NCBI GenBank assembly: GCA_017646785.1
Contig: JAGCLX010000098.1
Location: forward strand, 1 to 51,178
Length of the DNA stretch: 51,178 nt
Direction: 5' to 3'
Origin: Alistipes sp.
GTDB taxonomy: Bacteria > Bacteroidota > Bacteroidia > Bacteroidales > Rikenellaceae
Made by a program: the position numbers and the translations under genes. Position 1 is the stretch's first letter; each line of letters opens with the position of its first letter. The notes beneath the pieces were generated by a model. The model did no database searches and had not been told where the DNA came from. It worked only from the letters and a program-made list of their open reading frames with translations. This document shows positions 1 to 51,178 of this stretch, one piece after another.

Positions 1-2033
1 ATCGCACCCGACCTGGTCTTATCCTCGGGCTGAACAAGCACCAGACGACCCAACGCATCCTCAGCCATGAGAATCATACCGCGCGACTCGATACCCTTAA
101 TCTCGCGGGGCGCGAGGTTGGCCAATACGAGCACCTGACGACCCACAAGCTGCTCGGGAGTGTAGTACTCTGCAATACCCGAAACGATAGTACGCTTGTC
201 GATACCAGTGTCGATAGTCAGTTTGAGGAGCTTCTTTGTCTTAGCCACCTTCTCGGCCTCAAGAATAGTCGATACGCGGATATCCATCTTCTGGAAGTCA
301 TCGAACGTAACCTCCGCCTTCTGCTCTGTGACGTTCTGAGCAGCCTCAGCAGCAAGCTTAGCCTTGCGCGATGCATCGAGCTTGTCGAGCTGCGCCTGGA
401 TTACATCATCCTCGATCTTCTCGAAGAGGAGCTGCGCCTCACCAATGGTATGGCCAGCAGCGAGGAGCTCCATAGAGCCGAGCTGCTCCCAGCTGAACTT
501 ATCCACAGCGAGCATCTTGAGCATCTTCTCAGCCGAGAATGGCATGAAGGGCTCAATAGCGATAGCCGTATTTGCAGTAATCTGAAGCGCTATGTTAAGG
601 ATGGTCTTAACGCGCTCGGGGTCGGTCTTAACAACCTTCCAAGGCTCTGTGTCGGCGAGATACTTATTACCGATACGCGAGTATGCCATAGCATCCTTCA
701 ACGCCTCACGGAAGTGGTAGTGCTCAATGTTACGCTCCAAAGAGGCCTTGATCTTCTGCAACTCATCGATTGTAGCCTCGTCATACTCCGTAAGCTCACC
801 ACGCTCAGGGATTACGCCATCGTAGTACTTCTTTGTAAGTACCAGGGCACGGTTAACGAAGTTACCCAATACGGCAACAAGCTCAGAGTTGTTACGCGCC
901 TGGAAGTCCTTCCAAGTAAAGTCATTATCCTTGGTCTCAGGGGCGTTAGCACATAACACATAGCGCAATACATCCTCCTTGCCAGGGAACTCATCGAGAT
1001 ACTCATGGAGCCACACAGCCCAGTTCTGCGATGTAGATATCTTGTCACCCTCAAGGTTCAAGAACTCGTTAGCAGGAACATTCTCAGGGAGGATGTAGTC
1101 GCCATGAGCCTTAAGCATAGAAGGGAATACGATACAGTGGAATACGATGTTATCCTTACCGATGAAGTGCACCATCTTAGTATCCTCGCTCTTCCAGTAC
1201 TTCTCCCAGTCAGGAGTAAGGTCCTTAGTAGCCGAGATGTAGCCAATAGGGGCATCAAACCACACGTAGAGCACCTTGCCATCTGCACCCTCCACGGGTA
1301 CGGGAATACCCCAGTCGAGGTCGCGGCTTACAGCACGTGGCTGAAGGCCGAGGTCGAGCCAGCTCTTACACTGACCATAGACGTTAGACTTCCACTCCTT
1401 GTGACCCTCCAATATCCACTCGCGCAAGAAGCCCTCATACTTATCCAAAGGCAAGTACCAGTGCTTTGTCTCGCGCTTCACGGGCACAGCACCCGATACG
1501 GCACTCTTGGGGTTGATCAACTCGTCGGGAGAGAGCGTAGAGCCACACTTCTCACACTGGTCACCATAGGCCTTCTCGTTCTGGCAACGAGGGCATGTAC
1601 CCACGATGTAGCGGTCGGCGAGGAATGTCTTAGCCTCCTCGTCGTAGAACTGCTCCGATGTCTGCTCGATGAACTTACCCTCGTCGTAGAGCTTGCGGAA
1701 GAACTCCGAAGCCGTTACGCGGTGTGTGGGTGAAGATGTGCGCGAGTAGATGTCGAACGACATGCCAAGGCGGCGGAACGACTTCTCGATAATCTCGTGG
1801 TAGCGGTCTACAACCTGCTGAGGAGTAATACCCTCCTTCTTAGCCTTGATTGTGATGGGCACGCCGTGCTCATCGCTACCGCACACTGAGATTACGTCGT
1901 GACCCTTCAGGCGAAGGTAACGTGTATAGATATCCGAGGGCACATATACACCTGCCAAATGGCCGATATGCACAGGGCCATTAGCATAGGGAAGTGCCGA
2001 GGTAATAAGATAACGCTTGTACTCTTTGCTCAT
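1..2033 (-). CDS. metG: Methionyl-tRNA synthetase, C-terminal end cut by the window edge
   Basis: Charges tRNA-Met with methionine in the cytosol. The reverse-strand frame opens at an ATG ([15 protein letters not shown]) and stays open to base 1, about 677 codons. The HIGH motif appears as [10 protein letters not shown] near residue 20. A zinc knuckle CPRC-x8-CEKC follows near residue 150. The KMSKS loop appears as KISTS in [12 protein letters not shown] near residue 330. The C-terminal 110 residues form an EMAPII/Arc1p-like tRNA-binding domain ([17 protein letters not shown], then VSGIA and [10 protein letters not shown]). The last readable residues are PEDKTRSGA, so probably only a few residues lie outside the window. 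It is a single gene with its own promoter. The long plus-strand frames opposite it are shadows. Confidence 0.96.
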
Positions 2034-2117
2034 ATTGTAGCTCTATTTCTTAATCTAATTAGCTGATGCTTGGGCACTAAGCACGCTACATGCTACGCCC
2101 CAGCGCATAATATGAAG

Positions 2118-2125
2118 CAAAGGTA
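2118..2125 (-). promoter_or_regulatory. Predicted -7 box for metG
   Basis: Reverse strand reads TACCTTTG, a match to the Bacteroidota -7 consensus TAnnTTTG. No clear TTTG lies at the -33 spacing. It predicts a leader of about 80 nt before the metG ATG. Confidence 0.45.
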
Positions 2126-2183
2126 ATAAAAATTGTCTAAAGATAGACTCTTTTATGGGGGTTTTTATAGATAAATTTATCTA

Positions 2184-3281
2184 TTACTCGGCAAATGGCA
2201 CACCATTAATATCGACAACCAGCAACTCGCTGTGTGTACCTATACGAAATGGTGGACCCCAAAGCGATAGACCCGTCATGACATAGGCATGCATATCGCC
2301 CCATTTACGGTAGCCATGACTCTGCTCAAAAATATGGTCAGTGAGCATGTTTAGGGGAAACACCTGACCTCGATGCGTATGACCCGAAATGTGGAGGTCT
2401 ACGCTATTATCTCTACTCTCGCGGATGGAGTTTGGCTGGTGGTCGAGAACAATCATGAAGTGCTCCTTATCACTCTTCGCGAGCAGCGATTGAAGCCCTG
2501 CACGACGCATATTATATCTATCATCGCGACAGACAATATTAACTCCAGAAACAGGAGATACAACACCATCGGATATTAGTTGTACAGGAGTGGTTTTAAG
2601 GTAGTTACGACACTCCTCTATGCCGCTTATATACTCATGATTTCCCGCCGTCATATATATGCCGTAGCGAGCATCAACACGCTCGAATTCGCGACACATA
2701 TCTGCACTCTTAACAGGTCTTATAGAGTTATCAATGAGGTCACCAACAACGACCACTACATCAGGATTTTCACAATTTATAAGGTCGACATAACGCGCCA
2801 AATCCACTCGTGTAGTTCCGCGGCCGAGGTGTACATCGCTTATCGCAACAAGGCGCACACTGCCACCTTCAATGCGCTTATCCGTATCTATCGTGATATG
2901 CTCAACACGAGGGCATCGGTAATTGATATATCCCGCAACAAGCACTACCAGCGTGACACCCAGAGCACACCACACACCGTGGTGGAACGATGGCCATATC
3001 CAGTGTATAACATCAACGACAAGGAGTGCAGCAGCCATATAGAGGGTGAAGAGCAACCACGAGGTGCCGGCGATGTGTAACACTCGGTGTAGAGGCTCAG
3101 GCATAGCGACATTGCGCATACCAAACGATAGGAACATGCCACAAGCCGCCAGCCAATACAATACTCCAAACACCACGCGCAAAGCTATGGGCAGAGTGCT
3201 CATCGCCTGAATAAGTCGCCAGAATATATAAGCATTGGCACCCATATAGAGTGCCAATGTACCTATCATCATTATCTTCAT
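2184..3281 (-). CDS. Membrane-anchored calcineurin-like metallophosphoesterase (YkuE-like)
   Basis: 365 residues. The N-terminal 130 residues hold about four hydrophobic segments (for example ANAYIFWRLI, VVFGVLYWLAACGMFLSFG, WLLFTLYMAAALLVV, LGVTLVVLVAGYI). The rest is a metallophosphoesterase domain with the complete signature set: SDVHLGRG, VVGDLID, AGNHEY, LDHQP and SGHTHRGQ. These residues bind two metal ions in this family. The architecture resembles YkuE-type predicted phosphohydrolases, whose substrates are poorly defined; a UDP-diacylglucosamine or phospholipid substrate cannot be decided from sequence. It lies 30 bp downstream of cca on the same strand and is probably the last gene of a pdxJ-cca-phosphoesterase unit. 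Confidence 0.85.
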   Translation of the reverse strand: MKIMMIGTLALYMGANAYIFWRLIQAMSTLPIALRVVFGVLYWLAACGMFLSFGMRNVAMPEPLHRVLHIAGTSWLLFTLYMAAALLVVDVIHWIWPSFHHGVWCALGVTLVVLVAGYINYRCPRVEHITIDTDKRIEGGSVRLVAISDVHLGRGTTRVDLARYVDLINCENPDVVVVVGDLIDNSIRPVKSADMCREFERVDARYGIYMTAGNHEYISGIEECRNYLKTTPVQLISDGVVSPVSGVNIVCRDDRYNMRRAGLQSLLAKSDKEHFMIVLDHQPNSIRESRDNSVDLHISGHTHRGQVFPLNMLTDHIFEQSHGYRKWGDMHAYVMTGLSLWGPPFRIGTHSELLVVDINGVPFAE

Positions 3282-3311
3282 ATATCTACACGTATTACGC
3301 CTCGTAAACTA

Positions 3312-4727
3312 CTATAGTGATGGCTTTGCTATGCCACGTTTTGCCGCCTCCTGCTCCATGAGTTGGTAAGCAGCATCGTAGTCGTTAGGGATGACACCAT
3401 CGAGGATAGCATTCTTAATAACCTCCTTTATCTCACCCACAACACTGCATGGAGATAGGTCGTAGGTCTTCATGATGATATCTCCAGTGATGGGTGGCTG
3501 GAAGTTACGCACCCTATCTCTCTCCTCCAAATCGCGCATCTTAGCACGTACAAGCTCAAAATTCTTGAGGTATTGACGCACCTTACTATCTATGCCCGAA
3601 GTGATGTCTGCCTCGCAGAGGAGCATCAAACTCTCCACGTCGTCACCGGCCTCGAAGAGCAAGCGGCGCACAGCCGAGTCGGTGACCAAATCCTCCGAAA
3701 GAACAATAGGTCGCATGTGGAGAAACACCATCTTCTGCACAAAGCGCATAGGCTCATTGAGCGGTAGTCGCAAACGACGGAAGAGCGAAGGTATCATCTT
3801 CGAGCCTACAGCCTCATGCTGGTGGAAGGTCCAACCCATGCGGGGATCGTAGGCCTTTGTTGTAGGCTTGCCAATATCGTGCAAAAGCGCTGCCCAGCGC
3901 AACCATATATCATCGCTGCGCTTAGCAACATTGTCGAGCACCTTCATCGTATGCTCGAAGTTATCCTTGTGAGCATGCTTGCCTCGGCGCTCCACACCCG
4001 CCATGCGGTCAAGCTCGGGCAACACATACTTTAACAATCCCGAAGTGCGCATCAGCGTAAGGCCGATAGAGGGGACAGGTGAGGCAAGTATCTTGTTTAG
4101 CTCTACAGCGATACGCTCCTTAGTTATGATGTTTATACGCTCAGCTTGACGACATATACCGTCGAAGGTGTCTTCATCAATATCGAAGCCCAACTGCGAA
4201 GCAAATCTCACAGCACGCATCATGCGCAAGGGGTCATCTGAGAATGTCTTGTCGGGCTCACATGGAGTGCGAATGATGCAGTCATCAAGGTCATCCATGC
4301 CACCAAAGGGGTCTACCAACTCTCCAAACCTATCACCATTGAGGCACCATGCCATAGCGTTGATGGTAAAATCTGAACGACGCTGGTCGTCCTCCAAGGT
4401 ACCTGGCTCGACGATGGGGTTACGCGACTCACGACGGTAGCTCTCCTTGCGGGCACCCACGAACTCCACCTCCGTATCTCGCCAACGCACCATGGCCGTA
4501 CCATATGTCTTGTATACCGCCACTTTAGCACCACCAAGCTCCTTTGCCAATGCCTCAGCCACATCGACACCGCTACCCACAACCACCACATCGATATCCG
4601 ACGAGGGGCGATGCAGGTAATAGTCACGGACATAACCACCCACAGCATAGGCCTCCAAGCCCATACTATCAACAATACGCGATATGTGCTTAAATATAGG
4701 GTTTCGTAATGGCATAACTACCTCCAT
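3312..4727 (-). CDS. cca: CCA-adding tRNA nucleotidyltransferase with HD domain
   Basis: 471 residues. Adds or repairs the 3'-terminal CCA of tRNAs. The class II nucleotidyltransferase head shows VGGYVRDYYL and SSDIDVVVVG, with a second metal-site region EFVGARKESY. The RNA-binding region follows (DDPLRMMRAVRFASQL). An HD phosphohydrolase domain lies in the C-terminal half (WAALLHDIGKP, then HQHEAVGSKM). The frame is open further upstream, but those codons lie inside pdxJ. I chose the ATG at 4727, one base past the pdxJ stop and preceded by AGGAG; a second ATG four codons on is also preceded by GGAGG and cannot be excluded. Tight spacing implies co-transcription with pdxJ. Confidence 0.93.
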   Translation of the reverse strand: MEVVMPLRNPIFKHISRIVDSMGLEAYAVGGYVRDYYLHRPSSDIDVVVVGSGVDVAEALAKELGGAKVAVYKTYGTAMVRWRDTEVEFVGARKESYRRESRNPIVEPGTLEDDQRRSDFTINAMAWCLNGDRFGELVDPFGGMDDLDDCIIRTPCEPDKTFSDDPLRMMRAVRFASQLGFDIDEDTFDGICRQAERINIITKERIAVELNKILASPVPSIGLTLMRTSGLLKYVLPELDRMAGVERRGKHAHKDNFEHTMKVLDNVAKRSDDIWLRWAALLHDIGKPTTKAYDPRMGWTFHQHEAVGSKMIPSLFRRLRLPLNEPMRFVQKMVFLHMRPIVLSEDLVTDSAVRRLLFEAGDDVESLMLLCEADITSGIDSKVRQYLKNFELVRAKMRDLEERDRVRNFQPPITGDIIMKTYDLSPCSVVGEIKEVIKNAILDGVIPNDYDAAYQLMEQEAAKRGIAKPSL

Positions 4728-4728
4728 A

Positions 4729-5466
4729 TTACTCCTGCTCACACTGCTTGGCACGGCTAATGCATCGCTGATAGATACCAACCGTATTCTCCAAGCCCCA
4801 GTAGAGAGCATCGCTAATCAAGGCATGACCGATAGATACCTCATCGACCCATGGAATACGCTCGATGAAGTATTGCAAATTCTCGGTGTTGAGGTCATGT
4901 CCGGCATTCAATCCAAGGCCCACGCGTCGTGCCTCCTCGGCAGCTGCAACATATGGTGCAATGGCAGCCTCACGGTCCTCGGCATAGCCCGAAGCATAGG
5001 CCTCGGTGTATAGCTCAACGCGGTCAGCGCCACACTCCTTAGCCGCTGTAACCATCTCTACCACAGGGTCAACAAAAATCGATACGCGGATACCCTTGCG
5101 GTGGAAGCGCTCAGCCATCTCGCGCAAGAAGTCGCGGTGACGAATGGTGTCCCAACCTGCCGATGAGGTTATAGCATCCTCTGCATCGGGAACAAGCGTC
5201 ACCTGTGCAGGACACACCTCCTCGACAAGCTCACAGAAGCTCTCAATGGGGTTACCCTCGACGTTTAGCTCTGTGGCGATGTTAGCCTTCAACTCGCGCA
5301 CATCCGAGTAGCGGATATGTCGTGCATCGGGTCGAGGATGAACGGTGATACCATCGGCGCCAAAACGCTCGATGTCGAGTGCTGCCTTCAACAAATTGGG
5401 CACATTACCGCCACGCGAGTTACGCACAACGGCAATCTTATTGATATTTACGCTTAACTTTGTCAT
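4729..5466 (-). CDS. pdxJ: Pyridoxine 5'-phosphate synthase
   Basis: 245 residues, the usual family length. Condenses 1-deoxyxylulose 5-phosphate with 3-amino-2-oxopropyl phosphate in the DXP-dependent vitamin B6 pathway. Recognised by [16 protein letters not shown] at the N terminus, [14 protein letters not shown], the ELNVEGNP strand, [14 protein letters not shown], and LNAGHDLN near the C terminus. It is a cytosolic TIM-barrel enzyme. It is first in a minus-strand unit with cca and the phosphoesterase, and divergent from nadK across a 105-bp gap in which the two promoters overlap. Confidence 0.96.
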
Positions 5467-5504
5467 AAATTCCTGTTTTTATTGCAAGAATTTGAGGCAC
5501 GAGT

Positions 5505-5535
5505 GTTGAAACCTCAATTCTTATATATATCTTTG
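5505..5535 (+). promoter_or_regulatory. Predicted nadK promoter
   Basis: TTG at 5505-5507, a 20-bp spacer, then TATCTTTG at 5528-5535. Predicted start near 5539, giving a leader of about 33 nt. Confidence 0.55.
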
Positions 5536-5541
5536 TGAAAG

Positions 5542-5573
5542 CAAAGTTACGATTTTTTTCATTTCCGAGCAAT
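5542..5573 (-). promoter_or_regulatory. Predicted pdxJ promoter
   Basis: Reverse strand shows a -7 box TAACTTTG (5549-5542) and a weaker -33 ATTG (5573-5570) with a 20-bp spacer. Predicted start near 5538. It overlaps the nadK promoter face to face. Confidence 0.5.
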
Positions 5574-6435
5574 GAACATTATACTTTTTTCTCGCAAGCA
5601 GGTAAATCATAACCCCGAACAGTTGCGAACCATACTCCGCGAAATCGAGCGATACAACATGGATTTTGTTGTGAATGAGGATTTTGCAAATGCCGTGGAG
5701 GCACTCACTAACATCCATATCGACACCCAACATCTTTTTAGCGGAAAGCCCATTGCAACGGGTAACGACATCATGATAACCTATGGTGGCGACGGCACCC
5801 TACTGAAGGCTGTGGCACTGTTGCCATCAAACAACATACCAGTCGTCGGTATCAACTGCGGACGCCTCGGCTACCTCACTGCCGATGACGGCAAAGGTAT
5901 CGAGGAGTTGTTCAAGGCGATATCCGAGGGAAACCTTCGATTTGAGGAGCGCCTAATGCTCACAACCGTGGGCCTGGGCGACGAGGAGTGCATTGCCCTA
6001 AATGAGATTACAATTCACCGTAATGGCGCCTCTATGATTGCGGTGGAGACGCTAATCAACGACAACTATGTAGCGACATATCATGGTGATGGACTTGTCG
6101 TTGCAACACCCACAGGCTCAACAGCATACTCACTAAGTGCAGGTGGTCCCATCGTCGACCCTATGTGTCGCTGTTTTGTGCTCTCTCCACTTGCGCCACA
6201 CAACCTCACGATGCGCCCTGTTGTCATCCCCGACAGCAGCGTCGTAACCCTGCGCGTTCACTCTCGTGGTGGCGAGGCTCTCATCTCTGCCGATAACCGC
6301 ACCTACACACTCCGCGACGGCAGCGAAGTGAAAGTCTTATTGGCAGAAAGAAAGGTCATTCTGGCAATGCCACACAATAACACGTTCTACGATACGTTAA
6401 GAGAAAAGATGATGTGGGGTGTTGACAAGCGCTAA
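5572..6435 (+). CDS. nadK: NAD kinase
   Basis: 287 residues, typical length. Phosphorylates NAD to NADP using ATP or polyphosphate in the cytosol. The diagnostic GGDGTLLKA motif lies near residue 77, followed by VVGINCGRLGYLT. The NE motif is in ALNEITIHRN. The conserved DGLVVATPTGSTAYSLSAGGP segment is present, written here in shortened form as DGLVVATPTGST plus SLSAGG. It is separated from uppS by 146 bp containing a folded inverted-repeat element, so the two genes are probably separate transcription units. Confidence 0.96.
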   Translation: MNIILFSRKQVNHNPEQLRTILREIERYNMDFVVNEDFANAVEALTNIHIDTQHLFSGKPIATGNDIMITYGGDGTLLKAVALLPSNNIPVVGINCGRLGYLTADDGKGIEELFKAISEGNLRFEERLMLTTVGLGDEECIALNEITIHRNGASMIAVETLINDNYVATYHGDGLVVATPTGSTAYSLSAGGPIVDPMCRCFVLSPLAPHNLTMRPVVIPDSSVVTLRVHSRGGEALISADNRTYTLRDGSEVKVLLAERKVILAMPHNNTFYDTLREKMMWGVDKR

Positions 6436-6459
6436 AATAGACGCCCTAACTCGTCGTTG

Positions 6460-6554
6460 TTCACAATTACGCAACCATCTATAAACCTGATGGTTAGCAA
6501 CATTTACGCGCTCGTGCGTGAAATAATTGTTGTGAATGTGTTGCTAATTGTGAA
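6460..6554. repeat. 95-bp inverted-repeat element that can fold as a three-way junction
   Basis: Outer arms 6460-6475 and 6540-6554 pair over 15 bp with one bulged base; the outer 10 bp (TTCACAATTA with TAATTGTGAA) are perfect. Inside lie a perfect 7-bp hairpin (6473-6479 with 6489-6495; it shares three bases with the outer arm) and a second hairpin (6503-6509 with 6516-6522, one wobble). The right arm overlaps the predicted uppS -33 site. It could be a 3'-UTR structure of nadK, a regulatory RNA fold, or a small palindromic repeat element. No flanking target-site duplication is visible. Confidence 0.5.
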
Positions 6555-6572
6555 TTTTATTGCTTAAATTTG
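6541..6572 (+). promoter_or_regulatory. Predicted uppS-bamA promoter
   Basis: TTG at 6541-6543, a 21-bp spacer and TAAATTTG at 6565-6572. The predicted start is only about 6 nt before the uppS ATG at 6582, so the leader is nearly absent. Confidence 0.5.
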
Positions 6573-6581
6573 CCAGATATT

Positions 6582-7313
6582 ATGAGCGAAAAGAGAACTA
6601 TACCAAAGCACGTTGCCATTATCATGGACGGTAATGGCCGTTGGGCAACACAGCGTGGCAAGGAGCGCCACGAGGGACATATTGCTGGTGCCAAGGCTTT
6701 AACTGAGGTTATTCGCACAGCAGGCAACATAGGTGTCGAGTACGTAACGCTTTACGCATTCTCAACCGAGAACTGGGGACGCCCCGAGGCGGAGATTAAC
6801 GCCATCATGGAGCTCTTCTGCTACATGGTCGTAAGTCGTGCCGAGGAGCTCGTAGCCGAGGGTGTAAAGGTGATAATCATGGGTGAGCGCTCACGCTTCT
6901 CACAGAAGGTACTCTCTATGATTGAGAACATCGAGAGCACTACGGCTGGGGGTAAGAAGCTCACACTCGTCATCGCCTTCAACTACTCGTCGCGCCGCGA
7001 GATGCTCCTCGCAGCACAGGAGATAGCACGTCGTGCTGTGGCTGGCGAAATCAAGGTTGAGGATATAGACGAGGAGATGTTCTCCAACTCACTCATGACA
7101 GCAGGTATTCCCGACCCCGACCTTATCATCCGCACCAGTGGTGAGTATCGCTTGAGCAACTTCCTTCTATGGCAGGCATCATACGCCGAGCTCTACTTCC
7201 CTGAGACTTTGTGGCCCGATTTCGGCGAGAAGGATTTTATCCATGCACTTGACATCTACGCTGGCCGCGAGCGCCGCTACGGTCTGGTAATCGAAGACAA
7301 AGAAGAGAAATAA
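6582..7313 (+). CDS. uppS: Undecaprenyl diphosphate synthase (cis-prenyltransferase)
   Basis: 243 residues. Adds isopentenyl units to farnesyl diphosphate to make the C55 lipid carrier for peptidoglycan and other surface polymers. The family signature HVAIIMDGNGRWA contains the catalytic Asp and is followed by RGKERHEGH. YVTLYAFSTENWGRP, IAFNYSSRRE, DPDLIIRTSGEYRLSNFLLWQ and the C-terminal GRERRYG are all conserved. I chose the ATG at 6582 over an in-frame TTG at 6570, since family members start a few residues before the IPKHVAIIMDGN motif. bamA starts 3 bp after its stop. Confidence 0.96.
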   Translation: MSEKRTIPKHVAIIMDGNGRWATQRGKERHEGHIAGAKALTEVIRTAGNIGVEYVTLYAFSTENWGRPEAEINAIMELFCYMVVSRAEELVAEGVKVIIMGERSRFSQKVLSMIENIESTTAGGKKLTLVIAFNYSSRREMLLAAQEIARRAVAGEIKVEDIDEEMFSNSLMTAGIPDPDLIIRTSGEYRLSNFLLWQASYAELYFPETLWPDFGEKDFIHALDIYAGRERRYGLVIEDKEEK

Positions 7314-7316
7314 TCA

Positions 7317-9875
7317 ATGAGATTTATCAAAATAATACTTATCGCCGCAGTGGCACTGCTCTCGACACCATTTATTGCCGAGGCGCAGCAGTACACTACG
7401 CGCTATGCGCTCGGCGATGTCTCTAACAACGAAATAGCAGACTCGGTGGGCTTCGACCTCAACACCCCCGTGCTTACGGAGGGTGATGGCAAGCTATACC
7501 ACATTCGCAAGATTAACCTCCACGGTGTTAAGTACCTCAACCACGACATCCTTAAGTCGTCGGCAGGATTGCAGGAGGGCGACTCGGTATATCTACCCAG
7601 CAAGTTTATCTCCAACGCTATGCACCGCTTGTGGGCACCCCGCTACTTCTCCGACATTCAAATAGGAGCAACCATCGAGGGTGACTCGCTCGACCTTGAA
7701 GTATTCCTCAAGGAGCGTGCCCGCATCCTCTCATGGAAAATCGAGGGCGTGACGAAGTCAAAGGCAAAAGACCTTACCGAGGAGGTGCTTAAGCTACGCC
7801 GCAACACCGAGCTGTCGGACTACGTCATAGACAAAAACGTTAAGCTCATCAAGGAGCACTACGCAGAAAAGGGCTTTCTTACATGTAACGTCGATGTGCG
7901 AATAACTAATGACAGCATCTACGAGCAGTGCGTTAACGTAACCTTCGACGTGGACCGCGGTCCTAAGGTGCGTGTTGGCGTCATTAACTTCGAGGGTAAC
8001 GACAACTTCGAGGATAAGCGCCTACGTCGCACGTTTAAGAAGACTCACCAAAAGAGCGTTCTTTTCTTCCTTAACCGCAAGCTCATTGAAGAGGATTACG
8101 AGGCAGACAAGGAGCTACTGCTCGACTTCTACAACTCACAGGGCTACCGCAATGCCACCATCCTTAGCGACTCTATCTACTACATCGACGACGCTACATT
8201 GGGTGTAGACATCAAGGTGTCGGAGGGTAACAAGTACTACATCCGCAATGTGAACTGGGTGGGTAACTCGGTATACACCACCGAGCAGCTCGAGGCTATG
8301 TTTGGCGTGCAGCCTGGCGATGTATACGACAAGAAGTCTATGCATAAGCGTCTTGGTATCGGCAAGGAGATGAACCCCGAGGAGATGTCCATATCGTCAC
8401 TCTACAACAACAACGGCTACCTCATGTCGCAAATCGAGCCCGCGGAGATCATCGTGGGTCCCGACTCTCTCGATCTCGAGGTTAGAATCTTCGAGGGTAA
8501 GCCATTTACGGTAAATGAGGTTGGCATCTCGGGTAATATGCGTGTTGACGACGAGGTTATCCGTCGTGAGCTCTATGTTCGTCCTGGCGACCTCTATAAT
8601 CGCGCTCTGTTGATGCAGACAATGCGTACCCTCATGGGTATGGGTCACTTCGACGAGCAGGCCATCATCCCCGATATTCAGCCCGTGAGCGACGAGTTGG
8701 TGAATGTCAACTGGGCACTCCAGGAGAAGGCTTCAGACCAGTTTAACATTGCAGGTGGTTGGGGCTCTGGTACATTCGTGGGTAGCGTGGGTATCACGCT
8801 CAACAACCTCTCTATGCGCAACTTCTTCAAGAAGGGTGCATGGCGACCCTACCCCTCGGGACAGAATCAGCGCCTCTCGATTTCGGGACAGACCAACGGT
8901 ACATACTACAAGGCATTGTCGTTGAGCTTCACCGATCCCTGGTTGGGTGGTCGTCGCCCCAACTCATTCTCAATATCGGGATATATCTCTGAGCAGAACA
9001 ACGCCTACTACGTATGGCAGAATGCTTCGATGTACTACCGCTCTATGGGTCTTGCTATGGGTCTTGGTAAGCGTCTTCAGTGGCCCGATCCATACTTCAC
9101 CTTCTACGGGGAGTTGGGCTATCAGCGCTACGGTCTTAAGGGCTGGAACTCATTTATCATGAGCGATGGTATCTCCAACACCCTATCATTGAAGTTGGTG
9201 TTGCAGCGCTCGTCTGTCGACTCACCCTTCTTCTCACGTACAGGTTCGGAGTTTACACTCTCGGTGCAGGCAACACCCCCATTCTCGCTTTGGGATGGCA
9301 AGGACTACGCCGACAAGAGCATGTCTGACCAGGAGCGCTACCGCTGGATAGAGTTCCACAAGTGGTTGCTCAAGGCTCGCTGGTACTACCCCTTGACACC
9401 AGACCAGAAGCTTATCCTTATGCTTGGTGCCGAGATGGGTTACTTGGGTAACTATAATAAGAATAAGGTGTCGCCATTTGAGCGTTTCGAGATTGGTGGT
9501 GACGGTATGACAGGATACAATATCTATGGTGTGGACATCATCTCATTGCGTGGTTATGAGGATGGAGCTCTCGACCCATCGAACTACTACTCGGTGGCAT
9601 ACAACAAGTACACCATGGAGATTCGCTATCCCATCATCATGAAGCCACAGTCGTCAATCTACGTTCTCGGCTTCTTGGAGGGAGGTAATGGTTTTAACTC
9701 ATGGAGTGAGTTTTCGCCATTTAAAATTAAGCGCTCGGCAGGTGTTGGTGTGCGCCTCTATCTCCCCATCGTGGGTATGATTGGTGTAGACTGGGGTTAC
9801 GGTTTCGACCCAGCATACGGCAAGACAGAGCGCAGTGGCTCACAATTCCACTTCGTTATGGGTCAGCAATTCTAA
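7317..9875 (+). CDS. bamA: Outer-membrane protein assembly factor BamA
   Basis: 852 residues. Central beta-barrel of the BAM complex, which folds outer-membrane proteins. A signal peptide ends near AEAQQ (residues 22-25). The periplasmic part holds repeated POTRA domains (IRKINLHGVKYLN; LSWKIEGVTKSK; VGVINFEGNDNF; IRNVNWVGNSVY; VNEVGISGNMRV). The barrel begins near residue 470 (FNIAGGWGSGTF). The lid-loop region IGGDGMTGYNIYG and ISLRGYEDGAL resemble the conserved VRGF-type motif of the Omp85 family. The last strand ends SQFHFVMGQQF with the C-terminal Phe typical of outer-membrane barrels. It sits between uppS and two Skp-like genes, a common Bacteroidota arrangement. Confidence 0.96.
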   Translation: MRFIKIILIAAVALLSTPFIAEAQQYTTRYALGDVSNNEIADSVGFDLNTPVLTEGDGKLYHIRKINLHGVKYLNHDILKSSAGLQEGDSVYLPSKFISNAMHRLWAPRYFSDIQIGATIEGDSLDLEVFLKERARILSWKIEGVTKSKAKDLTEEVLKLRRNTELSDYVIDKNVKLIKEHYAEKGFLTCNVDVRITNDSIYEQCVNVTFDVDRGPKVRVGVINFEGNDNFEDKRLRRTFKKTHQKSVLFFLNRKLIEEDYEADKELLLDFYNSQGYRNATILSDSIYYIDDATLGVDIKVSEGNKYYIRNVNWVGNSVYTTEQLEAMFGVQPGDVYDKKSMHKRLGIGKEMNPEEMSISSLYNNNGYLMSQIEPAEIIVGPDSLDLEVRIFEGKPFTVNEVGISGNMRVDDEVIRRELYVRPGDLYNRALLMQTMRTLMGMGHFDEQAIIPDIQPVSDELVNVNWALQEKASDQFNIAGGWGSGTFVGSVGITLNNLSMRNFFKKGAWRPYPSGQNQRLSISGQTNGTYYKALSLSFTDPWLGGRRPNSFSISGYISEQNNAYYVWQNASMYYRSMGLAMGLGKRLQWPDPYFTFYGELGYQRYGLKGWNSFIMSDGISNTLSLKLVLQRSSVDSPFFSRTGSEFTLSVQATPPFSLWDGKDYADKSMSDQERYRWIEFHKWLLKARWYYPLTPDQKLILMLGAEMGYLGNYNKNKVSPFERFEIGGDGMTGYNIYGVDIISLRGYEDGALDPSNYYSVAYNKYTMEIRYPIIMKPQSSIYVLGFLEGGNGFNSWSEFSPFKIKRSAGVGVRLYLPIVGMIGVDWGYGFDPAYGKTERSGSQFHFVMGQQF

Positions 9876-9941
9876 TGCATGGCAATATATTTGAAATTAT
9901 TTCGTATATATAAGTATACAAACCTTAAAAAACGAAAGAGT

Positions 9942-10448
9942 ATGAAACGATTGATTTTAGCCCTTATGGCAATGGTTATGACAGTTGGTGTGGCATCGGC
10001 ACAAAACTATATGGTGGTTAACAGCGAAAAGGTCTTCAAATCAATATCGGAGTACAACAAAGCACTTGAGGATATTGAGGCTCTTGCTACGGAGTATCAG
10101 AAGGCTGTAGATGCAAAGTTCGCAGATGTAGAAAAGCTATACAACAGCTATATGCAGCAGCGAGCATCGCTCTCTCAGAGCTCACAGCAGCAGTATGAGC
10201 AGCTTATCCTGCAGCGCGAGGCCGAGGCTACAGAGTATCAGGAGTCACTCTTCGGCACAGATGGCGAGCTTATGAAGAAGCGTCTTAGTACAATTGAGCC
10301 CATACAGCAGAGGGTGTTCAGTACCATTGAGAGCTTCTCCAAGCAGTATGGCTACGACCTTGTCATCGACATCTCGGCTAACCCCACTATCCTCTACTAC
10401 TCAACAAAGGTGGACTTCACCGACCGCATAATCGAGGCTCTCAAGTAG
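9942..10448 (+). CDS. OmpH/Skp-family periplasmic chaperone, first copy
   Basis: 168 residues. Binds unfolded outer-membrane proteins in the periplasm and passes them to BamA. Signal peptide MKRLILALMAMVMTVGVASA. The mature protein begins NYMVVNSEKVFKS, the OmpH-type N-terminal strand. A long charged, Gln-rich helical region (about residues 45-120, YMQQRASLSQSSQQQYEQL) forms the coiled-coil arms, followed by a C-terminal strand LVIDISANPTILYYS. The frame is open upstream from 9879, but the ATG at 9942 begins the signal peptide. It lies 66 bp after bamA. Confidence 0.9.
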   Translation: MKRLILALMAMVMTVGVASAQNYMVVNSEKVFKSISEYNKALEDIEALATEYQKAVDAKFADVEKLYNSYMQQRASLSQSSQQQYEQLILQREAEATEYQESLFGTDGELMKKRLSTIEPIQQRVFSTIESFSKQYGYDLVIDISANPTILYYSTKVDFTDRIIEALK

Positions 10449-10498
10449 AGAGTAAGCATAGCATAAAAATTATTTAGAAACATAACGTAATATTAAAG

Positions 10499-11023
10499 AT
10501 GAAGAAATTAGTAAAAGTTGCAATGGTTGTGCTCCTCACACTCTCTGCGAGCACAGTATTTGGTCAGAAATTTGGTCGTGTAGACTTGGCTGCTATCGTG
10601 CCTGCTATGCCCGAGTATCAGGAGGCTATCACCAACCTCGAGGCCTATGGTAAGGATTTGCAGAACCAGCTCGAGCAGATTCAGGTTGAGTTCAACACCC
10701 TTCTTGCAAACTACGAGAAGAACCTCGCTACATACACCGACTCTATCCGCCAGCTTAAGGAGCAGGAGCTCTCACAGCTTCAGCAGCGCTACAGCGACTT
10801 CCAGCAGATTGCTCAGCAGGATATGCAGCGTAAGGAGGCTGAGGTTATGAACCCCATCTACGATAAGGCTAACGAGGCCGTTACTAAGGTTGCTGCAGCA
10901 GGTGGCTACACCGCTATCTTCAACACTGCAGGCGATCAGGCAGCCTCTGCAGGCTTAGCGTACTTCGATCCCGCCCTGCTCACCGACATCACAGCAGAGG
11001 TAAAGAGCGAGCTCGGTATCTAA
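10499..11023 (+). CDS. OmpH/Skp-family periplasmic chaperone, second copy
   Basis: 174 residues, a diverged neighbour of the preceding gene. Signal peptide MKKLVKVAMVVLLTLSASTVFG is followed by QKFGRVDLAAIVPAMPEYQ, the typical OmpH start (the segment is one strand plus turn). The helical arms span about residues 45-120 (LEQIQVEFNTLLANYEKN; QRYSDFQQIAQQDMQRK). The end, FDPALLTDITAEVKSELGI, matches the family's conserved C-terminal D-x-T helix. Paired skp genes after bamA are common in Bacteroidota. A hairpin (11034-11043 with 11050-11060) and a strong terminator follow. Confidence 0.92.
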   Translation: MKKLVKVAMVVLLTLSASTVFGQKFGRVDLAAIVPAMPEYQEAITNLEAYGKDLQNQLEQIQVEFNTLLANYEKNLATYTDSIRQLKEQELSQLQQRYSDFQQIAQQDMQRKEAEVMNPIYDKANEAVTKVAAAGGYTAIFNTAGDQAASAGLAYFDPALLTDITAEVKSELGI

Positions 11024-11068
11024 AGTTTTATACGGTATAGGCGTAACAGCGCCCCATACCTTAAGAGT

Positions 11069-11116
11069 AACCCACCCATGGATTTGTACATCGTACAGCC
11101 ATGGGTGGGTTCTTTT
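11069..11116 (+). terminator. Rho-independent terminator of uppS-bamA-skp-skp
   Basis: Perfect 13-bp stem AACCCACCCATGG (11069-11081) with 11099-11111. The loop has its own nested stem TGTAC/GTACA. It is followed by CTTTT. Confidence 0.9.
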
Positions 11117-11172
11117 GTGGAGATATAATGCCATTGCGAAGAGTGGCTTAGCAGGAGTCTACAAGTGGATAT

Positions 11173-11228
11173 AAAAAAGGCTACGCAGAGCTAAATCCTC
11201 TCACGTGGGGGAAAGAGCTGTGCGTAGC
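11173..11228 (-). terminator. Rho-independent terminator on the minus strand
   Basis: 13-bp stem (11180-11192 with 11216-11228) with one mismatch. On the reverse strand it is followed by CTTTTTT (11179-11173). The other strand has no T tract, so it works only for minus-strand transcription. Confidence 0.75.
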
Positions 11229-11434
11229 ACCGGACACATTAAAATATTCATTAACCAATCATATATCTACACTACCGCATTAGCGGTATTTGCATCGAAA
11301 ATAAGAACGCAGCTAAGAGTATTGAGCTTTTAAGTTCAGTTCATAACGTCTCTTATTAAAAGACCATATTATTAAACTGTATCAAAGCTGACAAATCTCG
11401 ATATATGAATGCAAGATGTTGTCTACTCTCACCA
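11173..11434 (-). ncRNA. Candidate small noncoding RNA, about 260 nt
   Basis: The reverse strand holds a full promoter (11469-11438) and, about 260 nt on, a hairpin with a U6 tract. No credible protein is encoded between them; the longest ATG frame I see is 16 codons (MNILMCPVLRTALSPT) and runs into the terminator stem. An internal hairpin TACCGC-TAAT-GCGGTA is visible near 11275-11290. I do not recognise the family; the ends do not pair, which argues against 6S RNA. The alternative is a long 3' UTR of the TPR regulator that lies upstream. Confidence 0.45.
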
Positions 11435-11437
11435 ATG

Positions 11438-11469
11438 CAAAGGTATCTATTTAGGTGTGAGTAAACAAA
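11438..11469 (-). promoter_or_regulatory. Consensus promoter of the candidate small RNA
   Basis: Reverse strand: TTTG (11469-11466), a 20-bp spacer, then TACCTTTG (11445-11438). Both elements match the Bacteroidota consensus exactly. Predicted start near 11434, with no gene downstream on this strand for several kilobases. Confidence 0.6.
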
Positions 11470-11510
11470 TTTTATGCAAAAAAAGATTTCGCAATACGGT
11501 TTTTACTATA

Positions 11511-11579
11511 CTGAAAATCAATGAGTTACAAAAATAATTTTTATAAAATTTTCGCAAGCCTGATAATCAATAAGTTACA
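11511..11579. repeat. Pair of 20-bp direct repeats
   Basis: 11511-11530 and 11560-11579 differ at 2 of 20 positions (CTGAAAATCAATGAGTTACA and the copy with T at position 5 and A at position 13). A related dyad GCTGATTTTCAGC lies at 11618-11630 beside the end of the TPR gene. The function is unknown. Confidence 0.6.
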
Positions 11580-11632
11580 CGGATTGGTTGTGTAAATTAT
11601 TAAAAAAGATATATATTGCTGATTTTCAGCAA

Positions 11633-13321
11633 CTAACGGTCATTGATGTGATTAATTAGGAGATCAGCATCTTTAGCGCCAGACTCCTTAATTTTAAGTT
11701 TAATGCGATATTTTACCTTTGACAAAGCCACAGGATTGGTGTCCATAAAGGTGCAAATTGCTCGCGATGAAAAACCAGCATAGCTATATAACACTACTCG
11801 CTGCTCCTTGGTATTGAGCTTTGGACACTGCTCTCGAAGTTTTACCATAAGGTTACCGCGACACTGATTTACGAGGCTCTCCAGCTCCTCAAGACGCGCC
11901 TCGTCACACTTTATAGACTCGATGGTTTCACGCACCTGCTCGAATACTTTTACTGCATGACGCGAGGTATCACTATGCTCATAGTATGTTTCACACAGGC
12001 GGTTTAGGTCATCCAAACGGTCGTTATATAGATGGTCCACAGCTTCGGAAAGAGAGTCTGACGTGCTATTGGTCGTAATCTGCAACTCACGTATAGTCTC
12101 TATGTAACGCTGTATATCGCGATTCTTCTTCGACGCATAACCTCGTATAAAACCCAACAAGAGCGACAAGAGCACAGCAATCATCACATATATTGATACG
12201 TTGCGCTGTCGCGTAATTATGAGTTCGTGCTCCTCTTTGTCTATGGTGCTTTGCAACAGATCTATCTGGTAGTTCAACACGGGCTGATTGGCAGCAGCGA
12301 GCAACGAGGCACCAAGACGCTCATTTACGCGCCCAAGCCAGTATATTGCACTATCGACATCTCCCATATTGGAGTATATACGATACTTAGCCTCCTCGAT
12401 AATCGCCTCATCACAGTTATCGACACCCTCCGCCATGGCCACCAACCTCAAAGCCTCGTCGTTATCACCATACTCCGTGCTTACTATAGCCTTAACAGCA
12501 TAGTAGCGTGAGAGGAACCATAACACACAGTCATACTTCTCGAATAGTTCTACTGTTTCACGACACTTTGCATAGTCGCCCAGCTTGATGTATATCTCAC
12601 ACAGCTCGTGCAACACGGCGCACAAGAAGTCGCTATCGTGGGTCGCTATAGCATAATCTCTCGCCTGAATAAATAGGTCCTCAGCCTCGGCGTAGTTATG
12701 CATCTTCACGGCAGCCTGACCCACATTATACTTGGTGTAGTAGCAGTGGTAAGGCAGACCCAACTTCTCAAAGCACTCGTACGCCTTATTGTATGCAGCC
12801 AGACTGTTTGAATAGCAGTAACGAGCACGATATATATCACCCATAGTACGATGTACAACGCCCATAAGGTGTGTATCTTCAGATATGGATAACGACTTCT
12901 GCGCCTCCATGAGTGCAAGCATAGCCTCGGGAAGTTGATTATTGAGCTGCAAGACCATGCCATGTTGGAAATAGGCACGGGCACGACGTGCATGATCATT
13001 ACTATTGTCGTAGTGACGAACCGATATACTTGTCAGAGAGTCGCTATCCACAAGAAGACGGTTATAATAGCACGCCTCACTATATACCAAGGCATAGTAT
13101 GCCAAATCTCTATCCTCAGTTATTATTGTGCGATCTACCTGCTCGATGATGCGAAGGGCCTCCTCTGGATGTGTGCTGACTATTTTATCAGCCTCCACAA
13201 CACTACTCATAGGGTCGACATGCGTAGTACAGCCAACGAACATGGTCACAACAATAGAGCCAACTAAAAATTTTAGTTGACTTGTGGCTTGGAATAAGTT
13301 GACTAATGACATACGTTTCAT
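11633..13321 (-). CDS. TPR-containing membrane regulator with C-terminal helix-turn-helix
   Basis: 562 residues. The N terminus is lipoprotein-like (VGSIVVTMFVGC). About 300 residues of tetratricopeptide-like helices follow (YFQHGMVLQLNNQLPEAML; HRTMGDIYRARYCYSNSL; YNVGQAAVKMHNYAEAEDL). A single membrane helix (IYVMIAVLLSLLLGFI) lies near residue 380, then a coiled coil, then a LuxR-like DNA-binding end (LNTKEQRVVLYSYAGFSSRAI, read as a helix-turn-helix core). This suggests a one-component sensor with periplasmic TPRs and a cytoplasmic DNA-binding domain, as in other Bacteroidales regulators of glycan use. It is divergent from a pullulanase gene, its likely target. I chose the ATG at 13321, since the -7 box ends 4 bp before it. 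Confidence 0.8.
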   Translation of the reverse strand: MKRMSLVNLFQATSQLKFLVGSIVVTMFVGCTTHVDPMSSVVEADKIVSTHPEEALRIIEQVDRTIITEDRDLAYYALVYSEACYYNRLLVDSDSLTSISVRHYDNSNDHARRARAYFQHGMVLQLNNQLPEAMLALMEAQKSLSISEDTHLMGVVHRTMGDIYRARYCYSNSLAAYNKAYECFEKLGLPYHCYYTKYNVGQAAVKMHNYAEAEDLFIQARDYAIATHDSDFLCAVLHELCEIYIKLGDYAKCRETVELFEKYDCVLWFLSRYYAVKAIVSTEYGDNDEALRLVAMAEGVDNCDEAIIEEAKYRIYSNMGDVDSAIYWLGRVNERLGASLLAAANQPVLNYQIDLLQSTIDKEEHELIITRQRNVSIYVMIAVLLSLLLGFIRGYASKKNRDIQRYIETIRELQITTNSTSDSLSEAVDHLYNDRLDDLNRLCETYYEHSDTSRHAVKVFEQVRETIESIKCDEARLEELESLVNQCRGNLMVKLREQCPKLNTKEQRVVLYSYAGFSSRAICTFMDTNPVALSKVKYRIKLKIKESGAKDADLLINHINDR

Positions 13322-13325
13322 GACA

Positions 13326-13358
13326 CAAATATACATAAAAGTTTATTGACGTACCAAA
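13326..13358 (-). promoter_or_regulatory. Promoter of the TPR regulator, abutting its start codon
   Basis: Reverse strand: TTTG (13358-13355), a 21-bp spacer, TATATTTG (13333-13326), four bases, then ATG at 13321. This predicts a leaderless or nearly leaderless mRNA. Confidence 0.6.
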
Positions 13359-13382
13359 TAAAACTCTAAATATAGGCACCGT

Positions 13383-13405
13383 TATAGGCTGTATATACAG
13401 CTATA
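13383..13405. promoter_or_regulatory. Palindrome between divergent TPR-regulator and pullulanase promoters
   Basis: TATAG-G-CTGTA-TA-TACAG-CTATA, a dyad with one extra base. It lies just upstream of the pullulanase -33 site and about 25 bp from the regulator's -33 site, a plausible operator. Confidence 0.45.
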
Positions 13406-13408
13406 CTA

Positions 13409-13439
13409 TTGGTAACAGTGAAAATTGTTATTAAATTTG
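13409..13439 (+). promoter_or_regulatory. Predicted pullulanase promoter
   Basis: TTG at 13409-13411, a 20-bp spacer, TAAATTTG at 13432-13439. It predicts a leader of about 35 nt. Confidence 0.5.
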
Positions 13440-13477
13440 TGGTACAATATGACAATTATCAACTAAAATTTATACAC

Positions 13478-15448
13478 ATGAAATCTATCAAACAACTTTT
13501 AACTGGTGTTTTTATGGTGACTATGGCAACACTGGTAGGATGTAAGGATGAGTCTACGATGGAGAAAAGTGACATTCCCTCAACACGCATCGAAGAGATG
13601 TGCTACACCCCCGAGAAGACATCATTTGAGGTGTGGGCACCAACGGCAGAGAGCGCTGTCGTTCGCCTATATAATGGTGATACACTCGCTGAGGAGGTGG
13701 CTATGTGCAAGGGTGACAACGGACTTTGGAATGTAGAGGTTGAGGGTGACAAAAAGGGTATGTACTACGCTTTCCAGGTCACTGTTGAGGGTAATACACT
13801 TAAGGAGACTGCCGGTATCTTCGCACGCGCCCTCGATGTTAACGGCAACCGAGGTGCTATCATCGACATGCGCGACACCGACCCCAAAGGTTGGAGCGAG
13901 GATAAGCGACCCGAAGTTAAGCCATCAGAGATTGTTATCTACGAGATGCACTACCGCGACATGACAGCACATGAGAGTGCTGGTAGTAGCAACCCTGGTA
14001 AGTATATCGCAATGGCGGAGCACGGCACACGCTCACACGAGGGCCTTGCAACAGGTATTGACCACCTATGCGAAATGGGTGTTACACACGTACACCTACT
14101 CCCAACTGCCGACTTTGGCTCTATTGATGAATCTAAGCCTACCAACCAGTATAACTGGGGTTATGAGCCTAAGAACTACAACGCACCTGAGGGTACATAC
14201 TCTACAGATCCTGCCAATCCCGTGGCACGCATCCTCGAGCTTAAGACTCTCGTCAAGGCTATGCACGATGCAGGTTTGTGTGTAGTTCTCGACGTGGTAT
14301 ACAACCACACTACACTCACCGAGAATTGTGGTTTTGAACTTACCGTGCCAGGTTATTTCTATCGTATGCGCGAGGATGGCTCATTTGCTGATGGCTCAGG
14401 CTGCGGCAACGAGACAGCTAGCGACAAGCCTATGATGCGTAAGTATATGGTTGAGTCACTCGAGTACTGGGTTAAGGAGTACCACATTGACGGCTTCCGC
14501 TTCGACCTTATGGCAATCCACGACATCGAGACCATGAACCTCATTCGCAAGCGCCTCGAGGCACTTAATCCCGACATTCTACTCTATGGTGAGGGCTGGG
14601 CAGCAAGTGCTCCCCTCTACGATGAGTCTAAGCTCGCATTTAAGCGCTACACATACCAGATGCCAGGTGTTGCAGCCTTCTCTGACGACATTCGCAACGC
14701 ACTACGTGGCACTCTCGACCTATCACAGGGTGGCTTCATCCACGGCGTAGAGGGTAACAAGGAGGCTTTGAAGTTTGGCCTTGTAGGTGGTGTTGAGCAC
14801 CCCGAAGTTAACCACTCCGAGGCTGCATGGTGTGCCGAGCCACGCCAACATATCAGCTATGTTACATGCCACGATGACCACAACCTACGTGACCGCCTTG
14901 AGCACCTATCTCCAGATGCTACTGAGGAGGAGCTCCTCAAGATGGCTAAGCTCGCTCACATGGGTGTATTCACTTCACAGGGTGTTCCATTTATCTTCTG
15001 TGGCGAGGAGATGTATCGCTCGAAGCGCGGTGAGAAGAATACCTACAATATGCCCGATGAGTATAACGCTATCGACTGGGCACTAAAGAGCCAGTATAGC
15101 GACTTGGTGGAGTTCTGCAAGGGACTTATTGCAATGCGCAAGGAGCACCCAGCATTCTCATTGGGCACAGCCGAGGCAGTACGCAACCACCTCTCATTCA
15201 TTGAGAGTGATAATGAGGCTGCTGTAGGCTTCGTTATCGATAACTTGGAGGGTATCGACACAGCTAAACGCATCGTAGTATTGATGAATGGCTCACGCGA
15301 GGGTGTGGAGTTCGACATCCCAGCAGGTACATATAAGTGGATCTCGGATGGAGACTCTGTTCACGCTAAGGGCATGGGCATATTTAACTGCGAATCGGGC
15401 AAGGTTAATGTCGCACCCATATCAGGTATCATCTTAGCAGAGTACTAA
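13478..15448 (+). CDS. pulA: Type I pullulanase, GH13 lipoprotein
   Basis: 656 residues, usual for Bacteroidales enzymes. Cleaves alpha-1,6 branches of pullulan, starch or glycogen. The lipoprotein signal ends at MATLVGC, so it is anchored to a membrane. A CBM48-like N-terminal domain (FEVWAPTAESAVVRLY) precedes the GH13 barrel. The type I signature appears as YNWGYEP. Region I is VVLDVVYNH, the nucleophile is in GFRFDLMAIHD, the acid/base is in LLYGEGW, and the third carboxylate is in VTCHDDHNL. I chose the ATG at 13478 over a frame-open GTG upstream because it begins the signal peptide. No SusC/SusD genes lie nearby. The divergent TPR regulator probably controls it. Confidence 0.93.
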   Translation: MKSIKQLLTGVFMVTMATLVGCKDESTMEKSDIPSTRIEEMCYTPEKTSFEVWAPTAESAVVRLYNGDTLAEEVAMCKGDNGLWNVEVEGDKKGMYYAFQVTVEGNTLKETAGIFARALDVNGNRGAIIDMRDTDPKGWSEDKRPEVKPSEIVIYEMHYRDMTAHESAGSSNPGKYIAMAEHGTRSHEGLATGIDHLCEMGVTHVHLLPTADFGSIDESKPTNQYNWGYEPKNYNAPEGTYSTDPANPVARILELKTLVKAMHDAGLCVVLDVVYNHTTLTENCGFELTVPGYFYRMREDGSFADGSGCGNETASDKPMMRKYMVESLEYWVKEYHIDGFRFDLMAIHDIETMNLIRKRLEALNPDILLYGEGWAASAPLYDESKLAFKRYTYQMPGVAAFSDDIRNALRGTLDLSQGGFIHGVEGNKEALKFGLVGGVEHPEVNHSEAAWCAEPRQHISYVTCHDDHNLRDRLEHLSPDATEEELLKMAKLAHMGVFTSQGVPFIFCGEEMYRSKRGEKNTYNMPDEYNAIDWALKSQYSDLVEFCKGLIAMRKEHPAFSLGTAEAVRNHLSFIESDNEAAVGFVIDNLEGIDTAKRIVVLMNGSREGVEFDIPAGTYKWISDGDSVHAKGMGIFNCESGKVNVAPISGIILAEY

Positions 15449-15467
15449 TTGATACTCTATTATAAAT

Positions 15468-15501
15468 AAAAGTGCTACTCCATGCTGAGTAGCACTTTTT
15501 T
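15468..15501 (+). terminator. Rho-independent terminator of pulA
   Basis: Perfect 13-bp stem AAAAGTGCTACTC (15468-15480) with 15487-15499, loop CATGCT, then a T run. It could also act for the converging ABC transporter gene. Confidence 0.9.
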
Positions 15502-15539
15502 ATTGGCGGCAGTATACCACACTGCCCTATTTTAGAAAA

Positions 15540-17378
15540 CTAAGAAAAGCTCTGCATCTCTATAAGGTGTGCATAGATGCCACCCTTTTCGAGGAGCTCA
15601 TGATGTGTACCCTCCTCAGCTACACGACCCTGGTCTATAACGTAGATGCGGTCGGCATTGTAGATGGTACTGAGGCGGTGTGCAATAACTATGGATGTAC
15701 GACCCTTAAGAAGGTTTGTAAGAGCATCCTGAACCAGTTTCTCACTCTCGGTATCAAGAGCTGATGTTGCCTCATCAAGAATAAGAATCTCGGGGTTCTT
15801 AAGCACAGCGCGCGCGATGCTTAGACGCTGGCGCTGACCACCAGAGAGCTTAGTACCACGATCACCAATATTTGTGTTGTAGCCGTCTGTAGCCTCAGTA
15901 ATAAAGCCATGAGCATTGGCAACCTTACAAGCCTCTACAACCTCGTCATGGTTGGCTGTGGGACGACCCATAAGGATATTACCCTCTATAGAGTCGTTAA
16001 AGAGAACTGTCTCCTGAGATACTATACTCATCTTACGACGTAGAGACTCCTGTGTATAATCCTTGATAGACTTTCCATCAAAGAGTATATCACCACTCTT
16101 TACATCATAGAAGCGAGGTATAAGCTCACTAAGAGTAGACTTACCACCTCCTGATGGACCTACAAGGGCAATGGTTTGACCCTTCTTAATTTTGATGTTT
16201 ACATCGTTAATAACCTCGCGCTCGCCATCATACGAGAAGTGTACGTTACGAAGTTCTATAGACTCCTTCAAGCCATCAAACTCCACAGCATCCTCTCTAT
16301 CCTGCACCTCAGACTCGGCATCTATAATTGTGAAGATACGCTCTCCAGCAGCAACACCCTGGTTGATATTAGCAAACTGATCGATGAAGGAGCGCAGAGG
16401 ACGTGTGATCTGTGAGAAGGCAGCAATAAAGGCGATGAAGCCTGCACCATTTATCAACCCCTTAGCCTCGAGAGTACCGCCAAAGACAAGGATGACAGCC
16501 ACAGCTGTGATACCCAAAAACTCACTCATGGGTGATGCCAACTGCTGACGCTTAGCCATGCTTATAACAAGCTCCGAGAAGTGCTTATTGATACCCTTAA
16601 ACTTATCAATAATAAAGTTGGTGGCGTTATAACCCTTAACAATTTTTATACCCGACAACGACTCATCAAGCATCGATACCATATCTGCCATGCGCTCCTG
16701 ACTACGCTTAGCTGGGTGACGCAACTTTTTGACGATGCGACCAATAATAAGACCTACAACAGGTAAGAATAGGATGGCAAAGAGTGACAACTCCCATGAT
16801 ATACCGATCATAAGAGCGAGATAACCAACAATAAGGAAGGGGTCACGGAAGGCTACCTGTAAGGTGTTGGTGATGCAGAACTGCACAACCATAACATCCT
16901 GCGTAATTTTCGACATGATATCACCCTTACGCTGATCACTAAAAAAGCCTACATTCATCTCCAACACGCGCGAATACATCTCATCACGCATGCGCTGAAT
17001 GGTATTTACTCTCAAACGCTCGACAGTCATAGCTGAGGCGTAACGGAAGAGGTTGCTAAAGAGGTTCATACACACCGTCACAACACCCAACAATACCATG
17101 AAGAGTACCTTATCAACCTCTCCTACTCCAAACACTACACCATACAAATAGCATAGAAGGTTAGAGAAACCATCCTCTGTAAACTCTATACCAGGGAAGG
17201 TGGTTATGGCTACCAAGGTCTTATCCACACTATCAAACATGGTAGTAAGGATGGGGATGATCATTGCGTAGTTGAAGGTGTTAAACACAGCATGCAACGC
17301 CGCAAAAATGAAATAAGGTATAGTATATCGACTCAATGGCTTGGCGAAATTCAAGAGTCGTAGATATGTCTTAAACAT
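15540..17378 (-). CDS. ABC exporter, fused membrane and ATPase domains (MsbA-like)
   Basis: 612 residues. The N-terminal 330 residues are a six-helix type 1 exporter membrane domain (YFIFAALHAVFNTF; VLFMVLLGVVTVCMNLF; FIAFIAAFSQITRPL). The ATPase domain has Walker A GPSGGGKST, Q-loop IVSQETVLFND, signature LSGGQRQRLS, Walker B ILILDEATSALD and H-loop VIAHRLST. It works as a homodimer in the inner membrane. MsbA-type lipid A or lipid flipping is the commonest role for this subfamily, but the substrate cannot be read from the sequence. It lies 93 bp downstream of nrnA on the same strand; the gap has a GTGGTG/CACCAC dyad (17419-17442). Confidence 0.9.
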   Translation of the reverse strand: MFKTYLRLLNFAKPLSRYTIPYFIFAALHAVFNTFNYAMIIPILTTMFDSVDKTLVAITTFPGIEFTEDGFSNLLCYLYGVVFGVGEVDKVLFMVLLGVVTVCMNLFSNLFRYASAMTVERLRVNTIQRMRDEMYSRVLEMNVGFFSDQRKGDIMSKITQDVMVVQFCITNTLQVAFRDPFLIVGYLALMIGISWELSLFAILFLPVVGLIIGRIVKKLRHPAKRSQERMADMVSMLDESLSGIKIVKGYNATNFIIDKFKGINKHFSELVISMAKRQQLASPMSEFLGITAVAVILVFGGTLEAKGLINGAGFIAFIAAFSQITRPLRSFIDQFANINQGVAAGERIFTIIDAESEVQDREDAVEFDGLKESIELRNVHFSYDGEREVINDVNIKIKKGQTIALVGPSGGGKSTLSELIPRFYDVKSGDILFDGKSIKDYTQESLRRKMSIVSQETVLFNDSIEGNILMGRPTANHDEVVEACKVANAHGFITEATDGYNTNIGDRGTKLSGGQRQRLSIARAVLKNPEILILDEATSALDTESEKLVQDALTNLLKGRTSIVIAHRLSTIYNADRIYVIDQGRVAEEGTHHELLEKGGIYAHLIEMQSFS

Positions 17379-17471
17379 TACGTTTTATATTACTTTTTAC
17401 CTATACAAAAGTCATAAAGTGGTGGATTTATTAACACACCACATTAATAAAATAGGTTAGATATCAGATTA

Positions 17472-18497
17472 TTACAAAAGTCCCTCCTTGGCATACTCCT
17501 TAATAGACTTCTCGAAGTGCTTTATAGTCTCGGGCATAGTCATAAATGACTTACCACCAGCAGCATTCTTATGGCCACCACCATTAAAGTAGCGCTGTGC
17601 GAATACATTTACATCAATATCACCTCGTGAGCGCAACGACACACGAATAAAATCAGTGTGCTCGGTGAACATAGCCGACACCTTCATCTTCTTAATCTGC
17701 AATGGGTAGTTCACGAAACCCTCTGAGTCACCCTGCTGGAACCAGAAGCGACGCATCTCATCTGCCGTGAGCGACATATGTGACACGGTGCCATTATGGA
17801 ATATCTTCATCTTGCGATTTATGACATAACCAAATAGACGGGCACGTCCCTCGGTGAATGAGTTATAGACATAGTTATGTATATCGGGAATTGATATGCC
17901 CTTAGCAGCAAGGACTGATACCATGCGGAACACATCAGGGGTAACACTCGAAAAGGCGAAATTTCCCGTATCGGTCATCATACCAACGAAGATATTTATA
18001 GCCATCTCTTTTGATATACTCTCGACACCAAACATAGCCTCAACAAGCAGAGCCACCAGGTAGCAAGTGCTCGAAGCCTCAGGGTATGATATCATAAGGT
18101 CGAAATCCTCTACGGGATTTAGATGGTGGTCTATTAATATACGCTTTGCTCGCTGGTTCTCATCAATAAGGTCGCTAAGACCATCGAGGCGCGACATGGT
18201 ATGGAAATCCAAGCAGAAGATAAGATCGGCACTGCGCACAGCCTCCATAACACGGCCCTCACTATCATTTTTATATATCGCCATATCTTCACACCCCGGC
18301 ATAAAGTCGAGGTAGTATGGGAATTTATTGGGTAGCACACATGTTACATCATGGCCATGACGCTTCAACACCTCAGCCCACGCAAGCGAAGAACCTATAG
18401 CATCACCATCGGGGTTTGTATGTGAGAGGATAACCACACGCTGTGGTTTCTCTATGTAGTCACGAAGCTGCTCTATCTTATTTCTTGCTATTTGCAT
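17472..18497 (-). CDS. nrnA: DHH-family phosphoesterase, NrnA-like oligoribonuclease/pAp phosphatase
   Basis: 341 residues. Family members degrade nano-RNAs and hydrolyse 3'-phosphoadenosine 5'-phosphate. The DHH domain shows SHTNPDGDAIGSSLAW, LIFCLDFHTMSRLD and the namesake ILIDHHLNP, then SSTCYLV. The DHHA1 end has the substrate-binding FNGGGHKNAAGG. The frame opens with a GTG at 18506, but the ATG at 18497 is preferred because it follows the purine-rich GTGAAGG. It is a different family branch from recJ in this window, which has the longer exonuclease architecture. Confidence 0.9.
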   Translation of the reverse strand: MQIARNKIEQLRDYIEKPQRVVILSHTNPDGDAIGSSLAWAEVLKRHGHDVTCVLPNKFPYYLDFMPGCEDMAIYKNDSEGRVMEAVRSADLIFCLDFHTMSRLDGLSDLIDENQRAKRILIDHHLNPVEDFDLMISYPEASSTCYLVALLVEAMFGVESISKEMAINIFVGMMTDTGNFAFSSVTPDVFRMVSVLAAKGISIPDIHNYVYNSFTEGRARLFGYVINRKMKIFHNGTVSHMSLTADEMRRFWFQQGDSEGFVNYPLQIKKMKVSAMFTEHTDFIRVSLRSRGDIDVNVFAQRYFNGGGHKNAAGGKSFMTMPETIKHFEKSIKEYAKEGLL

Positions 18498-18524
18498 AAC
18501 CTTCACAGTTATATGTTAATTTTG

Positions 18525-18532
18525 CAAATATA
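18525..18532 (-). promoter_or_regulatory. Predicted -7 box for nrnA
   Basis: Reverse strand reads TATATTTG, an exact consensus match. No clear -33 site. Predicted leader about 24 nt. Confidence 0.4.
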
Positions 18533-19117
18533 CAAAAAAATGGTGTAATATACTAATAGTGAGTAAAAAATTAGTTATATATAACACTTATGTGTACCTA
18601 CGGTATAATTACACGTTTTAGATATCCCTTCTCTTTCATTGTAGTTGATTTTAGTTTTTTAGACCTGAATATAGAAAATGATTTCGAGATTTGGGATGGC
18701 AGGTTTTCAACAATTGTTTTATATTTTTTTATACTTATATATATAAATAATTAAAAACAAATAATAATAAAGGGTGTTGATTATGTCGATAACTTTTAGA
18801 TTAAGTTTTTATCAACATTTTTATTTATGTGTTGTTATTATTTTTTGACTTTTATATTTTTAAAAATTATTGTAAATTAATAAAATAATAAAAATAAATT
18901 TCTAAAATAAACACTATGAACAATCATCTATTAACATCTTGACATTAATAAAGTATTAACATTAGTGTTTTATAATCGTGAATAAGTCAGTTGAAAAGAT
19001 GGGGTATAATTTTTAGTCTTTTTATTTGCAAATAGAGAGCGGCCGTATATACAACGACCGCCCTCAATACTCCAAATTTTTTTATTATAATTTTGCCAAC
19101 AATTATCCACACCGTTG
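18533..19117. other. Gene-free AT-rich region with DnaA-box-like sites (possible origin)
   Basis: No credible gene. Base composition is extreme: 18841-18900 has 3 G or C in 60 and 18721-18780 has 7 in 60. A perfect TTATCCACA lies at 19103-19111, directly after the mrp stop. One-mismatch copies are TTATCAACA at 18809-18817 and, on the other strand, TTATCGACA at 18784-18792. Several TTAACA-type words cluster at 18930-18962. It looks like an unwinding region flanked by DnaA sites. Against this, both flanking genes point the same way, and AT-rich gaps contain such words by chance. Confidence 0.35.
19035..19065 (-). terminator. 3' hairpin after mrp, strand-specific pairing
   Basis: Arms 19035-19046 and 19054-19065 pair over 12 bp with a 7-nt loop. 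As minus-strand RNA the two imperfect positions are G-U wobbles, while on the plus strand they are A-C mismatches, so the structure belongs to the mrp transcript. The U tract after it is weak. Confidence 0.5.
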
Positions 19118-20173
19118 TTAACACTCTGTGGGTAGCTTTTCAACAACCTTAGCGGCAATTTTAGCATAGTATTCCTCAACACGTGGATCGAAGCCTCCAG
19201 CAGGACGACCCTCATCACTACCCTCCATAATAGATTGAATGATAGGTATTTGACCCAAGAGGTCCACACCAGCGCCCTCAGCATACTGCTTAGCGCCACC
19301 CTTACCAAAGAGGTAGTACTTATTATTAGGCAATTCCTCGGGTGTAAACCATGCCATATTCTCAACAACACCCAACACTGGAACATTCACCTGTGGGTGG
19401 CGGAACATCTCAACACCACGCACAACATCAGCAACAGCTACCTGCTGAGGTGTAGAGACGATAACAGCACCCGATATCTTAAGCTCGTTGATAATCGATA
19501 GGTGTATATCGCCAGTTCCTGGAGGAAGATCTATAAGTAGATAGTCCAGCTTACCCCAACGTGTTTGATGAATAAGCTGGTGAAGAGCATTTACTGCCAT
19601 GCCACCTCTCCACATCAAAGCGTCTGTGGGCTTAATAAAGAAGCCAATACTCATAATTTTAATACCCAACGACTGTGCTGGAATGATAAAGTCGTTACCA
19701 TTCTCATCACGCTCTGCATCGGGGATATAACCCTCAACGCCGAACATCTTATTCTGCGAAGGACCATAGATATCTGCATCGAGAATACCTACATTACAAC
19801 CACGCTGGCGCAGAGCAACAGCAAGATTAGCAGTAACCGTAGACTTACCTACACCACCCTTACCCGAAGCAACAGCTACGATGCGACATATATCTGTTGT
19901 TGTGGTTATGTTCTCCTTACGGCGAGGTTTGGGTGCTGCCTCGCGAATAATAACCATTATGTTATTTTCAGGGAAGGTAGCCTTCATAAGCTCCTCCACC
20001 TGTCGCTTAATTTTCTGTGCAAAGGGATCTCGCGCCTTTTGGAAGCGTAGTGTGATAGCCACAGAGCCATCCTCACCCATATCTGCTCTATCCACAAAAC
20101 CACTATCAACAATATTGTCGTTGGTTTCGGGGTGTATGATACTTCTGAGTAGTTTTTCTAACTGTTCGTTCAT
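19118..20173 (-). CDS. mrp: Mrp/NBP35-family iron-sulfur carrier ATPase
   Basis: 351 residues. The family binds and transfers Fe-S clusters to apoproteins in the cytosol. An N-terminal MIP18/DUF59 domain (about residues 1-85, IIHPETNDNIVDSGFVD) precedes the deviant Walker A VASGKGGVGKST near residue 105. Switch regions LDADIYGPSQ and LLIDLPPGTGD follow. The usual paired-cysteine CxxC of some Mrp proteins near the C terminus is not seen here; the corresponding region reads MAWFTPEELPNNKYYLFG. The gene starts 12 bp after the sppA stop and is probably co-transcribed. Confidence 0.93.
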   Translation of the reverse strand: MNEQLEKLLRSIIHPETNDNIVDSGFVDRADMGEDGSVAITLRFQKARDPFAQKIKRQVEELMKATFPENNIMVIIREAAPKPRRKENITTTTDICRIVAVASGKGGVGKSTVTANLAVALRQRGCNVGILDADIYGPSQNKMFGVEGYIPDAERDENGNDFIIPAQSLGIKIMSIGFFIKPTDALMWRGGMAVNALHQLIHQTRWGKLDYLLIDLPPGTGDIHLSIINELKISGAVIVSTPQQVAVADVVRGVEMFRHPQVNVPVLGVVENMAWFTPEELPNNKYYLFGKGGAKQYAEGAGVDLLGQIPIIQSIMEGSDEGRPAGGFDPRVEEYYAKIAAKVVEKLPTEC

Positions 20174-20185
20174 ATTGTTGTGTAA

Positions 20186-22012
20186 TTAAAATTCAAGACT
20201 GGGTTCACCAGGTATAATAGCCTGAATACCACCATTAGTGATAAGTAATGGGTTATCAAACAAGAAGTTGCTTATATCCTCAAAAAGGAAATTATCTCTT
20301 TCAATACCCATGTTTATGGTTGCTGTAGCACTCATACTCTCCAACCACATCTCAAATGGTGTGAGTGGTGCGTTGAACTCATAGAGTGTGTAACCCTCTG
20401 TAAGGCCAGCGAGTTGTGTAGCCTTAGCTACAGCCTGGGTGAAGCCACCTATCTCATCCACCAAACCTATCTTAACGGCGTCGCTACCACTCCACACTCT
20501 ACCCTCAGCAATTTCCAATACCTTGTCGATTGATAGGTTACGACCCTCGGCAACATGTGAGGTAAAGGTTGTGTATATATTATCTACAGAATTAGAGATG
20601 CTCTTTCGTTGTTCGGGTGTCAGAGCTGTGAGTATGCTTATACCACCTGCTGAGGGTGCTGTAGATGCGCTATCAATGGTGACGCCCAACTTATTTTTGA
20701 GCATATCCTCGAGGTTGTATATTACAGCAAACACACCAATAGAGCCTGTTAGTGTGAATTTATCTGCATAGATGTAGTCGGCGGGAGCTGAGATATAGTA
20801 ACCACCACTTGCAGCCATTTCACCCATAGATATAACCACAGGCTTAGTCTGCTGCAGGAGTGTCATCTCGCGCCATGCTATCTCCGAGGCAAGTGCCGAG
20901 CCACCGGGAGAGTTAACACGCACAACAACGGCCTTGGTATCATCATCAAGGCGCGCCTGGCGCAACTCATCAGCGAGGCGTGAGCCAAAGACATAACCAT
21001 CTTCATACATGTTACCATCCACAATTTGTCCATCTGCATAGATGATAGCCACGAGAGGTTTATCCGCATACTCAATGGTAGAACCTACAGATACGCGCTT
21101 GGGTGACATACTTATGCTTGCTACATAGTCACCAAGAGAGATTTGGTTGTGTAGCTTGAACTCATTGAGCTTAACACCATATTCGCTAAATAGGTCGTAG
21201 AGTTCATCCTCGTATGCTATTCTATCCACCATGCCACGCGATAGAGCATCCTCGGGAGAGTTAATCTCAAGGTTAGCTGCGTAGCGCTTAAGTTTATTAG
21301 CATCCAAATTACGGCTTACGGCTACCTCGTTGACAATATCATTCCACATAGAGTTTACTAAGGCCTCATTCTGCAGACGGTTCTCCTTAGACATATTTGT
21401 GCGGAAGTATGGCTCAACAGCGCTCTTAAACTTACAATCTGTGGGGCGGAAGATATCAACCTTTATGTCAAGTTTGTCCATTAGACCCTTATAGAAGAGT
21501 GTCGAGAAGTTCATACCTCTCCAGTCGAGTGAACCCTCTGGGTTGATAAGTATCTTATCGGCTGCAGTGGCAAGGTAATACTCGCTCTGGGTGTAAGCAT
21601 CGTCGTATGCAACAACAAATTTACCAGAGCTCTTGAAGCGCATCAATGCCGAGCGTAGCTCCTCGATGTTGGCAGACGATATTGTACCCATGCCATTGCA
21701 GTAGATACATATACCCTCTATGCAACTATCCACTGCCGCATTCTCAATAGCGGTTAGTGCTTGGATAATGGTTATAGGTGTCGAGAGAGTCATAGCAGTT
21801 GGGTTGATACTACCCAACACAGATGCTGGGGGTGCGTCGGTTATGTTATCTGCAATATTTATAAACAACACACTTTCACTTTGTACACCCTCTGTCTCGA
21901 GGTTAACGGTGAAGAGTATACTAAAAATGAGTGATATAACACCCACAACAACCATTGTAGAAGCCACCACCAATGCAAGGAGAGATGCTCCGAATGTTTT
22001 CCAGAAGTTCAT
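20186..22012 (-). CDS. sppA: Signal peptide peptidase SppA, long (67-kDa) type
   Basis: 608 residues with two tandem ClpP-like S49 domains, as in the E. coli enzyme. Degrades cleaved signal peptides in the inner membrane. One N-terminal membrane helix (residues 8-36, LLALVVASTMVVVGVISLIF). The general-base Lys is Lys186 in CKFKSAVEPY and the nucleophile is Ser392 in MGEMAASGGYYIS, so the active site is complete. The second domain begins near PLVAIIYADGQI. It is preceded by its own -7 box and an inverted repeat. Confidence 0.95.
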   Translation of the reverse strand: MNFWKTFGASLLALVVASTMVVVGVISLIFSILFTVNLETEGVQSESVLFINIADNITDAPPASVLGSINPTAMTLSTPITIIQALTAIENAAVDSCIEGICIYCNGMGTISSANIEELRSALMRFKSSGKFVVAYDDAYTQSEYYLATAADKILINPEGSLDWRGMNFSTLFYKGLMDKLDIKVDIFRPTDCKFKSAVEPYFRTNMSKENRLQNEALVNSMWNDIVNEVAVSRNLDANKLKRYAANLEINSPEDALSRGMVDRIAYEDELYDLFSEYGVKLNEFKLHNQISLGDYVASISMSPKRVSVGSTIEYADKPLVAIIYADGQIVDGNMYEDGYVFGSRLADELRQARLDDDTKAVVVRVNSPGGSALASEIAWREMTLLQQTKPVVISMGEMAASGGYYISAPADYIYADKFTLTGSIGVFAVIYNLEDMLKNKLGVTIDSASTAPSAGGISILTALTPEQRKSISNSVDNIYTTFTSHVAEGRNLSIDKVLEIAEGRVWSGSDAVKIGLVDEIGGFTQAVAKATQLAGLTEGYTLYEFNAPLTPFEMWLESMSATATINMGIERDNFLFEDISNFLFDNPLLITNGGIQAIIPGEPSLEF

Positions 22013-22034
22013 AGGTAAATTGTTTTGTAATGCA

Positions 22035-22042
22035 CAAAGATA
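22035..22042 (-). promoter_or_regulatory. Predicted -7 box for sppA-mrp
   Basis: Reverse strand reads TATCTTTG, matching the consensus; predicted leader about 19 nt. No clear TTTG at the -33 position. Confidence 0.4.
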
Positions 22043-22069
22043 ACATTTTTTTATTATTAATTACATATA

Positions 22070-22109
22070 AATATAGGTTATCTAACCAATGAGTCAGACA
22101 ACCTATATT
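22070..22109. repeat. Perfect 10-bp inverted repeat between comM and sppA
   Basis: AATATAGGTT (22070-22079) and AACCTATATT (22100-22109) with a 20-nt loop. It lies after the comM stop and just upstream of the sppA -33 position, so it may be a 3' hairpin of comM or an operator for sppA. No T tract follows. Confidence 0.55.
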
Positions 22110-22142
22110 ATTGTGATGTGAAATTTAGTATCTCTTACTGCA

Positions 22143-23681
22143 TTATAGACTCCAGTTTTCGCGGTCAAGCGAGCGATAACCTATAGCCTCTGCTATGTGT
22201 TGTGGGGTTATGTTTTCAGCACCCTCAAGGTCGGCGATGGTACGGGCAACCTTAATGATGCGGTCATAGGCACGCGATGAGAGGTTTAGACGTGTCATAG
22301 CACGCTCCAATAGTTCTGAGCAGGTCTTATCCAGTGGTGCAAACTTACGCAACATTGCACTATTCATCATGGCATTGGAGTGTATATCAAGACCCTCAAA
22401 ACGACGTCGTTGTATGTCGCGGGCTACAATTACTCGCTTGCGTATCTCAGCACTCGACTCTGCTGGTTTCGAGTCAGTCATCTCGCTAATGGCCACAGGC
22501 TCAACCTCTATGTGTATGTCAATGCGGTCCATAAGTGGACCCGAGATGTGTGCTCTATAGCGATGTACGGCTGACACAGAGCATTTACACTCCTTGGTGG
22601 GGTGGCTGAAATATCCACATGGGCAAGGGTTCATCGATGCCACAAGTGTAAAGTTTGCGGGGTAGTCCACCGAGTACTTGGCGCGCGATATGGTTATGTG
22701 TCTATCTTCGAGTGGCTGGCGTAGCACCTCGAGCACATTGCGACCAAACTCGGGCATCTCATCGAGAAACAAGACACCATTGTTTGCCAACGACACCTCT
22801 CCAGGTTGGGGTGATTGACCACCACCTATGAGTGCCACTTGCGAGGTTAGGTGGTGAGGGGCGCGGAAGGGACGAGTGTAGATAAGACCACTCTGTCTAC
22901 CTATCTTACCCGCTACCGAGTGTATCTTTGTTGTCTCGAGCGCCTCCTCCATTGTCATGGGTGGCATGATTGTGGGCATGCGACGCGCGAGCATTGTTTT
23001 ACCAGAACCCGGCGAGCCCACCATGATGACGTTGTGTCCTCCCGCCGCTGCAATCTCCAAAGCACGCTTAGCGTACATCTGACCCTTTACATCGGAGAAA
23101 TCCTCGGCATACTCACTTGTAGTGGCTACCTTATCATCGCTAATGCTAAATTGAGTGGGAGTATATGTTCTGCAACCCATAAGTATTTCACACATCTCCA
23201 GGAGTGACCCTACACCCACAGACTCAATACCCTCAACTACAGCTCCCTCCATCACATTATCTATGGGCATAAACACTCGCTTCAATCCATGTTCGCGTGC
23301 CATAGCCACAAGGGGTAACACACCCTTTACGGGGCGTAGCATGCCGTTGAGTGATAGCTCACCGATAAACATAGAGTCGGCAAGCATGTCGGTTGATATC
23401 TGCTCCGTTGCTGCGAGTATACCCACAGCTATGGGAAGGTCATACTGTGAACCTTCCTTACGCAAGTCGGCAGGGGCGAGGTTGACAACCGTTTTCTTCG
23501 CCTGCAACTTGTAGCCAGAGTTCTCAAAGGCTGACTGTATGCGTTCGTGGCTCTCCTTGATGGTGTTGTCCGGTAGGCCGACAATGAACAGGCCAAGACC
23601 ACCCAACGAAACATTAACTTCGGCAGTCACCGCCACAGCCTCGATACCCGATATGGTTCCAGTATGTACTCTTACAAACAT
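22143..23681 (-). CDS. comM: YifB/ComM-family Mg-chelatase-like AAA+ ATPase
   Basis: 512 residues, usual length. ComM is a helicase promoting branch migration during natural transformation; in many other bacteria the role of YifB proteins is unknown. The N-terminal Lon-protease-like fold (LFIVGLPDNTIKESHER) is followed by Walker A GSPGSGKTMLARRMP, Walker B VLFLDEMPEF, and the arginine-finger region MDRIDIHIEV. A cysteine cluster PCPCGYFSHPTKECKCS is present, as in the family. It lies 52 bp after dnaB, probably in the same unit. Confidence 0.94.
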   Translation of the reverse strand: MFVRVHTGTISGIEAVAVTAEVNVSLGGLGLFIVGLPDNTIKESHERIQSAFENSGYKLQAKKTVVNLAPADLRKEGSQYDLPIAVGILAATEQISTDMLADSMFIGELSLNGMLRPVKGVLPLVAMAREHGLKRVFMPIDNVMEGAVVEGIESVGVGSLLEMCEILMGCRTYTPTQFSISDDKVATTSEYAEDFSDVKGQMYAKRALEIAAAGGHNVIMVGSPGSGKTMLARRMPTIMPPMTMEEALETTKIHSVAGKIGRQSGLIYTRPFRAPHHLTSQVALIGGGQSPQPGEVSLANNGVLFLDEMPEFGRNVLEVLRQPLEDRHITISRAKYSVDYPANFTLVASMNPCPCGYFSHPTKECKCSVSAVHRYRAHISGPLMDRIDIHIEVEPVAISEMTDSKPAESSAEIRKRVIVARDIQRRRFEGLDIHSNAMMNSAMLRKFAPLDKTCSELLERAMTRLNLSSRAYDRIIKVARTIADLEGAENITPQHIAEAIGYRSLDRENWSL

Positions 23682-23733
23682 TGCGACAATTTTGGTGTTG
23701 CTATTCTAATATATAACGCTGTAACCCCGCACA

Positions 23734-25335
23734 TTAAAATGGAGCGTCGTCACTACTCTTGGGTAGTCCCATAGATGGAGCTCCGAGGTCAAACTCATTG
23801 GGTATTCCTCCCGCCATGCCCATAGGTGATATACCCATAGGTGGGAAGTTGTTGTTGCCACTTGATGAGAAGTCGTCATAGCTCTCCTCACGACCATAGT
23901 GAGGAGCTTGAGATACCACAGCAGCTGTAACCGAAGCATCTGCATCGACAAACTTAGCCTGATCCTTGATGAAGCGCAAGGGCACATCGGTAACCTCACC
24001 ATTACGGTGCTTAGCGATGATAATCTCGGCCATACCCGCTGTAGGCATGTTGTTCTCATCGGTGGTAAGTCCGTAGTATTCAGGACGGTGGATGAAGGCT
24101 ACAACGTCGGCATCCTGCTCAATAGCTCCTGACTCACGAAGGTCGGAGAGCTGAGGACGCTTCGATCCACCACGGTTCTCAACATTACGGCTCAACTGTG
24201 ACAGTGCGATGATTGGCACATCAAGCTCCTTGGCGATAGCCTTCAGCGTACGCGAGATGAGCGACACCTCCTGCTCACGGTTGCCTCGCGTCTCGGGTGT
24301 AGCAGCGGTCATAAGCTGCAAGTAGTCGATAATGATGAGTTTGATATCGTACTGCGTCTTCAGGCGGCGCGCCTTAGAGCGAAACTCATATACCGAGAGT
24401 GCTGGCGTATCATCGATGTAAAGGGGCGAGCGACCCAGTTCCACAGTCTGTGACTCGAGGTGAGTCCACTGTGCGGGAGTTAGATTACCGGTACGCAAAT
24501 CTTTAGGGTTGAGTTGTGTCTCGGCAACGATAAGTCGGTTCATAAGCTGCACCGACGACATCTCCAAAGAGAAGAAGGCAACGGGGGTCTTAAGCTCGAC
24601 CGCCATGTTGCGTGCCATGGTAAGCACGAAGGCTGTTTTACCCATTGAGGGTCGTGCTGCAATGATGATGAGGTCGGAGGGCTGCCAACCGAGTGTTACC
24701 GCATCGATGTCGGTAAATCCCGAGCGCACACCATTATACTCACCCGCAGTTTTTGATGCCTCCTCAATCTGTGCCAACGCCTTGCGCAAGATGTCGGATG
24801 CCGTCTGCACGGAGCGCTTAACATTACCCTCCGATACGCGGAATATCTCCTGCTCAGCAAAGCCAATAAGCTCGGTAACGTCCACCTCATCATCGTAGGA
24901 GCGACGCTCGATTTCGGTTGCCGAACGTATAAGCTCACGCTGCACATACTTCTGTGCTATGATCTTAGCGTGAAATTCGATGTGTGCTGCCGAGGCAACC
25001 TTCTGTGTAAGCTCGGCGAGGTAGGCGGCACCACCAACCTTCTGCAGCTCCTTCTGTGACTTAAGGCGCTCAGTGACGGTGTAGAGGTCGATAGCCTTCA
25101 TCTCAAACGATAGCGCTTGAATAGCCTTGAAGATTGTTCTGTGCTCCTCGAGGTAGAAGGTCTCGGCTTTGACATACTCTTGAACATCGATGATAGCGTC
25201 ACGCTCAAGCATTAACGCGCCCAATACGGCCTGCTCAAGTTCTATTGCTTGTGGTGGTATAGTGCCCTCAATACCAGTGAGTTTCTCGAATGCCTCCTGA
25301 TTATTTTTCGAATACTTGTTATACTGCTTTGCCAT
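23734..25335 (-). CDS. dnaB: Replicative DNA helicase DnaB
   Basis: 533 residues. Hexameric helicase at the replication fork. The N-terminal domain opens with PPQAIELEQAVLGALML. The RecA-like domain has Walker A ARPSMGKTAFVLTM, FFSLEMSS, Walker B KLIIIDYLQLM and the H4 motif ALSQLSRNVE-xR. The C-terminal tail after about residue 470 is rich in Asn, Gly, Met and Pro (NNNFPPMGISPMGMAGG) and ends acidic, a likely disordered tail. The frame opens at 25359, but the start MAKQYNKYSKN at 25335 is preferred because the predicted promoter overlaps the earlier codons. No intein is present. Confidence 0.95.
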   Translation of the reverse strand: MAKQYNKYSKNNQEAFEKLTGIEGTIPPQAIELEQAVLGALMLERDAIIDVQEYVKAETFYLEEHRTIFKAIQALSFEMKAIDLYTVTERLKSQKELQKVGGAAYLAELTQKVASAAHIEFHAKIIAQKYVQRELIRSATEIERRSYDDEVDVTELIGFAEQEIFRVSEGNVKRSVQTASDILRKALAQIEEASKTAGEYNGVRSGFTDIDAVTLGWQPSDLIIIAARPSMGKTAFVLTMARNMAVELKTPVAFFSLEMSSVQLMNRLIVAETQLNPKDLRTGNLTPAQWTHLESQTVELGRSPLYIDDTPALSVYEFRSKARRLKTQYDIKLIIIDYLQLMTAATPETRGNREQEVSLISRTLKAIAKELDVPIIALSQLSRNVENRGGSKRPQLSDLRESGAIEQDADVVAFIHRPEYYGLTTDENNMPTAGMAEIIIAKHRNGEVTDVPLRFIKDQAKFVDADASVTAAVVSQAPHYGREESYDDFSSSGNNNFPPMGISPMGMAGGIPNEFDLGAPSMGLPKSSDDAPF

Positions 25336-25356
25336 AGCGAATGATTTATCGAAGCA

Positions 25357-25387
25357 CAAATTTATGTATTTTTAACTTAACAGCAAT
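25357..25387 (-). promoter_or_regulatory. Predicted dnaB promoter
   Basis: Reverse strand: ATTG (25387-25384), a 19-bp spacer, TAAATTTG (25364-25357). Predicted leader about 18 nt. Confidence 0.5.
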
Positions 25388-25424
25388 GAATTTATATACA
25401 TAAGTTATTATAAGTTGTTACCGC

Positions 25425-25448
25425 TTATTAACATTGGAGTGTTGATAA
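25425..25448. repeat. Inverted pair of DnaA-box-like words upstream of dnaB
   Basis: TTATTAACA (25425-25433) faces TGTTGATAA (25440-25448), the reverse complement of TTATCAACA. It lies in the 289-bp gap between divergent dnaB and the LolC/E-like gene, about 40 bp upstream of the dnaB -33 site. Confidence 0.35.
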
Positions 25449-25553
25449 TTTATTCAAGATGCTTGCAGTGTTGGGTGGGAGCATAGCTACTAAACCCCTC
25501 ATTACCGCCCAAGATAATAGCTCTAAGTATAAACCCAATCCTCGGCATCTCTA

Positions 25554-25584
25554 TTTGTGTTTTTCTATTTTTTTGTTATATTTG
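25554..25584 (+). promoter_or_regulatory. Consensus promoter of the LolC/E-menG unit
   Basis: TTTG at 25554-25557, a 19-bp spacer, TATATTTG at 25577-25584. Exact match to the Bacteroidota consensus; predicted leader about 37 nt. Confidence 0.65.
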
Positions 25585-25624
25585 CAAGTTGATAAATAGT
25601 GTAAAATTGTTTATACAGCGAACT

Positions 25625-26866
25625 ATGAGGACAGAGTTTTACATAGCACGACGATTGTCGAGTCGCAAAGATGGTGGCAAAGCTGGCATCATGGAGCGTG
25701 TAGCCACCGTCGCTACTGCTGTGAGCCTTATGGTCGTTGTCATAACTCTCTCGGTCGTCATAGGGTTCAAGGAGGAGCTTAATGCTATGATCTCTGGCTC
25801 GGTGAGTGATATCGTTATCACGGCACCCGAGAGCCGAGGAATGGTGTCGAGTGCATCTATCGAGCGAGGAGGATCTATCGAGCGACTGCTGCAGGATGAG
25901 CGCGTGGAGCGCTACTCGGTATATCGTGCCAAGGAGGGTGTCGTAAAGAGCGATAACAATATCGTGGGTGTTCTTCTCAAGGGTGTCGACTCGCTCTACA
26001 ACGCAGACTTCTTTGCCGAGAGCCTTATCTCTGGAGAGCTACCACGACTCACGGGTGAGCCACGCTCGAAGGATATCATTCTCAGCGAGGGTGTAGCCCG
26101 CAAGATGGATGTTGTTGTTGGAGATCGTGTTGAGATGGTCTTCATTGATACGGACGGCATGTTGTTGCGAGATAGGTTTGCCGTGTCGGGAATCTATCGC
26201 ACGGGCTTTGATGCGTTGGATAATGCCTTCGCGCTGACCGATATACGCAATGTAGCACGCCTCTACGATGGAGTCAACGAGCATATCACGGGCTATGAGG
26301 TGTGGTTGCATGAGGGTGCAGACCGCCGAACCATGGCGGATGAACTTAACTACAGCTTTATGGACCTCTACTTTGACGAGGGTATTATTGCCGAGGCCTT
26401 TGCCGTGGATAACATCTATGGAGATATCTTTGGTTGGTTGGCTACACACGATGTCAATGCGGTGGTCATCGTCGTGATAATGATTATCGTGGCGCTACTA
26501 AACATGTCTACGGCGCTGTTGATTATAGTCTTTGAACGTAAGCGCATGATTGGAGAGTTGCGCGCTTTGGGCATGCGTCGCAACTCCATTGTCGGAGTCT
26601 TTGTCTATCGCGCACTATTTATCGTATTAAGAGGTGTGGCTTGGGGTGTGTCAATAGGTGTTGTGTTGTCTGTTGTTGAGCACCTATACCATGTTGTCCC
26701 CCTCTCTACCGAAGGATATATGCTCGATGCTGTTCCTGCAGCCCTGTGTTGGGGTTGGTGGGTGTTGGCCATCGTAGCCACCATTATAATTACACTTATT
26801 GTCATGTTGTTACCCGCAGCGCTCTCTGCACGCATATCGCCTGCAGAGACCATGAGGTACGAGTAA
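25625..26866 (+). CDS. LolC/LolE-like FtsX-family ABC permease
   Basis: 413 residues. Four membrane helices in the FtsX/MacB pattern: one near the N terminus (VATAVSLMVVVITLSVVIGF), then a periplasmic domain of about 220 residues, then three C-terminal helices (VIVVIMIIVALLNMSTALLII; FIVLRGVAWGVSIGVVLSVV; WVLAIVATIIITLIVMLLP). The N-terminal FYIARRLSSRK box and the MIGELRALGMRR loop are typical of lipoprotein-releasing LolC/E proteins, which extract lipoproteins from the inner membrane. No ATPase (LolD) gene is adjacent. I chose the ATG at 25625 over an upstream TTG. menG follows after 12 bp. Confidence 0.87.
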   Translation: MRTEFYIARRLSSRKDGGKAGIMERVATVATAVSLMVVVITLSVVIGFKEELNAMISGSVSDIVITAPESRGMVSSASIERGGSIERLLQDERVERYSVYRAKEGVVKSDNNIVGVLLKGVDSLYNADFFAESLISGELPRLTGEPRSKDIILSEGVARKMDVVVGDRVEMVFIDTDGMLLRDRFAVSGIYRTGFDALDNAFALTDIRNVARLYDGVNEHITGYEVWLHEGADRRTMADELNYSFMDLYFDEGIIAEAFAVDNIYGDIFGWLATHDVNAVVIVVIMIIVALLNMSTALLIIVFERKRMIGELRALGMRRNSIVGVFVYRALFIVLRGVAWGVSIGVVLSVVEHLYHVVPLSTEGYMLDAVPAALCWGWWVLAIVATIIITLIVMLLPAALSARISPAETMRYE

Positions 26867-26878
26867 ATATTTGCGAAT

Positions 26879-27598
26879 ATGAAACCATATAACGAGGAGC
26901 AAACCAAGAAGGAGCAAGTTGAGGAGATGTTCGATAACATCGCCCCCAGCTACGACAAGCTAAACCACATCATATCGTTCAACCTCGACCGCATTTGGCG
27001 TCGTAGGGTTATGCGCATTGTGCGTCGTGCTAAGGCTGTCAAAATCATGGATATGGCCACAGGTACGGGCGATCTTGCCATAGCTATTGCAAAGTGCATA
27101 GACAGCGCTCATATCCTCGGTGTTGACCTCTCGGAGGAGATGCTTGCTGTGGCACGCCGCAAGGTGCAAAAGCTGGGTCTTGAGGAGCGCATTAAGCTTG
27201 AAAAGGGCGACGCTGAAAACCTCGCTATGGTTGAGGATGGCTCTATTGATGCTGTTACAGTGGCGTTCGGAGTGCGCAACTTCGAGAATTTGGAGCGCGG
27301 TTTAAGCGAGATACACCGCACGTTGCGTGTGGGAGGAAAGTTTGTGGTGTTGGAACTCTCGGTGCCTAAGAACAGACTCATTCGCTGGTTCTATGCCCAG
27401 TATTCGCATCGCATCCTGCCCAGCATCGGAGCTATGATATCAAAGGATAAGCAGGCATATGTCTACCTACCAGAGTCTATTGATGAGTTTCCCGAGCCTG
27501 AGCGCTTTGCTGAGATGCTGAAGGGTGTTGGATTTAAGGGTGTTAAACGCCATAAGCAGAGCTTTGGCGTAGCGCATATATACGAGGCGGTAAAGTAG
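26879..27598 (+). CDS. menG: Demethylmenaquinone methyltransferase
   Basis: 239 residues. SAM-dependent C-methylation in the last step of menaquinone synthesis (the UbiE/MenG family). MFDNIAPSYDKLNHIISF near the N terminus and the SAM-binding DMATGTGDLAIAIA are diagnostic, with VDLSEEMLAVAR, DAVTVAFGVRNFEN and LELSVPKN following. No ubiquinone genes are seen and Bacteroidota generally use menaquinone, hence menG rather than ubiE. It is in a tight unit with the permease before it and a small exported protein after it. Confidence 0.95.
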   Translation: MKPYNEEQTKKEQVEEMFDNIAPSYDKLNHIISFNLDRIWRRRVMRIVRRAKAVKIMDMATGTGDLAIAIAKCIDSAHILGVDLSEEMLAVARRKVQKLGLEERIKLEKGDAENLAMVEDGSIDAVTVAFGVRNFENLERGLSEIHRTLRVGGKFVVLELSVPKNRLIRWFYAQYSHRILPSIGAMISKDKQAYVYLPESIDEFPEPERFAEMLKGVGFKGVKRHKQSFGVAHIYEAVK

Positions 27599-27613
27599 TT
27601 GCGTTATAGGTCT

Positions 27614-28147
27614 ATGAGGGGGTTGGTTAGAGTGCTATTCATGGCTGTCGTTGCGTTTGTTGTGGGGCAGACCCCTGCTTGGGCGTGCAAGCCTCTTGCG
27701 CAGCGCATAAGCGATGGTGTGCGGATAGTTGGCGTGAGCGATGTCACACACCTCTCCACCTCGGGAATGAACCTATACCTCGACGTTGATAACGCTACGG
27801 GTCATCGCTTGGTGATACAAGAGGCCGAGGTGGATATAATCGCTGGCGGCGAGGTGCTTGCTACTGTGTTGTTGCGTGACAAGGTCGTCATCAAGCGCAA
27901 GCAGTGTTCCACGGTCCTTGTTCCGTTACGTTTCAGAGCGCGCAGCTCGTTTGTCTTGGGTAGGCTGCTGGCGCGTATGCTTGAGCGGGAGAGCGAGATG
28001 GCGGTGAGTTATAGAGTGAGGGGTGGCGTAGGCTGTTTCATGCGTAGAGTTGAGGCCGAGGAGGTTGCTGTGAGTAGTCTCTTTGAGGGAGGCGGTGTGT
28101 CGGGATTGCTGATACGTGACATAAAAAATCTTGTGGAAAATTTATAG
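27614..28147 (+). CDS. Exported protein with possible LEA14/WHy-like domain
   Basis: 177 residues from the ATG at 27614 (a TTG at 27599 directly after the menG stop is an alternative). Hydrophobic leader LVRVLFMAVVAFVVGQTPAWAC; the Cys at its end is not a good lipobox. The core MNLYLDVDNATGHRLVIQE, then AEVDIIAGGEVLATV and VLVPLRF, resembles the beta-strand pattern of LEA14/WHy domains (a strand with V-x-N, then a pi-i-i pattern). I do not recognise a specific family or function. It is probably co-transcribed with menG. Confidence 0.65.
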   Translation: MRGLVRVLFMAVVAFVVGQTPAWACKPLAQRISDGVRIVGVSDVTHLSTSGMNLYLDVDNATGHRLVIQEAEVDIIAGGEVLATVLLRDKVVIKRKQCSTVLVPLRFRARSSFVLGRLLARMLERESEMAVSYRVRGGVGCFMRRVEAEEVAVSSLFEGGGVSGLLIRDIKNLVENL

Positions 28148-28172
28148 ATTACATATTTATAAGCATTTGATT

Positions 28173-28682
28173 ATGAGTAGATTGATTAAGCTGCTGTTTT
28201 TAAGTCTTGTTGCTGTTGTCGCACTATCTGTGGAGGCTGAGGCACAGAGTATTCAGGATAAATGTGGTGAGCTTGCTGTGCGTACTATGGATGGAGCAGT
28301 GGTGCACGTCGTTGAGTCACACTCGGTCGAGAGTGCTGTTTACGATGTGGAGAGCAAGGTGCGCCGCAGGGATGTGGATGGCTATCGCGTGGTCATCTTC
28401 TCGGATAATGGCCAGTATGCAGGAGATAATGCACGCAAGGTCTTGGAGAACTTCCAGCAGACGCATCCCCATATCAATGCATATATGGTCTACGAGAGTC
28501 CCTACTTTAAGGTTTCAGTGGGTGATTGCTTGACTCTGGAGGAGGCGAGCCACCTTATGTCGCAACTTGATAGTGAGTATCCCGACCTGTTCCCTAAGCG
28601 TGAGTCTATATCGTTCGAGGCGCTTGCCAGTGTACGACCTCATGTTCGAGAATTACCCGATTCTCTCCCAGCTTTGGAGTAG
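28173..28682 (+). CDS. Exported SPOR-domain-like protein
   Basis: 169 residues from the ATG at 28173 (the frame is open from 28131, inside the previous gene). Signal peptide MSRLIKLLFLSLVAVVALSVEAEA. The core GYRVVIFSDNGQYAGDNA, then INAYMVYESPYFKVSVGD and LTLEEASHLMSQLDSEYP, follows the SPOR fold pattern; SPOR domains bind denuded septal peptidoglycan glycans. That role is inferred from the pattern only. It is 25 bp after the preceding gene and probably the last of the unit starting at 25625. Confidence 0.72.
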   Translation: MSRLIKLLFLSLVAVVALSVEAEAQSIQDKCGELAVRTMDGAVVHVVESHSVESAVYDVESKVRRRDVDGYRVVIFSDNGQYAGDNARKVLENFQQTHPHINAYMVYESPYFKVSVGDCLTLEEASHLMSQLDSEYPDLFPKRESISFEALASVRPHVRELPDSLPALE

Positions 28683-28740
28683 ATATTCAACCCAAGCAAG
28701 CGGCCAAAAAGCATAAAAACACAATTTTTAGACAAAAAAG

Positions 28741-28771
28741 TTGTAGAATTAAAAAGAGTTGTCTATATTTG
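28741..28771 (+). promoter_or_regulatory. Predicted promoter of the cysteine-rich lipoprotein
   Basis: TTG at 28741-28743, a 20-bp spacer, TATATTTG at 28764-28771. Predicted leader about 40 nt; the gene is a single-gene unit between this and its terminator. Confidence 0.55.
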
Positions 28772-28814
28772 TGGTACAGAATAGATAACTTAACACTTAA
28801 AAAATAGTAAAATT

Positions 28815-29177
28815 ATGAAGAAGTTTTTTGCATTGGCAGCTATGTTTGCTGCAGTTGTAATGGTTTCATGCTGTGGTCAGCAGAAGGCAGCAGATCAGAA
28901 TGAGGAGGCAGCACAGCAGGAGTGTTGCGCAGAGTGCGAGCAGGCATGTGAGCAGGAGTGCGAGGAGGCTTGCTGCGTAGATTGCGAGAAGAAGGAGTGC
29001 TGCACAGAGGAGTGCCCTAAGGCTGAGTGCTGCGAGAAGTGCGACAAGGCTGCTGATTGCTGCAAGAAGGAGTGTGACAAGGCTTGTGAGAAGCAGGAGT
29101 GCTGCGAGAAGGAGTGCGACAAGGCTTGCGAGAAGAAGGAGTGCTGCGAGAAGGCTGAGTGCCCCAAGGCTGAGTAA
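28815..29177 (+). CDS. Cysteine-rich repetitive lipoprotein, function unknown
   Basis: 120 residues, 27 of them Cys (22%), the rest mostly Glu, Lys, Ala and Gln. Signal peptide MKKFFALAAMFAAVVMVSC with a probable lipidated Cys19. The mature part repeats the patterns KECCEKECDKACEK and C-x3-C / CC-x2-C without aromatic residues. The underlying DNA is a degenerate tandem repeat. Cys spacing of i, i+4 would put thiols on one helical face. Metal binding (metallothionein-like) or redox buffering at the membrane are possible, but nothing proves it. It has its own promoter and terminator. I do not recognise a named family. Confidence 0.85.
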   Translation: MKKFFALAAMFAAVVMVSCCGQQKAADQNEEAAQQECCAECEQACEQECEEACCVDCEKKECCTEECPKAECCEKCDKAADCCKKECDKACEKQECCEKECDKACEKKECCEKAECPKAE

Positions 29178-29201
29178 CATACTCTGTTATCATATTTTAA
29201 T

Positions 29202-29227
29202 GCCCACCACAAGGTGGGCTTTTTTTG
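29202..29227 (+). terminator. Rho-independent terminator of the cysteine-rich gene
   Basis: Stem GCCCACC (29202-29208) with GGTGGGC (29213-29219), loop ACAA, followed by seven T. Confidence 0.92.
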
Positions 29228-29353
29228 TTATATGTGGTTATACTTCGATAATTGTTTGTTCATTTTATGGTGTAACATAGGTTTTTTAATCAGTATTTAA
29301 GCGTATTTATATGCTAAAAAGCTCATATTTTATGTCATTATGAAATAATTATC

Positions 29354-29361
29354 TAACTTTG
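29354..29361 (+). promoter_or_regulatory. Predicted -7 box of the acyltransferase gene
   Basis: TAACTTTG matches TAnnTTTG; no good -33 word. Predicted leader about 25 nt. Confidence 0.45.
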
Positions 29362-29389
29362 GCGAACTACTAACAAGAAAAATATATTT

Positions 29390-30745
29390 ATGAAAAGAAC
29401 ACCTCGTGACCATTCATTATTCCTAAAAGCTTTCCGTGTCTATTTGCAATATGTGAATTCTGGACTCTATTTTCGCAAGGAGCATATCATTGGTTTGGAG
29501 AATGTGCCTGTCGACGGCACGCCTACAGTTGTGGTGTCGAACCACCAGAATTGCCTCAATGACCCCTTGTGCGTATGTCTTAAATTGACAGATAGACGCA
29601 TGAACTTCATTGCTCGTGCTAACGTGTTCAAAAACCCAATTTTCAATAAGGCACTACGAGCTATGGGTCTTCTTCCTGCATACCGTATGAGCCACGAGGG
29701 TTTTGGTGCTATCAACAAGAATCGCTCGACGATGGATGCAGCAGGCCAGGCACTCACCGATGGCGAGACACTCATGCTCTACCCCGAGGCTGACCACCAG
29801 GATAAGCGTTGGCTTGGTACATTTAAGTTGGGTTACTTGCGTATTGCCTTTGAGGCGGCAGAGAAGATGAATTTCGAGCAGGATGTGATGATATTGCCAT
29901 CGTGCAACCACTACTCTAACTACTTCCATGCCCGCACCGATATGCTTATCAAGTTCGATAAGCCCATCTCGTTGAAGCCATACTATGAGCGATATAAGGA
30001 GTCGCCCCGTGAGGTTATGGTGGAACTCAACAACCTTGTGCGTAGCCGTATTCAGGATATGATGCTCCACGTGAGCGACCTTGAGCACTACGACCAGATA
30101 GACTTTTTGCGCGAGACGGGCTATGGCTTCAAGTATGCCAAGGAGCATGGCTTTAAGCCTAACTACTTGCCATCACGTTTGCTTGCCGATCAGCAGCTTG
30201 TCGATGGCTTGCAGAATGCTACTAAGGAGCACCCCGATGAGATGGAGCGTATATATGCCGACACAAAGGAGTATGCTTTGGGTATTAAGAAGTTAGTTGT
30301 TCGTGATTGGCTTTTCAGACGCAATCCAGGAGCTGGTGCTGCGATTCTTCGAGGTTTGGGTCTTTTGTTGCTGTTGCCCCTCTTTATCATCTCGATTATC
30401 CCTACATGTCTGTTGTTCTTGATCCCAAAGATCTTTATCAAGAAGCTTATCAAGGATCAGATGTTTGTAAGTTCGTTTAACGTAGGTGCAAGTGCCTTTA
30501 TCTCAGTGCCTATATGTATGATTGTGCCATTTGTGTTGTTGTGGGTATTCCTTAACTTCTGGTGGGCACTAGGCTATCTTGTAGCCTTCCCATTCATGTT
30601 TATCTTGGCATGGAACTACATACGCTTGTTCCATAAGTTTATTGGCTCATGTAACTTCATTCGCCGCAAGAACCGAGCAAAGATTAACGAGTTGCGCAAC
30701 CTACGCACCAGCATCTATAATCGCCTCGATGCTATATTGGATTAA
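29390..30745 (+). CDS. PlsC-like glycerolipid acyltransferase with C-terminal membrane helices
   Basis: 451 residues. Acyl transfer to glycerolipids at the inner membrane is the family role. The block I motif reads VVSNHQNCLNDPL: His and Asp are five residues apart rather than the canonical four, as in a GPAT-like branch with NHxNxLxD. Block III is LMLYPEADHQDKR, and block IV MILPSCNHYS. After about 270 acyltransferase residues come two or three membrane helices (LGLLLLLPLFIISIIPTCLL; VPICMIVPFVLLWVFLNF; LGYLVAFPFMFILAW). The exact acceptor is unknown. It is a single-gene unit closed by a terminator. Confidence 0.85.
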   Translation: MKRTPRDHSLFLKAFRVYLQYVNSGLYFRKEHIIGLENVPVDGTPTVVVSNHQNCLNDPLCVCLKLTDRRMNFIARANVFKNPIFNKALRAMGLLPAYRMSHEGFGAINKNRSTMDAAGQALTDGETLMLYPEADHQDKRWLGTFKLGYLRIAFEAAEKMNFEQDVMILPSCNHYSNYFHARTDMLIKFDKPISLKPYYERYKESPREVMVELNNLVRSRIQDMMLHVSDLEHYDQIDFLRETGYGFKYAKEHGFKPNYLPSRLLADQQLVDGLQNATKEHPDEMERIYADTKEYALGIKKLVVRDWLFRRNPGAGAAILRGLGLLLLLPLFIISIIPTCLLFLIPKIFIKKLIKDQMFVSSFNVGASAFISVPICMIVPFVLLWVFLNFWWALGYLVAFPFMFILAWNYIRLFHKFIGSCNFIRRKNRAKINELRNLRTSIYNRLDAILD

Positions 30746-30773
30746 TAGTAGAGTGGCTTAATACCAAATAAAT

Positions 30774-30807
30774 ATCCGTTGTGGCTGTATGCTGCAACGG
30801 ATTTTTT
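30774..30807 (+). terminator. Rho-independent terminator of the acyltransferase gene
   Basis: Stem ATCCGTTG (30774-30781) with CAACGGAT (30795-30802), 13-nt loop, then a T run to 30807. Confidence 0.85.
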
Positions 30808-30821
30808 ATTAGTGTGTGGCT

Positions 30822-30841
30822 ACGTTTTGGGCAGATATTCC
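30822..30841 (+). promoter_or_regulatory. Candidate AraC operator, copy 1 (upstream of the araC-type gene)
   Basis: ACGTTTTGGGCAGATATTCC. The same 20 bp, with one change, recurs at 32420-32439 upstream of the GH97 gene. It lies about 40 bp upstream of the predicted -33 site, consistent with autoregulation. Confidence 0.55.
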
Positions 30842-30880
30842 TGGCTTTTATCCCCATTTTCACAATAATCACGCAATTTA

Positions 30881-30911
30881 TTGTGCTATTATTCCTAAAA
30901 TTGTAATTTTG
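30881..30911 (+). promoter_or_regulatory. Predicted promoter of the AraC-family gene
   Basis: TTG at 30881-30883, a 20-bp spacer, TAATTTTG at 30904-30911. Predicted leader about 14 nt. Confidence 0.5.
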
Positions 30912-30928
30912 CAAAAATTGTGGCAGCC

Positions 30929-31735
30929 ATGGTCGATATAGAGCTACTTGAGAATGAGGAGATACTTCGGGACATCCGTTTCCCGCACAAGATTGAGAGG
31001 GTCACGCAGATAGTAATCACTGCGGGCAGCATCTCCTGTATTGTCGACTTCCGCCACTACTCACTCCATGCCCCCGCCATGGCGATATTCCTCCCCGATC
31101 AGGTTGTCGAGTCGATAGATGTGGATGCGGAGTTCCAGGGCTTCGGCATGGTTATAAGTGAGGAGTTCACCAACTCTATAAACCTCCCCGTGAGCCTACA
31201 GGAGCGTTTGTTTCTTAAGAACACTCAGTTTCACTCCATCTCAAATGAGGAGCTTAAGGCATACCAATCGTGCTTCGATCAGGTGTCGAGCGTGATGAAA
31301 CAGGAGGATAACCCTTATCGCGAGGAGATAATAAAACACCTCTTCTCGGCATACTACTATGGGCTGGGATACTATGTCCACAGCCAGCAGGCGGAGCATG
31401 AGGCGATGACACCACAGCAGGAGCTCTGCGAAAGGTTTATTGTCATGGTCTCGGAGAACTTCAAAAGAGAACGAGATATTGGCTTCTATGCTGATAGACT
31501 GTGTGTTACAAACAAATATCTCTCTACGCTTCTGAAGCAACACACGGGCATGACAGCGCTGGAGTGGATAGAGCGCTATGTGGTTCTCTATGCCAAGAGC
31601 TGCCTCTCCTCTACTACGATGTCTGTGCAGCAGATTAGCGACGAGCTCGACTTCCCGTCGCAGTCGGTCTTTGGCAAGTACTTCAAGCGCGTCGAGGGTC
31701 TCTCACCAAAAGCATATCGCCAGTCACTAAAGTAG
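30929..31735 (+). CDS. AraC-family transcriptional regulator
   Basis: 268 residues from the ATG at 30929; a GTG three codons earlier is possible. The N-terminal ~150 residues are a cupin-like sensor region (VITAGSISCIVDFRHYSL; MAIFLPDQVVESI). The C-terminal ~100 residues are the double helix-turn-helix: first IGFYADRLCVTNKYLSTLLK, second VQQISDELDFPSQSVFGKYF, ending with the typical GLSPKAYR. It binds DNA as an activator or repressor. A 20-bp motif upstream of this gene recurs between the small divergent operon and the GH97 gene, which points to both as targets. The ligand is unknown. Confidence 0.92.
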   Translation: MVDIELLENEEILRDIRFPHKIERVTQIVITAGSISCIVDFRHYSLHAPAMAIFLPDQVVESIDVDAEFQGFGMVISEEFTNSINLPVSLQERLFLKNTQFHSISNEELKAYQSCFDQVSSVMKQEDNPYREEIIKHLFSAYYYGLGYYVHSQQAEHEAMTPQQELCERFIVMVSENFKRERDIGFYADRLCVTNKYLSTLLKQHTGMTALEWIERYVVLYAKSCLSSTTMSVQQISDELDFPSQSVFGKYFKRVEGLSPKAYRQSLK

Positions 31736-31750
31736 CGACTGACGATATTG

Positions 31751-32149
31751 CTAATCTATCGTTGCTATGATCTCCCCTTCGTGCTCGCTTACAACCTTAT
31801 TGCCCTCTATGCGCACCTTGGTATAGGGGTGGCGATAACTCATGTAATCCACGATTAGCGCGATAATAAAGGTGTGAACCTCCTCTTTGGTGCACGCCTC
31901 ATCGTTATAAGCTATGGCGAGCGACTCCCTCCAGTAGGACACGTTGACTATGTTTCTGCACCTAGTGTTCCATCCACTTCGGCTCATCAGTGGCGGTGGG
32001 GCAACGATATTGTCTATAAGGGAGCTTTTGCCTCGTAGCTTGATGACCCGTCTATTAAGGTGTGGCATCGCATAAAACGTCTGCTTCAGACCATACGTCA
32101 GGCATATGTGGTGCAGCGGCTCGGCAAATGTAGCAACTATCTTACCCAT
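31751..32149 (-). CDS. Hypothetical protein, 132 residues
   Basis: I do not recognise this protein. It has no signal peptide or membrane helix. It contains basic stretches (LNRRVIKLRGK) and a C-terminal part rich in beta-forming residues (KVRIEGNKVVSEHEGEIIATID). It starts 2 bp after the stop of the 62-residue repeat protein, so the two are almost certainly one transcript. It converges with the AraC gene, whose stop is 15 bp away. The reading frame is intact and composition resembles its neighbours, so it is probably a real gene. Confidence 0.6.
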   Translation of the reverse strand: MGKIVATFAEPLHHICLTYGLKQTFYAMPHLNRRVIKLRGKSSLIDNIVAPPPLMSRSGWNTRCRNIVNVSYWRESLAIAYNDEACTKEEVHTFIIALIVDYMSYRHPYTKVRIEGNKVVSEHEGEIIATID

Positions 32150-32151
32150 TG

Positions 32152-32340
32152 CTACTTATCCTCGTTGTTCTCTTTCTCCTCGAGGAATGTCTCCACGAAC
32201 TTATCCTCTATCTTCTGATAGGTGCCAACCACCGTATCCTCAATCTTCTGGTATGTACCAACTACGCTATTCTCAACCTTCTTGTACGCGCCTACCACGC
32301 CCTTCTCAATTTTTGATGTCTTTGGTTTTAGCTCTGTCAT
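32152..32340 (-). CDS. Small protein of four 11-residue repeats
   Basis: 62 residues: MTELKPKTSK, then IEKGVVGAYKK, VENSVVGTYQK, IEDTVVGTYQK and IEDKFVETFLE, then a charged tail ENNEDK. The period of 11 (three helical turns) with Val, Tyr and Ile on one side and Lys/Glu on the other is the pattern of amphipathic 11/3 helices such as synuclein and apolipoproteins, so membrane-surface or lipid binding is possible; this is inference. Similar small Lys-Ile-Glu repeat proteins occur in gut bacteria, with no function known to me. It is first gene of a two-gene unit divergent from GH97. Confidence 0.72.
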   Translation of the reverse strand: MTELKPKTSKIEKGVVGAYKKVENSVVGTYQKIEDTVVGTYQKIEDKFVETFLEEKENNEDK

Positions 32341-32375
32341 AGTTCTATATAGTTTAATATGCTTGATTTCGACGG

Positions 32376-32383
32376 CAAAGGTA
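32376..32383 (-). promoter_or_regulatory. Predicted -7 box of the small two-gene unit
   Basis: Reverse strand reads TACCTTTG, an exact consensus match. The candidate AraC operator (32420-32446) lies about 40 bp upstream. No clear -33 TTTG, which fits an activator-dependent promoter. Confidence 0.45.
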
Positions 32384-32419
32384 GAGCAAATATCTTAGGC
32401 ATATTATTCCGATAAACTG

Positions 32420-32446
32420 ACGTTTTGGGCAGATGTTCCGAAACGT
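32420..32446 (+). promoter_or_regulatory. Candidate AraC operator, copy 2 (between the small operon and GH97)
   Basis: ACGTTTTGGGCAGATGTTCC (32420-32439), 19/20 identical to 30822-30841. This copy is also a dyad: ACGTTT (32420-32425) pairs with AAACGT (32441-32446), and CGTTTTGG matches CCGAAACG at 7 of 8. It lies between two divergent transcription units. Confidence 0.55.
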
Positions 32447-32585
32447 TGTGTGAGAGGTAAAATCGCTACATATTGAAGATGTTTGTGTAATCATAATACT
32501 ATTTCTTGCACCTTTAACCTAAATTTTGTACATTCGTGAACTATATACTTATGCAAGAGTCTTTAAATATTAAACTTATATAGAT

Positions 32586-34652
32586 ATGAAGAGAATTTTA
32601 ACCATCGTGGCGGCCATTGCAATGTTGGTGAGCTGCGGCAGTATGAGCGAGGAGAATGGCATGGTGACATCTCCCGATGGACGCACTGTACTCACATTTG
32701 ATGTTAACAGTGAAGGTGAAGCTCGCTATTCGTTGGCGTTTGCTGGCGAGGAGATTATCCGACCTTCGGCATTGAATATCGAGACATCGTGTGGTGAGTT
32801 TGACGACGATATGCACATTGTGAACATCGCGCGTAACACATTCCGCGAGGTGTGGGAGCCTGTGTGGGGTCAGTATGCCGAGATTGAGAACCACTTCAAC
32901 GAGATGGTCGTGACGCTCAAGAATGGCAACGGGGAATGTGTCGATATCACCTTCCGCCTCTTTAACGACGGCATGGCGTTGCGCTACACACTTAATGGCG
33001 AGGGCGTGTGCGACATCCTCGACGAGGAGACCGAGTTCCGCATGGCGGCAGATTTCGATGCCCACTGGATGGCGGGTAGCGACGACGATGCAGAGTTTAA
33101 CTATGTGCATACAAAGCTGTCGGAGATTAATCCCGCAACCATGCAGCAGTCGGCAGGCCGCGTGAAGGATATTATGGAGTGTGGCGTGTCAACACCCGTA
33201 GCTATGAAGAGCCCCGCGGGTAACTATGTTGCTATCCACGAGGCGGCATTGTGGGAGTACCCAGGCATGGCGCTCGAGTTCGATGCCGAGGAGCTTAAGT
33301 TTACCACTGAACTCTCTGGTGATAAGGATGTTAAGAGCCATGTTGAGCTTCCATTCTCAACGCCATGGCGCATGGTTATCGTGGGTGACAGAGTGGGCAC
33401 ATTGGTGGAGTCGTCTATGGTTCTCAACCTCAATGAGCCCTGCAAGTTGGAGGATACATCGTGGATCAAGCCTATGAAGTATGTTGGTGTATGGTGGGAG
33501 ATGCACCTCAAGGTATCAATCTGGGATATGGATGGCAAATACCCCCACTGCGCTACAACGGAGAACGTCAAAAAGTATATCGATTTTGCAGCGGAGAATG
33601 GCTTTGGCGGCGTCTTGGTTGAGGGCTGGAACGAATGCTGGGGCTGGGGTGAGCGCTTCGATTACTCGCGCCCATATCCCGATTTCGACATTGAGGAGCT
33701 TTGTCGCTATGCTGAGGAGCGTGGTGTGGAGCTTATAGGCCACCACGAGACATACGCCAATGTTGTGAACTACGATGCTCAGATGGAGGATGCCTACACC
33801 TTCTACGAGGGCCTCGGAGTGAACAATGTCAAAACAGGCTATGTTGGTAGCATCCAGGATTGCAACCACTACGATCGTGAGATGGTTGACCACTACAACC
33901 GTACCGTGGTGGAGGGCGCTAAGCATAAGCTTTGTATCGACATCCACGAGCCTATACACTCAACAGGTATCTGCCGTACCTACCCCAACCTTATGTCGGC
34001 GGAGGGTATGCGCGGTCAGGAGTGGCAGGCATGGAATGCGGGCAACTGCATAGACCACAACCCCACATTGCCCTTTACACGCAATGTAGCAGGTCCTATG
34101 GACTTCACACCTGGCATCTTCGATGTGCGCTACCACAATACGATAAACAAGGCTGCGGCAACGGCTGATGGCTCAGTGAACGAGGGCTACGAATATGTAT
34201 TCTTCGTGAACTCAACACTTGCTCACCAGCTTGCACAGTATGTGGTCTTCTATAGCCCTATACAGATGGCTGCTGACCTACCAAGCAACTACCGTGAGCG
34301 CGATGATGCACTGCAATTCATCCGCGACGTCCCCGTTGATTGGGCTACAACAAAGTGTTTGGATGGCGAGATTGGCGACTATGTAGTTACTGCACGTAAG
34401 GATAAGCATAGCGACGATTGGTATGTGGGTGGTATTACCGATGGTGAGCGTCGTGAGGTTGAGGTATCGCTCGATTTCCTCGATGCTAATCGCACCTACG
34501 TAGCTACTCTGTATCGTGATGGTGACAATGCTGGTTGGAACACCAATCCTACAGACTACATCATTGAGCAGAAGGATGTTACGAAGACTGACATGCTTAA
34601 TATCGCGATGGCTCCTGGTGGCGGTTTCGCTATAAGTATCAAGGCGCTCTAA
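32586..34652 (+). CDS. GH97 glycoside hydrolase lipoprotein (alpha-glucosidase or alpha-galactosidase)
   Basis: 688 residues. Lipoprotein signal ends in IAMLVSC. The N-terminal beta domain (TSPDGRTVLTFDVNSEG; VWEPVWGQYAEIENHFNE) and the barrel motifs KYVGVWWEMHL, GFGGVLVEGWNECWG, IDIHEPIHSTG, NLMSAEGMRGQEW and FTPGIFD are typical of the family, which includes SusB. The HEP and EGMRGQEW glutamates match the inverting alpha-glucosidase (SusB) pattern rather than the retaining alpha-galactosidase branch, but that needs alignment. No SusC/D genes are adjacent. A shared operator-like motif suggests control by the nearby AraC protein. Confidence 0.92.
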   Translation: MKRILTIVAAIAMLVSCGSMSEENGMVTSPDGRTVLTFDVNSEGEARYSLAFAGEEIIRPSALNIETSCGEFDDDMHIVNIARNTFREVWEPVWGQYAEIENHFNEMVVTLKNGNGECVDITFRLFNDGMALRYTLNGEGVCDILDEETEFRMAADFDAHWMAGSDDDAEFNYVHTKLSEINPATMQQSAGRVKDIMECGVSTPVAMKSPAGNYVAIHEAALWEYPGMALEFDAEELKFTTELSGDKDVKSHVELPFSTPWRMVIVGDRVGTLVESSMVLNLNEPCKLEDTSWIKPMKYVGVWWEMHLKVSIWDMDGKYPHCATTENVKKYIDFAAENGFGGVLVEGWNECWGWGERFDYSRPYPDFDIEELCRYAEERGVELIGHHETYANVVNYDAQMEDAYTFYEGLGVNNVKTGYVGSIQDCNHYDREMVDHYNRTVVEGAKHKLCIDIHEPIHSTGICRTYPNLMSAEGMRGQEWQAWNAGNCIDHNPTLPFTRNVAGPMDFTPGIFDVRYHNTINKAAATADGSVNEGYEYVFFVNSTLAHQLAQYVVFYSPIQMAADLPSNYRERDDALQFIRDVPVDWATTKCLDGEIGDYVVTARKDKHSDDWYVGGITDGERREVEVSLDFLDANRTYVATLYRDGDNAGWNTNPTDYIIEQKDVTKTDMLNIAMAPGGGFAISIKAL

Positions 34653-34690
34653 CAGAGTTCGCACAAGCAACTAACATTGAACTTTTTTGT

Positions 34691-34728
34691 GTGCATCACC
34701 CCGGCATGGCGGTGATGCACCTATTTTT
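34691..34728 (+). terminator. Rho-independent terminator of the GH97 gene
   Basis: Perfect 10-bp stem GTGCATCACC (34691-34700) with GGTGATGCAC (34711-34720), 10-nt loop, then CTATTTTT. Confidence 0.88.
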
Positions 34729-34762
34729 GTGTGCGTAGATGATAATAATTTGTTGAAAATTT

Positions 34763-34794
34763 TTTGCACTTCTTGTTTTTTTTCTATACTTTTG
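34763..34794 (+). promoter_or_regulatory. Consensus promoter of lipA-lipB-recJ
   Basis: TTTG at 34763-34766, a 20-bp spacer, TACTTTTG at 34787-34794. Predicted leader about 25 nt. Confidence 0.62.
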
Positions 34795-34822
34795 CATCAA
34801 TTGGAAAAAAGTGAACTTAAAA

Positions 34823-35716
34823 ATGCCGAAGGTTCGTGAAAAATACGAGCATCTGCGTAAGCCCGAATGGCTAAAAATTAGCCTGAGAAGTACGGCGGAT
34901 AGTGCGGAGGTCGAGCAAATCGTCGAGGGACGTTGTCTGCATACGATATGTAGCAGCGGAATGTGTCCCAACAAGGCGGAGTGCTGGAGCCGTCGTACCG
35001 CTACCTTCATGATTTTGGGCGATATATGCACACGCAACTGCCGCTTCTGCGCTACGCAGACGGGACGTCCTTTGCCTCCCGACGAGGCGGAGCCCGACAA
35101 GGTGGCAGAGAGCGTGAAGCTCATGGGCCTGAAGCATGTTGTGGTAACATCAGTAACACGTGACGACCTCGAAGATCATGGAGCACGCATCTGGGCGCGC
35201 ACCGTCGAGGCCATTCGTCGTGATAACCCTAACGCAACTATAGAGCTCCTTATTTCCGATATGGATGCCCGCCCCGAGCTACTCGACGTGGTGTTGGCAT
35301 CGCGTCCCGACATCGTGGGACACAATATCGAGACCGTTGAGCGACTAACTCCCGAGGTGCGTTCGCGTGCTAAGTATCGCACATCGTTGGCGACACTCAA
35401 GCACATCGCCGATAGCGGAGCAGTGGCAAAAAGCGGTATTATGGTCGGATTGGGCGAGAGCGAAGAGGAGGTGTTGACAACCCTCAAAGACCTACGTGAT
35501 GTGGGCGTGAGCATTGTCACCCTCGGACAGTATCTTCGACCAACAAAGGAGCACTACCCCGTTAAGGCGTATATCACTCCCGAGAAGTTCGAAGAGTACC
35601 GACTTGCAGCTCTCGACATGGGCTTCAGCTATTGTGCCAGCGCACCCCTTGTGCGCTCGTCATACTTGGCTGACGCTGCACTTGATGCTGTGAAGAAGGT
35701 ATGCAGAACGAAGTAG
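34823..35716 (+). CDS. lipA: Lipoyl synthase (radical SAM)
   Basis: 297 residues. Inserts two sulfurs into octanoyl-lipoyl domains. The auxiliary cluster motif C-x4-C-x5-C reads CSSGMCPNKAEC, and the radical SAM motif C-x3-C-x2-C reads CTRNCRFC. GHNIETVERL, KSGIMVGLGE and LGQYLRPTKEHYPV are conserved. The C-terminal Ser that ligates the auxiliary cluster lies in LVRSSYLA. I chose the ATG at 34823; a GTG at 34811 is in frame. The end overlaps lipB by 16 bp, so the two enzymes of lipoate synthesis are translationally linked. Confidence 0.96.
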   Translation: MPKVREKYEHLRKPEWLKISLRSTADSAEVEQIVEGRCLHTICSSGMCPNKAECWSRRTATFMILGDICTRNCRFCATQTGRPLPPDEAEPDKVAESVKLMGLKHVVVTSVTRDDLEDHGARIWARTVEAIRRDNPNATIELLISDMDARPELLDVVLASRPDIVGHNIETVERLTPEVRSRAKYRTSLATLKHIADSGAVAKSGIMVGLGESEEEVLTTLKDLRDVGVSIVTLGQYLRPTKEHYPVKAYITPEKFEEYRLAALDMGFSYCASAPLVRSSYLADAALDAVKKVCRTK

Positions 35717-36393
35717 AAATCAGAGATTTACAAACTATGTCGTATGGCGAGTGCTGGGATTTGCAGCGTTCGCTCTTCGACGCGTTGTGCGCTAAGAAGC
35801 TCAACAAGGAGTTCCAGGAGGGTGAGCCTCGTGGCACTGTCCTTATTGTTGAGCACCCCGCAGTATACACCCTTGGAAAGAGTGGACATGCCGAGAATAT
35901 GCTCTGCAGCACGGAGTATTTGCAGAGTCTTGGTGCGGAGTTCTTCCACATCGATCGTGGTGGCGATATTACCTTCCATGGCCCAGGACAGCTTGTGTGC
36001 TATCCCATCGTCGACCTTGACGCAATAGGTTTGGGCGTAAGACGTTACATTGAGGCTCTTGAGCAGACAATCATCGACCTCGCAGCCGAGTATGGCATCG
36101 AGGCACATCGCTCGGAGGGCGCATCGGGAGTGTGGATTACTCGTCCCGGCAACCGCTTGGAGAAGCTCTGCGCAATAGGTGTGCGAGCTTCGCATGGCGT
36201 GACTATGCACGGTTTGGCAATGAACGTGTCTACGGACCTCAACTGGTTCCATCTCATCAACCCATGCGGTTTTACCGATCGTGGCGTATGTTCGCTCACG
36301 ACGCTCACAGGCCGTGAGGTTACGATGGAGGAGGTCAAGCCCAAGTTTATTAATCACCTAATGAAAAATTTAAATGTTAAATATAAAAAATAG
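35701..36393 (+). CDS. lipB: Lipoyl(octanoyl) transferase
   Basis: 230 residues. Transfers octanoate from acyl carrier protein to lipoyl domains, the step before LipA. Motifs: VEHPAVYTLGKSG, the DRGGDITFHGPGQLVCYP block (the RGG-x-T-x-HGPGQ signature), the catalytic Lys in EKLCAIGVRASHGVTMHG, and the catalytic Cys in INPCGFTDRGV. All active-site residues are present. The ATG at 35701 lies inside the end of lipA; a start at 35737 is possible but would shorten the first helix. recJ follows after 5 bp. Confidence 0.95.
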   Translation: MQNEVEIRDLQTMSYGECWDLQRSLFDALCAKKLNKEFQEGEPRGTVLIVEHPAVYTLGKSGHAENMLCSTEYLQSLGAEFFHIDRGGDITFHGPGQLVCYPIVDLDAIGLGVRRYIEALEQTIIDLAAEYGIEAHRSEGASGVWITRPGNRLEKLCAIGVRASHGVTMHGLAMNVSTDLNWFHLINPCGFTDRGVCSLTTLTGREVTMEEVKPKFINHLMKNLNVKYKK

Positions 36394-36398
36394 AAGTT

Positions 36399-38159
36399 AT
36401 GCCCATAGAGAAAAGATGGGTTGTCAAGCCGCAGGGCGACCGCGCTATAGTGGAGGCTCTCTCCGCCGAGCTCGGAATCTCAACGGTGTTGACCAACCTA
36501 CTGGTTCAGAGGGGCATAGACACCAAGGAGAAGGCAAAGAAGTTCTTCTCGCCATCGTTACGCGACTTGCACGATCCATTCCTAATGAAGGATATGGAGA
36601 AGGCTGTGGAGCGCATCGAGCGAGCTGTGAAGGCTGGCGAAAAGGTAATGATTTACGGAGACTACGATGTCGACGGAACCACTGCCGTGGCGCTGGTTTA
36701 CAAGTTCTTAAGCCAGATAGGACACAAGAATTTGTTGTTCTACATTCCTGACCGATATGTCGACGGTTACGGCATATCAATTCGAAGCATTGAGCATGCT
36801 TTGCGCAAGGGCGTAACGCTGGTCATTGCTTTGGACTGCGGCATCAAAGCCGTTGAGAAGGTGGCCTATGCCAAGGAGCGTGGCGTGGATTTCATCATCT
36901 GCGACCACCATTTACCTGCCGAGGAGATCCCTCAGGCAGTGGCTGTATTGGATCCCAAGCGCACCGACTGCAACTATCCTTTTGATGAGTTGTCTGGTTG
37001 TGGCGTTGGTTTTAAACTCGTCGAGGCCTATGCACGACGCAACAACATTCCATTCTCGGATATCGAGCACTTGTTGGACTTGTTAGTCGTGAGTATCGCT
37101 TCAGACATCGTGCCTCTTGTGGATGAAAACCGCATTTTGGCATACTACGGATTGCGTAGACTCAACTCTACGCCGTCGAAGGGTTTGCTCTCCATCATCA
37201 AGATATGTGGTTTGGAGGGACACAACATTACTATCGACGATATAGTATTTAAGATTGGTCCTCGTATCAATGCTGCAGGACGTATGCGCATGGATGAGGA
37301 TGATGAGAACGCAGCACCCTCGGGTGGTCATGCTGCTGTGAGCCTTCTTATCGAGGGTAACGAGCAGGAGGCAGCGAAGTTCGGTGAGGTTATCGACTCG
37401 TTCAATCAGGATCGCAAGTCTATCGACCGCAACGTTACGCAGGAGGCCCATGACTATGTGGAGTCACACCCTGAGCTCAAGGCACTCAAGAGCACCGTTA
37501 TCTACAATCCTAAGTGGATGAAGGGTATCGTTGGTATCGTGGCATCGCGCCTTATCGAGACCTACTACCGCCCTACGGTAGTGCTCACGCAGTCTAATGG
37601 CTTTGTTACGGGCTCGGCGCGCTCTGTTGCTGGCTTCGACTTGTATCAGGCCGTGGAGTCATGTTCCGACTTGTTGGAGAACTTTGGTGGCCACATGTAC
37701 GCTGCGGGTCTTACGATGAAGGAGGAGAATGTTGAGGCCTTCACCAAGCGCTTCAACGACTATGTGGAGAAGAACATCGACCCCAACATCTTGGTGCCTC
37801 AGGTTGACATCGATAGCGAGTTGTTGTTCTCGGATATTACGGATCAGTTCCAGAGTCAGCTCAACAACTTCCAGCCCTTTGGTCCTGGCAACACTGCTCC
37901 TGTCTTCATGACACGCGGTGCGAGCAACCGAGGTGATGCGAAGCTTGTAGGTGTTGAGTGTGACCATCTGCGCATGGACTTGATGCAGCGTCAGAAGCCA
38001 CATACGACAATCCCTGCTATCGCTTTCCAGCAGCCTACACACTATGAGTGGGTGCGTGGTGGTAAGCCTATCTCGGTGTGTTACCAGATTGTCGAGAACC
38101 ACTATCGTGGCACTGTGAGCAAACAGCTTCGCGTTAAGGATATTAAGCCTGAGAGATAA
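36399..38159 (+). CDS. recJ: Single-stranded-DNA-specific exonuclease RecJ
   Basis: 586 residues, near the usual length. A 5'-3' exonuclease in recombination and mismatch repair. The DHH motifs read IYGDYDVDGTTA, ALDCGIKAVE, IICDHHLPAE and VSIASDIVPL. The DHHA1 region includes GIVGIVASRL, TGSARSVAGFDL and FGGHMYAAGLTM. The C-terminal OB fold follows PFGPGNTAPVF. The metal-binding set is complete. It is third in the lipA-lipB-recJ unit, which ends in a terminator 17 bp after the stop. Confidence 0.95.
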   Translation: MPIEKRWVVKPQGDRAIVEALSAELGISTVLTNLLVQRGIDTKEKAKKFFSPSLRDLHDPFLMKDMEKAVERIERAVKAGEKVMIYGDYDVDGTTAVALVYKFLSQIGHKNLLFYIPDRYVDGYGISIRSIEHALRKGVTLVIALDCGIKAVEKVAYAKERGVDFIICDHHLPAEEIPQAVAVLDPKRTDCNYPFDELSGCGVGFKLVEAYARRNNIPFSDIEHLLDLLVVSIASDIVPLVDENRILAYYGLRRLNSTPSKGLLSIIKICGLEGHNITIDDIVFKIGPRINAAGRMRMDEDDENAAPSGGHAAVSLLIEGNEQEAAKFGEVIDSFNQDRKSIDRNVTQEAHDYVESHPELKALKSTVIYNPKWMKGIVGIVASRLIETYYRPTVVLTQSNGFVTGSARSVAGFDLYQAVESCSDLLENFGGHMYAAGLTMKEENVEAFTKRFNDYVEKNIDPNILVPQVDIDSELLFSDITDQFQSQLNNFQPFGPGNTAPVFMTRGASNRGDAKLVGVECDHLRMDLMQRQKPHTTIPAIAFQQPTHYEWVRGGKPISVCYQIVENHYRGTVSKQLRVKDIKPER

Positions 38160-38176
38160 GAATAGGTATTGGTATA

Positions 38177-38215
38177 AATAGTAGAGTCCCACCTTTTTGG
38201 CGGGACTCTACTATT
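38177..38215. terminator. Bidirectional terminator between recJ and the converging lipoprotein gene
   Basis: Perfect 14-bp stem AATAGTAGAGTCCC (38177-38190) with 38202-38215, 11-nt loop. The plus side is followed by ATTAT and the minus side by TTATACC, so the tract is modest. Confidence 0.8.
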
Positions 38216-38235
38216 ATTATATATAGGTGTATAGG

Positions 38236-38601
38236 CTACTTGTCAAACTCTATGACTGTACCTGTTGCACGCACTGTACGCTTGCACCATACATATATAG
38301 TCTGTACATCCTCCTTTACAGAGATGTTAATCAAGGCCTGTGAGCCAGTTAGGTTTGCATTCTCTGTAAGCTCTGCTACGGCGTTACCCTGCAGTGCTTT
38401 GGGGCTAAGACCGCCAATACCGAAGATATATGTCTGTGACACCTCGGCGCTTACGTGTTTAACGATATGGAAGTTGCTGTCCTGCAACACTACATTTGTT
38501 GTATTGTTGTTGACGTTGGTTGTGAGGTAGGCTGAAGCACCACATCCTGTAAGCATGGTTGCAAAAAGCACAACTGCTATAAATGCAAAAAATCTCTTCA
38601 T
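38236..38601 (-). CDS. Small lipoprotein of unknown function (DUF6567-like)
   Basis: 121 residues. Lipoprotein signal MKRFFAFIAVVLFATMLTGC with a good lipobox LTGC. The mature part begins ASAYLTTNVNNNTTNVVL and contains IFGIGGLSPKALQGNAVAEL, then an end strand IYVWCKRTVRATGTVIEFD. The pattern resembles small Bacteroidales lipoproteins of the DUF6567 type; the assignment is from memory of the pattern and is tentative. It is a single-gene unit. Confidence 0.8.
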   Translation of the reverse strand: MKRFFAFIAVVLFATMLTGCGASAYLTTNVNNNTTNVVLQDSNFHIVKHVSAEVSQTYIFGIGGLSPKALQGNAVAELTENANLTGSQALINISVKEDVQTIYVWCKRTVRATGTVIEFDK

Positions 38602-38640
38602 AGTATCTTTATTTAAAGTTTTAGATTCGTGTTACTTACA

Positions 38641-38672
38641 CAAAAGTAATAAAACTTTTTTTAACGTCCAAG
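38641..38672 (-). promoter_or_regulatory. Predicted promoter of the small lipoprotein gene
   Basis: Reverse strand: CTTG (38672-38669), a 20-bp spacer, TACTTTTG (38648-38641). The -33 word is imperfect. Predicted leader about 36 nt. Confidence 0.42.
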
Positions 38673-38692
38673 CGTTTGATGTTCTTTTTCAT

Positions 38693-38701
38693 GGGGGGGG
38701 G
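38693..38701. repeat. Run of nine G in an intergenic gap
   Basis: Nine consecutive G on the plus strand, about 20 bp upstream of the lipoprotein gene's predicted -33 site and 30 bp past the MATE terminator. The window's only such run that I noticed. Confidence 0.9.
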
Positions 38702-38730
38702 TAAATCGCTGTAAATCAACAATATAGAAA

Positions 38731-38752
38731 AGCCCCTCTATTTGGAGGGGCT
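38731..38752 (-). terminator. Rho-independent terminator of the murG-to-MATE unit
   Basis: Stem AGCCCCTC (38731-38738) with GAGGGGCT (38745-38752), loop of 6. On the reverse strand it is followed by TTTTC. It lies 22 bp after the MATE stop. Confidence 0.8.
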
Positions 38753-38773
38753 ACGTCATTGTATGTGATTTCA

Positions 38774-40225
38774 TTAGCGATGGAAGAGCATTTCGCGCTC
38801 CATACGCTTGAGCTTGCGTATCTGGATAAACAGAAGTGTCGCAGCGACAAGTACCGATGCGGAGTCGGCAATGGGCATCGACATCCATGCGCCCACAGCA
38901 CCAAATTGGGGTGTTAGCGTGAGTAGCAATGGGAGTAGGAATAGGAGCTGGCGTGTGGCCGATAGTAGCATCGCCATAGGTGCACGACCGATATACTGGA
39001 AGAAACCTCCCGCTACAATCTGGAAGCCCACCAAGGGGAACATAATCATCGCGATGCTCAAGCCCTGCTCCACGACCTTAATCATAGCCTGGTCGGCTGC
39101 GCTATTGCCACCCTCAACGAAGAGCGCTGCGACATACTGTGGGAAGAGCATGCCGATGGCAAAGGCGAATGTTGTGACACACGTTGCGCAGATGATGGTG
39201 TACTTCAGAGTCTTAAGTACGCGACCATACTGTTTAGCACCATAGTTGTAGCCAACAATGGGCTGCATACCCTGGTTGAAGCCATTAGCCACCATGATAA
39301 AGAGTAGGATGACGCGGTTCATGATACCGTATGCTCCGACGTAAATATCACCCACACCGTCACCGAATGTCGATACTTGAATGATGTCGTTAGCACCCGT
39401 ACCGCCATACTGAATCAACGCCGTATTCATAAAACGTGTAACGAGTGATGCGCACACGTTGAGGATGAATGGCGCCATGCCGATAGAGATGATGTTGATG
39501 ATGATGCTACGCTTGAAGCGGAAGCTCTCGCGCTTAAAGCGTAGGAAGCTCTTTTTCGAGGTGTAGTGGTGCACCTGTATGAGCAAGCAGATAGTCTGCG
39601 ATATGACAGTAGCTATAGCCGATCCCTGCACACCCCAGCCGAAGCCAAAGATGAACAAGGGATTCAAAATCGTGCATATCACCATCGAGAGTATCATGAT
39701 GAACATCGCCTTGCGGGGGTATCCCGAGGCGCGTAACTGCTCGTTGAGGCCGAGGTATAGGTGGGTGATGATGTTACCAAACATAATCACGCGCATAAAC
39801 TCGCGCGCATAGTGCAGCGTCTCCTCTCCAGCCTCGCCACCCGAGAAGAAGACGAGGATGGGGTCGAGGAAGAGGAGGAAGATGAGCATAATGGAGATAC
39901 CGAGCACCATGTTGAGCATCACGGCATTTCCGAGGATATGCTCTGCTGCGCGCTTGTTACCCTCACCCAGACGTATAGATATGCGGGCTGCGGCACCCAC
40001 ACCCACCATTGCACCAAAGGCTGCCGAGATGTTCATGATGGGGAGTGTGATAGCCATACCTGAGATGGCGTAGCCACCCACGCCATGACCTATAAATATA
40101 CTATCGATGATGTGGTATAGCGACGATGAAGCCATGGCTATGATTGCCGGGATGGCATATCGCGCCAAGAGCTTACCGAGCGAGTCGGTACCGAGAGATA
40201 CGGTGTTATTCTGTACTGCTGACAT
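38774..40225 (-). CDS. MATE-family efflux transporter
   Basis: 483 residues with about 12 hydrophobic helices. The family exports drugs or metabolites by sodium or proton antiport in the inner membrane. The N-terminal motif IPAIIAMASSSLYHIIDSIF and GVGAAARISIRLGEGNK, with the second-half counterpart NGFNQGMQPIVGYNYGAK, are typical of MATE proteins of the MepA type. The substrate is not predictable. It is the last gene of the long minus-strand unit, 7 bp after the phosphopantetheinyl transferase stop. Confidence 0.93.
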   Translation of the reverse strand: MSAVQNNTVSLGTDSLGKLLARYAIPAIIAMASSSLYHIIDSIFIGHGVGGYAISGMAITLPIMNISAAFGAMVGVGAAARISIRLGEGNKRAAEHILGNAVMLNMVLGISIMLIFLLFLDPILVFFSGGEAGEETLHYAREFMRVIMFGNIITHLYLGLNEQLRASGYPRKAMFIMILSMVICTILNPLFIFGFGWGVQGSAIATVISQTICLLIQVHHYTSKKSFLRFKRESFRFKRSIIINIISIGMAPFILNVCASLVTRFMNTALIQYGGTGANDIIQVSTFGDGVGDIYVGAYGIMNRVILLFIMVANGFNQGMQPIVGYNYGAKQYGRVLKTLKYTIICATCVTTFAFAIGMLFPQYVAALFVEGGNSAADQAMIKVVEQGLSIAMIMFPLVGFQIVAGGFFQYIGRAPMAMLLSATRQLLFLLPLLLTLTPQFGAVGAWMSMPIADSASVLVAATLLFIQIRKLKRMEREMLFHR

Positions 40226-40232
40226 CTATTCT

Positions 40233-40808
40233 CTATTTGAAAGTGGCCGTAGCGACGACCACGCTGTCCTCTATAATCTGTGTACTAACCACGATATGAC
40301 TTGTTGAACGCACTGTGGCTGTTAGTTGCAACGTATCGGTGTCGTATGAGGTGATAGTAATGTCACCTGTTAGCTCCACCTCGCGCTTGCCATATAGCTT
40401 GTATATTGCCTCCTTTGCTGCCCACACCACTGCTGGCCAGTGGTCGCTATCCGATAGAGCAACCTCCTCGGCTGTCATATATCGCTCCTTGATGCGCTCG
40501 AAATTGCGGTCAAGGGCCTCTATATCCACGCCCACGGGAGCCTCAGAGATAGCTACAGCAACCATGCCGCCACCATGCGCTACGCTGATATGTGTGTTGG
40601 GACAATCAACCACGGGTGCACCAACCTCGTTGTAGTCGATGACCACCTTGCGTCCCAACTCGTTGCGCACGATGCGTCGCCATGCAAGATGCTCCCTACG
40701 GCGGTTGTCGTTCTGAAAGCGTGATGCCGAGGCTATGTCGGCAGCCGTGATAAGAGCATCACAGCAGAGATATACTGGAGGTATCGCCTCAACAACAAGT
40801 TTAACCAT
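40233..40808 (-). CDS. 4'-phosphopantetheinyl transferase superfamily protein
   Basis: 191 residues. Attaches phosphopantetheine to carrier proteins. The family motifs are VGVDIEAL (Mg-binding Asp and Glu) and WAAKEAIYKLYG (W/F-xx-KEA-xx-K). The N-terminal HISVAHGGG corresponds to the SxSH region of Sfp-type enzymes. Its start overlaps the stop of gldE by 8 bp, so translation is coupled. Whether it serves fatty acid synthesis or another carrier protein is unknown. Confidence 0.9.
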   Translation of the reverse strand: MVKLVVEAIPPVYLCCDALITAADIASASRFQNDNRRREHLAWRRIVRNELGRKVVIDYNEVGAPVVDCPNTHISVAHGGGMVAVAISEAPVGVDIEALDRNFERIKERYMTAEEVALSDSDHWPAVVWAAKEAIYKLYGKREVELTGDITITSYDTDTLQLTATVRSTSHIVVSTQIIEDSVVVATATFK

Positions 40809-42192
40809 TGATGTCTACCTTGATCTTATCCACACGGCGGCCATCCATCGTTGCGATGAAGAACTTTACACCATGTGCTTCGAGCTCGTCACCTCGGCGT
40901 GGAAGATCGCGCTTAAGCTCCATCATCAAGCCTGCCAAGGTCTCGGCATGACCCTCAACGTCCTGGAAGCTATCCTCGTCGAAGCCTATCACGCGTAGGA
41001 ATTCGCCGATATGTATCTTTGCATCGAAGATGTAGCTTCGCTCGCCTATCTTCTCGTATAGCTCGTTTTCATCTTCGTCGCTCTCGTCGGTAATCTCGCC
41101 CACTACCTCCTCAAGGATATCCTCCAGCGAGATAAGTCCCTGTGTAGCGCCATACTCATTTACCACGATGGCGATGTGTATCTTATTCTTCTGAAACTCC
41201 TTCAAGAGGTCGTCAATCATCATGTGCTCGGGCACGAAGTAGGGCTTGCGCAAGAGTTTCTGCCACTCGAATGTCGCCGACTCGGCAATATAGGGAAGTA
41301 GGTCCTTGACGTAGAGAATGCCTCGTACGTCATCGAGGTCGTCACCATATACTGGGATGCGTGAGTAGCCAGTTTCAACAATAACTTTGCGCACCTCGTC
41401 GTAGCCTGCATCGAACTCTAAGCCTGTGATATCCACGCGCGAGTGCATAATCTCCACCACCTCCGTCTGTCCGAAGTTGACAATACCCGAGAGCATCTTC
41501 TGCTGCTCTGCCGAGCCTGTCTCGGTGAGGTCGACAGCGTCGGCAAGCTCCTCGATAGATATCTCGGCATTCTTCGATGCGAAGCGGCTCACGCGGCTCG
41601 ATGTGCGAATAAGGATGAATGCCAAGGGGTACACTGCCCAACGCACAAACTTAAGGGGTGCCGAGAGTATCTGTGAGAACTTCACGGGGTTGGTCTGCGA
41701 GAACACCTTGGGCATAATCTCGCCGAAGAGCAAGAGCATGAAGGTTATGACGATGGTGTTAAACACAAACTCCCATGCGCCACTAAACGTGAATATCTCG
41801 TTAACAAGGTGTGTGGCGATGATAACGAGGCAGATGTTGACCATGTTGTTGGCAACGAGTATTGTCGCCAACAATCTATCGGGGTTCGACAGTAGCTCAA
41901 GCACACGACGTGAGGAGACACTATTACTGCTCTCCAGCTCGTCGATATCGTTGTGGGTGAGAGAGAAGAATGCCACTTCCGACCCCGATGCCATAGCCGA
42001 GCAGATGATAAGCACAACGGTCATTATGGAGTATAACACCACATTGCCGAAGTCCATATTACCGTTGAGGGCTATAGCTGCAAACTCCGTAACACGCTCC
42101 GCAGCTGGGGTAACACCATCTGGTGCTACAGCCATGGAGAGTGAGTCTATGGAGTTTTTCAGGCTATCTGCCGTAGTCAGGATATTAATCAT
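40801..42192 (-). CDS. gldE: GldE homologue, CNNM/CorC-type membrane protein with CBS domains
   Basis: 463 residues. A DUF21 membrane domain with several helices (VVLYSIMTVVLIICSAM; TILVANNMVNICLVIIATHL; IVITFMLLLFGEIMPKVF) is followed by a CBS pair (IMHSRVDITGLEFD; HIAIVVNEYGATQGLISLEDILEEVVGEI, motif split) and a CorC/HlyC domain at the end. In gliding Bacteroidota GldE acts with GldD; in non-gliding species this family is kept and may be involved in cation export. The ftsZ-gldE-PPTase order supports the name. It starts 14 bp after the ftsZ stop. Confidence 0.85.
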   Translation of the reverse strand: MINILTTADSLKNSIDSLSMAVAPDGVTPAAERVTEFAAIALNGNMDFGNVVLYSIMTVVLIICSAMASGSEVAFFSLTHNDIDELESSNSVSSRRVLELLSNPDRLLATILVANNMVNICLVIIATHLVNEIFTFSGAWEFVFNTIVITFMLLLFGEIMPKVFSQTNPVKFSQILSAPLKFVRWAVYPLAFILIRTSSRVSRFASKNAEISIEELADAVDLTETGSAEQQKMLSGIVNFGQTEVVEIMHSRVDITGLEFDAGYDEVRKVIVETGYSRIPVYGDDLDDVRGILYVKDLLPYIAESATFEWQKLLRKPYFVPEHMMIDDLLKEFQKNKIHIAIVVNEYGATQGLISLEDILEEVVGEITDESDEDENELYEKIGERSYIFDAKIHIGEFLRVIGFDEDSFQDVEGHAETLAGLMMELKRDLPRRGDELEAHGVKFFIATMDGRRVDKIKVDING

Positions 42193-42206
42193 TGATATGC
42201 TCTATA

Positions 42207-43562
42207 TTAGTTATTGAACAGCTCACCGTTGCCACCATCCATCGACGACTCCACCTCACGAGATGTGGTCTGCTGCTGATAGGTGGTGCGTGTCTGTGAG
42301 TCGCTCTCAACCTCAAACTGCGCACGCATGCGTACGTAGGCGGGCTCACGCTTCTGCGCTGACACCGCGCGATACTTGTCCTGCTGAGGTGTGATGGTCA
42401 CATTCTCGCGTGGCTGAGGCATGGGCTTAACAACGGGCTTCTCCTCAATGGGCTTGATCTCCTCCTGAACGGGGGCTGCGAATGGGTCAGCGGGGGAGTT
42501 GAACTTCTCCTCAATGTTGAGCTTAGTGCCGTCGGTGAAGCGTGTAGCTACGACTACCAACTCCAGTTCGTCGTCACCCAACGACTGCTTCTGGCTTGCA
42601 CCCCAGATGATGTCGGCAGCGTGGATGTTACCATTCTCGTCGGTGTAGCTCGCATGCTTCTGTATGTAGTCCATGGCTGTGGTGATGTCATCCTGAGTAA
42701 GCAGGTTGAGGTCCGACACGGCAAAGCTTAGTAGGATCTCCTTAGCACCTGTGATATGGTTGTCGTCAAGGAGTGATGATGTGAGTGCACCCTCAGCAAC
42801 CTCCAAGGCGCGATTCTCGCCCGATGCCTTGACCACAGACATGTGTGCGCGACCGCTGCCTCGCATAACCTTCTCCACGTCGGCGAAGTCGACACGCACC
42901 AAAGCCACCTCAACGGTAATAAGCTCGGCAATACCCTTTGTTGCCATGCCCAATACGTCGTCGGCCTTACCGAATGCCTCCAAGAGTGGCAGCTTGCCAT
43001 AGAGCGAGCGCAAACGCTCATTGTCGATGATGAGGAGTGAGTCAACCCACTGGTTAAGCTCGCCAACACCCTCCACGGCGCTTGCATATCGTGTGGGACC
43101 CTCCATGCGGAAGGGCATGGTAACAACAGCCACGGTGAGGATGCCGAGGTCGTGCGCCAACTTTGCGATAATGGGAGAGGCGCCAGTACCTGTACCACCA
43201 CCCATACCTGCGGCGATGAAGAGCATCTTCACGCCCGAGGTCTCGAGCAGGCTGCGCAACTGCTCCTCGCTCTCGATGGCGAGTTCACGACCACGCTTGG
43301 GGTCGTTACCCGCACCAAGACCGGGACCCATCTGCACCTTGTTCTTAACCTCACAGTTGTTGAGGGCCTTGGCATCGGTGTTACATACAACGAAGTTGAC
43401 GCCCGTAATGCCCATCTTGTGCATGTGGTTTACGGCATTACCTCCCGCGCCACCAACACCAATAACCATGATCTTAGACTCCGAGTCGAGCTCTATGTTC
43501 GATATGTTATCACCAGCGATGGCCTGAACCAAGTCATCGTTAAAGTTTGTCATGTTATCCAT
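42207..43562 (-). CDS. ftsZ: Cell division protein FtsZ
   Basis: 451 residues. Tubulin-like GTPase that forms the division ring. The GTP-binding motifs are IGVGGAGGNAVNHM and the tubulin signature GMGGGTGTGASP; the T7 region reads VDFADVEKVM. After about residue 330 there is a disordered linker with Pro and Glu. The usual FtsA-binding peptide is not at the extreme end; the best match, REPAYVRMRAQFEVE, is followed by about 32 more residues ending GGNGELFNN. Start MDNMTNFNDD; the second Met is possible. Part of murG-murC-ftsQ-ftsA-ftsZ. Confidence 0.97.
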   Translation of the reverse strand: MDNMTNFNDDLVQAIAGDNISNIELDSESKIMVIGVGGAGGNAVNHMHKMGITGVNFVVCNTDAKALNNCEVKNKVQMGPGLGAGNDPKRGRELAIESEEQLRSLLETSGVKMLFIAAGMGGGTGTGASPIIAKLAHDLGILTVAVVTMPFRMEGPTRYASAVEGVGELNQWVDSLLIIDNERLRSLYGKLPLLEAFGKADDVLGMATKGIAELITVEVALVRVDFADVEKVMRGSGRAHMSVVKASGENRALEVAEGALTSSLLDDNHITGAKEILLSFAVSDLNLLTQDDITTAMDYIQKHASYTDENGNIHAADIIWGASQKQSLGDDELELVVVATRFTDGTKLNIEEKFNSPADPFAAPVQEEIKPIEEKPVVKPMPQPRENVTITPQQDKYRAVSAQKREPAYVRMRAQFEVESDSQTRTTYQQQTTSREVESSMDGGNGELFNN

Positions 43563-43597
43563 CTTTGAATTTTCTGCAATATAATTGTCACAAATAA

Positions 43598-45049
43598 CTA
43601 AAAGTCATCCTCGTCGCTGCCCATGAATGAGTTGCCCAACTGCGCAACCTTCTTCTTGAACTTATCCTTCCATGAGCTCTTAGGCTCGGGCTCATCCCAT
43701 GGCTCCTCCTCCTCGGTCGTTGTGGGCTCTGCAGGCACAGGTGTGGGGTGTATGGGTGCCGCTGGGGTAACGGGAATTTTTGGTGCCTCTTCCTCGTGCT
43801 TAGGTGCTACGGGAGTTTTGAACACGGGCTTCGCGGGCTGCTCCTCGATGGGCATTGTGGGACGGTTAGGGCCTAATGCCACGGCGCATGTGCCACGCTG
43901 CGAGCCGAAGATGAGTAGCGACGCCACGGTTGCATATGCCGATGTAGTGATGAAGTCGGTCATGCTCTCGGTGAAGCCATACTCGGGATATACCGAGCGC
44001 ACCTCGTCGATGCCGAGCTCACGTGAAAAGAGCGTTTCGATGTTCTGCATCTCGGCGCCACCACCAGTGATGAGTAGCACGGGCGAGAACTTAGGTCCGC
44101 AGCCAGCCTCCTTTATCTCGCGACGCACCCACTCGGCAATCTCCTTAAGACGTGCCTCGATGATGGTTGCGAGGTTGCGGCGCAGGATGCTCTTGGGAAC
44201 ACCGCGACGTGCCGACTGGAAGACAATCTTATCGTCTGTAGCCATGTCGGTGACAGCTGAGCCATAGCGACGCTTGAGGTTCTCGATGTAGTTGGCGGGA
44301 ATGCCATAGTTGCGAATGTCGTAGTTTATGGTATCCGCACCGATAGGAATAGAGGCGATATGACGTACCTTGCCACGCATGAGCACCGACACGTCGGTTA
44401 CGCCGCCACCCAAGTCGATTATCACAACACCCTCCTCGATATCCTCGTCAGTAGCCACCGAGAGGTGTGAGATAAGGGCATTGGGCACAAACTCCTTAAC
44501 CTTTATGCCCTGCTTCATGAGGCACTGGTTGAGGCGGTCGCGCATAGAGCGGTCCGAGAGAATGAAGTTGTAGGTAGCCTTGAGCACGTGGCCGTATGCG
44601 CCGAGGGGCTCATCCACAACCTTATCGTCGATGGTGTAGCGCATAGCCTCCATTGAGAGTATCTCCTCGCGGTCGTCGGGAAGTTTCACGCTACGCATGC
44701 GGCGATCGAGTTCGTCGAGGTCGCGCTCAGTAATCTGGTTGCTACCATTTCCCAACTCATCCTGCACATACACATAGTCGGTAACCTGTACGCAGCGCAC
44801 AAAGTCGCCTGATAGACCTGCATACGCCTCGGTAATTTTGATGTTGAGTTCGCTCTCAATACGCTCTTTAGCCATCTTAATGGCACGTCCTGCGGTCTCG
44901 CCATTGTCCACGCGTCCTGCGTCGACACCCGAGATGGGTTCCGACACGATGCCCTGGATGTTTACGCGGCCGTCATCCTCAATCGTTCCTACGGCGATAG
45001 CTACGTTTGATGAACCAACATCAATAGCTACAATCTGTCTCTCTTTCAT
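43598..45049 (-). CDS. ftsA: Cell division protein FtsA
   Basis: 483 residues. Actin-like ATPase that tethers FtsZ to the membrane. Phosphate-1 motif IVAIDVGSSNVAIAVG, phosphate-2 VVIIDLGGGVTDVSV, and the adenosine motif LLITGGGAEM are present, with the 1C domain between (AYAGLSGDFVRCVQV). After about residue 400 there is a linker of about 55 residues rich in Pro and Glu. The end KSSWKDKFKKKVAQLGNSF is the amphipathic membrane-targeting helix, followed by an acidic tail. It lies 35 bp before ftsZ. Confidence 0.96.
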   Translation of the reverse strand: MKERQIVAIDVGSSNVAIAVGTIEDDGRVNIQGIVSEPISGVDAGRVDNGETAGRAIKMAKERIESELNIKITEAYAGLSGDFVRCVQVTDYVYVQDELGNGSNQITERDLDELDRRMRSVKLPDDREEILSMEAMRYTIDDKVVDEPLGAYGHVLKATYNFILSDRSMRDRLNQCLMKQGIKVKEFVPNALISHLSVATDEDIEEGVVIIDLGGGVTDVSVLMRGKVRHIASIPIGADTINYDIRNYGIPANYIENLKRRYGSAVTDMATDDKIVFQSARRGVPKSILRRNLATIIEARLKEIAEWVRREIKEAGCGPKFSPVLLITGGGAEMQNIETLFSRELGIDEVRSVYPEYGFTESMTDFITTSAYATVASLLIFGSQRGTCAVALGPNRPTMPIEEQPAKPVFKTPVAPKHEEEAPKIPVTPAAPIHPTPVPAEPTTTEEEEPWDEPEPKSSWKDKFKKKVAQLGNSFMGSDEDDF

Positions 45050-45088
45050 CTTCTTATATTGTTTTTATTCTATATTTCCATTGTGTTA

Positions 45089-46192
45089 TTAGCGACACAC
45101 TACCTGCCCGTTGTAGCGCAGGCTGATGCTCTTGTACTTGCTCCATCCCAGTTTATCCAACCCCTTGTGGTAGAAGCGGTACAGATTAGCAAGCTTGTCG
45201 TCAAGCTGTGTCGCTGTGCCCATGTCGACAACAAAGCTGCCTGAGCGGGGCACGAAACTAAGCTCCATGTGCTCTGTGCCTCCGCCATTGAGCATGATTT
45301 GCACAACCTCTGCTCTCCAGAAGTCATTTCTGTCTATGCCCTTCAGGAAGTCGAGTAGCGCCGAGAAGTCGTCACCCACATTCTGCACATAGCGTTGCGT
45401 GAGGCGAGTTTCCTGCTGCTCGCGGCTGAGGGCTGCAATGGCAGCCTCAATCTCTCGTTTCTTGGCATTGTGCTGCTCACGTGCCGCCACCTTACGCCTT
45501 GTGAGCTCTCCTGCAAGAATTTTGAAGTCGCTCTGCGACATGAAGATGCCCTTACGCACACTCTCACTGAGGGCCTCGCGCAGCTCTCTGTCGTTGGCCT
45601 CAAGCTGATGGTAGTAAGGCAGCTTAGCATCCTCCAGCCTCTCGATATATCGCTCCAGCGAGGCTATGGAGTCTTGAACCAACTGCTCAGCATATCCCGT
45701 ATAGTCGGGACGGAAGAGGGCCTTGTAGCGGCCAGTAATCACCGGCACGGCTGCTGTGCGGTCCTCAACTGAGGGCAGCAGGAAGCCATCCTCGGTGATG
45801 TACATGTCGTAGCCATCTATGCGTAGGCGCGCGATGGGCGTACGTAGCACAACGTCAACGATGGCGTGACCGTCGTAGTTGACATAGGTGTTAGCACTTG
45901 CTACAGCACTGTGTGATAGAGCCACTCGCTCAACAGCTCCAACATCGAGGCGCTCGACCTTCATGTTGTCGCTATATTGGCCATGCTCCCTAATCCACCT
46001 ATCTATGCTCTCCACATCTGCTAAGGGGTAGGCGCCACCACCCGAGATATTGATGTCAAGGCTCTCGACAAGCAGTGTTGTGTGGTGCTTATGATTCAGC
46101 ACGGCAGACCATATGATGATGCCGGCAACGACTACGAACAATATGCCGTAGCCTGCAGCCTTAGTAACTCTATGCACCATCTTATTTGCCAT
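45089..46192 (-). CDS. ftsQ: FtsQ-like divisome protein with a coiled-coil insertion
   Basis: 367 residues. FtsQ links cytoplasmic and periplasmic divisome parts. One membrane helix at residues 12-32 (GYGILFVVVAGIIIWSAV). A POTRA-like region covers about 40-118 and a beta domain about 119-155 (IARLRIDGYDMYITEDGFLLP). Residues about 165-268 are a charged helical stretch (SLERYIERLEDAK; TRRKVAAREQHNAKKREIEAA). The beta domain resumes near 270 (FLKGIDRNDFWRAEVVQIML) and ends SISLRYNGQVVCR. Typical FtsQ proteins are about 100 residues shorter. The identity is supported by position between murC and ftsA and by the flanking domain pattern. Confidence 0.85.
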   Translation of the reverse strand: MANKMVHRVTKAAGYGILFVVVAGIIIWSAVLNHKHHTTLLVESLDINISGGGAYPLADVESIDRWIREHGQYSDNMKVERLDVGAVERVALSHSAVASANTYVNYDGHAIVDVVLRTPIARLRIDGYDMYITEDGFLLPSVEDRTAAVPVITGRYKALFRPDYTGYAEQLVQDSIASLERYIERLEDAKLPYYHQLEANDRELREALSESVRKGIFMSQSDFKILAGELTRRKVAAREQHNAKKREIEAAIAALSREQQETRLTQRYVQNVGDDFSALLDFLKGIDRNDFWRAEVVQIMLNGGGTEHMELSFVPRSGSFVVDMGTATQLDDKLANLYRFYHKGLDKLGWSKYKSISLRYNGQVVCR

Positions 46193-46195
46193 ATC

Positions 46196-47584
46196 CTACA
46201 TCTTTGTATTTAGCACCTGATAAACCTCCTCACACACGGCGTCGATATTACCCGCGCCAAATGTCACCACCACGTCTGTATCCATCGTGCCAAGGGTCTT
46301 GGCGAGCTCCTCGCGCTCCACAAGCTGCCACTTGACGGTGAGGTTGCGGCCTATCATCTCCGAGCAGATACCCTCGATGGGCAACTCACGCGCTGGATAG
46401 ATGGGCACCATGATGACCTCGTCACACAGCGACAACACCTCCGAGAACTCCGCTGCGAAATCGCGAGTGCGGGTGTAGAGGTGTGGCTGGAATATAGCCA
46501 TGAGCCTACGACCGGGGAAGATGCCGCGCAACGACTCTATCGTAGCACGCAACTCCTCGGGGTGGTGAGCATAGTCGTCGATATATACCTGCTGTGGGGT
46601 GTTGATATATACCTCCATGCGGCGCTTAACGCCCTCGAAGCTTCGGAGAGCCTCGCGCACCGCATCGCCATCAAACTTTTTACCCTCAATCTTTGCGGCA
46701 CACCACAGCATAGCCACGGCAGCGATTGAGTTCTCGATGTGCACCTTGCCCAATATGCCGAGTGTGCAGCCCTCGATGCGGCCATCTGGCAAGACAATGT
46801 CATAGCTGTAATGACCTCCCTCAATCAATGAGATGTTCTCGGCGTGGAAGTCGCCACCGCAGTCACACGAGTAGCGGTATAGCGTACGCTCCGAGGTGTC
46901 AAACTTGAGCTCCACACCCTGCTTGAGGATGAGTGCGCCGCCCTGCTTTATCTGTGATGCAAACTCCGCGAATGCTTCTGCCATAGCCTCTGCCGTACCA
47001 TAGATGTCGAGGTGGTCGGCATCGGTAGCTGTGATTACGGCAACATCGGGGTGTAGGCGCAAGAATGAGCGGTCATACTCGTCAGCCTCAACGACCAAGC
47101 GTCGGCCCTCGCCGAGCGATAGGTTGGAGTTGAAGTTACGCGATATGCCTCCCAAAATAGCATTGCCCTCCTTTGCTGCTGCGTGGTTGAGCCATGCGGC
47201 AAGTGTCGAGGTGGTAGTCTTACCATGTGTACCCGCCACAGCCATGCAGAGCTTACCCTCAGCAAGGTGGCCGAGCATTTGCGAGCGCTTCTCGATGTGG
47301 AAGCCCTGCTCGCGTAGCCATGCCCACTCCTTGTGGTCACCAGGTATTGCGGGGGTGAGCACAACAAGGGTATCCTCCGCAGAGCGCATATCTTCGGGGA
47401 TGAGCTCCACGTCATCCTCATAGTGTATCTCTGCTCCCTCAGCCTCCAAGGCGCGTGTCAGTGGTGTAGCGGTGCGGTCGTAGCCCGCCACGCGACAACC
47501 CTCGTGCATATAGTAGCGGGCAAGGGCGCTCATGCCGATGCCGCCAATACCAAGGAAGTATATCTTCTTGTAGTTGCGCTCCAT
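46196..47584 (-). CDS. murC: UDP-N-acetylmuramate--L-alanine ligase
   Basis: 462 residues, usual length. Adds L-alanine to UDP-MurNAc, the first peptide-stem step. The N-terminal Rossmann motif FLGIGGIGMSALARYY, the ATP loop AVAGTHGKTTTSTL, and the central VEADEYDRSF and TDADHLDIYG are diagnostic, with DDYAHHPEEL in the C-terminal domain. It starts 4 bp after the murG stop and ends 3 bp before ftsQ, so all three are translated from one message. Confidence 0.97.
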   Translation of the reverse strand: MERNYKKIYFLGIGGIGMSALARYYMHEGCRVAGYDRTATPLTRALEAEGAEIHYEDDVELIPEDMRSAEDTLVVLTPAIPGDHKEWAWLREQGFHIEKRSQMLGHLAEGKLCMAVAGTHGKTTTSTLAAWLNHAAAKEGNAILGGISRNFNSNLSLGEGRRLVVEADEYDRSFLRLHPDVAVITATDADHLDIYGTAEAMAEAFAEFASQIKQGGALILKQGVELKFDTSERTLYRYSCDCGGDFHAENISLIEGGHYSYDIVLPDGRIEGCTLGILGKVHIENSIAAVAMLWCAAKIEGKKFDGDAVREALRSFEGVKRRMEVYINTPQQVYIDDYAHHPEELRATIESLRGIFPGRRLMAIFQPHLYTRTRDFAAEFSEVLSLCDEVIMVPIYPARELPIEGICSEMIGRNLTVKWQLVEREELAKTLGTMDTDVVVTFGAGNIDAVCEEVYQVLNTKM

Positions 47585-47588
47585 CTCC

Positions 47589-48692
47589 TTATTTCTCTAA
47601 AATTTTCTCCATCTCCGCCACCACGCGGTCTGCAGAGTCCACGATGGCGAGTTGTGCGATGTTTGCCGAGAGGCTCTCAAGGCGGGCGCTATCCATGGCG
47701 AGTGCCACAGCCTCCTTCATGCCACGCTCCACAGCCTCGCTGTCACGTACTATCTCCGCAGCACCCTTCTCCACGAGTGCCATAGCATTCTTTGTCTGGT
47801 GGTCCTCCGACACATTGGGCGAGGGTACAAAGATTGTAGGCTTTGCCACGAGGCACAGCTCTGACACTGTGCAAGCACCACTTCGCGAGAGCACCACATC
47901 TGCTGCTGCGTAGGCGTAGTCCATGCGGTCGATAAAGGCGCCCTGCCAGATGTTCTTTGTGGGGTACGCCGCGAGGAACTCCTGCATCTCGCGCTCGTAG
48001 AACTTACCTGTCTGCCATATCACCTGAACGGGAGCCTCGCCACCAAGAGTCATTATCCATGCCTTCATCATCTCGTTGAGTGTGCGTGTGCCGAGTGAGC
48101 CACCCACAACCAGCACCACGGGCATAGAGTCGTTGAAGCCGTAGTATGCAAGTGCCTCTGTGCGGTTTGCGCCATTGGCTGAGAAGCGACCACGCAGTGG
48201 GTTACCCGTCATGACTATGCGGTCAGCGGGGAAGAAACGCTCCATCTTGTCGTACGACACGCAGATGCGCTTTGCGCGCTTCGAGAGTATCTTGTTGGTT
48301 AGTCCCGCGTAGGAGTTCTGCTCCTGGATAAGCGTCGGAACACCGAGGCGCTGTGCTGCCCAGAGCACGGGTGCTGAGGCGTAGCCACCAAAGCCTACGA
48401 CAACATCTGCACCGAACTCGCGAATGATGCGCTTAGCACGACGTACGCTTGCTGCCACCTTGAATGGCAGTGTGAGGTTCTTCAACGATAGCTTGCGCTG
48501 CAAACCTGCCACAGGAAGACCCTTGATGTTGTAGCCCAAAGCGGGTACTTTTTCCATCTCCATCTTACCCTCGGCGCCTACAAATAGTAGCTCTACCTCC
48601 TCGCCAAACTTGCGCTTTAGGGCCTCTGCCACAGCGACGGCGGGATATATGTGTCCACCGGTACCTCCACCGGATAGTATTATACGTTTCAT
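47589..48692 (-). CDS. murG: UDP-GlcNAc:lipid I N-acetylglucosaminyltransferase MurG
   Basis: 367 residues. Makes lipid II on the inner face of the inner membrane. N-terminal SGGGTGGHIYPAVAVAEAL (the first glycine-rich loop), second loop VVGGSLGTRTLNEM, and the UDP-sugar site SRSGACTVSELCLVAKPTI and PNVSEDHQTKNAM are typical of GT28. It is the first gene of the unit; ftsW and murD, which usually precede murG in Bacteroidota, are not here. Instead, a divergent GH5 gene lies upstream. Confidence 0.97.
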   Translation of the reverse strand: MKRIILSGGGTGGHIYPAVAVAEALKRKFGEEVELLFVGAEGKMEMEKVPALGYNIKGLPVAGLQRKLSLKNLTLPFKVAASVRRAKRIIREFGADVVVGFGGYASAPVLWAAQRLGVPTLIQEQNSYAGLTNKILSKRAKRICVSYDKMERFFPADRIVMTGNPLRGRFSANGANRTEALAYYGFNDSMPVVLVVGGSLGTRTLNEMMKAWIMTLGGEAPVQVIWQTGKFYEREMQEFLAAYPTKNIWQGAFIDRMDYAYAAADVVLSRSGACTVSELCLVAKPTIFVPSPNVSEDHQTKNAMALVEKGAAEIVRDSEAVERGMKEAVALAMDSARLESLSANIAQLAIVDSADRVVAEMEKILEK

Positions 48693-48841
48693 TTTCTCTC
48701 TGGTTGAGTAATCTTTACTGCCTCAAATCACCCGAAGTAAAGCCATTATTTTGGCTGAGTAAAACAACACAATGACTTGATACTCAATATCTTACTATTC
48801 AATGCGTTAAGAATGGGCGACATTGACGCAATTTCACCCTA

Positions 48842-48873
48842 CAAAGGTATGCAAGATACTCTAATTTTACAAA
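48842..48873 (-). promoter_or_regulatory. Consensus promoter of the murG-to-MATE unit
   Basis: Reverse strand: TTTG (48873-48870), a 20-bp spacer, TACCTTTG (48849-48842). The predicted start near 48838 gives a leader of about 145 nt, the longest in the window. A weak hairpin AGCCA/TGGCT (48741-48756) lies in it. Confidence 0.62.
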
Positions 48874-48906
48874 TGTAAAAAGCAGTAATTTTTCAAAAAA
48901 AATACT

Positions 48907-48914
48907 TACTTTTG
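48907..48914 (+). promoter_or_regulatory. Predicted -7 box of the GH5 gene
   Basis: TACTTTTG matches the consensus; no clear -33 TTTG. Predicted leader about 50 nt. It lies 34 bp from the divergent murG -33 site. Confidence 0.45.
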
Positions 48915-48969
48915 TGAACGATTATGACCATGAAAACGATTTACTAATTTACTGAATATCCCCATTACA

Positions 48970-50298
48970 ATGAAGAGATTTAAGTTGGTGTGTTTGGCTG
49001 CGATGGTTGCAGCTGTGATGTTGGCTGTTGGTTGCGCTCCAAAGGGTGCTGTTGAGCCTGCAAATAAGTTTATCACCGTGGAGAATGGTCAGTTCCTGCG
49101 CAATGGAGAGCCCTACTACTTTGTTGGTACAAACTTCTGGTATGGAGCTATTCTCGGCTCGGAGGGCGAGGGTGGTAACCGAGAGCGTCTATGTAAGGAA
49201 CTTGACTTCATGAAGGCTAACGGCATTGACAACCTCCGTATCCTTGTGGGTGGTGAGGGTGAAAATGGCCTACTCGGAAAAATTGAGCCTAACCTCCAGC
49301 CCGAGCCTGGCGTGTACAACGATGATGTGTTGGCGGGTCTCGACTACTTGATGATGGAGCTTGGCAAGCGCGAGATGACAGCGGTGCTCTACTTCAACAA
49401 CGCCTGGGAGTGGAGTGGTGGTTACACTCAGTATGTGGCATGGGCCAACAACGAGCCAGTACTCGTACCCCGCGTAGATGGCTGGTTCTCATACAATAAG
49501 TTCGCGGGTGAGTTCGTGCGTAACGAGCGCGCAAAGCAGATTTTCTACGACCACGTACGCTTCATCGTGTCGCGCACAAACCGCTACACTGGCATCAAGT
49601 ATATTGATGACCCCGCAATCTTCTCATGGCAGATATCTAACGAGCCACGTGCCTTTAGCAGTAAGACCGAGAACAACCAGGAGGCCTTTGCCGAGTGGAT
49701 TGAGACAAATGCAAAACTTATCCGTGAGCTCGACCCCAACCATATGATTTCGACCGGCTCGGAGGGCTTCTATGGTTGCGAGTGGGATATGGATTTGTGC
49801 GAGCGTATCCATGCCATCGATGAGATCTCCTATGTCAACTGCCATGTTTGGCCCTACAACTGGAAGTGGATGCGTGGCGACGCTATGCGCGAGGATTTGA
49901 AGCAGTCGTGCGAGAATACCGAAGAGTATATCAACATGCACCTTGAGCTTGGCCGCAAGATTGGTAAACCCGTTGTTGTTGAGGAGTTTGGCATGCCTCG
50001 CGACAATATGGATTTCCATAAGGGTAGCCCCGTAACTTGCCGCGATATGTACTACACATTTGTCTTTGACCTTATCGTGAAGGCGCGTGAGAATAACGAT
50101 GTATTTGCAGGTTGCAACTTCTGGAGCTGGGGTGGCTACGCGGTGACAAATGTCGAGGACCACGAGTACTGGGCAAAGGGCGATGATTACACTGGCGACC
50201 CCGCACAGGAGCAGCAGGGCCTCAACTCAATCTTCGTGGAGGATGAGTCGACAATAATGATTATCAAGTCTACTAATGAGCGTCTTGGTAATCTGTAA
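48970..50298 (+). CDS. GH5-family endo-beta-mannanase-like lipoprotein
   Basis: 442 residues. Lipoprotein signal ends at MLAVGC. The family start FITVENGQFLRNGEPYYFVG and GTNFWYG precede the (beta/alpha)8 barrel. The acid/base Glu is in WQISNEPRAF, a conserved His is in VNCHVWPYNW, and the nucleophile Glu is in VVVEEFGMPRD. Trp and Gly in FWSWGGY close the cleft. The pattern fits the GH5 mannanase subfamily (GH5_7), so cleavage of beta-mannan is likely but not proven. It is a single-gene unit between divergent murG and convergent transketolase. Confidence 0.9.
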   Translation: MKRFKLVCLAAMVAAVMLAVGCAPKGAVEPANKFITVENGQFLRNGEPYYFVGTNFWYGAILGSEGEGGNRERLCKELDFMKANGIDNLRILVGGEGENGLLGKIEPNLQPEPGVYNDDVLAGLDYLMMELGKREMTAVLYFNNAWEWSGGYTQYVAWANNEPVLVPRVDGWFSYNKFAGEFVRNERAKQIFYDHVRFIVSRTNRYTGIKYIDDPAIFSWQISNEPRAFSSKTENNQEAFAEWIETNAKLIRELDPNHMISTGSEGFYGCEWDMDLCERIHAIDEISYVNCHVWPYNWKWMRGDAMREDLKQSCENTEEYINMHLELGRKIGKPVVVEEFGMPRDNMDFHKGSPVTCRDMYYTFVFDLIVKARENNDVFAGCNFWSWGGYAVTNVEDHEYWAKGDDYTGDPAQEQQGLNSIFVEDESTIMIIKSTNERLGNL

Positions 50299-50342
50299 TT
50301 TCTTGTGATAGCGGCACATCTGCAGCCCCTATTACACAACAA

Positions 50343-50377
50343 AAAAGAGATGACTCCAACTCGGAGTCATCTCTTTT
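50343..50377. terminator. Bidirectional terminator between GH5 and transketolase genes
   Basis: Perfect 15-bp stem (50343-50357 with 50363-50377), loop AACTC. T or A runs on both sides serve both converging genes. Confidence 0.92.
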
Positions 50378-50396
50378 CTATTTAGTTAAGCCTCAA

Positions 50397-51178
50397 TTAC
50401 TTAAGCATTGCCTTAACCTCCTCGGCTACGGTCTTGCCATTGTAACCAAACTTCTCGTCAAGTACCTTGAAAGGTGCTGAGTAACCGAAGTGGTCGAAGC
50501 CGTGGATGAAGCCACCCTCGCCAACCAAAGCTGCAAGGTTTACTGACAAACCAGAGGTCATACCGTAGCGTGGTAAGTTGCCCAAAACCTCTGCCTGGTA
50601 CTCCTTGCTCTGGTCGCGGAACAAGCCCTCTGATGGGATAGATACAACGCGTGTTGCGATGCCCTCCTCGGCCAAAAGCTCTGCACCATCAACCAATGTA
50701 GATACCTCAGAACCAGTAGCTACGAGGGTAACCTTTGCGTTAGGTGCCTCCATAACCACGTAGCCACCCTTCTCGGCCTTCATAGCCTCCTCGCGGCGTG
50801 AAAGACCGTTCAATGCGGGCAATGACTTGATGTTCTGGCGTGAGAGGATAAGAGCTACAGGGCGCTTCTCCTCCAAAGCCATCTTCCATGCTGCAACAGT
50901 CTCCTCAGCATCTGCGGGGCGAAGTACGAGCATTGAGCGCTCGCCAGAGTGGTTGCGCATGTGCTCCATAAGGCGGATCTGCATCTCGTGCTCAACGGGC
51001 TCGTGGGTAGGACCATCCTCACCTACGCGGAATGAGTCGTGTGTCCAGATGTAGATAACCTTCTTCTCCATAAGAGCTGAGAGGCGTACTGCGGGCTTCA
51101 TGTAGTCAGAGAATACTAAGAAGGTACCGCATGCGGGGATGATACCGCCGTGGAGTGCCATACCGTTCATTACGCAAG
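50397..51178 (-). CDS. tkt: Transketolase, C-terminal part (start lies beyond the window)
   Basis: The last 260 codons of a reverse-strand frame still open at the window end. Transfers two-carbon units in the pentose phosphate pathway using thiamine diphosphate. The visible part covers the pyrimidine-binding domain from NGMALHGG, with FLVFSDYMKPAVRLSALM, the signature THDSFRVGEDGPTHEPVE, LRPADAEE, and the C-terminal domain with VTLVATGSEVS and FGYSAPFKVLDEKFG. Nothing unusual is seen. The ATG at 51170 is internal; the frame continues upstream (codons for Cys-Val precede it). Confidence 0.96.
   Translation of the reverse strand, partial: CVMNGMALHGGIIPACGTFLVFSDYMKPAVRLSALMEKKVIYIWTHDSFRVGEDGPTHEPVEHEMQIRLMEHMRNHSGERSMLVLRPADAEETVAAWKMALEEKRPVALILSRQNIKSLPALNGLSRREEAMKAEKGGYVVMEAPNAKVTLVATGSEVSTLVDGAELLAEEGIATRVVSIPSEGLFRDQSKEYQAEVLGNLPRYGMTSGLSVNLAALVGEGGFIHGFDHFGYSAPFKVLDEKFGYNGKTVAEEVKAMLK

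Follow-up and report, generated by a model that had tools for sequence, protein, structure and literature searches.

A conserved candidate operator for an AraC-family protein at the promoters of its own gene and of a small-protein operon in Alistipes

The window analysed here, a stretch of 51,178 nucleotides from a contig of Alistipes sp., contains a gene for an AraC-family regulator (30920-31735, + strand), two small genes on the - strand that are convergent to araC, and, divergent from the small genes, a gene for a GH97 glycosidase (32586-34652, + strand) with all three of the domains PF10566, PF14508 and PF14509. The regulator is 271 aa long if read from a GTG codon, the ATG at 30929 being the likelier start, and its match to PF12833 (HTH_18; E 2.5e-20, 73 bits against a curated cut-off of 33.6) identifies the C-terminal double helix-turn-helix by which members of the AraC/XylS family are recognized. 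No Pfam match was obtained for its N-terminal part. The predicted structure consists of an N-terminal beta domain and seven C-terminal helices, and the modelled beta domain matches the regulatory domains of RhaR and AraC with E values of 2.3e-5 and 4.6e-4. The first gene of the small operon (32152-32340, - strand) encodes a 62-aa protein built of 11-residue amphipathic repeats such as VVGTYQKIEDT, and the second (31751-32149, - strand) encodes a 132-aa protein, which we assign to family c2; neither protein has a match in Pfam or NCBIfam. The structure model of the 132-aa protein resembles the CAT/condensation-type (acyltransferase) folds. The active-site motif of the CoA-dependent acyltransferase/condensation-domain fold is HHxxxDG; this motif is absent from the 132-aa family, where the corresponding string is HHxxLxxGL, and the histidine pair itself (His13-His14) is invariant in the 21 sequences aligned.

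A sequence of 20 bp, ACGTTTTGGGCAGATATTCC at 30822-30841, recurs as ACGTTTTGGGCAGATGTTCC at 32420-32439 with a single mismatch and in the same orientation, as a first-pass annotation of the window had reported. Its authors had considered chance recurrence very unlikely, and we agree, in that none of 100 dinucleotide shuffles of the window contained two copies. No further copy with up to 3 mismatches exists in the rest of the window, but a third, weaker copy that the annotation had missed, TTGTGCTATTATTCC, lies 54 bp past the first one, and a scan of the window with the matrix described below found nothing of at least 13 bits beyond these three sites. Comparison with 80 related loci reduces the motif to a conserved 15-bp core, TTGGKCAGATWTTCC. 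The annotation had also described the second copy as extended into a dyad. The string ACGTTT-N15-AAACGT does exist there (32420-32446); an exact search detected it neither in the rest of the window nor in any of the related loci (L001-L080), and we reject this single occurrence as a conserved extension of the operator.

The 80 related loci are the best 80 of 88 obtained by searching genome contigs with the AraC protein. In a close set (L001-L039), from metagenome-assembled Bacteroidales, the AraC proteins are 65-80% identical to that of the window, and where the title of a sequence names a source it is ruminant gut, although several titles name none; in a distant set (L040-L080) the identity is 29-50%. 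By tblastn, and with some loci cut by contig ends, the family of the 62-aa protein is present at 29 of 39 close and 24 of 41 distant loci and that of the 132-aa protein at 27 of 39 close and 0 of 41 distant loci, and the gene that follows GH97 (34811-35716, lipA-like as judged by eye) is found at none of the 80. An acyltransferase gene such as the one before araC was seen by tblastn once among the 80 loci, at 27% identity. Clustering of the open reading frames yields a recurrent module with variable outer flanks, in which araC is accompanied by an operon drawn from four families: a barrel protein with a signal peptide (without a match in Pfam, and of outer-membrane type as judged by eye), the 11-residue-repeat protein, a helical protein of 114 aa that also has a signal peptide, and the 132-aa family. 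Genes for an NAD epimerase or for Omp85-like proteins sometimes join the module, and the window represents a short form of it with two of the operon genes. Weak Pfam matches of the helical secreted protein, SCIN among them, lie below the cut-off and were taken as chance. Since the loci were picked by their araC gene, module genes are over-represented in them, and other genes of the same loci served as controls; moreover, kinship among the relatives means that locus counts are not counts of independent events. The length of the repeat protein differs between species, reaching 96-119 aa in L040, L055 and L060, where extra repeats or a doubled unit can be seen by eye. Tandem pairs of araC-type genes occur in L040, L050, L054, L056, L057, L068 and L069, most of them adjoining the same small-protein families.

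We derived a 15-column matrix from the regions preceding araC in the window, in L001-L034 and in L039, 34 of which are distinct; L035-L038, whose araC start lies outside the available sequence, were excluded. Upstream of araC in the window, a distal site, TTGGGCAGATATTCC (30827-30841, + strand; 22.0 bits), forms the conserved core of the 20-bp motif, and the weaker copy mentioned above constitutes a proximal site (30881-30895, + strand). Sites of at least 13 bits precede araC at 35 of 36 loci including the window, the exception being L028, although these counts depend on the matrix since it was built on the same regions. At 29 of the 36, but not at the other 7, two sites are separated by 53 or 54 bp, with a score of at least 7 bits for the weaker one. 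PMC7366714 quotes a promoter consensus for the Bacteroidota of TAnnTTTG at -7 and TTTG at -33, and states that Flavobacterium johnsoniae yielded no -33 motif. The araC gene of the window has a -7 box, TAATTTTG (30904-30911, + strand), that conforms to this consensus, 20 bp after a TTG (30881-30883) with which the proximal site begins and which is likely to be the -33 box. Across the loci, 33 araC promoters have a TAnnTTTG match, and 32 of them carry a TTG 19-21 bp upstream of that box; this TTG opens the proximal site in 20 of 22 araC promoters aligned, L010 and L017 being without a TAnnTTTG match. The distance from the araC -7 box to the next ATG is 7 nt in L005, L006, L007, L008, L011, L012, L013, L016 and L021, and ranges from 0 to 21 nt in the remaining 24 promoters with a TAnnTTTG match; from these short distances, araC transcripts in this family should have very short leaders, and several may be nearly leaderless.

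At the small operon the site lies, read in the operon direction, as GGAACATCTGCCCAA (32425-32439, - strand) exactly 41 bp before a -7 box, TACCTTTG (32376-32383, - strand), of the TAnnTTTG type; no TTG is present at -33 of this promoter, and between site and box a possible weak partner half-site, GGAATAATATGCCTAA (32395-32410, - strand), coincides with the spacer consensus. Across the loci the site reads GGMAWATCTGHCCAA in the operon direction. The matrix was derived from araC upstream regions, so the operon promoters provide an independent set. The first gene of the convergent operon is present at 22 loci, from which we dropped L012, which has 2 bases above the gene, and L015, which is a copy of L014; 18 of the remaining 20 have a site of at least 15 bits within 160 bp upstream, as against none of 117 control regions, which precede other genes of these loci and of which the best scored 10.8. 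One of the two misses is a contig (L007) that ends soon above the 62-aa gene, with no barrel gene in sight, and in the other (L008) a barrel gene further up bears the site at a gap of 41 bp. Conservation in relatives had been proposed as a check on the motif, and the site is indeed kept upstream of both araC and the small-protein operon. An inverted second site occurs 54-55 bp above the operon site in L006, L008, L011, L016, L037 and L038, and L037 and L038 have a 21-bp tandem pair in either orientation. The inverted site might act on a divergent gene or take part in looping.

The distance between site and -7 box is nearly invariant. When every site with no more than 2 mismatches to either of the two consensus sequences (that of the distant set being GGAAAWATATACCAA) was paired with TAnnTTTG boxes 20-69 bp downstream, 43 of 46 pairs had a gap of 41 or 42 bp: 31 of 33 in the window and close loci (22 at 41, 9 at 42, 1 at 47 and 1 at 50) and 12 of 13 in the distant loci (9 at 41, 3 at 42 and 1 at 20). 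In a separate alignment all of 19 operon promoters, each picked for having a site, had a gap of 41. The pairs at 41 or 42 bp represent 42 distinct promoters, all of which stand before one of five families as assigned by the N-termini of the downstream genes (repeat protein 18, barrel 12, helical secreted protein 5, 132-aa family 2, epimerase 5). A promoter separate from the operon precedes the 132-aa-family gene at 8 loci, and 5 of these have a site of at least 13 bits, always at a gap of 41, while L026, L028 and L039 have none before that gene. A TTG at -33 is found in 0 of the 42 target promoters, compared with 155 of 985 TAnnTTTG matches in the loci overall, and the spacer contains a conserved TGAAnAAT at roughly the place that a second half-site might occupy. 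There are exceptions to the rule: 28 of the 39 close loci and 12 of the 41 distant ones have at least one pair at 41 or 42 bp, leaving 11 and 29 without; weaker sites at a gap of 41 are present in L025 and L038, and some other loci without a pair are cut off, which does not explain them all. These results bear on whether the two copies in the window might be a recent local duplication with no function, a notion that draws on their position in one 1.6-kb stretch and their common orientation. Each position is conserved separately, the flanks have diverged and the distances to the promoter boxes are fixed; duplication is thereby contradicted, and we regard it as hardly credible. The operator reading is, by comparison of the promoter sequences, well supported, and the proposal of the first-pass annotation that the motif is an operator for the AraC regulator stands for the araC and the small-operon promoters alike.

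Strong sites have same-strand partners at 21 bp (16 counts), 30 bp (9), 33 bp (11), 53 bp (8) and 54 bp (35), and no other distance between 10 and 69 bp reaches 4 counts, where a pair of two strong sites is counted twice and near-identical loci are kept. These spacings fall close to whole helical turns and would suit a protein bound in tandem to the same side of the helix. In addition, the two AraC clades have different sequences in the variable half of the site (TTGGKCA and TTGGTATA), the ends of the site being constant. Alternatively, the site might belong to some other DNA-binding protein, a global or a response regulator, with AraC merely linked to it; the sites are promoter-proximal, the case for AraC is drawn from sequence, and many distant araC loci have no pair at 41 or 42 bp, all of which would suit such a protein. 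We consider this quite improbable, as the site changes together with the AraC clade (in a comparison of two clades), as pairs 21 bp apart fit the direct repeats described for AraC-type domains of Bacteroides (PMC3878776), and as matches in whole genomes of relatives lie mostly at the module.

These genomes are 15 in number (~32 Mb), all from among the 80 loci. With up to 1 mismatch, the distal site of the window has 12 matches in 10 of them, 8 at the module and 4 inside open frames, and the pattern TTGGKCAGATWTKCC has 8 matches in 6 of them, 6 at the module, 1 before an epimerase gene and 1 orphan; the same patterns written backwards have 0 matches in the 15 genomes. Stray copies, a search for which had also been recommended as a check, are few in these relatives' genomes. 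The epimerase gene of L119, in one relative, was located through the motif and is unlinked: it has the site at a gap of 41 and no araC within the 3 kb available. The orphan, L117, is an inverted site pair with neither a -7 box nor a recognized module gene; it may be a module promoter in decay. Within the order, a strict class-A promoter pattern matched 2 out of 295 genomes, once at the module and once elsewhere; it missed the module-bearing genome G001 and therefore undercounts. A class-B pattern was found in 20 of 393 genomes and its backwards control in 9, so that many of the class-B matches may be due to chance.

The first-pass annotation had combined GH97 and the two small genes in one regulon, and only the part that concerns the small genes, which have the site at their promoter, agrees with our results. 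That the shared intergenic site also controls GH97, making a regulon of a glycosidase and two small proteins, is suggested by its location in the region common to both transcription units, ~150 bp before the GH97 start codon, and an AraC protein can act in both directions from such a region. We nevertheless think it unlikely. GH97 was detected by tblastn at 0 of the 80 related loci, some of them cut by contig ends, and it is downstream of 0 of the 42 target promoters. Homologues with at most 47% identity exist elsewhere in 11 of the 15 relatives' genomes; among 20 GH97 loci fetched, which do not comprise every match, 19 contain no site of at least 15 bits, and the single match, in L103, is inside the GH97 reading frame, leaving all 20 without an upstream site. 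In the window, GH97 has a promoter-like pair of its own, TTG-N20-TACATTCG (32506-32536, + strand; one mismatch to TAnnTTTG), and the site would sit roughly 100-115 bp above the GH97 start, while its 41-bp geometry points to the small operon. By these sequence criteria, GH97 is probably a neighbour and bystander rather than a target.

Taken together, the promoter comparisons make it highly probable that the motif is a site for the AraC protein encoded at 30920-31735, through which this protein would control its own gene and the small-protein operon, GH97 probably being a neighbour. The protein might bind, as a dimer or an oligomer, to sites arranged in tandem along the same face of the helix. 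In the small-operon promoter it would be placed ~40 bp above the -7 box, with a possible contact to a weak half-site where the -33 box is missing, and might there recruit RNA polymerase and so activate transcription. At araC the proximal site covers the likely -33 box, and binding there would shut off or trim synthesis of the regulator; negative autoregulation is on this ground somewhat favoured over other possibilities. The distinction between activation and repression is drawn from promoter anatomy.

Several of the products that would be regulated look like envelope proteins, so that, as inducer, a sugar is less plausible than a signal from the envelope or a lipid. The ToxT/Rns group consists of AraC proteins controlled by fatty acids (PMC8329261), and this group ranks first among the Foldseek matches of the AraC model, yet with whole-chain TM-scores of 0.32-0.36 and identities of 9-16%; as a single domain, the regulatory domain of RhaR is a comparable or better match. 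A fatty-acid ligand deduced from this structural ranking is only a guess. An extended scheme, which we offer as rather doubtful, has an AraC protein with a ToxT/Rns-like sensor respond to a fatty-acid or envelope signal and switch on promoters of a rigid layout, with TAnnTTTG 41-42 bp after the site and the -33 box missing. These would serve the repeat protein, which would be synuclein-like and coat a membrane, the outer-membrane barrel, the helical secreted protein and the acyltransferase-fold protein, and such a regulon would be without precedent in the Bacteroidales.

A repeated 20-mer has in this way led to a defined putative regulon with an exact promoter rule, in Alistipes-like bacteria, mostly of the ruminant gut, known from metagenome assemblies. 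Five protein families, four of which are without a function, gain a candidate common regulator and with it a handle on what they do. The -33 box of the Bacteroidota is poorly defined, and the contrast between 42 promoters of activator type that do not have it and araC promoters that nearly all do offers a useful test of how activators replace the -33 box. Local AraC regulons are well known as a class of mechanism; the present one is apparently new and undescribed, no paper on it having been found in the open-licence literature.

Like AraC and RhaS/RhaR of E. coli, the regulator of the window has a C-terminal double helix-turn-helix and a modelled N-terminal beta domain, with sites at its own gene, and the tandem sites 21 bp apart that are an arrangement of the E. 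coli AraC family recur among the loci studied here. Unlike in the E. coli systems, the putative targets are unstudied small and envelope-type proteins rather than a known catabolic pathway, spacings of 30, 33 and 53-54 bp also occur, and the promoters are of the Bacteroidota -7/-33 kind. The hybrid two-component systems (HTCS) of Bacteroides differ from the present protein in uniting a periplasmic sensor, a kinase and a receiver in one chain; the 271-aa protein has AraC helix-turn-helix matches alone in Pfam and none to a sensor kinase or receiver, and its putative targets are not of the SusC/SusD type. The AraC-type HTCS motifs in Bacteroides are described as two sites of 12-16 bp with spacers of 5-9 bp (PMC3878776); the two systems have in common, besides their phylum and an AraC-type DNA-binding domain, direct repeats with a period of ~20-21 bp.
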